A stretch of DNA of 48,342 nt, from positions 1 through 48,342 of the forward strand of contig DAIDHX010000238.1 in NCBI GenBank assembly GCA_027451885.1, given 5' to 3'. This stretch comes from Planctomycetales bacterium. GTDB lineage: Bacteria; Planctomycetota; Planctomycetia; Isosphaerales; Isosphaeraceae. The translations under genes and the position numbers were made by a program. Numbering within the stretch: the first letter of the stretch is position 1; the number at the start of each line of letters is the position of its first letter. Of this stretch, positions 1 to 48,342 are shown piece after piece. The notes below the pieces were generated by a model that saw only the letters and a program-made list of their open reading frames with translations, was not told the origin of the DNA and ran no database searches.

Positions 1-197
1 GGGATCGACGGTCGCCCGACCGAGCCTTCAGCCGCGTAATATTGTCGGCAGCGATTCTCGAGCCAGGTGTCGAACCCGGCCTCGGCCAGCAACTGGTTGA
101 GCCGCTGGTAAAAGGGATGACCGGCCGCCCTGGGGAGACGATCGGTCGCGATGAAGAGTTGCTCCTGAGTCTCGCGTCGCCGCTTGCCCATCGCCAT
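1..197 (-). CDS. Transposase, N-terminal part (cut by window edge)
   Basis: The minus-strand frame from the ATG at 197 is open to the window edge and gives 65 residues beginning MAMGKRRRETQEQLFIATD, followed by a stretch resembling YQRLNQLLAEAGFDTWLE and a GRPSIP motif. This start (basic patch, then QEQLF, then GHPFYxxLNxLL, then GRPSIP) is what I know from the N-terminus of IS1182-type DDE transposases. The catalytic DDE residues would lie further left, outside the window. A second ATG two codons downstream (191) is an equally possible start. It belongs to the IS, not to the defence operon that follows in the same orientation. Confidence 0.75.
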   Translation of the reverse strand, partial: MAMGKRRRETQEQLFIATDRLPRAAGHPFYQRLNQLLAEAGFDTWLENRCRQYYAAEGSVGRPSI

Positions 198-287
198 TTT
201 CAGATCCTCACGATGCTGGCTCGAATCACTCGGCCGCAGGATGATACCGTGAAAGGCGATGGGAGGGAAATTTCAACAGGCTGCTAG
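1..287 (-). mobile_element. Truncated end of an insertion sequence (IS1182-like)
   Basis: The window opens inside an insertion sequence. A transposase N-terminus reads leftwards from position 197, and the sequence at 266-287 reads on the minus strand as CTAGCAGCCTGTTGAAA, which looks like the terminal inverted repeat of IS1182/IS5-like DDE elements. The element ends almost exactly where the DUF3883 gene stops, so it appears to have landed at the 3' edge of the defence island. The other end lies outside the window, so the family, target duplication and completeness cannot be settled. The family name is from memory of similar planctomycete elements and is inference. Confidence 0.65.
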
Positions 288-1129
288 GAGAAGTAAAAAC
301 AAGCCCGCCACGACTCCGGGGCAAGAGTTACAGCTTTGTCTAAGGGCTGTGCCAACTTGAAAACACTGGGTCTCGTTGCGAACAGATGAACACGATAAAT
401 CTGCCACTCTAAGGGACGTTGCCTCGCGAAGTCTAATTCGTTGCGTGTGATGAAAAAGGGAGTGCGAGCCGATCCATTCGTAGTCTTTACCTCTATGAAG
501 CGCTCTTGTCCGTTCAAACTAAAAGATAGAACGTCATAACCAGCTCCATCGCCTTCTTCGGCGGCGATCCATCGGACCTTTTGAGCGAGATCGAGGCGGC
601 CGAGCTCAGTAAGCCATTGCCTCTCAATTTTCAAGACAAGCCTCTCGCCGGCTTTTCCGAGAGATCGATTACGATGGTCTCGTTCGACTGGATCATATTT
701 TTTGACGAGTCGGCGAAGACTCTCAGGAAGGGGCTTAGGCGGCGACTCAAGTGTTGGTGGATCAACAAACACATCGCGCAGGGAAGACCGCCGCCGGTCC
801 GGATATGCTGGCTTGGGTACGAGGATGTTAGGGTGCTTCTCGAGGTATCTGTCTATCGCGTCCAGGATAGCCTTCTGGTAGTTTTGCTTCGGCCTGTATC
901 CCAAGATCCAAGGCATCCCTAACTCGTCCAAAACCGCTGAGATATTTTGGTGCTTCAACTCGACCGAGGAGCCCGTCCGACCGATCTTTGCCATCAGCGT
1001 TTCACGATGCCTAGCTTTGACGTAAGGCGTACCGGAGATTTCATCAGAGAGCATGTCGAAATAGTCGGCCACGATAAGGTCGAGTTCCTCGCCCCTCCAA
1101 TCCGCCCCGTAATTTGTAGCATCAGCCAT
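284..1129 (-). CDS. DUF3883 (PD-(D/E)XK-like) protein, last gene of the defence island
   Basis: This 281-residue protein has a C-terminal half that fits the DUF3883 domain: GKAGE at 158-162, then G-x-D at 197-199, then FIEVKTT at 211-217. The D199...E213-x-K215 arrangement is the PD-(D/E)XK nuclease pattern, so a DNA-cleaving role is plausible but not shown. The N-terminal 100 residues are helical and unassigned. The start ATG at 1129 lies 27 bases after the glycosylase stop, so it is probably co-transcribed. The stop codon TAG (284-286) falls inside the terminal repeat of the adjoining IS, so the natural C-terminus may have been replaced by a few residues. The DUF3883 core looks complete. 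In restriction loci such domains often sit beside C5-cytosine methyltransferases, which matches the context. Confidence 0.8.
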   Translation of the reverse strand: MADATNYGADWRGEELDLIVADYFDMLSDEISGTPYVKARHRETLMAKIGRTGSSVELKHQNISAVLDELGMPWILGYRPKQNYQKAILDAIDRYLEKHPNILVPKPAYPDRRRSSLRDVFVDPPTLESPPKPLPESLRRLVKKYDPVERDHRNRSLGKAGERLVLKIERQWLTELGRLDLAQKVRWIAAEEGDGAGYDVLSFSLNGQERFIEVKTTNGSARTPFFITRNELDFARQRPLEWQIYRVHLFATRPSVFKLAQPLDKAVTLAPESWRACFYFS

Positions 1130-1156
1130 TGATCCTAGCCCGTCGCCATTCGCTGC

Positions 1157-1873
1157 TCATACCCGGACCTCACGAGATAACCGCACTCCAACTCGTTTGC
1201 ACATGTGACGGATGCAACAGTCGCCGCATCTCGGAGTACCCGGAAGGCAGATCACGCGCCCGTGTGATACTAGATTGACATGTAATGAAGACCTTACGTC
1301 GGGATCGATGCCGTCTTGAACTCGATCCATATCGCTGTTGGAGCACGACTTGTCGGGTCGAGTAGGTCGAACCCAGCCCAGACGGCGACAGATGCGCCAG
1401 CAGTTAGAGTCCACGGGGAACACCGGGCGCTGCAGCGAGTACATCATGACGCACCGCGCCGTCTTCCTACCAACGCCGGGGAGTGATTCGAGATACCTCT
1501 CGCACTCGGCGTCGCTCATGGTCCTCAGCGGGGAAAGTGTTGGAGCTCCGAAGTCGGATTGCAAGCGTGAGAAAACAGCCCGAATTGTGCGTGCTTTCTG
1601 CCGGGACAGTCCACCGCGAACGATCGCGGAAGCGATTTCGTCTTCGCTGGCCCCCCAAAGCTGGCGGAATGTGGGGAACCGCGACATCAAACTAGCATAG
1701 GTTGATTGATAGAGGGCCTCGTTTGTCTGCAAGCTGCAAATGATAAATATCAGCTCCCTCAGAGGGTTTGCCTTGTTGCCGTGTGACGGGTTGCCGTAGA
1801 CAGCTGACAAAGCGAGCGCAATTTGAGACACATCCTTAAAATGCAAAATGCGGCGTCGATCAGCGCTGGTCAT
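1157..1873 (-). CDS. HhH-GPD DNA glycosylase (endonuclease III family), next to a 5mC methyltransferase
   Basis: The 238-residue protein has the full endonuclease III layout: helix-hairpin-helix LPGVGRKTA at 131-139 with the catalytic lysine K137, the catalytic aspartate D155 in PVDSNCWRIC, and a C-terminal [4Fe-4S] loop with cysteines at 209, 216, 219 and 225 (spacing C-x6-C-x2-C-x5-C). The family removes damaged or mismatched pyrimidines. The ATG at 1873 overlaps the methyltransferase stop by four bases, pointing to translational coupling. This pairing recalls Mig.Mth of Methanothermobacter, an endonuclease III homologue encoded beside a GGCC methyltransferase that repairs T/G mismatches from deaminated 5-methylcytosine. 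A similar role here is inference. Mig has tyrosine where this protein keeps lysine, so lyase activity may be retained. Housekeeping Nth is the alternative, but the coupling argues against it. Confidence 0.85.
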   Translation of the reverse strand: MTSADRRRILHFKDVSQIALALSAVYGNPSHGNKANPLRELIFIICSLQTNEALYQSTYASLMSRFPTFRQLWGASEDEIASAIVRGGLSRQKARTIRAVFSRLQSDFGAPTLSPLRTMSDAECERYLESLPGVGRKTARCVMMYSLQRPVFPVDSNCWRICRRLGWVRPTRPDKSCSNSDMDRVQDGIDPDVRSSLHVNLVSHGRVICLPGTPRCGDCCIRHMCKRVGVRLSREVRV

Positions 1874-2982
1874 TTGGCGGCTCGCTCGAGGAACCCATGC
1901 ACGGCAGGTGCCAGATGAGAAGCCATCCTACAAGGGACTCCGTTACATATCATCTTGAACTTCGCAGAGAGTGATAGCTCTTCAGGCAATATATACTCAT
2001 CTGGTACAGATTGAATCCTGAGCGCTTCACGGACTGACAACCGTCTCGCCTTCCATGGGTGTAGGTGAACTTCCTGATTGCCGTACCACGCCGTCGGGCT
2101 AAAGCGGTAGCGGTGAAGTCTCTTGAATGATTTCCGGGCGACATCCCCTTCCCTAATCTCCCGGAACTTGCTCGAGTATGGCTTGAAGTATTCACACCCG
2201 TTGGCAATCCCCTCCGGGTCTCCTTCACCGATCAGGGCTGGGAAAACCGTCAGCTCGAGAGGGATCTCTTCGGGCTTCCTCGGTTCTTCGCCGAATGGTG
2301 TGACCTTTGGCCAAGGGAGGGACCTCGCGCCCTTAAAGCATTCGATCTCAGGCCAAGGGAACCATCTGCGTTCATCCAGCGCCAGACGCCGCCCCAGAGC
2401 ATTCTGGGCAAGTGACCGTTTGAAGCCGACAACAAAGAGCCTCTCACGGTCCTGGGGCACACCGAATTCAAGCGCATTCAGAATCATGAAGTCAAGGGCG
2501 TAGCCGTTCTCTTGCAATTGGCAAAGTTTGCTCTCTAGGAAATTCCGGTGCTTGCGGAAGCGGTAGAGGCCGGGAACGTTCTCGATAACGAAAAAAGAGG
2601 GCTTCAGGTTACAGAGCATATCTACAAAGACAGTCGTGAGCTTACCGTTCGTCCCATTTCCCCCGGCATGATTACCGCCATTACTAAAGTCCGGGCACGG
2701 TGGGCCACCGATCACGCCGAAGATATCAGGGCGAGGGCCGGCGAACGCCTCATTGAGGACATGCTTCGCTGAAAGTTCGCAAATGCTGCTTGTGTTAGTA
2801 ATCTTCGCCGTCAATTGCCACTTCTTGTTCGACGAGGATAGCCAGGCCGACATCCCATGCTCAAAACCAGCGATGAACGCCGGACAGTTCTCGTTGGTCC
2901 AGCAGATTGAGAAGCCAGCTTGCTTGAAACCGATATCGAGGAATCCTCCACCGGTAAAGAAGGAGAGTATCGGAAATGCCAT
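1870..2982 (-). CDS. drmMII: C5-cytosine DNA methyltransferase (DrmMII-like)
   Basis: The protein is 370 residues. Motif I (SFFTGGGFLDIGF, 7-19) binds S-adenosylmethionine, motif IV is GGPPCPDFS with catalytic C96, motif VI is IENV (133-136), and motif VIII is PQDRERLFVVG (176-186). The target-recognition region follows, then motif IX (RLSVREALRIQ) and a slightly unusual motif X (NGVP instead of GNAVP). All motifs needed for 5-methylcytosine formation are present. It starts directly after the drmB stop and overlaps the glycosylase gene. In class 2 DISARM the DrmMII methylase is a 5mC enzyme that marks host DNA, and the position next to drmA/drmB supports that name. The recognition sequence cannot be read from the sequence. 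Base composition is visibly AT-richer than drmA/drmB. Confidence 0.85.
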   Translation of the reverse strand: MAFPILSFFTGGGFLDIGFKQAGFSICWTNENCPAFIAGFEHGMSAWLSSSNKKWQLTAKITNTSSICELSAKHVLNEAFAGPRPDIFGVIGGPPCPDFSNGGNHAGGNGTNGKLTTVFVDMLCNLKPSFFVIENVPGLYRFRKHRNFLESKLCQLQENGYALDFMILNALEFGVPQDRERLFVVGFKRSLAQNALGRRLALDERRWFPWPEIECFKGARSLPWPKVTPFGEEPRKPEEIPLELTVFPALIGEGDPEGIANGCEYFKPYSSKFREIREGDVARKSFKRLHRYRFSPTAWYGNQEVHLHPWKARRLSVREALRIQSVPDEYILPEELSLSAKFKMICNGVPCRMASHLAPAVHGFLERAAK

Positions 2983-4875
2983 TTAGCCCTCCATGGCCCG
3001 ATTGAAGAATCCGATAGTGGGGTTGCCGAAGGGGCCAATAACAAGGCCCCTGTCGAGAAGCCGGTTGAACTCTTCGCACGTCGTCTCCGGCACGAGGCAG
3101 CAACCGTGACATGCGGCAAGATTCAGGGAATCCGGCCCCTGGCCACCGCTCTGGCCCATCTCCATGCAAACAGGATCAGCGGAACACCACTGCGCGCCCA
3201 AGAGCGCGCGGTCCAGGAGCGGCTCAAGACGCCCCGGCTTGCCCATGCGTACCAGGCCGCCCAGCGTACCCTCAGCATCGCCGGCAGCCGTGTAAATTAG
3301 GATACCCGCCATTGGAGCGGCCGGATTCTCCGAAACGTACAGCCGCTCCCTAAGCGCTGCCGAACTGTAGCCGCACTCATAGGTGAGGCGGTTGATGAGC
3401 AAATGCGCGAGCGTATGCAGTAAAATATATCGAGCACCGATCCGGCGATCGCGGAGATGCCGCGCTTGCCGGAGAGCTAGGTATCTTGCAACGAGAGGTG
3501 CCACGCGATTCTGGATATCCGGTAACGCTTCCCACTGGCGCAATCGCTGCTCGTCTAGGGTCAGGAGAATCCCTTCGCCGAACACCACGTAGGCTGGCAG
3601 CCACATCTCGTCTAGCGGGTTGAGCCGGAGCATGGCTTGCTGGCTGGCGAGATCGCGGTCCGTATCGGCAAAGACCCGCGTAAAACCAGCAAGTGCCCGT
3701 GTTTCGCGCAGTTTGTGGACGAGCGTGACACGCGAGAAGAAACGCGAGAAGTCCAGCGCGTACTGTCTGAGATTGGCGGGTCTCAGCACGAGCTGGGCGA
3801 AGTCAACGTCCGTGACAAGCGTGTCGTATTCTTGCCGCCTAAATCCCGTCTCGGCATCGTCACCTGCCGTCTTCTTCTTCTGCTTCTGCCGATCACCACC
3901 GCCGCACACTTCGGCGATGGCGTGCTCAAGCTGGCGGTCAGTGAATGTGCTGACGAGTTCCCGGTAAAGCTTCCGGAGCTGCGCCGGCGATGGGCTTCCG
4001 CCCGCACCCGCGACGATGGTCAGGAATGTGCTGAGCGGCGGCTGCTCCAGCAGAGAGATGGCCTCGTCGACCGTTGTGTCTTCACTGCGGGGGAGGTAAA
4101 TGGAGCTGTGGATTTGCGCGAAATAGACGTTCGCGGCGCTGCGGAGCGTGCCCCTAAGCGGCCTGCCGCACCCTAGGCCCTCCTCGGTACCGAGCCACGG
4201 GCGATGGCCGGGGCACAAGTACCGCGCCCTGCTGTCTAGTAGGCGGCTCAAGTCCGTGTCCTCGCCGTCAGGGCTAGCATTGGTGATACCGGCAAGCGTC
4301 CGCTCCGGGCCGCCATCTACCTTCACTTTCTGGCCCGCCAGCGTCATACCACCGGTCGAGACGAGTCGCATAGGGGGAGTGTTCTGCGGCGGATTTGCGG
4401 TCTCGTATACCCACTCCGCCCACGGGAAGTCCTGGATGTGCCCCGCATCGCACATGGCGACGAAGGGAACCTGGACAATGTACCTTGTCCACCCGCGCCC
4501 TTCACATTCAGCGCATTTGATTCGCCCCTTTGCCACCAGAGGGACTCTGCGCATCAACCCGCAGCGCGTGCAGTAATGCCACTGTGGGAACCTGAGAAAC
4601 GGCACCGTGAGATAACCGTTCGTCGTCGGGGCGAGGCGGCGCACCCGCCTGTGGTCAGGAGGGAGGTAGAAATGGGCGACGTTAAGGCGCGCAGAGAGTC
4701 GCCATTCATCGACCTGGTACTCCCGCTGGTCAATGTCTTCAGTGCCGCCGGATTCGTGCTTGAACCAGTGGTCAAGCCCGCCGCAGATGACGGAGACTCC
4801 GTCTGGTAGAATCATCATCGCGCCGGGCCCGAACGGCGAAATGAGTTGGCCGCGCCGAACTGGTCCTCTAGGCAT
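2983..4875 (-). CDS. drmB: DISARM protein DrmB (DUF1998 domain)
   Basis: I chose the ATG at 4875, which gives 630 residues beginning MPRGPVRRGQLISPFGPG. The frame is open upstream to 4980, but that stretch lies inside drmA. The chosen start overlaps the drmA stop by eight bases. N-terminal zinc-ribbon-like pairs are visible (CTRCG, then CAEC). The C-terminal DUF1998 domain begins near LLHTLAHLLI and carries the conserved cysteine cluster WCSADPVC ... ACHGCCLVPETTC before the closing NRLLDRG. In characterised DISARM, DrmB pairs with the DrmA helicase to form a DNA-binding complex that engages free 5' ends of foreign DNA. DUF1998 proteins also occur in other helicase-linked defence systems, but adjacency to DrmA and a 5mC methylase makes DISARM the best reading. 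Confidence 0.88.
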   Translation of the reverse strand: MPRGPVRRGQLISPFGPGAMMILPDGVSVICGGLDHWFKHESGGTEDIDQREYQVDEWRLSARLNVAHFYLPPDHRRVRRLAPTTNGYLTVPFLRFPQWHYCTRCGLMRRVPLVAKGRIKCAECEGRGWTRYIVQVPFVAMCDAGHIQDFPWAEWVYETANPPQNTPPMRLVSTGGMTLAGQKVKVDGGPERTLAGITNASPDGEDTDLSRLLDSRARYLCPGHRPWLGTEEGLGCGRPLRGTLRSAANVYFAQIHSSIYLPRSEDTTVDEAISLLEQPPLSTFLTIVAGAGGSPSPAQLRKLYRELVSTFTDRQLEHAIAEVCGGGDRQKQKKKTAGDDAETGFRRQEYDTLVTDVDFAQLVLRPANLRQYALDFSRFFSRVTLVHKLRETRALAGFTRVFADTDRDLASQQAMLRLNPLDEMWLPAYVVFGEGILLTLDEQRLRQWEALPDIQNRVAPLVARYLALRQARHLRDRRIGARYILLHTLAHLLINRLTYECGYSSAALRERLYVSENPAAPMAGILIYTAAGDAEGTLGGLVRMGKPGRLEPLLDRALLGAQWCSADPVCMEMGQSGGQGPDSLNLAACHGCCLVPETTCEEFNRLLDRGLVIGPFGNPTIGFFNRAMEG

Positions 4876-7800
4876 CGTCGGCCTCCTCTGCTTCGAGCAT
4901 GTAAAGCTGCGTGATTTCGACCTGGCACTCGGCGTCCACGTTGCGCAAGGACTGCGGCGTCGCCCATGAGACGCGGGCATTCGCCGGCGTCACGAACGCA
5001 CCTGCCGCCCTCATGAGGGGCATGTCTTCCGCATGGACGGCACCGTCCCATTTCAACCTTTGCCACCGTTGCCACTCCTCACCGCGCCGCTGGATAACCC
5101 GGTCAAGAGCCGCGAGTTCATCCGGGTCAACGGACGCTGCACGCTGTTTGAGAATGTTCGATACGGCGGTGACCAGGGAAGCCGGGAACGGATACGGGCT
5201 TTCGGACTGGTCGGAGTCGCCAAGTTGCCGAACATAACTTGCAATAACGGCGTGGGCTGCGCGGTCGAGCGCTGGCCGGGAGAACGGCGTCACGCTTGTC
5301 GGTTCCACCTGTGCATACAGCCGCTCGTGGTAGCTGCGGAATTTCTCGAAATGCGAGCGGTCGCGGGGTTTCGACGCGGTGTAGATCGTCACCACGAGCC
5401 CGGGCCGGTCGGATTTGCGGCCTACGCGCCCCGTCACTTGGATGTACTGAGAGGTAGTTTTCGGCTGGCCGACAACCGCCATCAGCGACAGGCGGTCAAT
5501 ATCGACGCCGACCTCGATGATGTTGGATGCCAGGCAAACATCTACGGGCTGCCCCTGCTGCGAGACCGTGGGGACCTCCAGCGCGGAAATGGCTTTCGGA
5601 ACCTCGTCGCCCGGCAAGCGGCCTGTCAGTTCGAGGATTTTCCTGAGTTGCCGGACATCCTGGAACCCAACCCCGAGGCGTTGCCTGAGCGCGCCCTTTA
5701 GCAAATCAGGGATGTCGGACTGGAACAGCGTAAGCGTTGTTCCAAGTTCGCGTAAGCTGTTGAAGAAGAGGAGTAGCGTCCACCACGGATCACGGTCGGC
5801 AGCCGCCATCGGCTGCGGCGCCTGAAGCAAGGCTGAAAAAGTACGGACCTGTACCGTCTGGAGCGACCCGAGGCCAGGGGCGTGAACACCAGCGTAGATT
5901 CGCCCGCGCTCAAGGGTGCCATCGGGCCGCCGCGCGACTCTCGCAAAGAAAGAATCGTCGGCGTCCAGTCCAGGAGGCGGGAACAGGCTGGTGCGCTCCC
6001 GCGCGTAGAGGCCATGCACCTGTTCGGCGTAGCTGCGAATCGTCGCCGTGGAACTCACGATCTTCGGTTTGGCTGCCTGCGGCACCCGCCTATCGGTACA
6101 CAGCTCTTCGATAATCGGTTCGTAGAGACCGACCATCGAGCCCAGCGGGCCGGAAATGAGGTGCAGTTCGTCTTGGATGATGAGGCCGGGCGGAGAGTAG
6201 CCCCTCGTCCCATCGTCGGCAATGCCAAACAGTGAGCGCGCTCGCGGCTTCCAGGCCAGCATCGCGAATTTGTCCACGGTGCCGATGATAAGGGCCGGGC
6301 GCTTCTCATAGATGTCGTCATCGATGACATAGAGCGGGAGCAACTCGTGGAACTCGCAGCGCCGATCGGGGCAGGTGTAAACGACGGTGTTATCCCGGTG
6401 CTCATAACCAATGACGCGGGGAACCCCGCCCCGGCGTCCTCGCCTGCGGCCAGTGGGGAGGTTCACCGGTCCCATTTCGGCCCCGCACCACGGACAACGA
6501 TCTAGAACGAACTTGTTCTGTTCTTTCCCATCGCCATTTTGAAGGCTTCGAAGTACAGAGCGGGCTTCTTCCTGCGTGTTTGGAGTTGTGGTACCCCCAA
6601 GCCAGATACCAGTGGAGATTTCGGCGTCACCCAATTCCCCGGCATTTTGCCGCCGGACATACTCCATCGCGCAAATCAGCCGGGAGGCACGCTGGAACTG
6701 CTGTGCGGTAAGCAGGCGGAGCGTGTACCTCATCAGAGTTTGTACGCCTGTGTCGGCGGGGTTCCGAAGCCTTCGAAGGAAGATGCTGAATGCCGCCAGC
6801 CCAAGATACGCCTCGGTCTTGCCACCACCAGTGGGAAACCAGATAAGTTCGACCCGTTCACGGTCGCCGTCACCTGCGTCTGCCGTTGACCGCAGGGATG
6901 CGAGGATAAATGCGACCTGGAAAGCTCTCCACTGGCTCCCCCGCGCGCGTTCCGAGTTAAGGTCGAGCGATTCGTAAGGCTCTTTGAACAAGAGGGTTGA
7001 AGTGTCGTAATCGAATGAAGCGGTGCGGGCCTCTCGCCTGGACCTCACCTGCTGCGTGACCATTGCGAGGTTCGCAAGTTGGAAGGCACGCCGGACTTGC
7101 GGGTCGCTTGCCAGCAGCGACAAGCCATCGCGCATTCGCCGGGCCGCCTCGGAGCATTCCGCCATATGGGCTTCGGCAGTTTCCCGCAATCGCGGGCTCA
7201 GTCCCGGGATACGGCCCCGCTGCACCGAAATCCACGCCTCGTACTCGCTGACAATGGCCTCAAGCTGCCCGGTTCCGGCGGAGGACGGGTCGATCCCGGA
7301 CAACAACCGCATGGAAGCAACCAGCGGTTGGCCAGTGCTTGAGCGGATGTCGGGCGTGGTACTTGGAGTCTCAAAGACCGGCAGGCATTCAGCCGAAACG
7401 CTTTCGGCGGAGGTCGCGGTGATGCGTGTCCAGTCAGCCGCGCACCCGTGGCCGACCGCGAACGTGAGTTTGTCGCGGTACAGCAGTTCCTGCGAGCGTT
7501 CTTCAATGCCCTGCGGCTCAGCCGTTGGGTAAGGCAGAATGACTCCGGGAGAACCGGGTTTCAACCGGACGTCGATCCCGGCCTGGAACAGCGACAGCAA
7601 ATCCAGGCGGCGGCCAGCAGGTTGGCGGTTGACCAGGCACACCGTTAGGAGGAATTCGTCCGGACGGGACTGGTAAGGTCTGGCGAAGACATCGATCCGC
7701 ACGTCGAGGTTTTCGACGTTCTCGCGCACCGGGTCGCGGGCATTGGCATAGGCGTTGGAAGGGGGAAAATCCGCGCGGTGGAAGTGGCTTTCTAGCCTGA

Positions 7801-8428
7801 CGGGTGAGCGAAGCCACCATTCACGCTCATAGAACTCAGGGGTAGCCGCTACTCCCTCTGCTCGCTCTTCCTGCCGCTCCCCACGGCTCCGAGGGCGAGG
7901 CAGAGCAACGGTTATCGGGCGATACCGACCTCCGGAGGCTGTGACCACCAGCGCGGCCCCTTCCGGCAGATGCACCAGCAGGCTAACTGCCATGCTGCTG
8001 GGTTTGTACGTATTGGCGGACGAAAGGTCGAAGTCGTCCGAATCGGCTTCCGGGAGGCGGTATTGGGCACGTGCAGCGATCTCCTCGCAGTCATGCACGG
8101 CCGAAGCCGTCAATGTCTCTCTGGCATTTTCCGGCGACTGGGGTGCCGCCTCTTCGTCGGGCGGAGGGAGTTGAGTATCAAGTTCGTCGGGCGGGACCGG
8201 AGCCTCCATCGGGTACAGGACGCCGACACCGTAGCGCTTCGTGGGCGTGTCCCGCTGGAGAATCTCCTCGCCGGAGCCGAGTTGGCGGTACGGCCTATAG
8301 GCGCCCTCGGCGTCCTCCAGGTGGATGGCCTGCGCGCAGTCGATTTCTTGCCCGGCTGGGCAGGGCCCGACGAGCTCCTCGCGGAGCGCCCGCAGCACAG
8401 CATCACGATTCGCAATATGGTCTGGCAC
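4868..8428 (-). CDS. drmA: DISARM helicase DrmA
   Basis: This is a 1186-residue superfamily 2 helicase starting with GTG at 8428, 21 bases after the previous gene. A long N-terminal region without a recognised motif (1-525) precedes Walker A FPTGGGKTE (531-539). A four-cysteine zinc site follows (CPWC at 645-648, and C686/C691), inserted between motifs I and II, then the box II variant DELH (753-756). The C-terminal RecA-like half contains IEVGVDID and the motif VI sequence QVTGRVGRKSDRPG. This size and zinc-containing insertion match DrmA, the core DISARM helicase, which with DrmB loads onto phage DNA. The gene overlaps drmB by eight bases. Function in defence is known for the family; activity here is inferred. 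Confidence 0.9.
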   Translation of the reverse strand: MPDHIANRDAVLRALREELVGPCPAGQEIDCAQAIHLEDAEGAYRPYRQLGSGEEILQRDTPTKRYGVGVLYPMEAPVPPDELDTQLPPPDEEAAPQSPENARETLTASAVHDCEEIAARAQYRLPEADSDDFDLSSANTYKPSSMAVSLLVHLPEGAALVVTASGGRYRPITVALPRPRSRGERQEERAEGVAATPEFYEREWWLRSPVRLESHFHRADFPPSNAYANARDPVRENVENLDVRIDVFARPYQSRPDEFLLTVCLVNRQPAGRRLDLLSLFQAGIDVRLKPGSPGVILPYPTAEPQGIEERSQELLYRDKLTFAVGHGCAADWTRITATSAESVSAECLPVFETPSTTPDIRSSTGQPLVASMRLLSGIDPSSAGTGQLEAIVSEYEAWISVQRGRIPGLSPRLRETAEAHMAECSEAARRMRDGLSLLASDPQVRRAFQLANLAMVTQQVRSRREARTASFDYDTSTLLFKEPYESLDLNSERARGSQWRAFQVAFILASLRSTADAGDGDRERVELIWFPTGGGKTEAYLGLAAFSIFLRRLRNPADTGVQTLMRYTLRLLTAQQFQRASRLICAMEYVRRQNAGELGDAEISTGIWLGGTTTPNTQEEARSVLRSLQNGDGKEQNKFVLDRCPWCGAEMGPVNLPTGRRRGRRGGVPRVIGYEHRDNTVVYTCPDRRCEFHELLPLYVIDDDIYEKRPALIIGTVDKFAMLAWKPRARSLFGIADDGTRGYSPPGLIIQDELHLISGPLGSMVGLYEPIIEELCTDRRVPQAAKPKIVSSTATIRSYAEQVHGLYARERTSLFPPPGLDADDSFFARVARRPDGTLERGRIYAGVHAPGLGSLQTVQVRTFSALLQAPQPMAAADRDPWWTLLLFFNSLRELGTTLTLFQSDIPDLLKGALRQRLGVGFQDVRQLRKILELTGRLPGDEVPKAISALEVPTVSQQGQPVDVCLASNIIEVGVDIDRLSLMAVVGQPKTTSQYIQVTGRVGRKSDRPGLVVTIYTASKPRDRSHFEKFRSYHERLYAQVEPTSVTPFSRPALDRAAHAVIASYVRQLGDSDQSESPYPFPASLVTAVSNILKQRAASVDPDELAALDRVIQRRGEEWQRWQRLKWDGAVHAEDMPLMRAAGAFVTPANARVSWATPQSLRNVDAECQVEITQLYMLEAEEADDA

Positions 8429-8449
8429 TGGCTGCCCCCCGTTTCATTG

Positions 8450-10180
8450 TTACCTGCTGCCAAGCAGTGATTGGATGATGCCGGGCTTGGCCGTCTCATG
8501 CACGATGATACAGAGCCGCTCCAACGCCCGCGTTGTCGCAACGTAGAAGAGCGACGAGAACATGTCACTATCGACATGCTCGATGTCGGTGACGACGACG
8601 GCTGGGGAGTCAAGGCCCTTGAAGTTTTGGATAGTAGTATAGCGAATCTGGCCGGTTGAAGCAGCCGCGAACGGTACGAGTTGGTCGGACCACGGCTTCT
8701 CAGAAACACTGGCCGCTGCGCATCGCGTCCCGGCCTTCGGCGAAAGGACAACGATGTCATCACCGCTGTAGGATTCTTTGAAAAGGCGTTCGAGTATCTT
8801 GGCGAGTTCCTTGCGCTGCTGGGATGGCGTGGCGTAGTAGCTGATAACCGGCTCGATGTGGTCATCGGGCCGAAGGATGCGCGAGTAGTTAGGTGTGAGG
8901 CGACCGAGCAGGTGCGACAGCGTCGCAACCCGGGGTGTGTTCCGGCAATTCACGCGGAGTGACCCCCTGGCAAACGTACCTAACCGCTTGCGGATCAATT
9001 CGTCGACCTGGTCGCGGTCTTGCCCATAGAGTATCTGCCGCTCGAAGTCGCCAAACATGCGCCACGAACCGCCTGTAAGCCCTCCCTTGAGGACCAGTTC
9101 GAGCACGTCGAGATAGGGAGCGTGGAGCAGGTCCTGCACTTCGTCGGCTATCACGAGGTCGAACTGCCAAGAGTCCAGTTGTCCCCCCAGCAAGCTGGAC
9201 ATGGCGGCATCAGGCAACTCGGCTTTCCAGAACGAATCATCCGCGCCTTCTGGCACCTTGATGCCCGCAATCCCAGCCATGTACTGGTGGAATGTTCCAG
9301 CCGTGATCTGGCCGCTACGCGCGAGCGGGTGATCGGACAGCCACCGCCCAAGCAGGCGGTTGAAGCACACGAGCAGAACACTTTTCCCTGCACTTGCGGC
9401 TCTCCGGGCCGATTCCAATGCGAGGATCGTCTTGCCTGTCCCTGCCGGCCCTGTGAAAAGTACGCGGGGGTTATCCTCCATCGTGTCGATCGCTGCAAAT
9501 TGTTCCTCCGTATATCGCAGGATTTCCGCTTGCTGCCGCGCGCGCCGGTCCGGGGCCTTTTCGCTGAATTCAAAACTTGGCCTGAGAATCCGCGCGATGG
9601 CGGCGGCCTGCTGCTGATTCGGGAATCGGTCCGCTTCGTTGAACCACCTGGTGGTTGGCTGCGCGATCAGGAAGGACCGCGCCCTTCTGAGAACATCAGC
9701 GATTAGAGACGCAAGTGACTGGCGGTGGAACCTCGGTGAGTCAATCACCTGCCACGGATGCCACTCGTCGGAAGCGGCTTTGAACTCAATAAATGGGAAA
9801 GCAACGGCCGACCAGAAAAGGACGCGCGATAGCGCTGGCTCGGCCTGCACGACCTGCTGGCGCAGGCTGTGCATCGCCTCCGAAGCCTGCTTGAACGGGC
9901 CCCTTGGATCGCCATGCGGGTCGTGGCCGTAGTACCACAGGCCGTCTCTTCGCTGAAGGGAGTGGCAAGCCTTCACCTCCAGACAGAGTATGCCGAGTGT
10001 CGGTGCGATAATCACAAAATCCGCTTCGCCGGCGACTTGCCGCAGGTGGTGCGCGATGTCGAGCGAATGAAGTACTATCCAGTCCTTGGTTCCTGGCTCA
10101 TCTCTCAGCCGGGTGAATATCTCGCGCTCTCCGGGGCTGGGACAAGACGCAGGGATGACCGGAGGGATCATGCGGGCCAC
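8450..10180 (-). CDS. NERD nuclease-like domain fused to SF1 (UvrD/Rep-like) helicase
   Basis: The 576-residue protein starts with GTG at 10180, two bases after the previous stop; an ATG at 10171 is a possible alternative. Residues about 15-110 form a NERD domain, with GERE at 17-20, EADFVII containing D54, and LEVK with E68 and K70, the PD-(D/E)XK-type core. From about 225 there is an SF1 helicase: Walker A GPAGTGKT (244-251), box II DEVQD (346-350), and C-terminal motifs FKGLDSPAVVV and YVATTRA. The helicase part is short, as in other NERD-UvrD fusions. It sits between the DrmE-like genes and drmA in a gap-free operon, so it is probably part of the system. Canonical DISARM has DrmC, a PLD nuclease, which is missing here; this protein may supply nuclease activity instead (inference). 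Confidence 0.85.
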   Translation of the reverse strand: MARMIPPVIPASCPSPGEREIFTRLRDEPGTKDWIVLHSLDIAHHLRQVAGEADFVIIAPTLGILCLEVKACHSLQRRDGLWYYGHDPHGDPRGPFKQASEAMHSLRQQVVQAEPALSRVLFWSAVAFPFIEFKAASDEWHPWQVIDSPRFHRQSLASLIADVLRRARSFLIAQPTTRWFNEADRFPNQQQAAAIARILRPSFEFSEKAPDRRARQQAEILRYTEEQFAAIDTMEDNPRVLFTGPAGTGKTILALESARRAASAGKSVLLVCFNRLLGRWLSDHPLARSGQITAGTFHQYMAGIAGIKVPEGADDSFWKAELPDAAMSSLLGGQLDSWQFDLVIADEVQDLLHAPYLDVLELVLKGGLTGGSWRMFGDFERQILYGQDRDQVDELIRKRLGTFARGSLRVNCRNTPRVATLSHLLGRLTPNYSRILRPDDHIEPVISYYATPSQQRKELAKILERLFKESYSGDDIVVLSPKAGTRCAAASVSEKPWSDQLVPFAAASTGQIRYTTIQNFKGLDSPAVVVTDIEHVDSDMFSSLFYVATTRALERLCIIVHETAKPGIIQSLLGSR

Positions 10181-10182
10181 GA

Positions 10183-11763
10183 TTATTCCTCCCCGTCCAG
10201 CAGCACACCGACCCGATCGGCCGGGATTTCGAATTCCTCCGCCTGGATGGCGGTGATCTGGAAGGCTGAAAGCGTACCGCCATCGTGGTCGCCAAGGTCG
10301 AAAACCATTTCCCCATCGCGCTCCAGCGGCTCCAGGGATGTCTCAGAAATCTTCTGCAAGAGCATTCGCCGGATAAGCTGGCCCGCGCGCTTGTGTGCGC
10401 GGCTAATCTCGCCCATCGCCGCCCACAGCTCCCGCGCCCTCGTTTCCATTCCCGCGAAGGCCAGGGTCGCCGCGAAGTCCTCCTCTTTGCGCGGGCGGAT
10501 GCACTTTGATGACATCCAGTAATGGACGTTCTCAGGCCGGGCTTGCGAGAGTCCACTGGCTTGCAGGCTAGAACAGATCTGGGAGGCAAGCTCGCGGCGG
10601 CTAACAGCGCCAAACTGTTGGATTGCCTTGGAAACCAGGCGGTCTTTCCACTCGGCCTGTTCAGATCGGCGCTGTACGGCCGTCACTCCGAGAATGCGGT
10701 CTGCCAGCGGCGCGATGAAATCGCCTCCACCGGATGTGCGCAGCAGCAGATACTGGCCTGGCTCCAGTTCATCAGCGTGTGCCCGCGTGAGGGCGAATCG
10801 GCCTGTTTCGGATGTGTCTATTATTAAAGAAGTAGTGCCGTCGTCGGCAGCGACGAAAACAGCACGGTTGCCGCTAAGATGGCATAGGCGTGCAGGAGCG
10901 GTTTCCGCGCTGCTCTCGGGGTCAGAGTCCGAGCCAGAGTACTTGTTACGCGAATACGCCGTCGCAGGCGGCACCAGGTCTTGTGGTGTGACGTCGGCAG
11001 AAGAGAGATCATTCCGCGGTGACTCCCCTCCGATCTTCGGAATTGCTCCGATGCGATGGTTGCAGTGCTTGCCACCTGGTGCATCTGAGCCGTGCAAGAG
11101 GATTGGCCCAGGTTTCCAGGGGTCGCGAATCCATCGGAATGAAATGACATGAATGGCAGGGGCTCTAGGGGCGGAGAAAACATACTCCGGGTGCCAGCCG
11201 CAGGGGCCTATCACCGCGAGCACGTCACACGCATGTGCGCCGCGCAGCTGTGTGGCACTGACGACCCTTGCGTTACGAAGAGCCGCATTCTTTGTGAGGA
11301 AATCAGCGACAGCCTGATTCATCCGGGGATTGCGCATGATTACACAGAGACCGGCAACTTGCCGATGCAGTTCTTCAAGCGGAGCGATAAGAGGCGAACT
11401 GGTATCCGCGCTGAGTTGCTCCAGTTTATGGGCAAGGCTCGCGAGCGCCTCGTGGGCATCCGGGAACAATTGCTGGCAGAGGCGAACCTGGCGGCCGACT
11501 TTATTCCAGTCAATGCCGACTAACGCAGTGGCGTGGGCGAAAGGCAGCGGTGTTGAGCAGAAAGTAAAAGCGAGCCTGCGCAAGGTCCCAAGGGTATTCC
11601 GCCAATAGTCGTCTTCGGCCTCTTCCCCCAATGACTGGACCAGCGCCCGCAGTGAGCGAGAGACATCGGCAAGTGCCGTGTGTTCGACTAAATGGCGTTG
11701 AATCTCACAGCGAGAAGCATCGCCGTAGACTGCCGTGGCGCTTCCGATTGATAAAGGGATCAC
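10183..11763 (-). CDS. DrmE-like protein, C-terminal part (526 aa)
   Basis: The gene starts with GTG at 11763, sharing a GTGA overlap with the stop of the 343-residue gene upstream. It ends two bases before the NERD-helicase gene. No catalytic motif stands out. The middle contains a stretch resembling the second RecA-like half of a helicase (VVSATQLRGAHACDVLAVIG, then APRAPAIHVISFRWIRD). The last 200 residues are helical, with the pattern EWKDRL ... YWMSSKCIRPRKEEDF ... AHKRAG and then an acidic end. In class 2 DISARM the extra subunit DrmE is about 800 residues, close to the sum of this protein and its neighbour (869). I therefore read the two as a split DrmE. This is inference from size, order and partial resemblance. 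Confidence 0.55.
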   Translation of the reverse strand: MIPLSIGSATAVYGDASRCEIQRHLVEHTALADVSRSLRALVQSLGEEAEDDYWRNTLGTLRRLAFTFCSTPLPFAHATALVGIDWNKVGRQVRLCQQLFPDAHEALASLAHKLEQLSADTSSPLIAPLEELHRQVAGLCVIMRNPRMNQAVADFLTKNAALRNARVVSATQLRGAHACDVLAVIGPCGWHPEYVFSAPRAPAIHVISFRWIRDPWKPGPILLHGSDAPGGKHCNHRIGAIPKIGGESPRNDLSSADVTPQDLVPPATAYSRNKYSGSDSDPESSAETAPARLCHLSGNRAVFVAADDGTTSLIIDTSETGRFALTRAHADELEPGQYLLLRTSGGGDFIAPLADRILGVTAVQRRSEQAEWKDRLVSKAIQQFGAVSRRELASQICSSLQASGLSQARPENVHYWMSSKCIRPRKEEDFAATLAFAGMETRARELWAAMGEISRAHKRAGQLIRRMLLQKISETSLEPLERDGEMVFDLGDHDGGTLSAFQITAIQAEEFEIPADRVGVLLDGEE

Positions 11764-12791
11764 GCGAGCGCCTCCCGGAAAGCAAGGACTTCGCCTCCAG
11801 CCGGAGCGTCGTCCGCCGGTAAAGCGACGTCGCCTTCTACGCGGTTCTGAGAGAATCTCGTGTTTATAGCGCTGATTGCATCATCGAAATAGGGTTCGGT
11901 GCGGTCGAGGACGATAACTTGGTGTCGGCCGCGCCACAACTGCCCCCATTTTAGAAAACCCAGCGCGCCGTCGAATACAACTCCCATCTCTGTGCTTGCG
12001 AGCACATCATCGGCGGGAGAGCCAGACCTCACTGGCACAAGCGCACAGCGGTGGGACTGCTGCCCAGTGACGAATTGGTTAACCCGCAGAACGTCCTGGA
12101 GATGGCCTTCTGCACGCCTTTGACCGTTGGCGTGGAGTGCAAGGGGTGTCTGCTTGATCTCGTGCTTTAGCACGTTTTGCTTTCCAACAAGAGCGCAAAC
12201 CAGCTTTGATCGCAATCCGAGTTGCACCGGGTCAGCTTCCCCCAGCAGACCGTCAACAAATGCGTTAGCAAACCGGGCGTTCTCTGCTCCCTGCTTCTTT
12301 GGCAGCTTGCCGGAGTGGCGAGCGGGTTGCACTTGCAGCGCCCGTAATTCATCGATGAGGTAGGTCAATCCCCCTCCGCCCCTGGATTGGACCTGGACTC
12401 GCACATGCAGTTTTCCGCGGTATTCTTCTGGAGATTGCAGGACGCCTCTCAGCGTCTTTCCCGGTGCCGGGCGGTAAATGACAGGGGTACCAGGGGGAAG
12501 GTCAAAAAGCTTCTCGAAGTGGGCAGACTCGGAGGAATGATTCCGCGCAGCCGCGTCGCTTATGATCATGCCCAGGCTGACAAACGCAGCGCCGAAAGCG
12601 CGGGTGGGCAGGACCATTGCGGTAACGATTCTGCTTCCGGTTTGCTCCTCGCACGCCACTTGCTTCCCGATGCTGATGAAATACTCGGCCCACTCCGGTA
12701 AACTATACCAATCTCCCGAATCTTCAAAATGCAAGTTCACAGGTGAAAAATCACTCACTGGATCGCATCTCACCTTTACGTGTAATCGCAT
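11760..12791 (-). CDS. DrmE-like protein, N-terminal part (343 aa), first gene of the island
   Basis: This is the promoter-proximal gene of the minus-strand operon, with ATG at 12791 and no strong Shine-Dalgarno sequence. The protein is soluble, with no signal peptide or membrane segment. A middle stretch (PPGTPVIYRPAPGKTLRGVL, then LHVRVQVQ) looks like a small beta domain. The end contains GVVFDGALGFLKWGQLW followed by HQVIVLDRTEPYFDDA, which resembles a Walker-B-like strand followed by an acidic patch, with no clear Walker A. The stop overlaps the start of the next gene (GTGA). Together the two have the size expected of DrmE. Alternatively they are two unrelated unknown subunits. Function unknown. 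Confidence 0.5.
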   Translation of the reverse strand: MRLHVKVRCDPVSDFSPVNLHFEDSGDWYSLPEWAEYFISIGKQVACEEQTGSRIVTAMVLPTRAFGAAFVSLGMIISDAAARNHSSESAHFEKLFDLPPGTPVIYRPAPGKTLRGVLQSPEEYRGKLHVRVQVQSRGGGGLTYLIDELRALQVQPARHSGKLPKKQGAENARFANAFVDGLLGEADPVQLGLRSKLVCALVGKQNVLKHEIKQTPLALHANGQRRAEGHLQDVLRVNQFVTGQQSHRCALVPVRSGSPADDVLASTEMGVVFDGALGFLKWGQLWRGRHQVIVLDRTEPYFDDAISAINTRFSQNRVEGDVALPADDAPAGGEVLAFREALA

Positions 12792-14340
12792 CCCGCGAAC
12801 TTGTTTAGTTTTCCACTCGCGCCGGGCTGTTGACTCTGAGTGCTAACCACTCGCCGCAAGATTGTGTGATAATATTTTCGCGCCAGCACGAGCGTCGAGG
12901 ACCGCCCCCCCGCACTTCATGAAAGCAGGGGGTAGTCCTCGATAGGCAACCTGATCTTTAGCAGTTACTTGAAGCGAGCCCCTCCAGTTTTCGACCAAGA
13001 GTTGTGATGACCGCGATCGGTACCAGAGCTCCCAAGTTCCGCAGGAGCGTGCATCAATGGTCAAAGATTAAAAAATTTGTCTAGCAAGCGACGGTAGACT
13101 TGTCAAGTGGGATACAAATCTCTGAGAGCGTCCGAAGCCGAGGTCCTCCTGAGGGATAAGAATCCGGGGATTCTCGAGGGCATCCTCAAGGACAGAGCCC
13201 AGCGCGAACCTCGGTGGATCACGCTTACGAGCCTACTAAATGATTCCCTCGCCCCGACTATCGCAGTCGCGGCTCCAACGCACTCTCTCCCTCAACCCCC
13301 TCACGATCCGAATAAATTAACCCGGCCGAAGTCAGCGCCGCAAAAGCTTTTGTTCGAACTCGCCAGATAGGCCGCATGTTAGTGATGAGGGAGCCCGGGC
13401 CGGCTGCGCAAGCCTCCGCGCTCCGCTCCCACTCAAAACACCCTCGACCTCAAACGCGGGATCGTCCAGGTCCACATCGACACCACTCCCGCGATCGCCC
13501 GAACCACACCGAGCACCCGATCAACGCGGGTCGAGATCACCCACACGCAAACGCAACCCTGACGAATTCAACAAAGTTGCCGCCTGTATCGATTGTGAGT
13601 GTTCCCCGGACCACCGCCCGCAACAGCGGCAGCGAATCTCCACGCGCTCCAACCGAACCCAATGGCCCCGAAAAAGCGAAGCCAACACTCGAGATCGAAC
13701 CGACACCCGAGATCGAACCGAACCCAACGGCCCCGAAAAAGCGAAGCCAACACTCGAGATCGAACCGAACCCAACGGCCTCGAAAAAGCGAAGCCAACAC
13801 CCGAGATCGAACCGAACCCAATCGCCCCAAAAAACGACGCCAACCCGCCCCGTAACTCAAAGCCAATAAACGGGATCGGGCCGAAGCCAACGGCCCCGAA
13901 AAAGCGAAGCCAACACTCGAGATCGAACCGAACCCAACGGCCTCGAAAAACCGAACCCAACGGCCCCGAAAACGCGAAGCCGACGACTCCGCGAAACCGA
14001 ACTCAGCTCGTCGCGCACCGAACCCAGTCAGGGGTTGGAAGGAGAACAGATGAACGACCGGGAGTACTGCATCAGGAGGGACGTGTGGTGGACTGGAGTT
14101 CAGGATTCATTTCCTGGGCGATCCGGTCCACCCTGCCATGGTCCGAGGGGATCCGTCGCTGGGTCCGAGCGTGTGAATCACTCCCTCCGCTCGGCGCAGG
14201 GGATCGTTCATTCGTCGATCGCGAGGGTGTGCTCGCTCGAGCGGGTCGTGTGGGGCTCGCGTTCGGGCTGGGGGCATTCCCATCGCGCGACCGCGCTGGA
14301 AAGACGCCCGGATCCTCGTCCGCAGGTCCGGCCGCGGGGG
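12792..14340. other. Non-coding stretch between defence island and ssrA
   Basis: I see no convincing gene in these 1.5 kb. Short open frames exist on both strands, but they are rich in Arg/Pro/Ser, lack ribosome binding sites and do not resemble known families. The first 300 bases should hold the promoter of the island. On the minus strand AAAATATTATCACAC at about 12865-12879 offers an AT-rich, -10-like TATTAT, without a good -35 partner. A degenerate 47-bp tandem repeat occupies 13654 to about 14000. The rest (14000-14340) shows nothing I can name. Confidence 0.6.
13654..14000. repeat. Degenerate 47-bp tandem repeat
   Basis: A unit beginning CGAACCCAACGGCCCCGAAA and ending CTCGAGATCGAAC recurs at 13654-13700, 13719-13765, 13766-13812 and 13882-13928, each exactly 47 bases. 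A diverged copy lies at 13813-13881, and truncated copies begin at 13929 and 13952. An 18-base partial copy sits at 13701-13718. Copies differ by a few substitutions. The unit is not a multiple of three, so every long frame across it is an artefact. There are no unique spacers between copies, so this is not a CRISPR array. Role unknown. Confidence 0.9.
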
Positions 14341-14374
14341 AAAAAGAACTCCGGGGAGAGATCTGCCCCGGAGT
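14341..14374 (-). terminator. Rho-independent terminator of ssrA
   Basis: On the minus strand the sequence reads ACTCCGGGG, a nine-base loop, then CCCCGGAGT, followed by TCTTTTT. The stem arms are 14366-14374 and 14348-14356, perfectly paired, and the T-run is at 14341-14347. It lies about 20 bases after the end of the tmRNA gene in the same direction. Confidence 0.85.
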
Positions 14375-14394
14375 CGGCTCGAGCCTGTTCAGAG

Positions 14395-14758
14395 TGGAGG
14401 CGGCGGGAATTGCACCCGCGTCCCGAGAAGCATCGACGACGGCCTCTACGTGCGTAGCCGATCCTTTGATTGTCGGCCGCGAGGCCCCGACCGGCAGGGT
14501 CCTCTTTGGCTTAGCCGGTCATGAGTTTAACCCAGGCCGCAACCAGCGGTTAGGCCCAGGCGATCCCGCATTGGCGTCCCCGGCCGTGTCTCGCGGGAGA
14601 AGACGCGGCGCGAGGCCGTAGCTGTTTTTTAGGCAGCGAGACGGAGACCAACATTGCTGTTGGCACGTAAAGTTTGGTCGGCTTTTAACGAGGCCCGCTG
14701 ACCAACCTCGGCACGCCACACGTCGCTTCAGACATCCGGTCGATCCTGGTTCGCCCCC
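14395..14758 (-). ncRNA. ssrA: Transfer-messenger RNA (tmRNA)
   Basis: The minus strand begins GGGGGCGAACCAGGATCGAC, the usual tmRNA 5' end, and finishes with a T-arm (GGACGCGGGTGCAATTCCCG) and CGCCTCC, which pairs with the first seven bases to rebuild the tRNA-like acceptor. The terminal CCA is not encoded (the next bases are CTC), so it must be added. The tag frame resumes at GCC (14664-14662) and encodes ANSNVGLRLAA with a TAA stop at 14629-14631. Upstream, GGTTGGTC ... GCCGACC can form pseudoknot 1. tmRNA with SmpB rescues stalled ribosomes and tags the product for proteolysis; smpB is at 32549-33031 in this window. The gene is followed by a good terminator. Confidence 0.95.
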
Positions 14759-14991
14759 GGATTGCGGAACCCACCCAGATGCTCGCGCATTCGAGTCGGC
14801 CCCAGCGCTGTTATTATTTCGAAGGAATCACCGCCGTCAAGAACTCATCCCGCGACGCTGGTCGAGGCGAACGCCTCGGGCAACCGCCAGGCAACCTGTT
14901 GCAGCCTGCGCCAGCCGCAGCCATGATCGGATCAACAAACTCGTAACCCCCGCGCTCGAGCGCCTCAATTTCCTGCCCGGAGCTCACCTCC

Positions 14992-17265
14992 ATGCCAGAC
15001 TCTCGCCCGCTTGCCAGGATTCTGCTCGCCTGCGGCTTAGGGGCGCTTCTCACCGTGCCCGTCCGCGCCCAGGAGCCGGTCAAACCCACGACATCCGCGA
15101 CCGAGGCGAACCCGGCGGTCCCCGCGCCTGGGCATTCGACCCACGGCGAGGCGTTCAACGACGGCCCGCGCAGGGCGGGCAAGCTGATCCCTGGCATGGG
15201 GAAGGCGCACTTCGCGGCGTCGACGAAAAAGGCCGAGGCCCAGGCGTTCATCGATCAGGGCGTCGCGCAACTGCACTCGTTCTATTACTACGAAGCCGAG
15301 CGCTCGTTCCGCCAGGCGGCGAAGATCGACCCGAATTGCGCGATCGCCTACTGGGGCATGGCGATGTCGAACACGTCGAATGCCAAGCGCGGGCGCGGGT
15401 TTATTGAACAGGCAAGGAAGCGTGCCAGCGGGGCGACCCGGCGCGAGCAGCTCTATATCGAGTCTCTCGAGGCCTACTTCCGCGAGAATAGCGACGCCAA
15501 ATCGCGGCGGCAGGGGTATCTGGCGAAGCTGGAGGCGGTCGTGCATGAATTCCCAGAGGATCTGGACGCCCGGGCGTGGCTGGTGATGGTGACATGGTCG
15601 AACGCGATGGACGGCATTGGCAGCCGGCAGGCGGTCGACATGGTGCTCGACGGCGTGCTCCAGGCCGAGCCGATGCACCCCGGCGCGCACCATTACCGCA
15701 TCCATCTCTGGGACGGTGTCGACCAGAATCGGGCGCTCAAGTCGGCGGGTCTTTATGCGAAGTCGGCGCTCGGGATCGCGCACGCGTGGCACATGCCGGG
15801 GCATACCTACACGGGGCTGAAGCGGTATGCTGATGCCGCGTACCAGCAGGAAGGCTCAGCGCGGGTTGATCATGCGGCGATGTTCCGTGATCATACGATG
15901 CCGTTTGAGATCCATAACTATGCACATAACAACCAGTGGCTGTGCACAACCTACAGCCATCTGGGTCGAGTGCGGGACGCGATCGCCGTGGCGCGGAACC
16001 TGGTTGAGCAGCCGCGCGACCCGGACAAGAACGGCCCCAGGGACGGCGGCTCGTCGCAGCGGAGCGGGCGGATTCGCTGGGCGGAGGTGCTCAGTCGTTA
16101 CGAGCTCTGGGACGACCTGATCGAGGCGGACCGAAGCGGTGTGCTGGACTGGTCGAATCTGCCCGTGGAGCAGGTCCAGAAGGCGTACATGCTGGGTCAG
16201 GCGTACGCCGCGAAGAGTGATGCGAAGCACCTTGAGGAGCAGATCGGCAAGCTGCGTGGGCTGCTGGCGGAGGAAACGAAGGCGGCGTCTTCGCCTCCCG
16301 CGGGTCAGGCGGCGAGAACGCGGCAGCGGGGGACGGGTGCAACGGCGTCGGCCCTGGCGGAGCTGGAGGGCTGGCGCAAGCTGCTGACGAACGACATCGG
16401 GGGCGCGTTTGAGGAGTTCGGCCACGCGACCGCGATGCGGAAGGACGCGCTTGCGCGTGCTCATTTGAAGGCTCGTAACTACGGCCTGGCGGAGAGCACG
16501 GCGAGGCGTGGGGCGAGCGAGGCTGAGAATCAGCTCGCGCCTCTGGCCACGCTGGTTGAGGTGTTGCACGAGGCGGGAAAAGAGCCGGAAGCCAAACAGG
16601 AGTACCGCAAGCTCGAGGTCGTGGGGCGCTGGGCGGATCGTGATTTGCCGATCTTGCAGCGGCTCGAGAAGGTCGCGGCCTCGTGGCGGAGCGGCAAGTC
16701 CTGGCCGGGCTCGAATCCCGCCGCGCCCAATACAGGGACCGAGGAAACCACCGTCGATCGGATCGATCTGACAACGCTCGGGCCCCTGCTCTGGTCGCCC
16801 TTCCCGGCGGACTCGTTCACCCTGGCGGAAACGAGCGGCGCGCCCTGGCGGCTGGAAGCCCAGCGCGGGAGGTATGTGCTCGTGCTCTTCTTCCTGGGCA
16901 ACAAGTGCGCCCACTGCATGCAGCAGCTTCAGGTGTTTTCGAAGGCGTCATCGGAGTTCGCGAAGCGCAAGGTAGCGATGGTCGCGGTGAGCACCGACGA
17001 TCCGATCGAGAGCCGCAAGCTCAAGGAAAACCAGGAGGGTGTTGTGTTCACGATGCCGATTCTGGCGGACCCTGCGCTCAAGGTATTCAAACAGTATCAC
17101 GCGTTTGATGATTTCGAGGACCAGCCGCTTCATGGGACGTTCCTGATCGATCCCGAGGGTAACGTGCGTTACCAGCGGATCTCAGCGGAACCCTTTCTGG
17201 ACGTGGACTTCGTCAAGGGGGAGATCGACCGTCTCGAGCGCATGGCCAAACAGAAGAGGCCGTGA
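14992..17265 (+). CDS. Exported TPR protein with C-terminal redoxin domain
   Basis: The 757-residue protein starts with a signal peptide (basic start, hydrophobic ILLACGLGALLTVPVRAQ), so it is exported. Residues about 70-560 contain helical TPR-like repeats (YYYEAERSFRQAAKIDPN, AIAYWGMAMS). From about 600 to the end there is an AhpC/TSA-type thioredoxin fold, with VLVLFFLGNKCAHCMQQL carrying the cysteine pair C639-x-x-C642, then VAVSTDD and HGTFLIDPEGNVRY. The CxxC suggests disulfide redox or reductase activity in the periplasm, with the TPR part binding a partner protein. The stop overlaps the upstream extension of the queE frame, but that overlap disappears with the queE start I prefer. The substrate is unknown. 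Confidence 0.85.
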   Translation: MPDSRPLARILLACGLGALLTVPVRAQEPVKPTTSATEANPAVPAPGHSTHGEAFNDGPRRAGKLIPGMGKAHFAASTKKAEAQAFIDQGVAQLHSFYYYEAERSFRQAAKIDPNCAIAYWGMAMSNTSNAKRGRGFIEQARKRASGATRREQLYIESLEAYFRENSDAKSRRQGYLAKLEAVVHEFPEDLDARAWLVMVTWSNAMDGIGSRQAVDMVLDGVLQAEPMHPGAHHYRIHLWDGVDQNRALKSAGLYAKSALGIAHAWHMPGHTYTGLKRYADAAYQQEGSARVDHAAMFRDHTMPFEIHNYAHNNQWLCTTYSHLGRVRDAIAVARNLVEQPRDPDKNGPRDGGSSQRSGRIRWAEVLSRYELWDDLIEADRSGVLDWSNLPVEQVQKAYMLGQAYAAKSDAKHLEEQIGKLRGLLAEETKAASSPPAGQAARTRQRGTGATASALAELEGWRKLLTNDIGGAFEEFGHATAMRKDALARAHLKARNYGLAESTARRGASEAENQLAPLATLVEVLHEAGKEPEAKQEYRKLEVVGRWADRDLPILQRLEKVAASWRSGKSWPGSNPAAPNTGTEETTVDRIDLTTLGPLLWSPFPADSFTLAETSGAPWRLEAQRGRYVLVLFFLGNKCAHCMQQLQVFSKASSEFAKRKVAMVAVSTDDPIESRKLKENQEGVVFTMPILADPALKVFKQYHAFDDFEDQPLHGTFLIDPEGNVRYQRISAEPFLDVDFVKGEIDRLERMAKQKRP

Positions 17266-17441
17266 ATCGGCTGGTTTTCGGGGCGAGCCGAGCGCGAACC
17301 GGGGGTCTGGCAAGGGCTCCAGGTTTGCGTGTGGCCGCCGGTGTGGATGCCGCGCGTTTGCCGCCGCTCTGGGCGACTCTGCCTGGGAACCGTAAGATAA
17401 TCACGGTTGAGTCGGCCAGGGCGAGGGGTTCGTGGGGATCG

Positions 17442-18203
17442 ATGGTGCGCGCGGTGGAACAGCCGGGATCTGGTGACCTTGAGAACAAGGCTTCTACGCC
17501 CGCGCTGGGGCTTGCGCCTGAGCTGCGGCGGCGGTTGAAGCCGCTCGATTCGAAGCCCGCGGGCACGCTGCTCGTGCACGAGATTTACCGCAGTATCCAG
17601 GGAGAAAGCACGTTTGCGGGCTTGCCCTGCGTGTTCGTGCGGCTGACCGCTTGCCAGATGCGCTGCGGCTACTGCGACACCGTCCATGCGTTTACCCAGG
17701 GGCGCGTCTGGGCGCTCGAGGATGTCGTCGCCGAGGTTGAACGGCTTGGCGATCCGCTCGTCGAGCTGACCGGGGGCGAACCCCTGCTCCAGCCCGAGGC
17801 CTACCCGCTCATGACGCGCCTGCTCGACCTGGGCAAGACGGTGCTGCTCGAGACCGGCGGCGGGATCGACACCCGCGCGGTCGACCCGCGCGTGCGAATC
17901 ATCCTGGATGTGAAGACGCCCGGCTCAGGCGAGAGCGAGGGCAACGTTTGGTCCAATCTCGATCGGATCAGGCCAACCGACGAGGTGAAGTTCGTGCTGC
18001 TCGACCGCGGCGACTTTGACTGGGCGCTTGAAGTGATCGAGAAGCATGCGCTCACCGGGCGCTGCGGAGTGCTCGTGAGCGCGGTCCATGGAGCCCTTCA
18101 CCCGCGTACTCTGGCGGAGTGGATTCTCGAATCGCGCTTGCCACTGCGGTTGCAGCTTCAACTCCACAAGCTGCTTTGGGGAGCCGATGCCCGCGGAGTT
18201 TGA
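17442..18203 (+). CDS. queE: 7-carboxy-7-deazaguanine synthase, radical SAM
   Basis: QueE converts 6-carboxy-tetrahydropterin to 7-carboxy-7-deazaguanine in queuosine precursor synthesis. Counting from the ATG at 17442 the protein is 253 residues. It contains YRSIQGEST, the radical SAM cluster C71-x3-C75-x2-C78 (LTACQMRCGYCDT), ELTGGEPLLQ for SAM binding, and the QLHKLLWG-type C-terminus seen in the family. The open frame extends to 17262, but the extra 60 residues are low-complexity and would overlap the preceding gene's stop; family members are 210-250 residues, so I prefer 17442. No queC, queD or queF is visible nearby. The gene faces the small membrane protein and tatD convergently. Confidence 0.88.
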   Translation: MVRAVEQPGSGDLENKASTPALGLAPELRRRLKPLDSKPAGTLLVHEIYRSIQGESTFAGLPCVFVRLTACQMRCGYCDTVHAFTQGRVWALEDVVAEVERLGDPLVELTGGEPLLQPEAYPLMTRLLDLGKTVLLETGGGIDTRAVDPRVRIILDVKTPGSGESEGNVWSNLDRIRPTDEVKFVLLDRGDFDWALEVIEKHALTGRCGVLVSAVHGALHPRTLAEWILESRLPLRLQLQLHKLLWGADARGV

Positions 18204-18210
18204 TCGAAGG

Positions 18211-18447
18211 TCACCAGCCGAGCATCGGCCGCTGGCCCGCCATGTATTGCAGCACCAGAAGCGCGACGACATAGCCCGCAACCCGGAAGAGCATCCGCAC
18301 GAAATTGTCGAGCAGAGGCCGGAACCGAGAGCCAGCCCCCAATCGCCCCGACCCGCTGAAGACGGCGATCGAACCTCCGACAACCAGCAGCATGACCGCA
18401 GGGATAATCACCCAGGCGTTTCTGAGTTCCTGCGTCCCCTCGTCCAT
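18211..18447 (-). CDS. Small two-helix membrane protein
   Basis: With the ATG at 18447 the product is 78 residues. This start has GGGGAG six bases upstream, which decides it over the ATG at 18477. The two hydrophobic segments are about WVIIPAVMLLVVGGSIAVF and VAGYVVALLVLQYMAG, with a basic stretch between them. No family is recognised. It ends seven bases from the queE stop, facing it. Its own terminator is not obvious. The good ribosome binding site and clear membrane pattern make it more likely real than a shadow of the opposite strand. Confidence 0.6.
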   Translation of the reverse strand: MDEGTQELRNAWVIIPAVMLLVVGGSIAVFSGSGRLGAGSRFRPLLDNFVRMLFRVAGYVVALLVLQYMAGQRPMLGW

Positions 18448-18602
18448 TAGAGACTCCCCAAAACTCCAGGTCGACATTTGACGTGGCCGCCCCCTGGCAG
18501 GGCATTAGATTTATACGCCGGCGGGGAAGTGCGTCGAGGCGAAACCTGGCGCTTTGGGAGTCACGTGAGAACGGCTGGGGCTGTGAGAGGCGCTCCGGGC
18601 AA

Positions 18603-19415
18603 TCAGCCGAGCGTGCGATCTGGAGGCAGGCGGAAGAGCCTGCGAGCGTTGGCGGTGGTGAGGGCCGCGAGGTCGGCGAGGGAGATACCGCGGATCTCAG
18701 CCAATCTGGCGGCCGTGACGGCGACGCGTGCTGGCTCGTTCGTCTGGCCGCGGTAGGGGTGGGGTGTGAGGTAAGGGCTATCGGTCTCGACCATGATTCT
18801 GTCAGCGGGCGTCCGCGCGGCGACCTCGCGGAGTGTGTCGAGGTTCTTGTTCGTGAAGCTGATCATGCCTGCGAACGAGAGGTCGAGACCCATGGCCAGG
18901 AACGCCTGGGCGTCGTCCCAGGTTCCCGTGAATGAATGCATTACGCCGCGGACGGGGCGATTGAGGGCCGAGAGGTGTTCGATGAGGTCGCGCTGGGCGT
19001 CTCGGCAGTGGATCACGACGGGAAGGTCAAGTCTGCGTGCCAGCTCAAGATGGCGATCGAACCAGGCGCGTTGGAGATCGAACGGGGTGTCTTTCCAGTG
19101 GCGGTCGAGCCCGGTCTCACCAATCGCCACAACATGTTTCCTTGAGGCGAGTTGAGTGATGGATTTCCAGTCTGCGTCGGTGGCGTTTGCGGCTTCGTTG
19201 GGATGGATTCCGACGGCGGCGAAGAGACCTGGATAGGCTTCCGCGAGCGCGAGGACGCGTGGGCTGTCCTCGGTGGTGGTGCCGATGGCGATGACCTGGC
19301 GCACGCCGGCGTGACTGGCTCGATCAAGCACGGCTTCGATCTGGGGGTGGAGGCGGCGATCGTCGAGATGGGCGTGGGTATCGACGAGTTCGGGGGTAAG
19401 GTCCACGCAGCTCAT
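18603..19415 (-). CDS. tatD: TatD-family metal-dependent hydrolase
   Basis: The 270-residue protein has all TatD signatures: DTHAHLD (12-18) with the two metal-binding histidines, GIHPNE, GETGLD with the bridging glutamate, VIHCRDA, MHSFTG, and ETDSPYLTPHP with a metal-binding aspartate. The length matches the family. TatD-like enzymes are two-metal 3' exonucleases acting on DNA, and some act on D-amino-acyl substrates; the exact activity here cannot be told. The gene diverges from nusA, with about 375 bases between the two start codons. Confidence 0.9.
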   Translation of the reverse strand: MSCVDLTPELVDTHAHLDDRRLHPQIEAVLDRASHAGVRQVIAIGTTTEDSPRVLALAEAYPGLFAAVGIHPNEAANATDADWKSITQLASRKHVVAIGETGLDRHWKDTPFDLQRAWFDRHLELARRLDLPVVIHCRDAQRDLIEHLSALNRPVRGVMHSFTGTWDDAQAFLAMGLDLSFAGMISFTNKNLDTLREVAARTPADRIMVETDSPYLTPHPYRGQTNEPARVAVTAARLAEIRGISLADLAALTTANARRLFRLPPDRTLG

Positions 19416-19490
19416 CCAGATTTCGCGGATGCGTGCCTTGAGCAGGCCGCAATCCCTTGATAGGAGGCGTTTTCCTCATTGTTGAGCGAC

Positions 19491-19520
19491 TTGACAGGCC
19501 TGTCAACGGCGTGATAGCTT
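19491..19520 (+). promoter_or_regulatory. Consensus-like promoter of nusA with a palindrome over the -35 box
   Basis: TTGACA at 19491-19496 and TAGCTT at 19515-19520 are separated by 18 bases and lie in the tatD-nusA intergenic region (19416-19789). The -35 box is the left half of a perfect 16-base palindrome, TTGACAGGCCTGTCAA (19491-19506), which could be an operator. The remaining leader of about 270 bases before the nusA ATG shows no riboswitch I recognise. Promoter use is inferred from the sequence only. Confidence 0.55.
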
Positions 19521-19789
19521 GTGTGCCTAGGCCGGAGATCGGTGCGAGTCGATCTTGCTCGGCCCGGAAGGGGCTCGGGTTCGCAGTCCGCGCATATGGA
19601 TCGTTCTTATGGTCCTGGGCGGGTCTGAACCTGAAGGGGTGTGGCTTATTTCGGCGCACCGCGTGGTCAGGAATTCCGAGCCTCCTCCGACGGGGCGCGG
19701 GGTTCCAGCGGACGTCGCCCGCGTCGTGGCTTCAGCGTCCCGCTCCGCTGGACGACGCGTTCGCCTATTGCCCGCCTCGGAGGATTCGC

Positions 19790-21349
19790 ATGAGCGTAGA
19801 CCTGGTTCGGATTGTCGACAGCATCCACCGCGACAAGAACATCTCGAAGGACGTGCTCTTCGAGGGAATCCAGGCTGCGCTCGTCACGGCCGCGCGAAAG
19901 CATTATCCCGAGGCCGCTGAGATCGACGTGCGGATCGATCAGGACACCGGAGCCATCGACGCCACCAAGGACGGCGTGAAGATGGACCCGGGCGAACTGG
20001 GTCGGATCGCGGCCCAGACGGCCAAGCAGCTCATTATTCAGAAGATTCGCGAGGCCGAGCGCGACAGCCGCTTCGACGAGTTTGTGGACCAGCGATTCGA
20101 CCTGGTCACGGGGACGGTTCAGCGCTTCGAGGGGGGCGCGGTGATCGTCGACCTGGGCAAGACGGACGCGATCTTACCCCGCAGCGAGCAGATCCCGGGC
20201 GAGAGCCACCAGCCCAACGAACGAGTTCGGGCGGTCATTCTCGACGTGAAGAAGTCAGGCCAGAGGGTGAAGATCATCCTGAGCCGGACCCATGCCGAGT
20301 TCGTGCGCAGGCTTTTTGAGCTTGAGATCCCTGAGATTGCGGACCAGATCATCACGATCCGGGCGCTCGCGCGAGAGGCGGGGTATCGATCGAAAGTGGC
20401 GGTGACCTCGATCGACGCCAAGGTTGACCCGGTCGGCGCATGCGTGGGCGTGCGGGGCACGCGAATCAAGAATATCGTGGATGAGCTTGGCGGTGAGAAG
20501 ATTGACATCGTGCGCTGGAATGAGTCGCTCCAGGTTCTGATTCAGGAGGCGCTCAAGCCGGCGGAGATTTCCGAGGTCTTGCTCTGTCATTTGCTGGGCC
20601 GGGCGATTGTTCTGGTGCGTGACGATCAGCTTTCGCTGGCGATCGGCCGCCGCGGCCAGAACGTTCGGCTGGCGTCGAAGCTGGTGGGCTGGGATATTGA
20701 AATCCGCACTGCGGAAGAGCTCGACGACGACTTCGAGAAGGCAGTGCAAGCCTTCGAGAAGATCGAAGGGGTGGATACCGACCTGGCGGTCCGGCTCGCC
20801 GAGCAGGGAATCCTGAATTACGACGATCTGTCGGTGATGGAAATCTCGGACCTGGTGAACACCTTCGAGGGGCTGACGGAAGATCTGGCAGTTTCGATTG
20901 TGGAACAGGCGGAGAAACTGGCGGAAGAACACACCGAGGAGTCGCCGCGTCGAAAGGGTTCGCGGTCGAGTGCGGGAGAGCCGGCGGCCGCCGAAGGCGA
21001 GGCGGGAACGGCAGTTGAGGAATCCGCGCCGGGAGATGAAGCCGAAGGTGAGGAGCTTGCGGAAGCCGGGGGTGCCGAGGAATCGGCGGCTGAGTCGGAG
21101 CTTCACGACGTCGATCTGTCGATCGAGAACTCCGGGCTGAAAACGCGCGGCCACGAGGTCACGTTCCCGCCGCCGGAGGACGATCAAGGAGATGGGATTC
21201 GGATCGCGACCGAGGCAGTCGAGGGGGCTGAGGAGGAAGCCGCGGGCGGAGAGTCTGCGGAGCCAGAATCCGCGCCACGCTCAGCGCGGGGGAAGCGGCG
21301 AAGTTCAGGCGGGAGTGAGACGACTGAAGGGGAGCCGGAACCGGAATAA
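19790..21349 (+). CDS. nusA: Transcription termination/antitermination factor NusA
   Basis: I start at ATG 19790, which has CGGAGG about eight bases upstream and begins [13 protein letters not shown]; the frame is open further upstream, but that part has no NusA similarity. The 519 residues comprise the N-terminal polymerase-binding domain (1-110), an S1 domain ([20 protein letters not shown]), KH1 ([17 protein letters not shown]), KH2 ([20 protein letters not shown]) and a helix-hairpin-helix-like module ([17 protein letters not shown]). A long Glu/Ala-rich acidic tail (about 380-519) has no family match. NusA binds RNA polymerase and modulates pausing and termination. It heads the nusA-infB-rbfA group. 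rimP and ylxR, usual neighbours, are not present. Confidence 0.95.
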
Positions 21350-21560
21350 GAGGGCGGGTGGAACCGTGGGGTCGGCTCTGGCCGGGCGCCTTGATCGAGG
21401 CCGTGCGCGGGTCGGTTCGGATTTCGGTGTCGCTTTCGCAAAGACGCCATGGCCTTGAAATGGGTCGAATTGTTACACTCAAGACTTGCCGAAATTTGGT
21501 ATTCTCGTTTCCTGAGGACGCTCTTCCAGGGGTCAAAGAGGCGAGCGAGAGGAGTAGCCT

Positions 21561-24500
21561 TTGTCGACGCGTGTGCACCAGTTGGCCAGCGAATTAGGGG
21601 TCAAGAGCCAGGAGTTGCTCGAGCGTATCCAGAAATGGGGGCTTGAGGTTAAGGTGAGTGCGCTCGCCAGTCTTGACGCGGCGACCGTGGATCGGATCCG
21701 GGAGCTCATGAAGCAGGAGGAAACAGGGGAGCCGGACAAGGGCGTTCCTGCGGCGACGAAGGCCGCGGAGACCGTTTCGGCTGTATCCCCCGCGTTGCGG
21801 GCAGAGCCCCCAGCGTCTCAACCGGCGTCGTCGCCGGCTTCGCAGCCGCATGCGCCAGAGATTTCACCGGCCCCCGCGGCTCGGCCGGTCTCGCCTCCGA
21901 GCGGCGTTGAGGCGTCACAGCCGCCAGGCGGTCCTCGGCCCATGCAACCGCCGGCTCCGCCACAGCGTCCCGGCGCTGCGCCAGGCGCTCCGCAGCAAGG
22001 GGTGGCTTCGCAGGCGTCCTCGCTCTCATCGCGTCCCCCGGCCGGCTCCTCGCGTCCTGGTAGCGGGGGGCCGGGGCAAGCGTCTCCACCACGTCCTCCG
22101 CAAAATGCGAGCGCTCCCTTGTCGCGGCCAGGCGGTTTCGCCAGCGCCCGTTCCGGCCCCGCACCTCTGTCTGGGCATGGGGCGTTTCGTGGTGGTCAGC
22201 GTCCGGGAGGACCTGGGCCATCTCCCCAGCGGCCTGAGCAACGCGGTTCGATGCCGCGCGACTCCTCCCAGCCGCTCCAGCCGCTCAAGCGGAGCGATTA
22301 CATGAGCGCGGCCGGCACACCGATGACCCAGCGGCCGCCTTCCGGACCCGGAACAGGTCCGCGCGAGGGGGCTGAATCGCCCGGCGGCGAAGGCCGGCGC
22401 GAGGCGCCTCGTAGCGGCGGCCGCCCGCTCCCGCCCGTGGCCAGCCCTGCCCCCATGGTCCAGCGACCCTCCGCGCCATCGCGTCCTTCGTCGCTTGGCC
22501 CGGTTCAGCGACCGGAAAAGTCGATGACCCGGGAAGAGCTGATCCAGCTCATGAAGTCGGGGCAGATCGGCGGGTTGAGCACGCCTCCCGGCGCGCAGCC
22601 GCCGAGCGGCCCCAGAGCTCCCGGCTCAGTACGTCCGAGCGTTCTGCCTCCGGCCGGACCGCGGGGGGGGGAAGGGACGCCGTTTCCCGGCGGGCCGCAA
22701 GCCAGGCGTCCCGGTCCCGGGGTTGCGCCGCCGGTTGCCACCGAGGACGAGGACGATCGCAAGGGCAAGGTGGGCCGGGGCAGTCCCGCCAGCGAGCGTG
22801 CGGGGCGCCGCGCCCGCCGGATCGAGCGCGCGGGCGAGCGCAGGGTGACCTCTCCGGTGCCCACGGCCGCATTGCTCGGCGAGGACGAGGAAACGCGGCG
22901 GACCCGCTTCACCGCGCGCAAGTCCCGCGGGATGTCGCGCAGCGGCCTTGCTTCCCCGCGCAAATCGCACGTCGAGCTCGAGCCGCCGATCAGCGTCCGT
23001 TCGCTCTCCGAAGCGATCGGTATCAAGGCGAACGAGCTTATCCGCAAGCTCATGGCGATGAACCAGATGGCCACGATCAACGCCAATCTGGACGACGAGC
23101 TTGCCATGATGCTCGCGCTGGAATTCGGCATTGAGCTCGAGGTCGTGCATCCGCGCACGGCGGAGGACGACCTGCTGTCCGCGCTGTCGGAGTCGAGCCC
23201 GTCGGAGAATCTCCAGCTCAGGCCGCCTGTGGTCACGATCCTGGGCCATGTCGACCACGGCAAGACGTCGCTGCTGGATCGGATCCGCAAGTCGAACGTC
23301 GTCGAATCCGAAAGCGGCGGCATTACGCAGCACATTGGCGCCTATCAGGTCGAGGCCAATGGCAAGGCGATCACGTTCGTCGATACGCCTGGCCACGAGG
23401 CGTTCACCTCGATGCGGGCGCGTGGGGCGAATGTGACCGATATCGTCGTGCTTGTCGTCGCCGCGGATGACGGCGTGATGCCGCAAACGGTGGAGGCCAT
23501 CGCGCACGCCAAGGCGGCCGGGGTGCCGATCGTGGCCGCGCTCAACAAGATCGACCTGCCGAACGCCAACACGCTGGCGAACGTCAACAAGATTCTGGGC
23601 GAGCTTTCACAACAGGGTCTGCACCCGGTGGAATGGGGCGGCGATGTGGAAGTGGTCAAAACCTCGGCGACCACGGGCGAGGGAATTCCCGAGCTGCTCA
23701 CCACACTTGAGACGATTGCCGAGCTCCATGAGCTCAAGGCCGATCCGACCCGGCCCGCGTCGGGAACCTGCATGGAGGCGTCGCTCTCGGAAGGCCGGGG
23801 CGTGGTCGCCACGATGCTTGTCAAGGATGGCACCCTGCGTGTGGGGGACGTGGTGGTCTGCGGTGATGGTTATGGCCGCGTCCGGGCGCTATTCGACGAC
23901 AAGGGCCGCCTGGTTGAGTCAGCCGGGCCGTCGGCGCCGGTGGAAGTCTCCGGCCTCGACGTCGTGCCGACGGCTGGCGAAAGCTTCGCGGTCGTGGACG
24001 ACATCTCACGCGCCCGGGAAGTGGCCGAGACGCGCAGAGGCCGCGCGCGTGACGCCGCCAAGGCCGAACGCCAGTCGGTCACGCTCGAGAATCTTTACAG
24101 CAAGATGGCCGAGCGCAAGCTCAAGAGCCTGAACCTGATCCTCAAGGCCGACGTGCAGGGCTCGATCGAAGCGCTTACCAAGGAGCTCGAGAAGCTCGAC
24201 AACGACGAGGTGCCGATTCGCATCCTGCTCAAGGCGGTGGGCGGGATCACCGAAAGCGACGTCATTCTGGCCGACGCTTCGCAGGCGATCATCATCGGCT
24301 TCCGGGTCGCGCCCGAGGATCGTGCGATCTCGCTGGCCGAGGAAAAGAAGATCGAGATCCGCCGCTACGACATCATCTACCAGGTGACCGACGACGTGAA
24401 GAAGGCCGTCGAGGGCATGCTGGTGCCCGAGGTCAAGGAAGTCCACCTGGGCCGGGCGGTCGTCCGCCAGGTCTTCAAGATCTCGAAGGTGGGTACGGTC

Positions 24501-24734
24501 GCGGGCTGCTTCGTGACCCAGGGCTCGATCGAGCGCTCGGCCAAGGTTCGGCTGATTCGCGAGGGCCGGGAAATCTACAAGGGGGCCATCGAGGCTCTCA
24601 AGCGCTTCAAGGACGACGTCAAGGAGGTGCCGCAGAACTTCGAATGCGGCATCAAGATCGGCAATTTCGACGATGTGAAGATCGACGACGTGATCGAGGC
24701 TTACCGCATCGACGTAATTCGAAGGACGCTCTGA
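21561..24734 (+). CDS. infB: Translation initiation factor IF-2
   Basis: This 1057-residue protein starts with TTG at 21561, supported by GAGAGGAG just upstream and by the standard N-terminus STRVHQLASELG. The first 55 residues form an IF2_N domain. A Pro/Ser/Gly-rich linker of about 350 residues follows, then a second IF2_N-like domain (SVRSLSEAIGIKANELIRKL, near 475). The GTPase has G1 GHVDHGKT (about 560-567), G3 DTPGH, G4 NKID and a TSATTG G5, followed by beta-barrel and C-terminal domains ending EAYRIDVIRRTL. IF-2 positions initiator tRNA on the ribosome. The linker is longer than in many bacteria and is likely disordered. Confidence 0.96.
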   Translation: MSTRVHQLASELGVKSQELLERIQKWGLEVKVSALASLDAATVDRIRELMKQEETGEPDKGVPAATKAAETVSAVSPALRAEPPASQPASSPASQPHAPEISPAPAARPVSPPSGVEASQPPGGPRPMQPPAPPQRPGAAPGAPQQGVASQASSLSSRPPAGSSRPGSGGPGQASPPRPPQNASAPLSRPGGFASARSGPAPLSGHGAFRGGQRPGGPGPSPQRPEQRGSMPRDSSQPLQPLKRSDYMSAAGTPMTQRPPSGPGTGPREGAESPGGEGRREAPRSGGRPLPPVASPAPMVQRPSAPSRPSSLGPVQRPEKSMTREELIQLMKSGQIGGLSTPPGAQPPSGPRAPGSVRPSVLPPAGPRGGEGTPFPGGPQARRPGPGVAPPVATEDEDDRKGKVGRGSPASERAGRRARRIERAGERRVTSPVPTAALLGEDEETRRTRFTARKSRGMSRSGLASPRKSHVELEPPISVRSLSEAIGIKANELIRKLMAMNQMATINANLDDELAMMLALEFGIELEVVHPRTAEDDLLSALSESSPSENLQLRPPVVTILGHVDHGKTSLLDRIRKSNVVESESGGITQHIGAYQVEANGKAITFVDTPGHEAFTSMRARGANVTDIVVLVVAADDGVMPQTVEAIAHAKAAGVPIVAALNKIDLPNANTLANVNKILGELSQQGLHPVEWGGDVEVVKTSATTGEGIPELLTTLETIAELHELKADPTRPASGTCMEASLSEGRGVVATMLVKDGTLRVGDVVVCGDGYGRVRALFDDKGRLVESAGPSAPVEVSGLDVVPTAGESFAVVDDISRAREVAETRRGRARDAAKAERQSVTLENLYSKMAERKLKSLNLILKADVQGSIEALTKELEKLDNDEVPIRILLKAVGGITESDVILADASQAIIIGFRVAPEDRAISLAEEKKIEIRRYDIIYQVTDDVKKAVEGMLVPEVKEVHLGRAVVRQVFKISKVGTVAGCFVTQGSIERSAKVRLIREGREIYKGAIEALKRFKDDVKEVPQNFECGIKIGNFDDVKIDDVIEAYRIDVIRRTL

Positions 24735-24838
24735 TTCCAGTTCGGCGAGCCTTCGCGAGGATCCTCGCGCGCGGATTCCAGGCCGCCTCGCCGAGCGTCG
24801 AGTTGCAGGTTCGTTAGCCCCGGGGAAAGCGTTCGCCC

Positions 24839-25279
24839 ATGACGTCACATCGAGGCCCGAGGATGGCCGAAGCGATCCGTGAAGTGGTCTCCACGGCCAT
24901 TCTCTTCGAGGTCGCTGATCCTCGTGTACAGGCCGTGACCGTGCTCGGGGTTGCGATGTCGAACGACCTGCGCAAGGCGACGGTGCACGTTTCGATCATG
25001 GGGTCGGAGGCGGAGCGCAGGCGGGTTTTCCAGGGTCTGAAGCACGCGACGGGGTTTCTCCAGGCGCGTGTGGCCGCCCGGCTCCAGACGCGGTTCACGC
25101 CTGTGCTCGACTTCAAGCTCGAAGACGGCGTACAGAAGTCAGTCGACATTTCCCGGCTGATCGACGAGGCGATTGCGTCCGATCAGAGGAGTTCGTCGCC
25201 CGCGGAAGCATCTGCCGATGGGGACGACGCGGCGCCGGCTGCCGCCGAATCAGAACCCCGGGATTGCCACGAGCCATGA
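24839..25279 (+). CDS. rbfA: Ribosome-binding factor A
   Basis: The 146-residue product begins MTSHRGPRMAEAIREVVSTA. It has the RbfA KH-like fold pattern with DPRVQAVTVLGVAMSNDLRKA, and the family C-terminal motif LQTRFTPVLDFKLEDGVQ followed by RLIDEA. RbfA assists 16S rRNA 5'-end processing and 30S maturation. It follows infB by about 100 bases, the common order in bacteria. The last 30 residues are an acidic Ala/Asp/Glu tail absent from shorter homologues. A GGGGAAAG sequence about ten bases upstream could be the ribosome binding site. Confidence 0.92.
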   Translation: MTSHRGPRMAEAIREVVSTAILFEVADPRVQAVTVLGVAMSNDLRKATVHVSIMGSEAERRRVFQGLKHATGFLQARVAARLQTRFTPVLDFKLEDGVQKSVDISRLIDEAIASDQRSSSPAEASADGDDAAPAAAESEPRDCHEP

Positions 25280-25397
25280 CCGATCGGCCCGGCGCAGGCT
25301 GTGAGGCTATCCGACAAGCTCAGCCGTCCCGCAGGCCATTCGTAATCGTTTCAGGAAGACGCGATCCTTTACCCCAACCCGCGGCGACTTGACTGAC

Positions 25398-26330
25398 ATG
25401 CAAAGCAAAACGCGATTGCTCACCGACGTTCAAACCCTGCTCAAGAAGCACTATCGCAACAAGCCGGATCGCGACGAGGCCCGGTTGCCGATTCTGTCCG
25501 CCGTGATTTACGGCATCTGCCACGAAGATACAACGCGCGAGCAGGCCAATCAGGCTCTCGCGCGCTTCAACGACGAGTTCATCGACTGGAATGAGGTCCG
25601 CGTGAGCAGCGTTTCCGAGATTCAGGAAACGCTGGCGGGCATTCCGGAACCCGAGGAGAAAGCGCGCAAGATTCGCCGGTTTCTCCGCCAGCTTTTCAGC
25701 CGCACCTATGGTTTCACGCTCGAGTCGCTCGCCAAGAAACCGCTCAAGGAAGCGCTCAAGGTGCTCGAGACGTACGAAGCATTTGAGTCTGACTTCGTAA
25801 CCGCCACGGTTGTGCAGCTTGCGCTTGGCGGCCATGCCATCCCCATCGATCATGCGGCCGAGCGCGTGCTCCGCAGGCTTGGACTTGAAGAGGCGGATGT
25901 CCCCAGCCTGCGTGGGGCGGTTGAGCGCGCGATTCCCAAGAATCGAGCCATGGAATTCTGTGCACTTATTGAGGAGCTGGCGAGCGATACTTGCAAGTCC
26001 GAATCGCCCGACTGCCCGCATTGCGAGCTCAAGAAGCTTTGCCCGTATCCTCAAAGCGTCAAGGAGGCCGCCAAACCCGCCAAGAAGGGTGCCGTGGAGG
26101 CCGAGGCGTCGAAAGCCTCCAAGGCTGCGCATCCGAAGGCCCCGGCGGCCAAGCCCGCCGCCTCGGCCAGGTCCGCCCCGACAACTAAACCAAACGCGAA
26201 AACCGCGGCCGCAAAACCGGCGTCGCCCCCCACAAAACCCGCCAAGCCCGCACCCAAGAAGGCCGATCAGGCACCCAAGTCCTCATCCACAGGCAAGGCC
26301 GCTCCCAAGAAGCCTGGAAAGAAGAAATAA
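25398..26330 (+). CDS. Degenerate endonuclease III-like protein with Lys/Ala/Pro-rich tail
   Basis: The ATG at 25398 gives 310 residues; a TTG at 25389 is an alternative, and neither has a clear ribosome binding site. Residues 1-218 follow the endonuclease III fold and end in an intact iron-sulfur loop with cysteines 199, 206, 209 and 215 (C-x6-C-x2-C-x5-C). The catalytic-aspartate position is kept (PID, D151). The hairpin motif GVGRKTA is replaced by ESDFVTATVV, so the catalytic lysine and the hairpin glycines are missing. A monofunctional glycosylase or a non-catalytic DNA-binding role is possible. Residues 222-310 are a basic, repetitive AKP/KPAKP-type tail like histone H1, which probably binds DNA non-specifically. 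It sits after rbfA where truB is often found. Confidence 0.75.
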   Translation: MQSKTRLLTDVQTLLKKHYRNKPDRDEARLPILSAVIYGICHEDTTREQANQALARFNDEFIDWNEVRVSSVSEIQETLAGIPEPEEKARKIRRFLRQLFSRTYGFTLESLAKKPLKEALKVLETYEAFESDFVTATVVQLALGGHAIPIDHAAERVLRRLGLEEADVPSLRGAVERAIPKNRAMEFCALIEELASDTCKSESPDCPHCELKKLCPYPQSVKEAAKPAKKGAVEAEASKASKAAHPKAPAAKPAASARSAPTTKPNAKTAAAKPASPPTKPAKPAPKKADQAPKSSSTGKAAPKKPGKKK

Positions 26331-26542
26331 CGGGTCGTGACAAAAGGTCGGACGCGCGGAGCTTGTCCCCCGCGCGAGTCTGCCTCCGAGAATTCTTCAC
26401 CTCGCGACCGACAAATTCTTGTTGAACATGCTGGACGATCGCCGGCGCGGGTCTACAAGAGATCTCGTAGCCTATTCGTCGTGCGTCGGCCGACCTCACT
26501 CGGCCCGCTAAAATGTTCACATGATGATTTCGAGGTGTTCCC

Positions 26543-27028
26543 ATGCGTAAATTGTTGGGCCTGTTCGCGATCGCGCTCGTTGCGCTTCCCGCCCTCGCGG
26601 GCGATGGCAAGGACATTGTTGATACCGCCGTTGGGGCTGGCAGCTTCAAGACGCTCGTGGCCGCGGTCAAGGCCGCCGGTCTGGTCGAGACGCTGAAGGG
26701 CGAAGGGCCGTTCACCGTGATGGCCCCCACCGATGAGGCCTTCGCCAAGCTGCCCGAGGGCACGGTTGAGAGCCTGCTCAAGCCCGAGAACAAGGAAAAG
26801 TTGGTCGCGATTCTCAAGTATCACGTGATCCCCGGAAAGGTGCTTGCCGCCGACGTCGTCAAGCTCGACGGCCAGTCGGTGAAGACCGCCGAGGGCGCAG
26901 AGGCCAAGATTTCCGTGAAAGATGGCGCAGTCATGATCAACAGCGCCAAGGTAGTGAAGACCGACATCGAGTGCTCGAACGGTGTGATTCACGTCATCGA
27001 CACGGTCATTCTGCCCCCGAGCAAGTAA
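26543..27028 (+). CDS. Exported fasciclin (FAS1) domain protein
   Basis: The 161-residue protein starts with a signal peptide ([20 protein letters not shown]), preceded by GAGGTG. The rest is a single FAS1 domain with both family motifs: [20 protein letters not shown], the H-box region [11 protein letters not shown], and the end [16 protein letters not shown]1 domains mediate adhesion or matrix interactions outside the cell; single-domain forms are common in bacteria. It appears to be monocistronic, with a hairpin terminator 54 bases downstream. Its ligand is unknown. Confidence 0.92.
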
Positions 27029-27081
27029 GTTTTGAGGGGTTTCCCGCCGGCTGGTTTTCGATGAGTTGAATCCTGAAACTG

Positions 27082-27117
27082 GGCTGTCCAGGCGTGTCAC
27101 GCGCCTGGCAGCCTTTT
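27082..27117 (+). terminator. Hairpin terminator after the fasciclin gene
   Basis: GGCTG(T)CCAGGCG pairs with CGCCTGGCAGCC, with one bulged T at 27087 and a seven-base loop, followed by TTTT at 27114-27117. It starts 54 bases after the fasciclin stop. The T-run is short, so strength is uncertain. The rest of the 349-base gap to the next gene (27118-27377) shows no other feature I recognise. Confidence 0.7.
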
Positions 27118-27377
27118 GCGTTTTGTGCACGATCGTCCGGGGATTCGCACCTGGAAGTGAGAATTACTTCGAATTGTCGCGCGGGGATCACGGCATGGAC
27201 TCCGTGGGTGTGACAGACGGCTTGGCTTTTGTTCGCACAACGTGTTAATATTATGGGGCTTATCGAGCCTCAAACTGCTCACGATCGCGGGTTCAGGCTC
27301 GCCTTGATCACGCCTGCTTGCCGCCGCCAGCGCCCGCGGCTCATGGCTAGTAGAGACTGCACCTGGGAGGACCGGTC

Positions 27378-29837
27378 ATGATGGGGTCGTTTCGACGGAC
27401 TCGACTGACCCTTGCCGTGGGTCTTTGGAGCCTCGTCGTCAATCAGGTGCAAGGCACAGCGTGGGGCCGGCAGGCCCAGGATTCCAGACCCGCGCAGGCA
27501 GATAAAGCGCGCGGCGTCGCTCCGGCTGCGAAGAAGCCAGGCGCTGATCGACCCGCTCACGAGGGTCTACCCGCGTTGCCTGGCCAGGATGCGGTGAGTC
27601 AGTTTGTGCCGCTCCGGCCCGCCACGGTCGAGGATCGCCAGCAGACCGAGGTTGCCCGCCTCTACAGCGCAGCGCGGGGGCTGGAGGATCAGCATGACTG
27701 GGCGGATGCCGCTGCACTCTTCAAGGAAGCCCTCAAGCTGGATTCAGGCTCGGTTGCAATCGCCAGGCGGCTTTGCCGGATCTACATCGGTCCCCTTGGT
27801 CGCCCAGACCTGGCGCTTGAATTCGGCAGAAAGGCGCTTGCCGGCGATCCCAACGATACGAACACGCTCACGCGACTCTTCGAGTTTTATGACAGAACCA
27901 ACCCGGCCATGGCCGAGTCGCTCTGCCGCGAAGTCGTGGCGAACCCCAAGCTGGATGAGCATTCGGCCAGCCGGCTCCTGGCGTCGTACGAGTTGGGCAA
28001 GCTTTACTCGGGCAAGCTCCGCCAGGTGAGCAAGGCGGCGGATGCCTTCGCCGTGGTGATGAAAGGGCTCGACGACCGTGCAGCGAACCGGCTGCCTCCT
28101 GCTGTCCAGCAGATGATCCTGGGGCGGCAGCCAGAGCTCGCCTACCTCAACTTTGGTTTTGTGTTTCTGGCCGCGGACCGGCTTGAGCTGGCCGCGCAGG
28201 CCTTTGAGCATGGGCTGGTTTACGACGAGGACAACCCGCAGATTTCCTTGCTGCTGGCGGATACCCTGCTCAGGCTCAAGCGAGGTGACCAGGCGCTTGT
28301 GCATGTGGAGCGTTCGATCCGGCGGCAGCCGCAAGGCGCGGATGCCTACGAGCTGCTGGCAAAAATCCTTACCGCCCTGCACCGCGAGGCGGAGATCATG
28401 CCCAGGCTTGAAGACGCGGCCCGGCGCGACTCCAAGAACGTGCCGTTGCAGTACTACCTGGCTGATCGTTATCGCGAGATCGGTCAGACTGAAAAGGCCG
28501 ACGCGCTCTACAAGGAGCTGCTGCGTTCCCAGCCTACCCCGCAAACGTACCGTGCGCTCGCGACCTCGCTGCTCAAGCGGAAGCGGGCGACGGAGCTGCT
28601 CAAGCTGTTCTGCGAGGCGCTCAAGCGCCCCGGCAGCCCGGACGCCGAGGCTGTCAGCACCCAGCTTCAGGCCGCGGCGCTCGACGATTCCCTGGCGCTT
28701 GGAATGCTCGACGCGGGGCTTGAGCTGCTTTCGCAGAATCCCCCGGGCCTGTCCCCGTCGTCGGTTCGGGTGCTCACCTTCATCGCCAACGCGGGGGGGC
28801 AATCGGGCGGGCGCGACCAGCGGATCGAGCGCCTGATCAAGATTCAAAGACTCTTGCTCGAACGCGAGCCGAGCCCGCTGCTCTACAGCGAGATCGCCGA
28901 TGCCGAGCGCAGGCTGGGCCGATACGCCGCGGCCGCGCGCGAACTTGAAAAGTTGCTTACGCGTTATCCGAACGAAAGAAACGCCCGAACAGTGTCGTTC
29001 CTCGCCGAATTTCACCAGCAGGCCGGGCACAATGAGGCGTTCAGGCTCACCCTGGACCAGGCGCTCAAGCTCGACCCCAGCGACGGCGACGCCCAGGTCA
29101 GGATCGCGCGCCTGCTTTCGAATACAGGGCGTGTCGACGAGGCCGTCCGCGTGCTCCGCGCGGCCGCCAGACGCGAGCCGAATAACGCGCTCTACGACAT
29201 CATTCTGGGGGGCGTGCTCATCCGGTTTAACCGCAATGACGAGGCGATCAAGCTCTTCGAAGGGTTGCTCAAACGATTCGGCGAAAACGAGGAGGTCGTC
29301 AGCCTGGCGCATTCGAGCCTCTCGCTCGTCTACGTCAATCTGGGAAATTACGCCAGGGGAGAAGCCGAGCTCGAGACGATTCTCAAGATGAACCCGGAGG
29401 ACGCCGGGTCGAACAACGACCTTGGCTATCTCTACGCCGAGCAGGGCAAGAAGCTGGAACAGGCGGAGTCCATGATCCGCAAGGCGCTCAAGAAGGATCC
29501 CGAGAACCGTTCGTATCTGGACAGTCTGGGCTGGGTTCTTTTCAAGCGAGGCCGGGCCAGGGACGCACTCGAGCCGATGAAGAAGGCGGCGGAACGGATG
29601 CAGGCGGCGATCGATCAGGAAGGGCAAGCGCCCGACGCGACGATCTTCGAGCACCTGGGGGACATCTATTTTCAGTTGGAGGATATCGAAAAAGCGGCCG
29701 ACGCCTGGCGACAGGCCCTGAAGGCGGCCGGTCGCGCGGTCCCGCCCGATAAGCGTCTGGTCGAAATCAGGCGCAAGCTGGATTCGCTCGACAAGCTCGA
29801 TGCGGCGGCGAAGCCGTCAACTCGTCAGACACCGTAG
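27378..29837 (+). CDS. Large exported TPR-repeat protein
   Basis: The ATG at 27378 has GGGAGG seven bases upstream. The first 30 residues form a signal peptide (basic, then LAVGLWSLVVNQV). A short Ala/Pro/Lys linker follows. From about residue 85 to 800 the 819-residue protein is built of TPR repeats, clear examples being DWADAAALFKEALKLDSGS, DEAVRVLRAAARREPNNALY and SYLDSLGWVLFKRGRARDAL. No enzymatic domain is visible. It is probably a periplasmic or outer-membrane scaffold. The closing pattern (NNDLGYLYAEQGKKLEQAE, SYLDSLGW) resembles the TPR ends of many outer-membrane-associated proteins. Partner unknown. Confidence 0.85.
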   Translation: MMGSFRRTRLTLAVGLWSLVVNQVQGTAWGRQAQDSRPAQADKARGVAPAAKKPGADRPAHEGLPALPGQDAVSQFVPLRPATVEDRQQTEVARLYSAARGLEDQHDWADAAALFKEALKLDSGSVAIARRLCRIYIGPLGRPDLALEFGRKALAGDPNDTNTLTRLFEFYDRTNPAMAESLCREVVANPKLDEHSASRLLASYELGKLYSGKLRQVSKAADAFAVVMKGLDDRAANRLPPAVQQMILGRQPELAYLNFGFVFLAADRLELAAQAFEHGLVYDEDNPQISLLLADTLLRLKRGDQALVHVERSIRRQPQGADAYELLAKILTALHREAEIMPRLEDAARRDSKNVPLQYYLADRYREIGQTEKADALYKELLRSQPTPQTYRALATSLLKRKRATELLKLFCEALKRPGSPDAEAVSTQLQAAALDDSLALGMLDAGLELLSQNPPGLSPSSVRVLTFIANAGGQSGGRDQRIERLIKIQRLLLEREPSPLLYSEIADAERRLGRYAAAARELEKLLTRYPNERNARTVSFLAEFHQQAGHNEAFRLTLDQALKLDPSDGDAQVRIARLLSNTGRVDEAVRVLRAAARREPNNALYDIILGGVLIRFNRNDEAIKLFEGLLKRFGENEEVVSLAHSSLSLVYVNLGNYARGEAELETILKMNPEDAGSNNDLGYLYAEQGKKLEQAESMIRKALKKDPENRSYLDSLGWVLFKRGRARDALEPMKKAAERMQAAIDQEGQAPDATIFEHLGDIYFQLEDIEKAADAWRQALKAAGRAVPPDKRLVEIRRKLDSLDKLDAAAKPSTRQTP

Positions 29838-29990
29838 CATCCTTCGCCCGCTTCGCCACGATTTGCAAGCCGCAATCCGGCACGAGCCCCACGTTGCCCT
29901 GGTGCTCCGCGGGGCGGTTGTCTCCGCGGCGAACTCCGGCGCTCGCTGGTAACAGAAACTGCACGACGACCCGAGGAGCACAGAGATCTC

Positions 29991-30731
29991 ATGGCAGGCC
30001 ATTCCCATTCCGCCAACATCGCCCATCGCAAAGGGCTCGTTGACGCCAAGCGAGCCAAGCTCTTCACCAAGCTTTGCCGGGCTGTGTTCGTGGCTGCGCG
30101 TAACGGTGGCGGCGATCCCGCGGCGAACATGCGCTTGCGTTACGCGATTGATAAGGCACGCTCGTTCAGCGTACCCAAGGAGAACATCGAACGCTCGATC
30201 AAGAAAGCAACGGGGGAGCTCGGCGCGGAGAGCTATGAAGAAGTTCTTTACGAGGGCTACGGCCCCGGTGGTGTGGCCGTGCTTTGCGAGGCGCTCACCG
30301 ACAATCGCAACCGCACCGCCAGCGAGCTTCGCAGAGTGTTCGAAGTCGCCGGCGGCAACCTGGGCGCGAGCGGCTGCGTGGGCTACCTCTTCAATTTCAA
30401 GGGCCTCTTCGTGATCGATGCCAGGCACGTCACCGAGGACAGGCTCATGGAAGTCGCCCTCGAAGCCGGCGCCGACGACGTCGAGCTCATCGAAGGTTAC
30501 TACGAAGTCACGTGCGATCCCAAGCTCTTCGATATCGTGCGCAAGGCGCTCGAAGAGGCCAAGATCGCCGCGGAATCAGCCGAAACGAGCTACATCCCCT
30601 CGACCTACGTCGACCTCGACGTCGAAAACGGCAAGAAGATGCGCAAGCTCAAGGACCTGCTCGACGAAAACGACGACGTCCAGAATGTCTACGCCAACGA
30701 CAACACGCCCGAGGAAGCCCTGGCCGGCTGA
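29991..30731 (+). CDS. yebC: YebC/PmpR family regulatory protein
   Basis: The 246-residue product has the family start MAGHSHSANIAHRKGLVDAK, the three-domain YebC pattern (NMRLRYAIDKARSFSVPKEN, EVLYEGYGPGGVAVLCEALT, FEVAGGNLGASGCVGYLFN) and the C-terminal NVYANDNTPEE. Length matches the family. YebC-type proteins bind DNA as regulators, and recent work links them to ribosome function at proline stretches; which applies here is not visible. It lies 79 bases ahead of dapL and may share its transcript. Single-copy housekeeping gene, high certainty. Confidence 0.93.
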   Translation: MAGHSHSANIAHRKGLVDAKRAKLFTKLCRAVFVAARNGGGDPAANMRLRYAIDKARSFSVPKENIERSIKKATGELGAESYEEVLYEGYGPGGVAVLCEALTDNRNRTASELRRVFEVAGGNLGASGCVGYLFNFKGLFVIDARHVTEDRLMEVALEAGADDVELIEGYYEVTCDPKLFDIVRKALEEAKIAAESAETSYIPSTYVDLDVENGKKMRKLKDLLDENDDVQNVYANDNTPEEALAG

Positions 30732-30810
30732 GGGTGCAATTCCTCCCTGTACCAGGCAAGGTGATCGGCCCAAAATCGCAACCCGAACGCAAGAGAGGAA
30801 TGACGCCGCG

Positions 30811-31986
30811 ATGGCGACTGGATTTGTGAAGTCCGAGCGACTCCGTCAGCTTCCGCCGTATCTGTTCGCCGAGATCGACAAGAAGAAAAAGGCCGCGATC
30901 GCGGCAGGTCGCGACGTGATCAACCTCGGCGTCGGCGACCCGGATCGCCCCACGCCCCGAACGATCATCGACAGTCTCAAGCGGCACGTCGAGAATCCGG
31001 CCTTTCACCAGTATGCACTTGATCAGGGCTCGCCCGAGCTCAGGCGCTCGAGCGCCGCCTTCTGCAAGGCGCGCTACGGCATCGACCTTGATCCGGAAAG
31101 CGAGATTCTGCCCCTGATCGGCTCCAAGGAAGGGATCGCCCACCTGCCGCTCGCCGTGCTGAACCCGGGCGATGCCAGCCTGGTGCCCGACCCTTGCTAC
31201 CCGGTTTATCGCTCGAGCAGCATGTTCGCCGGGGCCGACGTCCACCTGATGCCGCTCGAGCCTCGCCTGGGCTTCCGGCCTGATTTTGACGCGATTCCGG
31301 CCGATGTGAAAAAACGCGCCCGGCTCTTGTTTCTCAATTATCCCAACAATCCCACCGGGGCCGTGGCGGATCTGGCCTTTTATGAAGATGTCGTTGCGCG
31401 TGCGCGCGAGGGGGGATTCGTGGTCGCGCAGGACGCCGCGTACAACGAGATGTTCTACGAGTCGCCGCCCCCTTCGATCCTCCAGGTGCCGGGGGCGAAG
31501 GAAGTCGCCGTCGAATTCCACAGTCTGTCGAAGACCTTCAACATGACGGGCTGGCGCGTGGGCTTCGCGATCGGCGGAGCGCCCTTGATCGCAGCGCTCG
31601 CCCAGGTGAAGGCGAACACCGACTCGGGCATCTTCACCGCCATTCAGATGGCGGGCAAGACCGCGCTCGATGAGTACGCCGCGCTCTCCGAGCCGATCCG
31701 GGCGCTCTACCGCGAACGCAGAGACGCGTTCACGGGCGCCCTCAAGAACATCGGTTGGGACGTCACCGCACCATCCGCAACATTTTATATGTGGATTCCA
31801 TGTCCGAACGGCATGAGCTCCACGGAGGTCTGCGGCCGGCTGCTGGAAGAGGCGGATGTGGTTGTGACGCCGGGCATTGGCTTTGGCCAGACCACCGACG
31901 GTTACATCCGTGCTGCGCTTACGGTGGAGACCCCGCGCCTGCTCGAGGCCGTTGCTCGTATTGGGCGGCTCAAGATCGGGTCGTAG
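30811..31986 (+). CDS. dapL: LL-diaminopimelate aminotransferase
   Basis: The true start is the ATG at 30811, with AAGAGAGGA upstream and 391 codons, the normal DapL length; the frame runs further upstream, but that part only shadows yebC. It begins MATGFVKSERLRQLPPYLFA, a DapL hallmark. PLP-binding features are GSKEGIAH, NYPNNPTGA, DAAYNEM, and SLSKTFNMTGWRVGF with the Schiff-base lysine. DapL converts tetrahydrodipicolinate directly to LL-diaminopimelate for lysine and peptidoglycan synthesis, the route used by many planctomycetes and chlamydiae. A related aspartate-type aminotransferase is the main alternative. Confidence 0.88.
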   Translation: MATGFVKSERLRQLPPYLFAEIDKKKKAAIAAGRDVINLGVGDPDRPTPRTIIDSLKRHVENPAFHQYALDQGSPELRRSSAAFCKARYGIDLDPESEILPLIGSKEGIAHLPLAVLNPGDASLVPDPCYPVYRSSSMFAGADVHLMPLEPRLGFRPDFDAIPADVKKRARLLFLNYPNNPTGAVADLAFYEDVVARAREGGFVVAQDAAYNEMFYESPPPSILQVPGAKEVAVEFHSLSKTFNMTGWRVGFAIGGAPLIAALAQVKANTDSGIFTAIQMAGKTALDEYAALSEPIRALYRERRDAFTGALKNIGWDVTAPSATFYMWIPCPNGMSSTEVCGRLLEEADVVVTPGIGFGQTTDGYIRAALTVETPRLLEAVARIGRLKIGS

Positions 31987-32043
31987 GCCGCGGCCTTGCG
32001 CAGGTTTTGCAACATCATTTCCAATGGGGACGCGAGGTCCATC

Positions 32044-32529
32044 ATGACGTCGACCCGGGCCTACATCGGTCTGGGCAGCAACCTGGGCGATCGTGATGCG
32101 GCCTTGCGCGCGGCGATCGCCGCGCTCGAGTGCGCGCCCGGCGTGCGCGTGGCCGCCGTGAGCGGGTTCTTCGAAACAAAGCCCGTGGGCGGTCCGGCTG
32201 GTCAGGGAGATTATCTCAACGCCGCGCTCGGGCTTGACGTCGTGCTTGCCCCCCGCGCGCTTCTCGAGCTCTTGCTGGCGGTCGAGAAAGGGCTGGGCCG
32301 CACCCGCGAAATCCGCTTTGGCCCGCGAACCATCGACCTCGACCTCCTCCTCTATGATGAAGAATGCATTGAGGAGCCGGGGCTTGAGGTGCCGCATCCT
32401 CGGTTCCGGGAGCGGCTGTTCGTGCTCGAGCCGCTGGCGGAGATCGCGCCTGGGGCGATCGATCCGTGCAGCGGGCGGACGATCGCCGATCTACTCCGGG
32501 ACCTGAAGGCTCGATCCACCGATTTGTGA
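32044..32529 (+). CDS. folK: 6-hydroxymethyl-7,8-dihydropterin pyrophosphokinase
   Basis: From the ATG at 32044 the protein is 161 residues and begins MTSTRAYIGLGSNLGDRDAA, the FolK N-terminus. Further motifs are GPAGQGDYLNAAL, the catalytic GRTREIRFGPRTIDLDLLLY with the metal-binding DLD aspartates, and VPHPRFRERLFVLEPL. It transfers pyrophosphate from ATP to the pterin in folate synthesis. The open frame starts at 31996, but the extra 16 residues are not part of the family. It is 57 bases after dapL and 19 before smpB, so the three are likely co-transcribed. Confidence 0.94.
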   Translation: MTSTRAYIGLGSNLGDRDAALRAAIAALECAPGVRVAAVSGFFETKPVGGPAGQGDYLNAALGLDVVLAPRALLELLLAVEKGLGRTREIRFGPRTIDLDLLLYDEECIEEPGLEVPHPRFRERLFVLEPLAEIAPGAIDPCSGRTIADLLRDLKARSTDL

Positions 32530-32548
32530 GTTTGCTCTCGAGGCGGCC

Positions 32549-33031
32549 ATGGCCAAAAAAACCGCGGCAAAAACCGAGGATTCCGGGCTCAAGATCGTGG
32601 CCCGCAACCGCCGCGCGCGGCACGATTATGAACTGCTGGAAAAGGTCGAGGCCGGGCTCGTTCTCACCGGCACCGAGGTGAAAAGCCTGCGCAACGGCAA
32701 GGCCAATCTCGAGGACTCGTACGCAGACGTGGCCGGCGGCGAAGTCTGGATGCACGGCTGTGACATTCCAGAATATCTGCAAGCGAACCGGATGAACCAC
32801 GTTCCCAAGCGGAGCCGCAAGCTGCTCTTGCACAGGCGGGAGATCAACAAGCTGGCGGGCCGGGCCGTGGAGCGTGGGATCACGCTGGTGCCGCTCTCGA
32901 TTTACTTCAAGGCGGGCCTGGCGAAGGTTGAGCTCGCCGTCGCTCGCGGGCGCAAGACGTACGACAAGCGAGAGGCGATCAAGAAGCGGGAAGCCAAGCG
33001 TGACATGGATCGGGCCTTCCGCCGGCGGTAG
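32549..33031 (+). CDS. smpB: SsrA-binding protein SmpB
   Basis: The 160-residue protein has the complete SmpB pattern: RNRRARHDYELLEKVEAGLV, GTEVKSLRNGKANLEDSYA, the RKLLLHRREI segment, and the basic C-terminal tail KTYDKREAIKKREAKRDMDR, which becomes helical in the ribosome. SmpB binds the tRNA-like domain of tmRNA and brings it to stalled ribosomes. Its RNA partner ssrA lies about 18 kb upstream in this window on the other strand. It starts 19 bases after folK. Confidence 0.96.
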   Translation: MAKKTAAKTEDSGLKIVARNRRARHDYELLEKVEAGLVLTGTEVKSLRNGKANLEDSYADVAGGEVWMHGCDIPEYLQANRMNHVPKRSRKLLLHRREINKLAGRAVERGITLVPLSIYFKAGLAKVELAVARGRKTYDKREAIKKREAKRDMDRAFRRR

Positions 33032-33096
33032 GTTACGCAGGAACATGTGTTAGTTCGATAGATCGGTTCGGGCTCCGGGAGCAAGGAGAGGACGCG

Positions 33097-34443
33097 ATGC
33101 GAATCGATCGCCGAGGCTGGCTGGCGATGACGGGCGCAGCGGTGCTAGCGCAGAGCGCCCGGGCGTGGGGCGACGGCAAGAACCGGGTCAATCCACCGCG
33201 GATCAAGAAGCTCAAGGTCACGCCGATCGCGCTTCCCGACCCGCCGCTGCTGGCGGCGAGCGGCTGTCACGGCCCGTACTTCTTGCGGAACATGGTGGAG
33301 CTCGAGGTCGAGGGGGGAATTACCGGCATCGGCGAGACGGTCGGGGGCGAGCGGACGACGGAGGCGCTCGAGCGTGCTCGCAAGCGTATCGTGGGCCGGA
33401 GCGTTTTCGCCACGCATGAGCTGTCGCGTGTGCTCAGCGGGCTTGGCATGGGCTGTCTGGCGGGCGTTGAGCTGGCGTGTCTCGACGCGGCGGGGAAGGC
33501 GGTTTCGAGCCGAGTATGCGACCTGGTGGGCGGTCCTGCGCGGGATTCTGTGGAGTTCGCCGCGTACCTGTTCTATCGCTACGCGGCCGATCATCCCGTG
33601 GTGCTCGCGGATTCGCGCGTGGTCGACGGCCGCGGCAAGGGGGCGAAAGCGCTCGACGACTGGGGCGAGATCCGCACCCCGGACGCAATGGCCGCAGCCG
33701 CCAGGCGCATGCGCGACCAGTTCGGCTTTCGTGCGTTCAAGCTCAAGGGGGGCGTGCTCGAGCCCAAACGCGAGCTCGAAAGCCTGTTCGCCCTGGCCGA
33801 CGCGCTCGGCAAGGATGCACGTTTACGCATTGATCCCAACGCGCGCTGGCGCCTTCCCACGGCGATCGCCATCGGCAAGGAGCTCACACGGCTGAATCTG
33901 GAGTATTACGAAGACCCGGTTGCTGGTCGGTCCGCCATGGCCGAGGTCCGCAAGGCCACCGGGCTCAAGATGAGCACCAACATGTGCGTCACCGCGTTCG
34001 CGCACATCCCCGATGCGCTCAAGCTCGGGCCGATCGATGTCTTGCTTTGCGATCATCATTACTTCGGCGGGTTTGCCGGCTGCCAGGCGCTTGGGCCGAT
34101 TGCCCGCGCAGCGGGCTGGGGGCTGTCGCAACACTCGAATAGCCACGCCGGGGTGACGATGGCCGCGATGATCCATCTGGCCGCTTCGATCCCCGAGCTC
34201 GAATACGCCAGCGACACGCACTATCCCTGGCTGGCCGAGGGGAGCGACGTGATCGAGGGCCCTCGGCTCGCGCTCAAGGACGGGCGGATGGCGATTCCGC
34301 GCGGGCCTGGCCTGGGTGTTAGCCTCGATCGCGACCGCCTCGCCCGCGCGCACGAGACGTACGTCAAATGCGGCATGCGCGGGCGCGACGATGCCTCGCT
34401 CATGAAGCGCATTGAGCCCGGCTGGACCGGCGGCCTGTTTTGA
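33097..34443 (+). CDS. Exported enolase-superfamily protein, glucarate dehydratase-like
   Basis: The 448-residue protein begins MRIDRRGWLAMTGAAVLAQ, a twin-arginine (Tat) signal, so it is probably exported folded. The enolase-superfamily barrel follows with the glucarate dehydratase pattern: FKLKGG (general base region, K-x-K), RIDPNA, YYEDPV (metal ligands), TNMCVTA, CDHHYFGG, and SQHSNSHAG with the catalytic histidine. The family dehydrates sugar acids such as D-glucarate. A Tat-exported version is unusual for this enzyme but frequent in planctomycetes, where sugar catabolism enzymes are often periplasmic. The substrate cannot be fixed from motifs alone. It converges on the Gfo/Idh/MocA gene (22-base gap). 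Confidence 0.82.
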   Translation: MRIDRRGWLAMTGAAVLAQSARAWGDGKNRVNPPRIKKLKVTPIALPDPPLLAASGCHGPYFLRNMVELEVEGGITGIGETVGGERTTEALERARKRIVGRSVFATHELSRVLSGLGMGCLAGVELACLDAAGKAVSSRVCDLVGGPARDSVEFAAYLFYRYAADHPVVLADSRVVDGRGKGAKALDDWGEIRTPDAMAAAARRMRDQFGFRAFKLKGGVLEPKRELESLFALADALGKDARLRIDPNARWRLPTAIAIGKELTRLNLEYYEDPVAGRSAMAEVRKATGLKMSTNMCVTAFAHIPDALKLGPIDVLLCDHHYFGGFAGCQALGPIARAAGWGLSQHSNSHAGVTMAAMIHLAASIPELEYASDTHYPWLAEGSDVIEGPRLALKDGRMAIPRGPGLGVSLDRDRLARAHETYVKCGMRGRDDASLMKRIEPGWTGGLF

Positions 34444-34465
34444 CCGCCGGTGCCGGGGCGGTTGG

Positions 34466-35827
34466 TCAGATTTCCCAGCCCTTGCGGAAGTGGGACTTGA
34501 GATAGTGCGAGGCGGCCGAGCTGTTGGTGATCTGGCCGGTTTCGGGGTTGTAGTCGATCGCTTCGCCGGAGCGCGACGCGACATTGCCCAGGAGCATCGT
34601 CTCGGTGAGCGAGGCGGCGTAGTCGAAGTTCGAGAGCGCGTGATGCGGGTTGTTCGCCCTGATGGCGGCGACCCACTCACGCTTGTGGTTGAGGTCGGTG
34701 TCGCGCTCGCGCTCAATGCGGGGCAGAAGCACGTGCTTGAACCTGTCCTCAGGCCAGAGAACCTGCTCTGCGCCGTAGTCGTTGGGCGAGTACATCCGAC
34801 CGGCCGATCCGATGAGGAGCGAGCCGCTCTCGGAGGGCCGTACGCCGCCCGGGAAGAGCGACTCCGGCGGCAGGTTGCGAACGCCGTTCTTCGCACCCTC
34901 GTACCAGGTGAGCTTCACGGGCGGCAACGAGCCCCGCGCGGGGAATTCGTAGGTGATGGTCGAGTGCGCGGGGTAGGTCTCGGGATTGATCTCGGAGCTC
35001 ACTGCGCTCACACGAGTGGGGATTCCAAGCTGGAGCCCCATGTAGAGCAGGTTCGTGGTGTGGCAGGCCATGTCCCCAAGTGCGCCCGTGCCGAAGTCCC
35101 AGAACCCGCGCCAGTTGTGGGGATGGTAGGCTGGGTTGTAGGGGCGCTCGGCCGCGGGTCCGAGGAAGAGATCCCAGCTCACGTAATCGGGCACGGGGGG
35201 CGTTTCCCTGGGCCGGGCGACGATGTCGGGGGCCTGCTTCCAGTATTTGAAGGGACGATTGGTCCAGACGTGTACCTCGCGGACCTCGCCAAGTACGCCG
35301 CCGCGGATGAGCTCAACGCCGCGGCGGAAGCCAGGGTCGGCCGTGCCCTGGTTCCCCATCTGGGTGCACACATGCTTCTGCCGCGCTGTCTCGCGCATCA
35401 ACCGCGCTTCCCACACTGAGTGTGCAAGCGGCTTCTGGCAATAGACGTGCTTGCCCATGCGCATGGCAGTCACCGCGGCGATGGCGTGGGTGTGGTCGGG
35501 CGTGGAGACGACCACGGCGTCGATCTTGTTTTCGAGCGAGTGCAAGAGCTCGCGGAAGTCCGCCGTCGTCTTCGCCTCCTTGAATTTGGCGGCCTTTTGA
35601 TCAAGCCGGTGCCGGTCGATATCGCATAGTCCGACAATCCGGCCAAGGTGGCCGACGTGATCGGTGTCGCTCGACCCCTTGCCGCCGACACCGATACACG
35701 CAAACTGGACCGTGTCGTTCGGGCCCACTCCGGCCGCAAGCCCGCGCCGACCCTGGACAAAGATCCCAAATCCCGCGACCGACGCTCCGTACAGGAACGA
35801 GCGACGATCGACCGTGAGCTTTTGCAT
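34466..35827 (-). CDS. Tat-exported Gfo/Idh/MocA-family oxidoreductase
   Basis: I start at the ATG at 35827 (453 residues), which has GGAG about eight bases upstream; the longer frame adds 21 residues before the signal. MQKLTVDRRSFLYGASVAG is a Tat signal with the RRSFL motif. The NAD(P)-binding fold follows (FACIGVGGKGSSD, then VVVSTPDHTHA), with the family motif CQKPLAHSVWEARLM and HNWRGFWDFGTGALGDMACH, typical of planctomycete members. These enzymes oxidise or reduce sugar-like substrates; many exported forms keep a tightly bound cofactor. The specific substrate is unknown. It diverges from the small secreted protein gene. Confidence 0.88.
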   Translation of the reverse strand: MQKLTVDRRSFLYGASVAGFGIFVQGRRGLAAGVGPNDTVQFACIGVGGKGSSDTDHVGHLGRIVGLCDIDRHRLDQKAAKFKEAKTTADFRELLHSLENKIDAVVVSTPDHTHAIAAVTAMRMGKHVYCQKPLAHSVWEARLMRETARQKHVCTQMGNQGTADPGFRRGVELIRGGVLGEVREVHVWTNRPFKYWKQAPDIVARPRETPPVPDYVSWDLFLGPAAERPYNPAYHPHNWRGFWDFGTGALGDMACHTTNLLYMGLQLGIPTRVSAVSSEINPETYPAHSTITYEFPARGSLPPVKLTWYEGAKNGVRNLPPESLFPGGVRPSESGSLLIGSAGRMYSPNDYGAEQVLWPEDRFKHVLLPRIERERDTDLNHKREWVAAIRANNPHHALSNFDYAASLTETMLLGNVASRSGEAIDYNPETGQITNSSAASHYLKSHFRKGWEI

Positions 35828-36044
35828 GGAGATCGCTCCGTGATGACAGGCCGACCTGGCAGGGTGCGCAAATCGGCCGGCACGACTCAATCAGGCGTGG
35901 TAACAGCGAGCCGCGCGGCTCGCTGTTGGAACAATGTTTATCATCGCTGATAGCGCGTTCGAATGCGAGGGACAAGCAGCCTCCTTGTACTGAATGATCA
36001 GAAGAGCGATAATCTTTAGACTTGATTTGTACTGGAGGAACGCC

Positions 36045-36515
36045 ATGCGAACGATGCGAAGGAGTGTCGCAATCGCGGTCGTGCTTCTGGCATGGGCCTC
36101 GAGCGAGTCGGGGGCTCAGTCCTCGGCCTACTTCGGGCGGGTCGGCACTTCGCGTACCGGCGCCCCGACTGTGCGTTCGTCACAGGTCGGAGCGAGCGCT
36201 CGCAAGCCGGCACAGGTCTCCGGGCGGCCGGGTGTGGGTGCAAGCGCGCGGCGAACTTACACATCGGGGCAGCTTGGTGCGTCGGGTGCGCCCATGTCGA
36301 CTCCGCGCGATTCGACATCGAGACGCGGGCCTGCGCCCGTGCCTCAGACGCGGGCGGTTCCATCTCAGCCGCGATCGTCGACCTATTTTCCGGGAATGCG
36401 GCCAGCGCGGGCGGCGCAGCGTCCGGTCACATATCGCAGCCAGCGCTATTCTGGCGCGGGGTGCATGGCGGGTGCGTCCGGCCCCGCGAACGTGCCAGCG
36501 CATCCGCGCAGGTAG
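36045..36515 (+). CDS. Small secreted low-complexity protein
   Basis: From the ATG at 36045 (GGAGGA five bases upstream) the product is 156 residues. MRTMRRSVAIAVVLLAWAS is a signal peptide with cleavage likely after SGAQS. The mature part is rich in Ser, Ala, Pro, Gly and Arg, with loosely repeated VGASARKP/VGASARRT segments and no recognised domain. It is predicted to be disordered and exported. No homologue family is recognised; the ribosome binding site and signal sequence support a real gene. Confidence 0.65.
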   Translation: MRTMRRSVAIAVVLLAWASSESGAQSSAYFGRVGTSRTGAPTVRSSQVGASARKPAQVSGRPGVGASARRTYTSGQLGASGAPMSTPRDSTSRRGPAPVPQTRAVPSQPRSSTYFPGMRPARAAQRPVTYRSQRYSGAGCMAGASGPANVPAHPRR

Positions 36516-36703
36516 TGGGCGGAATCGCCCGTGTGAATTCGCGCTCGTTGCGCCGGGGGCGTGCTTACCGGCGTTTGCCGCTTGCGCCCCGGCGCTGCGA
36601 CTTTGCGCGGATTCCTGACCAAAAGCCAGGGATCACGGCCAGTCGTGCGCAAGCGCGGACCACGCCCAGATCCCTTCCACCTCGTTCGAGAGGAGGGTTT
36701 CAC

Positions 36704-38986
36704 ATGGCCTCGAGCAGCGAAATCAAGAAGATCGCATTTGTGGGAGATTATCTGCCGCGCAAGTGCGGCATCGCCACCTTCACCCACGATGTCCGAACCT
36801 CCGTCGCCAGCCAGTATCCCGCGGCCGATTGTTTCGTGGTGCCAGTCAATGACAATCCCGAGGGCTACGACTATCCCGCCGAGGTCCGGTTCGAGATCGA
36901 GGAGCAAGAAATCGACTCCTACCGTAGGGCAGCGGATTATCTCAATTTCACCAATACCGACATGGTTTGCTTGCAACACGAATATGGCATCTTTGGCGGT
37001 CCGAGCGGCAGCCATGTGACGCAGCTTCTCGCGGATCTGCGGATGCCCGTGGTTACGACTTTGCACACGGTCTTGCGCGAGCCAAGCGCGGATCAGAAGC
37101 GCGTGCTCAGGCAGATTGCCGAGGTGTCATCGCGGGTGGTTGTGATGTCGGAGCGCGCTCGGCTTTTCCTCCGCGAGATCTATCGTGTGCCGGAGTCGAA
37201 GATCGACGTCATTCCGCATGGCATTCCCGACATGCCGTTCGTCGACCCCAACTTCTACAAGGACAAGTTCGGCGTTGAGGGGAAATGCGTTGCACTCACG
37301 TTTGGGTTGCTGTCGCCGAACAAGGGAATCGAGAACATGCTGCGGGCAATGCCCGCGATTCTGCGCGAGGTGCCCAACTTTGTGTACATCGTTCTGGGCG
37401 CGACGCATCCGAATCTGATCCGCGACCAGGGCGAACGCTATCGCATCAGTCTGGAGCGGCTGGCGAAGGATCTGGGCATCAAACCGCACGTGAGCTTTCG
37501 CAACCGATTCGTGGCGATCGAGGAGCTGATCGAGTTCCTGGGCATGGCGGACGTTTATGTGACACCCTACCTGAACCCCGCGCAGATCGTCTCGGGCACG
37601 CTTGCTTATGCGTTTGGCTGTGGTAAGGCGGTGGTGTCCACGCCGTACTGGTACGCGGAGGAGTTGCTGGGAGACGGCCGGGGCGTGATCGTGCCGTTTG
37701 GCGACCATGATGCGCTTGCGCGAGGGATCGTCGAGCTGCTGCGAGACGAGCCGCGGCGTCACGCCATGCGCAAAAAAGCGTACATGCTTGGTCGTGAGAT
37801 GGTGTGGTCGAACGTCGCCCGGCAGTACATGGAGTCATTTCAGTCTGCGCGGCGGAGCCGGCTGGATGCCCCTTACAAGCCGCAGCAGGTGCGCACTTTG
37901 GCGGAACAGGCGATGGATCTGCCGCGGCCGAAGCTCGATCACCTGGCTCGGATGAGCGACTTCGCCGGGATGCTCCAGCACGCGATCTACACGATTCCGC
38001 GTCAGGCCGAGGGTTATTGCACGGACGACAACGCGCGGGCACTTGTGCTGACGGTGCAGCTTGAACGTCTGGGTCTGGGCGCGGGGCTGGTGCACCGGCT
38101 TGCCACGTCATACGCCTCGTTCCTGGATCACGCATTTGATCATGCGAGCGGCCGATTTCGCAATTTCCTGGGATTTGACCGCCGCTGGTTCGAGGAGACT
38201 CCCTCGGAAGATAGCCACGGCCGGGCGCTTTGGGCCCTTGGCGAGTGCGTGGGTCGGTCGCTTAGGCGTGACTTGCAGATCTGGGCCACGGGGCTGTTCG
38301 ACAAGGCGTTGCCGTTTGTGGCGGAGATGCGCTCGGCGCGGGGCGCAGCGTTTAGCCTGATTGGGATCGCACTTTATCTCGAGCGATTCAGCGGCGCGCG
38401 GTCTGCCACGCAGATGCGCGACCTTCTGGTCGAGCGCCTGCTCGAGCGGCTCGACGATTGCGCCCGGCTCGACTGGCCCTGGTTCGAGCACGCGCTCACC
38501 TATGACAACGCCAAGCTGCCGCACGCGCTTCTGGCCGCCGCGCAATCGGGTGCGAACCCGCAGGCGCGCGTACGCGGGCTCGAAACCCTGCGCTGGCTTG
38601 TTGAACTCCAGAGATCTCCCGCCGGCTGCTTCCGGCCGATCGGCTCGAAGGGCTTTTACATCCGCGGCGGCGAACGCGCCTGCTTCGACCAGCAACCCAT
38701 CGAGGCGCAGTCGACCGTCTCCGCATGCATCGAGGCGTACCACGCCACCGATGATCTGGCCTGGATCCGCGAAGCTCGGCTGGCGTTCGACTGGTTCCTG
38801 GGCTCCAATGACCTGGGACTCGACGTCTACGACGCCAATTCCGGCGGCTGTTGCGACGGTCTCCAGGAAGATCGGCTCAATCTGAATCAGGGGGCGGAAT
38901 CGACGCTCGCGTACCTGATGTCGCTCGCCGAGATGAAGTTGCTCGAGAGCACCACGCCCGCGCTTCGGACCGCGCCGGTCGGTTAG
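36704..38986 (+). CDS. GT4 glycosyltransferase with C-terminal helical (glycosidase-like) domain
   Basis: The ATG at 36704 with GAGGAGG upstream gives 760 residues; the frame extends back to 36092 but only shadows the previous gene. Residues 1-410 are a GT-B glycosyltransferase of family 4: FVGDYLPRKCGIATFTHD, QHEYGIFGG, IPHGIPD, FGLLSPNKGIENML, and NPAQIVSGTLAYAFGCGKAVV. Residues 430-750 look like an alpha-helical toroid (AEGYCTDDNARALVL, WPWFEHALTYDNAKLPHALL), which resembles (alpha/alpha)6 glycosidase or phosphorylase folds. It is followed after 45 bases by a GH130 gene. The pair probably handles mannose- or glucose-containing oligosaccharides, but donor and acceptor are unknown. Confidence 0.85.
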   Translation: MASSSEIKKIAFVGDYLPRKCGIATFTHDVRTSVASQYPAADCFVVPVNDNPEGYDYPAEVRFEIEEQEIDSYRRAADYLNFTNTDMVCLQHEYGIFGGPSGSHVTQLLADLRMPVVTTLHTVLREPSADQKRVLRQIAEVSSRVVVMSERARLFLREIYRVPESKIDVIPHGIPDMPFVDPNFYKDKFGVEGKCVALTFGLLSPNKGIENMLRAMPAILREVPNFVYIVLGATHPNLIRDQGERYRISLERLAKDLGIKPHVSFRNRFVAIEELIEFLGMADVYVTPYLNPAQIVSGTLAYAFGCGKAVVSTPYWYAEELLGDGRGVIVPFGDHDALARGIVELLRDEPRRHAMRKKAYMLGREMVWSNVARQYMESFQSARRSRLDAPYKPQQVRTLAEQAMDLPRPKLDHLARMSDFAGMLQHAIYTIPRQAEGYCTDDNARALVLTVQLERLGLGAGLVHRLATSYASFLDHAFDHASGRFRNFLGFDRRWFEETPSEDSHGRALWALGECVGRSLRRDLQIWATGLFDKALPFVAEMRSARGAAFSLIGIALYLERFSGARSATQMRDLLVERLLERLDDCARLDWPWFEHALTYDNAKLPHALLAAAQSGANPQARVRGLETLRWLVELQRSPAGCFRPIGSKGFYIRGGERACFDQQPIEAQSTVSACIEAYHATDDLAWIREARLAFDWFLGSNDLGLDVYDANSGGCCDGLQEDRLNLNQGAESTLAYLMSLAEMKLLESTTPALRTAPVG

Positions 38987-39031
38987 TGCGCGGCCGCAGC
39001 GCTAACAGGATCTTGCAGTCAAGGAATCGCG

Positions 39032-40558
39032 ATGGAACCAGCAACCAGCCCTCAGGAAGCGGGAACAGAGGACTCAAGCACGAGCAGGGTCTCCGAGCGC
39101 GTGCCGCCCAGGGTGAGACGCACGGGGATTGTCCTGCGACCGAGCATCCACCGCGTGGTCATTCGCCCCTTCTTTCCTGCGAGTGACCAGCGTGTCGAGC
39201 GTATTTGTTCACGCATCCTGGCGCTTTCGGAGATGGAAGTCGAAACGCTCCTCGGCCGCGTGCTCGAGGAATTCCATGATCGCCACCACAAGATCCGCCA
39301 TTTCTTCCTTGAACGCTTCGAGCAGGTGAAGGAACGCCTGATCACCGACCGGAAGCTCAGCGAACATCGCAAGACCCTGATCGGCTCATACTTCACGCAG
39401 GAATACGCACTCGAATCGGCCGCACTTTTCAATCCATCGATGGTCTGGCATCCCGATCAGGCGAACTTGCCGGAAGGCTCCAGGCGGTTCTTGCTTTCGC
39501 TCCGCGCCACGGGCGAGGGGCATCTCTCGTCGATCACCTTCCGGACGGGAGTGGTCGATCATGGGTACCGGATTCGCATGGACGAGCCGAATCGCTTTGT
39601 GACCGCACCTGAACATATTCATGACGCCCGATATGAGAAGCACCTGTTCCATCGCAAGCTGAACGAGCTGGGGGCGGAGGGGCCGTTTGTCAGCCAGGTT
39701 CTGGGCGTGCTTGCCGAGGAATTCACGCTTGAAGATCTACAGGATGCGATTGCCAAATGCCTGCTCCAGCACCGTTCCCGCCAGCGCGAGCTGGAGTCCG
39801 CCGCGCAAACGATGACGATGCTAGCCCGCTCCAACTACGAGATCGGCTATTCTCCCGATCAGGAGGTTTCCGAGCGGGTGATCTTTCCTTCATCGCCCAC
39901 CGAGGCCGCTGGAATCGAGGACGCGCGGTTTGTCGAGTTTCACGAGGAAGACGGAACCGCGGTCTATCTGGCCACCTACACCGCGTTCGACGGCAAGGTG
40001 GTGTTGCCGCAGATCCTCGAGACGCGTGACTTTCTCCAGTTCAAGGTCAATACGCTGAACGGGCCGGAGGTGCGCAACAAGGGCTTTGCCCTGTTTCCCA
40101 GGCGCGTCCGGGGGCTCTATGCCATGCTGTCGCGGCAGGACAACGAGAACATTTATCTGATGTATTCCGACAATCTCCACTTCTGGTATACGAAGGAGCT
40201 TGTGGCTAAACCGACGGAGGCATGGGAGTTTGTTCAGCTTGGGAATTGTGGTTCGCCGATCGAGACCGAGCGAGGTTGGCTGGTGCTAACGCACGGCGTG
40301 GGGCCGATGCGCAAGTACTCGATGGGAGCGATGCTGCTCGATCTGGAAGATCCCACGCGGGTGATCGGCCGGCTGCGGGAGCCGTTTCTCGAGCCCGACG
40401 CACTGGAACGGGAAGGCTACGTACCGAACGTGGTTTACAGTTGCGGCGCGGTGATTCACCAGGGCGAGCTGATCGTCCCGTATGCGATGTCCGACCATGC
40501 AAGCAGCTTTGCGTCGGTTGCGGTGGAGGAACTACTGGCCGCGATGGAGCGGTGTTAG
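39032..40558 (+). CDS. GH130-family glycoside phosphorylase/hydrolase
   Basis: The 508-residue protein carries an N-terminal helical region (1-95), then a five-bladed beta-propeller core with GH130 features: ALFNPSMVWHP, GIEDARFVEF, YLATYTAFDG, NKGFALFPR, and CGSPIETERGWLVLTHGVG. Known GH130 members are inverting mannoside phosphorylases or beta-1,2-mannosidases acting on beta-mannose linkages. Which activity applies depends on residues I cannot assign reliably. It follows the GT4 gene closely, and such GT4-GH130 pairs are recurrent in bacteria, suggesting linked synthesis and turnover of one glycan. Confidence 0.87.
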   Translation: MEPATSPQEAGTEDSSTSRVSERVPPRVRRTGIVLRPSIHRVVIRPFFPASDQRVERICSRILALSEMEVETLLGRVLEEFHDRHHKIRHFFLERFEQVKERLITDRKLSEHRKTLIGSYFTQEYALESAALFNPSMVWHPDQANLPEGSRRFLLSLRATGEGHLSSITFRTGVVDHGYRIRMDEPNRFVTAPEHIHDARYEKHLFHRKLNELGAEGPFVSQVLGVLAEEFTLEDLQDAIAKCLLQHRSRQRELESAAQTMTMLARSNYEIGYSPDQEVSERVIFPSSPTEAAGIEDARFVEFHEEDGTAVYLATYTAFDGKVVLPQILETRDFLQFKVNTLNGPEVRNKGFALFPRRVRGLYAMLSRQDNENIYLMYSDNLHFWYTKELVAKPTEAWEFVQLGNCGSPIETERGWLVLTHGVGPMRKYSMGAMLLDLEDPTRVIGRLREPFLEPDALEREGYVPNVVYSCGAVIHQGELIVPYAMSDHASSFASVAVEELLAAMERC

Positions 40559-40654
40559 AGGTTTGCGATGGAACGTGAAACCCTGAGCGTTGGATTGGGG
40601 TAGGAGGGATGGCGAGCCAGCCGCCGGAAGGGCGGACGATGGGTCGAGGCGGCG

Positions 40655-41194
40655 ATGGACGACACCGCGCTGGTCGAGGCGCTCAAGGCAGGTGATCCCC
40701 GAGCGCCCCGAGTGCTCATTGAGCGCTTTCAGGGGGTGGTCTTCGGCCTTTGTTTTCGCATGATGAGCCACCGCCAGGACGCTGAGGACGCGACGCAGGA
40801 GACGTTTCTCCGCGCCTTGCGGGGTATGAAACGCTTTGATACAGGGCGTCCGATCCGTCCCTGGCTGCTTGAGATCGCCGCCAACCGCTGCCGGACAGCG
40901 CTTTCGCGCAAGAGCCGGGGCTTTGGCCGCGGCAGGGTCGAATTGCTTGAGGAGCCGATTGACCCCCGGCCGCCGCGTGGTGATCCCGACGATCTCGCGG
41001 GTGAGCTGGAACGGGCCCTTGCGCTTTTGCGTCCTGAATATCGCCTGGTGTTCGTGCTGTTCCACGAGCAGCACCTTTCCTACGAGGAGATTGCGCGAGC
41101 AATTTCGCGCCCGGTGGGCACGGTCAAGATCTGGCTGCACCGGGCGCGGGCGCGGCTGGCGGATGATCTGGGGCGGCGTGGGATGGGAGATTGA
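40655..41194 (+). CDS. ECF-type RNA polymerase sigma factor
   Basis: The 179-residue product has sigma region 2 (VFGLCFRMMSHRQDAEDATQ, then ETFLRALRGMKRF) and region 4 (LSYEEIARAISRPVGTVKIW, then LHRARARL), with no region 1 or 3, the mark of an ECF sigma factor. Region 4 contains the helix-turn-helix that reads the -35 element. It starts the three-gene group with the anti-sigma gene (32 bases downstream) and an exported protein. It would direct expression of a small regulon under control of the anti-sigma factor. Confidence 0.93.
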   Translation: MDDTALVEALKAGDPRAPRVLIERFQGVVFGLCFRMMSHRQDAEDATQETFLRALRGMKRFDTGRPIRPWLLEIAANRCRTALSRKSRGFGRGRVELLEEPIDPRPPRGDPDDLAGELERALALLRPEYRLVFVLFHEQHLSYEEIARAISRPVGTVKIWLHRARARLADDLGRRGMGD

Positions 41195-41226
41195 CGCAAG
41201 CGGCAGTCGGCTTGAGGGGGTGATCG

Positions 41227-41973
41227 ATGACGTGCGGTGAATTCGAGGAAGCGCTCAATCACCTGGTCGACGCGGGATTATGGCCGCGGTCGGGTGGACC
41301 GCTGCCAGGGCTTGTGACAACCGATCCAGCACGGCATGAAGCGCTCGAGCAGCATCGCCGGCGCTGCACGTTGTGCCAGCGCAAGGTGCGTAATTTCGAG
41401 CGGCTTGGCCGTGCTCTTGAGGCCGTGGCGCTGCCGGGGCCTTCCTCCGCGCTCGCGGATCGCATCACGGCCCGGGCGCACACAACCAGATCCCATCGAG
41501 TGCCTGTGCAGGTGTGGGCCTGGCGTGCCGGCGTGACCGCGGTCGCCGCGTGTCTGGTTGTCATGCTCGGCTTGGCGGTCCTGTCGCGCGCGCCTGTTCC
41601 CGGGCATGATCCGCCAGTCGTGGCGCGCACCAACCGGCCTGGCGTCTTCGGCGGTGCTTTGGCGGACGCGGCGGTCGTTACGCTCGAGCTGGCACGGGAA
41701 GCATCCGAGCCTGCCGCGCGGCTGGGAGCGCCTCTCGTCGCGCGCACGGCGTCCGCCGTGGTACCGAAGCCTTCGATGGAAGTTTTACCCTCGCTCAGCC
41801 TGCTTGCGCCTGACACGGGCGCCCTTGCCGGCGTTCTCAATCGGGTGGGCGGACGATTATTCGACGGCGTTCGCCCGCTCTCGCGCTCGGCGCGGCGAAC
41901 GTTCGAGCTCTTTGCCGAGCCGATGCCTGGCTCGCCACCCACCAGCGCACGACCTGACTCGAAAGGAGCCTGA
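41227..41973 (+). CDS. Membrane anti-sigma factor with zinc-binding motif
   Basis: The 248-residue protein has an N-terminal zinc-finger-like motif H43-x3-C47-x2-C50 (QHRRRCTLC) typical of ZAS anti-sigma domains, then one membrane helix at about 100-120 (RAGVTAVAACLVVMLGLAVL), and a C-terminal domain of about 120 residues beyond the membrane with no known family. The N-terminal domain would hold the upstream ECF sigma factor at the membrane. It starts 32 bases after the sigma gene and ends just before the 611-residue gene, which supports one operon. Confidence 0.8.
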   Translation: MTCGEFEEALNHLVDAGLWPRSGGPLPGLVTTDPARHEALEQHRRRCTLCQRKVRNFERLGRALEAVALPGPSSALADRITARAHTTRSHRVPVQVWAWRAGVTAVAACLVVMLGLAVLSRAPVPGHDPPVVARTNRPGVFGGALADAAVVTLELAREASEPAARLGAPLVARTASAVVPKPSMEVLPSLSLLAPDTGALAGVLNRVGGRLFDGVRPLSRSARRTFELFAEPMPGSPPTSARPDSKGA

Positions 41974-41979
41974 CCGCGC

Positions 41980-43815
41980 ATGCCTGCCTTTGCTCGTCCC
42001 GGCAATGTCGTTGCCGCGTCTCTCCTGTTTCTGTTCGCTGCTTGTCCGCGTCCCGTCCCCGGCCAGGATTCCACGCCGATCGATCAGCTCCTCCGTTTGA
42101 CCCCGGCGAGCTCGGCCGTGGTGGTCACTCTTGAGGACATGCGGGGCCAGTCGGAGCGATTCACGAGCTCCCGGCTCGCGGCGATTCTCAGGAACTTGCC
42201 GATCGCGCGCGCCTGGCACGATTCCGATCGACGCAAGACGATGCAGCAAGCGAAGGCGCGTGTGGAGACGGTTCTATCCGCGCCGCTGGAGGCAATTCGC
42301 GACGAGGTGCTGGGTGACGCAGTGGTGCTCGCGATCCAGGTTCCGCGCGATGAATCCGCGCGAGGCCATGCCCTGCTCCTGATCAAGCCGCGCGATCGGG
42401 CGTTGCTCGAGCGCGTGCTCGCGAAGCTGAACGAGGCCCAGATCAATTCCGGCGAGCTCGAACGCGTGGTCGATAAGACGCACGCCGCGGTGACATATCA
42501 CGCGCGAACTTATCCCGCCGGCTCGGGTCGTGTCGGGGAATGGTACGTCACCACGGGCGAAGGCGTCTTCGCGCTGTCTGACGACGAATCGATCGTCACG
42601 GCACTCATCGATCGCGCCGCTGCGCATGCCAAGAAGCCAGGAAGCGCAGCCGCGCAGCCTGGTGACGAGCCGGATTCGCTGGCGGATTCGCCGCGATTTC
42701 AAGGTTTGATGCGTCTGTTCCCCGGTCGTGCGGCGGCGCGAATCGTGATCGACCCGCGGCAGGTCGAGCGTCTATTTGCGCTCACGAGTGCACCTCGGAA
42801 CACCGAAGAGCAGCACTTCGTAAGCCTGGTGCAGAACGGCCTGGCCGCGGTTGATTACGCTGGTGCAGCGCTCTTCTGGGACAGGGAAACGATCTCGCTC
42901 CGCATGGCCGAGACACTACGGCCGGCGCGGTTGCCGGCGTGGCTTAAGCGCTGGGCCGCCATGAAGTCCGCGGCCGACGAAGAGGATGCGCCCCCCGCGG
43001 GCACAATCGTTTCGGCGTCAATCAATCTCGATGCCCGTGCACTTGAGGAGGCGCTCCGCACGCTGACGCCTGGCGACAAAACCGCGGCACTTGAGCATTT
43101 TGAAGCTGTTCTTTCGGGGCTGCTCCTGGGTCAGGATCTGCGTGGAACCATCTTGCCCGCGCTGGGACCTAGGCTCTCGCTGCATCTCGCCTCGCCGGAG
43201 TCGATCGCGGGTGAGAAACGGCCCGCGGCGGTGCTCAGCCTGCAAGTGTCCCCGCTTGCCACCTCGGGGCGCCCCACCGCGATCGACGCGTTTGAAAACG
43301 CTCTCGGTACGGTGCTTTCGCTCTGGGCGCTCGACGAGCAACATCACGGTTCCAGTCTGCGGCTCGCTCACAGCGACGTGAAAGGCGCGAGAGTGACCAG
43401 TCTGGCGGATTCAGGCCCGTTTGCGTTTGCCGTCGACCGAGTTCACGGCCGGATTGTCGTTGGCTCGAGCCGACTGCTCGTCACGCGCTTTCTCAAGGCC
43501 ACGCGCGAATCGGAATCGCAAACGCGGTTCCGCAGACTTTGCGCAGTCTCGGCTTCTGCATCCACAAGTACAAACACGACCAGCCATGTCTTCGTGGACG
43601 TGCAAGAGGCTGCGAAGGCCATCGAGGCCAATCGTGACGCGATCGTTGCGCTCCTCGCGCGAAAGCAAGCTCGATCAGGTGAAGCCGTGGCCGCTGACCT
43701 GAGTCATGTGCTCGAGATACTCCGAGAGATCGATGCACTGGGCGTTGAAGTGGGCATCGAGCGTGATGGCACTCGCGCGGAGCAGCGCCTGACGGTACTG
43801 CTCAAGCATGATTGA
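41980..43815 (+). CDS. Exported protein of unknown function in the sigma/anti-sigma operon
   Basis: The ATG at 41980 has AAAGGAG upstream and lies six bases after the anti-sigma stop. The 611 residues start with a signal-like hydrophobic stretch (VVAASLLFLFAACPRPVPG); a cysteine at the end of it leaves a lipoprotein possible. The body alternates beta-strands and helices (SAVVVTLEDMRGQ, DAVVLAIQVPRD, AAARIVIDPRQVERLF), reminiscent of DUF3352-type exported proteins, but I cannot confirm this. No catalytic motif is visible. By position it is a candidate target or sensor of the ECF system. Confidence 0.75.
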   Translation: MPAFARPGNVVAASLLFLFAACPRPVPGQDSTPIDQLLRLTPASSAVVVTLEDMRGQSERFTSSRLAAILRNLPIARAWHDSDRRKTMQQAKARVETVLSAPLEAIRDEVLGDAVVLAIQVPRDESARGHALLLIKPRDRALLERVLAKLNEAQINSGELERVVDKTHAAVTYHARTYPAGSGRVGEWYVTTGEGVFALSDDESIVTALIDRAAAHAKKPGSAAAQPGDEPDSLADSPRFQGLMRLFPGRAAARIVIDPRQVERLFALTSAPRNTEEQHFVSLVQNGLAAVDYAGAALFWDRETISLRMAETLRPARLPAWLKRWAAMKSAADEEDAPPAGTIVSASINLDARALEEALRTLTPGDKTAALEHFEAVLSGLLLGQDLRGTILPALGPRLSLHLASPESIAGEKRPAAVLSLQVSPLATSGRPTAIDAFENALGTVLSLWALDEQHHGSSLRLAHSDVKGARVTSLADSGPFAFAVDRVHGRIVVGSSRLLVTRFLKATRESESQTRFRRLCAVSASASTSTNTTSHVFVDVQEAAKAIEANRDAIVALLARKQARSGEAVAADLSHVLEILREIDALGVEVGIERDGTRAEQRLTVLLKHD

Positions 43816-43835
43816 TCAACATTCGCGTGCGCGAG

Positions 43836-44909
43836 TCAACCGCTGGGCGGCGAGTTCGGGGTGATCGTGCTTTGCACGATGCCGTAGGGAACCACCACGG
43901 GACCGATTGCATTGCCCGCGCGAATATTCGCGTTGATCAGTCCGCCGACCCCGCTTTGGCCGCCGAGAATCGTGATCGCGCCAAGGGAAAGCCCCACGCC
44001 GACATCGATGGCCGTGGGATTGGTCACACCTCCCTGCCCCTGAAAGTAACCCGTCACGGAGAGCGCGCCCAGGCTGCCTCCCACGGCGATGCCGTCCGAG
44101 CTCTGTTTGACGATGACATTGCCTGTGACCGAGATGTCCGCGACATTCCGGCCCACAGACACCTGGCCGCCGTTCGAGAGATTGAGATTGCCGCCGACTG
44201 TCAGTCCACCCGAAAGGTCGCGCGAAACGGCAAGCACACCGTCCTGGGCGATGTTCAGGTCGCCGTTGATCGCAATCGCACCCAGCGCGTCCGGCCCGAT
44301 CTGGAACCGGCCGCCATCGAGCGTCATGGTGCCGATTGAGATCGCACTGGTCTGCTCGCCGTAGATCAGGTCCTCGGACACGACAAACGAGCCGGTTGGC
44401 CCGAGATCGACGGAGTTGACCTGGAGCGTGCCCAGACCGCCGCTGATGCTCATCTGTGACTTCGGCCCCAGGGCGCCCAGGGTGATCGAGCTCACGCTAC
44501 TCGAGAGTGGCGACGTCCTGCCCAGCAGCACGGACCCAGGTGCGTCGATCGTACCGAGTTGGCCCGAAACGACGAGCAGATTCTTGATCTGGAACGGCAA
44601 CGCGGGATGATGGTACAGCGGGCGCACAAGCGAGATCGAGAGCGTTGATTGATTGGTCGTGCCGAAGAGCTTGAGATCGTATGCCCCGCCACGCTTGGGG
44701 AATATCTTGTATGCCCCCGTGCCTTCGATCTGCACGTCGTAGAGCCCGGATCTGGTGACAATTTCTCGATTGATCGCGGGGCCGACGTAAAACGAAAGCA
44801 AGCGCCGGCCTTCCAGCGCCTCGAGCCCGGGCGTGCTGCGTCTTCGGGGCTGGGTGAGGCGACCGTCTCGGGTGCGAAACCAGGCGCGCCTGAGCGCACG
44901 CATGATCAT
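43836..44909 (-). CDS. Planctomycete-type surface/secreted beta-repeat protein
   Basis: I prefer the ATG at 44909 (357 residues, AAGGAG nine bases upstream) over the frame's first ATG at 45020. The N-terminus has a basic stretch and then PGLEALEGRRLLSF, the LExLExRxLLS signature found near the N-terminus of many planctomycete exported proteins and probably a targeting signal. The remainder is a series of short Gly/Ser/Ile-rich beta repeats (GALAVTGNVIVKQSSDG-like units: LGAIAINGDLNIAQDGVLAV, GGLTVGGNLNLSNGGQVSVG), predicted to form a parallel beta-helix. It is likely a cell-surface protein; function unknown. It converges on the 611-residue gene with a 20-base gap. Confidence 0.78.
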   Translation of the reverse strand: MIMRALRRAWFRTRDGRLTQPRRRSTPGLEALEGRRLLSFYVGPAINREIVTRSGLYDVQIEGTGAYKIFPKRGGAYDLKLFGTTNQSTLSISLVRPLYHHPALPFQIKNLLVVSGQLGTIDAPGSVLLGRTSPLSSSVSSITLGALGPKSQMSISGGLGTLQVNSVDLGPTGSFVVSEDLIYGEQTSAISIGTMTLDGGRFQIGPDALGAIAINGDLNIAQDGVLAVSRDLSGGLTVGGNLNLSNGGQVSVGRNVADISVTGNVIVKQSSDGIAVGGSLGALSVTGYFQGQGGVTNPTAIDVGVGLSLGAITILGGQSGVGGLINANIRAGNAIGPVVVPYGIVQSTITPNSPPSG

Positions 44910-45292
44910 GGTCGAGGGCTCCTTCCCTGCGACAGGGCTGTCAGAGCGGTAATGCGCGGCCTCGAGCTCCCGAGGGCGCGTGGATTCGCTCAGGGTGGGT
45001 ATCGTCATCTCGCTGAGCAACGTGCCGTTTTTCTCGGCGAACTCGGCGCATTATATCTTGCCTAACTGCACCCCTCGGTGCTGGTAGCGTGCTCTGGTTC
45101 AAAGCGCGCATCACCGCTGGAAACGATCCCCCCGTGGATGCTCCTGGTTGTGATAATGGCAGGCGCAGGGAGGTGAGGATTCTCGGTCGCATTCCGCAAG
45201 ATTCGCGACGGTTACTGTCGCGTGAGCAAGGCTCATGAGAACAGCGGGCGTCGAGCCGGGAAAGTCCAACCCCCTTTGCAGGAGATATGATC

Positions 45293-46138
45293 ATGAGTGA
45301 AGCATCGCCAACCCCCTTTGACGGCCTGCGCGTGGTGATTTTCGAGACCCGCATGGCCGACAGCATGGCAAGGCTGGTGGCTCGGCAGGGAGGAATTCCT
45401 GTCGCCGCCCCTGCCTTGCGCGAGATCTCGCTCGGGGATAATCCGGCGGCTCGGGCATTCGCGGAGAGTCTTCTCAAAGCAGAATTCGATGTCGTGATCT
45501 TCGAGACGGGGGTGGGCGTACGATATCTGGTGCAGGCGCTCGAACCACGAATTCCAGCTTCGAGTTGGGCCGCGCTTCTGCAAAAAGCCAAGGTGATCGC
45601 TCGCGGACCCAAGCCAGCCACAGCGCTTCGCGAGCTTGGCGTTTCCATCGACTTTCAGGTTCCCGAGCCGAACACCTGGCGCGAGACGTTGGGCCTGCTC
45701 GACGATCAGCTCCCGGTCAATGGACTGCGGGTGGCCCTTCAGGAATACGGTCAGCCTGCGGAGGAACTCAGCGACGGCCTGGAACGCAGAGGCGCGCGCG
45801 TGATCCGTGTGCCGATTTACCGATGGGCCTTGCCGGAAGACCTTGGCCCGCTTCGCTCGGCCTTGATCCAGATCGCCGAGCGGCAGATCGGCGCGGCTCT
45901 TTTCACCTCGGCGCAACAGGTTGAACATATGATTCAGGTCGCGCGCTCAGCCGGGATCGAACACGACCTGTGCGCTGCGTTCACTGCTCACACCATCGTC
46001 GGCTCAATCGGCCCAACAACCTCGGCCGCTCTGCGGGCGCATGATCTACCGGTCGACATCGAGCCGGATCATCCCAGGTCAGGCCATCTGGTCGCTGCGG
46101 TTGCGTCAACCTGGCGGCGCGTCCGGAAACCATCGTAA
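45293..46138 (+). CDS. hemD: Uroporphyrinogen-III synthase
   Basis: The ATG at 45293 lies eight bases after GGAG, a better spacing than the ATG at 45287. The 281 residues form the two-lobed HemD pattern: GLRVVIFETRMADSMARLVA, FDVVIFETGVGVRYLV, NGLRVALQEYGQPAEEL, YRWALPEDLGPL, AALFTSAQQVEHM, and IGPTTSAALRAHDL. HemD closes and rearranges hydroxymethylbilane to uroporphyrinogen III in haem and corrinoid synthesis. Sequence conservation in HemD is low, but the order of motifs is convincing. No other haem gene is in the window. The 377-base gap upstream, between this and the divergent surface-protein gene, shows no further feature. Confidence 0.85.
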   Translation: MSEASPTPFDGLRVVIFETRMADSMARLVARQGGIPVAAPALREISLGDNPAARAFAESLLKAEFDVVIFETGVGVRYLVQALEPRIPASSWAALLQKAKVIARGPKPATALRELGVSIDFQVPEPNTWRETLGLLDDQLPVNGLRVALQEYGQPAEELSDGLERRGARVIRVPIYRWALPEDLGPLRSALIQIAERQIGAALFTSAQQVEHMIQVARSAGIEHDLCAAFTAHTIVGSIGPTTSAALRAHDLPVDIEPDHPRSGHLVAAVASTWRRVRKPS

Positions 46139-46214
46139 TCAACAGCTTCAACGCTCGCAGGGCACTCGAGCCAGACGGATTGGCTGCGAGGATGAAGGAT
46201 GGACCAACTGGGGA

Positions 46215-46448
46215 CGCGTGAGGCATCCGATCGATTCGGCCTGGATTCTATTTGTGCTCCCAGGGCTGGTCCTTTCTTCTCGATCTCGGCCCCTGCTACT
46301 CACTCCGCTCGTAGCGTATTGCATTTTCAAGCTGCGGATTCATCGAGAGGACGAGAGTCTCGAACGCCGATCTGGAGAGGACCATCGGCGTTATCGCACC
46401 CGAGTCGCCGAGCTAATCCCATGCCCTGGCAGCAGACGACTTGGGTAA
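46215..46448 (+). pseudogene. Relic of an isoprenylcysteine methyltransferase-like (ICMT/PEMT) membrane protein
   Basis: The frame reads RVRHPIDSAWILFVLPGLVL ... REDESLERRSGEDHRRYRTR, which matches the C-terminal third of ICMT/PEMT-type membrane methyltransferases (RHPxYxGxxL, then R-E-E-x-x-L-x-x-x-F-G-x-x-Y-x-x-Y, then a closing IP). The N-terminal membrane helices are missing, and the frame upstream overlaps the end of hemD without similarity. The fragment has no ribosome binding site and the catalytic region is incomplete, so I call it a relic. Non-functional, or a remnant of an upstream deletion. Confidence 0.6.
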
Positions 46449-46739
46449 GCCCCGCTTGCCCACATCACGAAACACGCAGGAACCGCCCGGATTGTTGGGC
46501 GACGTCGCCCTCGCCCCGGCGAAGCGCATTTCGTTCACCAGGCCGGCCAGAATTGCCTCCAATGACGGCACTTGAATCCTCGCAAAATAGAGTGTTAATA
46601 ATAAAATAGTAAATATGTACTTCTATGTGATTTCGCGTTTCTTAGAAGATTGCTCAGATCTTTCTTGCTCTTGAGGGCGAGATTTTGTGCAATCAATGTA
46701 ACGGCGTGCTTGTGATAGGTAGCGCCTGACGGCCATGGC
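46449..46739. other. AT-rich intergenic stretch, possible small RNA
   Basis: No gene is seen here. Around 46590-46625 the sequence becomes unusually AT-rich for this genome (TGTTAATAATAAAATAGTAAATATG), which could hold a promoter, and 46626-46739 leads directly into a strong terminator at 46740-46781. There is no open frame of note between them. An independently transcribed small RNA of about 130-170 bases is possible, but I recognise no known family. Confidence 0.35.
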
Positions 46740-46781
46740 AGCCCCCCTTCCGAAGTGATCTGGAAGCGGGGGCTTTTTTTG
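46740..46781 (+). terminator. Strong Rho-independent terminator
   Basis: AGCCCCC-CTTCC, a ten-base loop, then GGAAG-C-GGGGGCT, followed by a seven-T run starting at 46774. The stem has one bulged C (46767). It is the most classical terminator in the window. No coding gene ends nearby on the plus strand, so what it terminates is unclear (hemD ends 600 bases upstream). Confidence 0.85.
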
Positions 46782-46940
46782 CGCTTGGAACTTTCCCGCG
46801 AGAGGCTCCGCGGATCCTGGAAGGAACTCGCTCGGCCAAATGAGGCAGCCAGGGAACGTGAACGACAGTTTTATGGCGGTGGGTTACGAGATCGATCCAG
46901 ATGAATCAGCCGCGCCTTCTGGCGTCTGGGAGCAAGAGTC

Positions 46941-47606
46941 ATGCGTAGCTTGCTTGTGAGTTTCGCAATCGGCGTGTTTCCCGTGACATGGTATGCCGAT
47001 CCGCAGTGCTGCGGAGGTGGCGATGGGTCGAAGTCCGGATGCCACTGCTGTGCGATGTGTGGGAGGGAATCGAGAACGATCGTGAAGCCATCGGAGGGCA
47101 AGAAGCCCTCGGAGAGCAAGAAGCCCTCGGAGAGTAAAAAGCCCTCGGAGGTTGCAAGTCCCAAGGGTCGGCCGCAGGGAAGCAACCGGCCTGCCGTGGC
47201 CAGGCTGCCAGGTGACGACCGCAACGCGATCCACGCGTTGCTCAGCCAACACGGCTCCATCAAGAGAGTTGTGGAGGAGATCCCAGGCGGAGTTCGGACG
47301 ACCACGACAACGGATCGGCCGGAACTGGTGGAGACGCTCCGGCTCCACGTGCGCCAGATGGCCCGGCGGCTTGAAGAAGGGCGCCCCGTGCGCCTTTGGG
47401 ATCCCGTCTTTCGCGAGGTTTTCGCCAGCGCTGATGAGATCACCTTGAAGTGGAAAGACATCGAAAGCGGGATCGAGGTAATCGAGACCAGCGACGATCC
47501 GGATGTGGTGCTGGTGATCCGCGCTCACGCGAAAAAGGTCAACGAATTCGTCGACCGCGGTCACGCCGCCGCGCGCCCGCCCTGGGCCGGCAGGCGCGGA
47601 CATTAA
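46941..47606 (+). CDS. Secreted Cys-rich protein with KKPSES repeats and unknown C-terminal domain
   Basis: The 221-residue product starts with a short hydrophobic signal (MRSLLVSFAIGVFPVTW). A Cys-rich stretch (QCCGGGDGSKSGCHCCAMCG) follows, which could bind metal. Residues about 48-72 repeat KKPSES/KKPSEV, encoded by near-identical 15-base units (about 47082-47152). The C-terminal domain (about 110-205) has the pattern VRQMARRLEEGRPVRLWDPV followed by FREVFASADEI and TSDDPDVVLVIRAHAKKVNE; I have seen this type of domain in small secreted bacterial proteins but cannot name a function. GGGAGC ahead of the ATG supports the start. Confidence 0.7.
   Translation: MRSLLVSFAIGVFPVTWYADPQCCGGGDGSKSGCHCCAMCGRESRTIVKPSEGKKPSESKKPSESKKPSEVASPKGRPQGSNRPAVARLPGDDRNAIHALLSQHGSIKRVVEEIPGGVRTTTTTDRPELVETLRLHVRQMARRLEEGRPVRLWDPVFREVFASADEITLKWKDIESGIEVIETSDDPDVVLVIRAHAKKVNEFVDRGHAAARPPWAGRRGH
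47082..47152 (+). repeat. Short 15-bp in-frame tandem repeat
   Basis: Four near-identical 15-base units of the form AAGCCCTCGGAGAGCAAG occur in frame inside the secreted Cys-rich protein and encode (K)KPSES-type pentapeptides. Differences are single bases (AGC/AGT, AAG/AAA), suggesting recent expansion by slippage. Confidence 0.85.
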
Positions 47607-47883
47607 GCGGATACCATGAGGCACCTTTGGCTGCGATTGAGGACGTCCAGACTAGGTGTCGGTACCCGTCTCGGTCCCAGCGCGGAGATCGCGTTTTGCG
47701 CTCTCTGCGCTAAGTGGCCGATTCGCTTAGAGGCTCAACTTCTGACGGATGCCTGCGGATTCTGGATTCCAGGCCGTCGCTCGGATAGGCTCAAAGTTCC
47801 ACCGAGCGAGCGCGTTGCATCCATCGCGGGTTGCCAGCGGGGCCAATCGTCGGGGCGGCCATTTGTCTTCGGAAGTCTTCCTC

Positions 47884-48342
47884 ATGCTTGTTTTTCACTG
47901 TGAGGTCTGTGGCAAGGAGCTGCACGCGGATGAAAAGCTCGCAGGACGCAAGGGACGCTGCAAGCACTGCGGTCACGTCAATCGAATCCCCAGTGTCTCG
48001 CAATCACCTGCTCACGCCCAGGCACACCCCCCGGGCCAATCCGCGCAAACCCCATCACATCAACACGGCTTCGAGCTTCTCGATCACGACGACGACGAGT
48101 TGCCGCTCGCACCCGAGGTCCAGACCGGCTTGAGCCAGCTCGAGGAGTTCCAGCAAAACCCGCACGGCTACGCCATTGCAGAACATCGCCCGGGCGCGGG
48201 GATCTTCGGCTGGTTTGAGCGCGACGCCTCCCGCCCCGCGGGCTGGATCCGAGTCAAGTGGCGCGGGCTCATTTCTAGCACGCTCCGCGCCCTGCGCTTC
48301 ATTGACGAATGGGCCTATCTGATCTCCGTGCCTTTTCTGTTC
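47884..48342 (+). CDS. Zinc-ribbon membrane-associated protein, 5' part (cut by window edge)
   Basis: The frame from ATG 47884 stays open to the last base (153 codons). It begins MLVFHCEVCGKELHADEKLA and continues with GRCKHCGHVNRIP, a four-cysteine zinc ribbon (CxxC ... CxxC) like those at the start of many planctomycete membrane proteins. A Gln/His/Pro-rich linker and an acidic HDDDE stretch follow, and the visible end (FIDEWAYLISVPFLF) looks like the beginning of a hydrophobic segment. The full length and function cannot be seen. The upstream ribosome binding site is weak. Confidence 0.75.
   Translation, partial: MLVFHCEVCGKELHADEKLAGRKGRCKHCGHVNRIPSVSQSPAHAQAHPPGQSAQTPSHQHGFELLDHDDDELPLAPEVQTGLSQLEEFQQNPHGYAIAEHRPGAGIFGWFERDASRPAGWIRVKWRGLISSTLRALRFIDEWAYLISVPFLF

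What the first reader, a model, noticed from the sequence alone, without database searches (positions are those of the whole stretch)
284..12791. DISARM-like defence island with an altered subunit set
Seen: eight genes on one strand with overlaps or gaps of at most 27 bases, in the order DrmE-like (two genes), NERD-SF1 helicase, DrmA, DrmB, 5mC methylase, HhH glycosylase, DUF3883. Known: class 2 DISARM consists of DrmE, DrmA, DrmB, DrmC (PLD nuclease) and DrmMII (5mC). Here no PLD protein is present, while two nuclease-like proteins (NERD and DUF3883) and a DNA repair glycosylase are built into the operon. Inference: a DISARM subtype where the effector has been exchanged and a repair function added.
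Basis: partly seen in the sequence, partly recalled or inferred. Interest (0 to 1): 0.8.

Follow-up and report, generated by a model that had tools for sequence, protein, structure and literature searches.

The report
DISARM variant with NERD nuclease-helicase
This is an anti-virus gene cluster of the known DISARM kind, but from a branch that carries a predicted nuclease-helicase (NERD) where the textbook nuclease DrmC is missing, together with a DNA-marking enzyme and a glycosylase that probably repairs the mutations this marking causes; the arrangement recurs in many bacterial phyla and I found no description of it.

Summary
In detail: eight tightly packed genes on the minus strand at 284-12791, with DrmA and DrmB confirmed by profiles and no DrmC among the eight. 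The two 'DrmE-like' genes are one DrmE split in two (E1 aligns to residues 18-322 and E2 to 357-880 of fused DrmE relatives). The models suggest a helicase-like fold whose ATP motifs are lost in E1.

The NERD-SF1 helicase is not a local oddity. Among 100 DrmA loci compared, 53 carry it directly upstream of drmA, 31 of them with DrmE; none of the 53 has a DrmC hit. DrmC hits appear only in 16 planctomycete loci on another branch of the DrmA tree. NERD and helicase catalytic residues are conserved.

The HhH glycosylase most likely repairs deaminated 5-methylcytosine. In relatives its place beside the 5mC methylase is usually taken by Vsr, which repairs T:G, and in three loci an HhH domain is fused to the methylase. 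DUF3883 is a sporadic addition.

Verdict: a class-2-type DISARM variant. 'Effector exchanged' is plausible but unproven: the same genome has a second DISARM with DrmC, and DrmC is reported dispensable. 'Repair added' is well supported by context but untested. The contig ends 283 bases past the last gene.

The parts
11760..12791 (-). drmE N-terminal half (E1, 343 aa): predicted RecA1-like domain with an inserted Tudor-like barrel; motif I and II degenerate
   Evidence: hhalign to residues 18-322 of fused DrmE, E 1.5e-6; AlphaFold pLDDT 83.5; VIA Z 8.2 best row, UvrD Tudor domain Z 7.2 at 91-167; no GK(T/S) at motif I and DG instead of DE at motif II
10183..11763 (-). drmE C-terminal half (E2, 526 aa): predicted RecA2-like domain plus DrmE_C
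   Evidence: hhalign to residues 357-880 of fused DrmE, E 2e-35; PF24957 24.7 bits, relatives 34-50 bits; AlphaFold pLDDT 84.5; VIA Z 10.2 to Hef helicase, the other listed rows being mostly SF2/Snf2-type helicases
8450..10180 (-). NERD nuclease - SF1 (UvrD-like) helicase (576 aa); nuclease D54, E68, K70; Walker A K250
   Evidence: PF08378, PF13538; D/E/K conserved 40/41, 40/41, 39/41 and Walker Lys 50/50 in drmA-linked homologues
4868..8428 (-). drmA, YprA-type SF2 helicase (1186 aa), Walker A at 533, DELH at 753
   Evidence: NF038325 877.6 bits, PADLOC DrmA 3e-209; motif positions
2983..4875 (-). drmB (DUF1998/MZB); start by homology at residue 36 of the longest frame
   Evidence: NF038324 407 bits, PF09369; start compared with L058
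1870..2982 (-). 5-methylcytosine DNA methyltransferase (DrmMII-like role)
   Evidence: PF00145; PADLOC DruM2 1.7e-130, DrmMII 4.7e-29; 72% identical in L053/L054
1157..1873 (-). HhH-GPD DNA glycosylase, endonuclease III type: K137, D155, C209-X6-C216-X2-C219-X5-C225
   Evidence: PF00730, TIGR01083; motif positions; association with 5mC MTases
284..1129 (-). DUF3883/NOV_C PD-(D/E)XK-like nuclease (PADLOC PDC-S36), D199 and EVK at 213; sporadic accessory
   Evidence: PF13020 73.6 bits, PDLC05008 8e-106; motif

Best explanation
A class-2-type DISARM variant. DrmA and DrmB form the DNA-loading helicase that recognises incoming unmarked DNA. A split, probably ATP-dead DrmE acts as scaffold or sensor. 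The NERD-SF1 protein supplies a second motor and the DNA-cutting activity that PLD nuclease DrmC supplies elsewhere. The 5mC methylase marks host DNA as self. The HhH glycosylase removes the T (or U) left at T:G (U:G) mismatches when 5mC (C) deaminates, the job done by Vsr in related operons. DUF3883 is an added accessory nuclease. Shown here: gene content, conservation of gene order and catalytic residues, lack of DrmC in the operon and in NERD-linked loci, recurrent 5mC MTase with Vsr or HhH. Inferred: all biochemical roles, DrmE as a pseudo-helicase (models and motif loss only), NERD as the effector.
For: DrmA/DrmB profile matches. Order E1-E2-NERD-DrmA-DrmB repeated in other loci of several phyla (13 with E1-E2-NERD-DrmA), and fused DrmE-NERD-DrmA-DrmB in more; a Rhodococcus plasmid shows hypothetical-hypothetical-NERD-helicase-DUF1998 with Vsr, NaeI-type and HNH nucleases and a 5mC MTase nearby. 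NERD directly upstream of drmA in 53 of 100 loci, DrmC profile hits in 16 others, none shared. Catalytic residues of NERD and of the SF1 motor conserved. Of 67 NERD- or DrmE-bearing loci, 48 have a 5mC MTase within 8 kb; 20 of these have Vsr only, 7 HhH only, 1 both. HhH domain on the C-terminus of the MTase in L113, L120, L124. The nearest HhH relatives outside DISARM, L159 (57%) and L160 (41%), also lie in loci with 5mC MTases.
Against: No experiment. DrmC is dispensable and often missing from DISARM (PMC9142583), so its absence need not be compensated. The same genome has a DISARM with DrmC (L036) that could act in trans. NERD helicases also occur outside DISARM (15 of 294 planctomycetes have one; only three of these are known to sit beside DrmA). 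Bacillota members of the DrmE branch have neither NERD nor a DrmC hit. DrmE fold matches are modest (Foldseek: no E under 0.001). MTase versus Vsr/HhH co-occurrence within the branch is not significant by itself (Fisher p 0.14). The loci are not a random sample.
Confidence: 0.6

Rival explanations
1. Two neighbouring systems: a DISARM core (DrmE, NERD helicase, DrmA, DrmB) and a type II restriction-modification cassette (5mC methylase, T:G repair glycosylase as in Mig/Vsr-containing R-M systems, DUF3883 as restriction nuclease) that happen to share a transcription unit.
For: Relatives have recognisable type II R-M partners beside the core: EcoRII nuclease and MTase in L035, HNH and MTase in L034, NaeI/HNH/Vsr/MTase on the Rhodococcus plasmid. 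G+C of the last three genes is 52-56% against 57-62.5% for the other five. PADLOC puts the HhH protein with type II nicking endonucleases.
Against: MTase and HhH are co-inherited with the core in L053 and L054 at 63-72% identity without DUF3883; no intergenic gaps; DrmMII is itself a standard DISARM part.
Confidence: 0.25
2. The HhH glycosylase is itself an anti-phage effector: it excises a modified or mismatched pyrimidine in foreign DNA (base-excision restriction) rather than repairing host DNA.
For: Keeps the bifunctional endonuclease III residues K137 and D155 and the Fe-S cysteines, so it is expected to cut the backbone; base-excision restriction enzymes exist as a kind (PMC10273834). Other HhH partners in this branch have Tyr at the Lys position, so the window type may have another substrate.
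Against: Its niche is filled by Vsr, a repair nickase, in most relatives that have a partner. Known base-excision restriction enzymes have another fold (HALF PIPE).
Confidence: 0.08
3. The NERD helicase and DUF3883 nuclease are independent defence genes that collected next to DISARM as in any defence island.
For: DUF3883 (PDC-S36) and NERD helicases occur elsewhere without DISARM.
Against: NERD keeps one fixed position, directly upstream of drmA, in 53 of 100 loci across phyla. For DUF3883 the statement may be right.
Confidence: 0.07

Closest known systems
DISARM class 2 (DrmE, DrmA, DrmB, DrmC, DrmMII; Ofir et al. 2018, from memory; general DISARM make-up as in PMC9142583)
   Same: DrmA, DrmB, DrmE (split) and a 5mC methylase in one operon
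   Different: No DrmC; NERD-SF1 helicase between drmE and drmA; T:G-repair-type glycosylase; DUF3883; DrmE too diverged for PADLOC's DrmE models
DISARM with DrmC of the same genome and other planctomycetes (L036-L052)
   Same: DrmA and DrmB homologues
   Different: Those have DrmC; the loci flagged DrmC have no NERD upstream of drmA, and no 5mC MTase, Vsr or HhH hit within 8 kb
TALON (Bell et al. 2025, PMC12458937)
   Same: A YprA-family helicase together with a NERD nuclease
   Different: TALON has an ARMADA-like one-piece YprA protein, TPR-CSD and TBP genes; here DISARM-type split DrmA/DrmB and none of the TOTE genes in the operon
Type II R-M systems with a mismatch-repair partner (Vsr; Mig.Mth, from memory)
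   Same: 5mC methylase with a T:G repair enzyme and a nuclease
   Different: Embedded in a DISARM operon; the window's glycosylase has the endonuclease III lysine, not the tyrosine of Mig-type enzymes

Membership tests
DISARM | DrmA helicase (YprA type) | tested here: met
   NF038325 877.6 bits (below its 950 cut-off), PADLOC DrmA 3e-209
DISARM | DrmB (DUF1998) as a separate adjacent gene | tested here: met
   NF038324 407 bits, cut-off 240
DISARM | DNA methyltransferase (DrmMI or DrmMII) in the operon | tested here: met
   PF00145 155.7 bits; DrmMII model 4.7e-29, though a DruM2 model scores higher
DISARM | DrmC (PLD nuclease); typical, but reported dispensable and often missing, so not treated as defining here | tested here: not met
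   No DrmC/PLD match in the eight proteins; contig ends 283 bases downstream. PMC9142583 states that DrmC is non-essential and often missing
DISARM class 2 | DrmE | tested here: met
   E1 and E2 align to the two halves of fused DrmE; PF24957 just below cut-off in the window, above it in several split and fused relatives; PADLOC DrmE models do not reach it
DISARM | Protects against phage | not testable with these tools
   needs experiment
TALON | One-piece ARMADA-like YprA with C-terminal RNase H-like domain, TPR-CSD and TBP genes, NERD nuclease | tested here: not met
   DrmA and DrmB are separate genes of the DISARM families; no TPR, CSD or TBP match among the eight proteins; features from PMC12458937
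Type II R-M (M + R + repair) | Methylase and nuclease of the same recognition site | not testable with these tools
   needs methylome and nuclease assay
Mig-type T:G glycosylase | Tyr in place of the endonuclease III catalytic Lys (from memory) | tested here: not met
   Window has K137; L056, L058, L061, L074, L102 have Tyr
Endonuclease III-type glycosylase | HhH-GPD with Lys/Asp pair 18 residues apart and C-X6-C-X2-C-X5-C cluster | tested here: met
   K137, D155, C209/C216/C219/C225

The most novel reading that the evidence does not exclude
A major, undescribed branch of DISARM in which a NERD-SF1 nuclease-helicase has replaced DrmC as the DNA-degrading effector, DrmE is a pseudo-helicase, and 5mC self-marking is kept safe by a dedicated deamination-repair enzyme (Vsr or an HhH glycosylase), which would make such repair a regular part of 5mC-based DISARM.
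Probability: 0.4. Interest if true: 0.65.

Novelty: new variant of a known kind. Interest (0 to 1): 0.52.

Why it matters
How DISARM destroys DNA is open: DrmC is dispensable and often missing. A conserved NERD-helicase directly upstream of drmA across phyla names a testable candidate effector. The regular pairing of the 5mC methylase with Vsr or an HhH glycosylase points to a mutational cost of 5mC self-marking that the systems pay to repair. PADLOC's DrmE models do not reach the split DrmE here, and none of its DISARM models was the match for the NERD subunit, so such loci are likely to be annotated incompletely.

Tried and rejected
- HhH as a base-excision restriction enzyme of the R.PabI/R.CcoLI kind: those have another fold (HALF PIPE); kept only as a weak rival.
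- An island at the tmRNA gene (14392-14758): the 26-base tmRNA 3' end has no second copy in the genome within 3 mismatches, and I saw no integrase between tmRNA and contig end. Not supported, not excluded.
- First genome-contig scan with the single DrmA sequence found nothing; the alignment scan worked.
- Foldseek alone for E1/E2: no match with E under 0.001; VIA-align gave the helicase reading.
- DUF3883 family in planctomycetes as a fixed partner of 5mC MTases: its neighbours there are an SF1 helicase, a Schlafen/AlbA-type protein or proteins without matches; rejected.
- No paper found describing NERD or Vsr as DISARM parts; the library is open-access papers only and lacks Ofir et al. 2018 and the source of PDC-S36.
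Full report
What is there. Eight genes on the minus strand, 12791 down to 284, spaced -8 to +27 bases (with DrmB's start set by homology at about 4875). Profiles confirm DrmA, DrmB, a NERD nuclease fused to a UvrD-like SF1 helicase, a 5mC methyltransferase, an endonuclease III-type HhH glycosylase and a DUF3883/NOV_C protein, which PADLOC knows as defence candidate PDC-S36. No DrmC or PLD match appears in any of the eight. The window is a complete contig of a 6.18 Mb, 316-contig genome, and the operon runs towards the contig end, which lies 283 bases past the last gene.

DrmE is split. Profile comparison aligns E1 to residues 18-322 (E 1.5e-6) and E2 to 357-880 (E 2e-35) of fused 820-930 aa DrmE homologues. 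Pfam DrmE_C is just below cut-off in the window and above it in several split and fused relatives. AlphaFold models (pLDDT 83.5 and 84.5) place E1 near RecA1 domains with a Tudor-like insert (VIA Z 8.2 and 7.2) and E2 near RecA2 domains of SF2 helicases such as Hef, MDA5, XPF and XPB (best Z 10.2). At the motif I position E1 has PTRAFGAAF-like residues without GK(T/S), and DG at motif II. I infer a pseudo-helicase cut between its two RecA halves; fold matches of this strength are suggestive, not proof.

The NERD-helicase belongs to a DISARM branch. A scan of 84,980 species genomes with a four-sequence DrmA alignment gave the 80 best loci with flanks; 20 more come from planctomycetes. The order E1-E2-NERD-DrmA is present in 13 other loci, 12 of them with DrmB still on the contig, from Desulfobacterota, Nitrospirae, Acidobacteriota, Rhodothermia, Myxococcota, Chloroflexota, Burkholderiales and others. 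Further loci have fused DrmE-NERD-DrmA-DrmB. In a tree of 100 DrmA proteins NERD lies directly upstream of drmA in 53, 31 of them with DrmE. DrmC profile hits occur in 16 planctomycete loci, on another branch; no locus has both. A Pfam and PADLOC scan of 57 other operon genes from these loci shows no PLD or DrmC among the listed families (only 25 of 52 and 25 of 174 families are listed). NERD D54/E68/K70 are kept in 40, 40 and 39 of 41 aligned homologues and the Walker lysine in 50 of 50. The plasmid pROB02 of Rhodococcus opacus B4 carries hypothetical-hypothetical-NERD-helicase-DUF1998 with Vsr, NaeI-type and HNH nucleases and a 5mC methyltransferase close by. The Bacillota members of the split-DrmE branch (L063, L066, L068, L069, L083, L094) have neither NERD nor a DrmC hit, so NERD is common but not universal.

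The glycosylase and the 5mC mark. The closest relatives L053 and L054 (Desulfobacterota/Deltaproteobacteria MAGs) share E1/E2 (71/63%, L053), NERD (70-72%), DrmA (75-77%), DrmB (79%), methylase (72%) and HhH (63-66%), but not DUF3883. In other members the commonest small accessory gene is Vsr, the nickase that starts T:G repair at deaminated 5mC (11 of 57 scanned genes). Of 67 loci with NERD or DrmE, 48 have a 5mC methyltransferase within 8 kb; among these 20 have Vsr only, 7 an HhH protein only, 1 both; none of the 15 loci flagged DrmC has a 5mC methyltransferase, Vsr or HhH hit. HhH domains are fused to the methyltransferase C-terminus in L113, L120 and L124. Outside DISARM, the two best HhH relatives in planctomycetes, L159 and L160, sit in loci with 5mC methyltransferases. 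HhH and Vsr thus look like interchangeable repair partners of the mark. Caveat: within the branch the association with the methyltransferase is not significant alone (Fisher p 0.14). The window's enzyme keeps K137/D155 and the Fe-S cysteines, while five partners in other loci have Tyr at the Lys position as in Mig-type enzymes, so the substrate could differ.

DUF3883. A related NOV_C protein follows DrmB directly in L058 (53 bits), and weak hits lie in L063 and L071. The window's own family occurs in 5 other genomes of 294 in the phylum sample, in loci without DrmA. I treat it as a sporadic accessory nuclease; the slot is filled by EcoRII-, HNH- or other restriction-type nucleases elsewhere.

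Mechanism. DrmAB recognises unmarked DNA with ends or overhangs and is less active on 5mC DNA (PMC9142583). I propose that the NERD-SF1 protein is the recruited nuclease and second motor, DrmE a scaffold, the methylase the self mark, and HhH the upkeep of the mark. Shown: composition, order, conservation. Inferred: every activity.

Against the replacement claim. DrmC is dispensable in tested systems and often missing. The same genome has a second, DrmC-bearing DISARM (C175, L036), so a DrmC could act in trans. A NERD helicase (E up to 1e-25) is found in 15 of 294 planctomycetes, and only three of these are known to lie beside DrmA.

Novelty. Bell et al. 2025 describe NERD with YprA in TALON and a PLD nuclease as typical for DISARM; in the text I read, and in three literature searches, NERD or Vsr as DISARM components was not described. 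The literature held is open-access only, so prior description cannot be excluded. I rate it a new variant of a known kind.

Noticed in passing
14392-14758 (-): tmRNA gene (Rfam RF00023, 144 bits; tag ANSNVGLRLAA) 1.6 kb from the operon's upstream end, its 3' end facing the operon; no second copy of its 3' end in the genome.
   Followed up: partly
13651-14001: Tandem repeat array (units of about 23, 47 and 116 bases) between tmRNA and the operon; it keeps long open frames on both strands that are probably not genes.
   Followed up: no
47084-47150: Short 18-base tandem repeat (3.7 copies).
   Followed up: no
L036 (G000:C175), DrmC at 6545-7495 of the locus: The same genome carries a second DISARM of the DrmC-bearing kind on another contig.
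   Followed up: partly
L159:8081-15532 (planctomycete G126): Operon-like locus: two 5mC MTases, an unknown 634 aa protein, a DUF2357-PDDEXK_7 nuclease and an HhH glycosylase 57% identical to the window's, without DrmA.
   Followed up: partly
[quoted passage not shown]
   Followed up: partly
L034/L085 (Ca. Brocadia pituitae), DrmA 8781-10946 of L034: DrmA lacks its N-terminal third and drmE/NERD are gone, with a DrmMII and an HNH nuclease directly upstream: perhaps a replaced front half of the operon.
   Followed up: no
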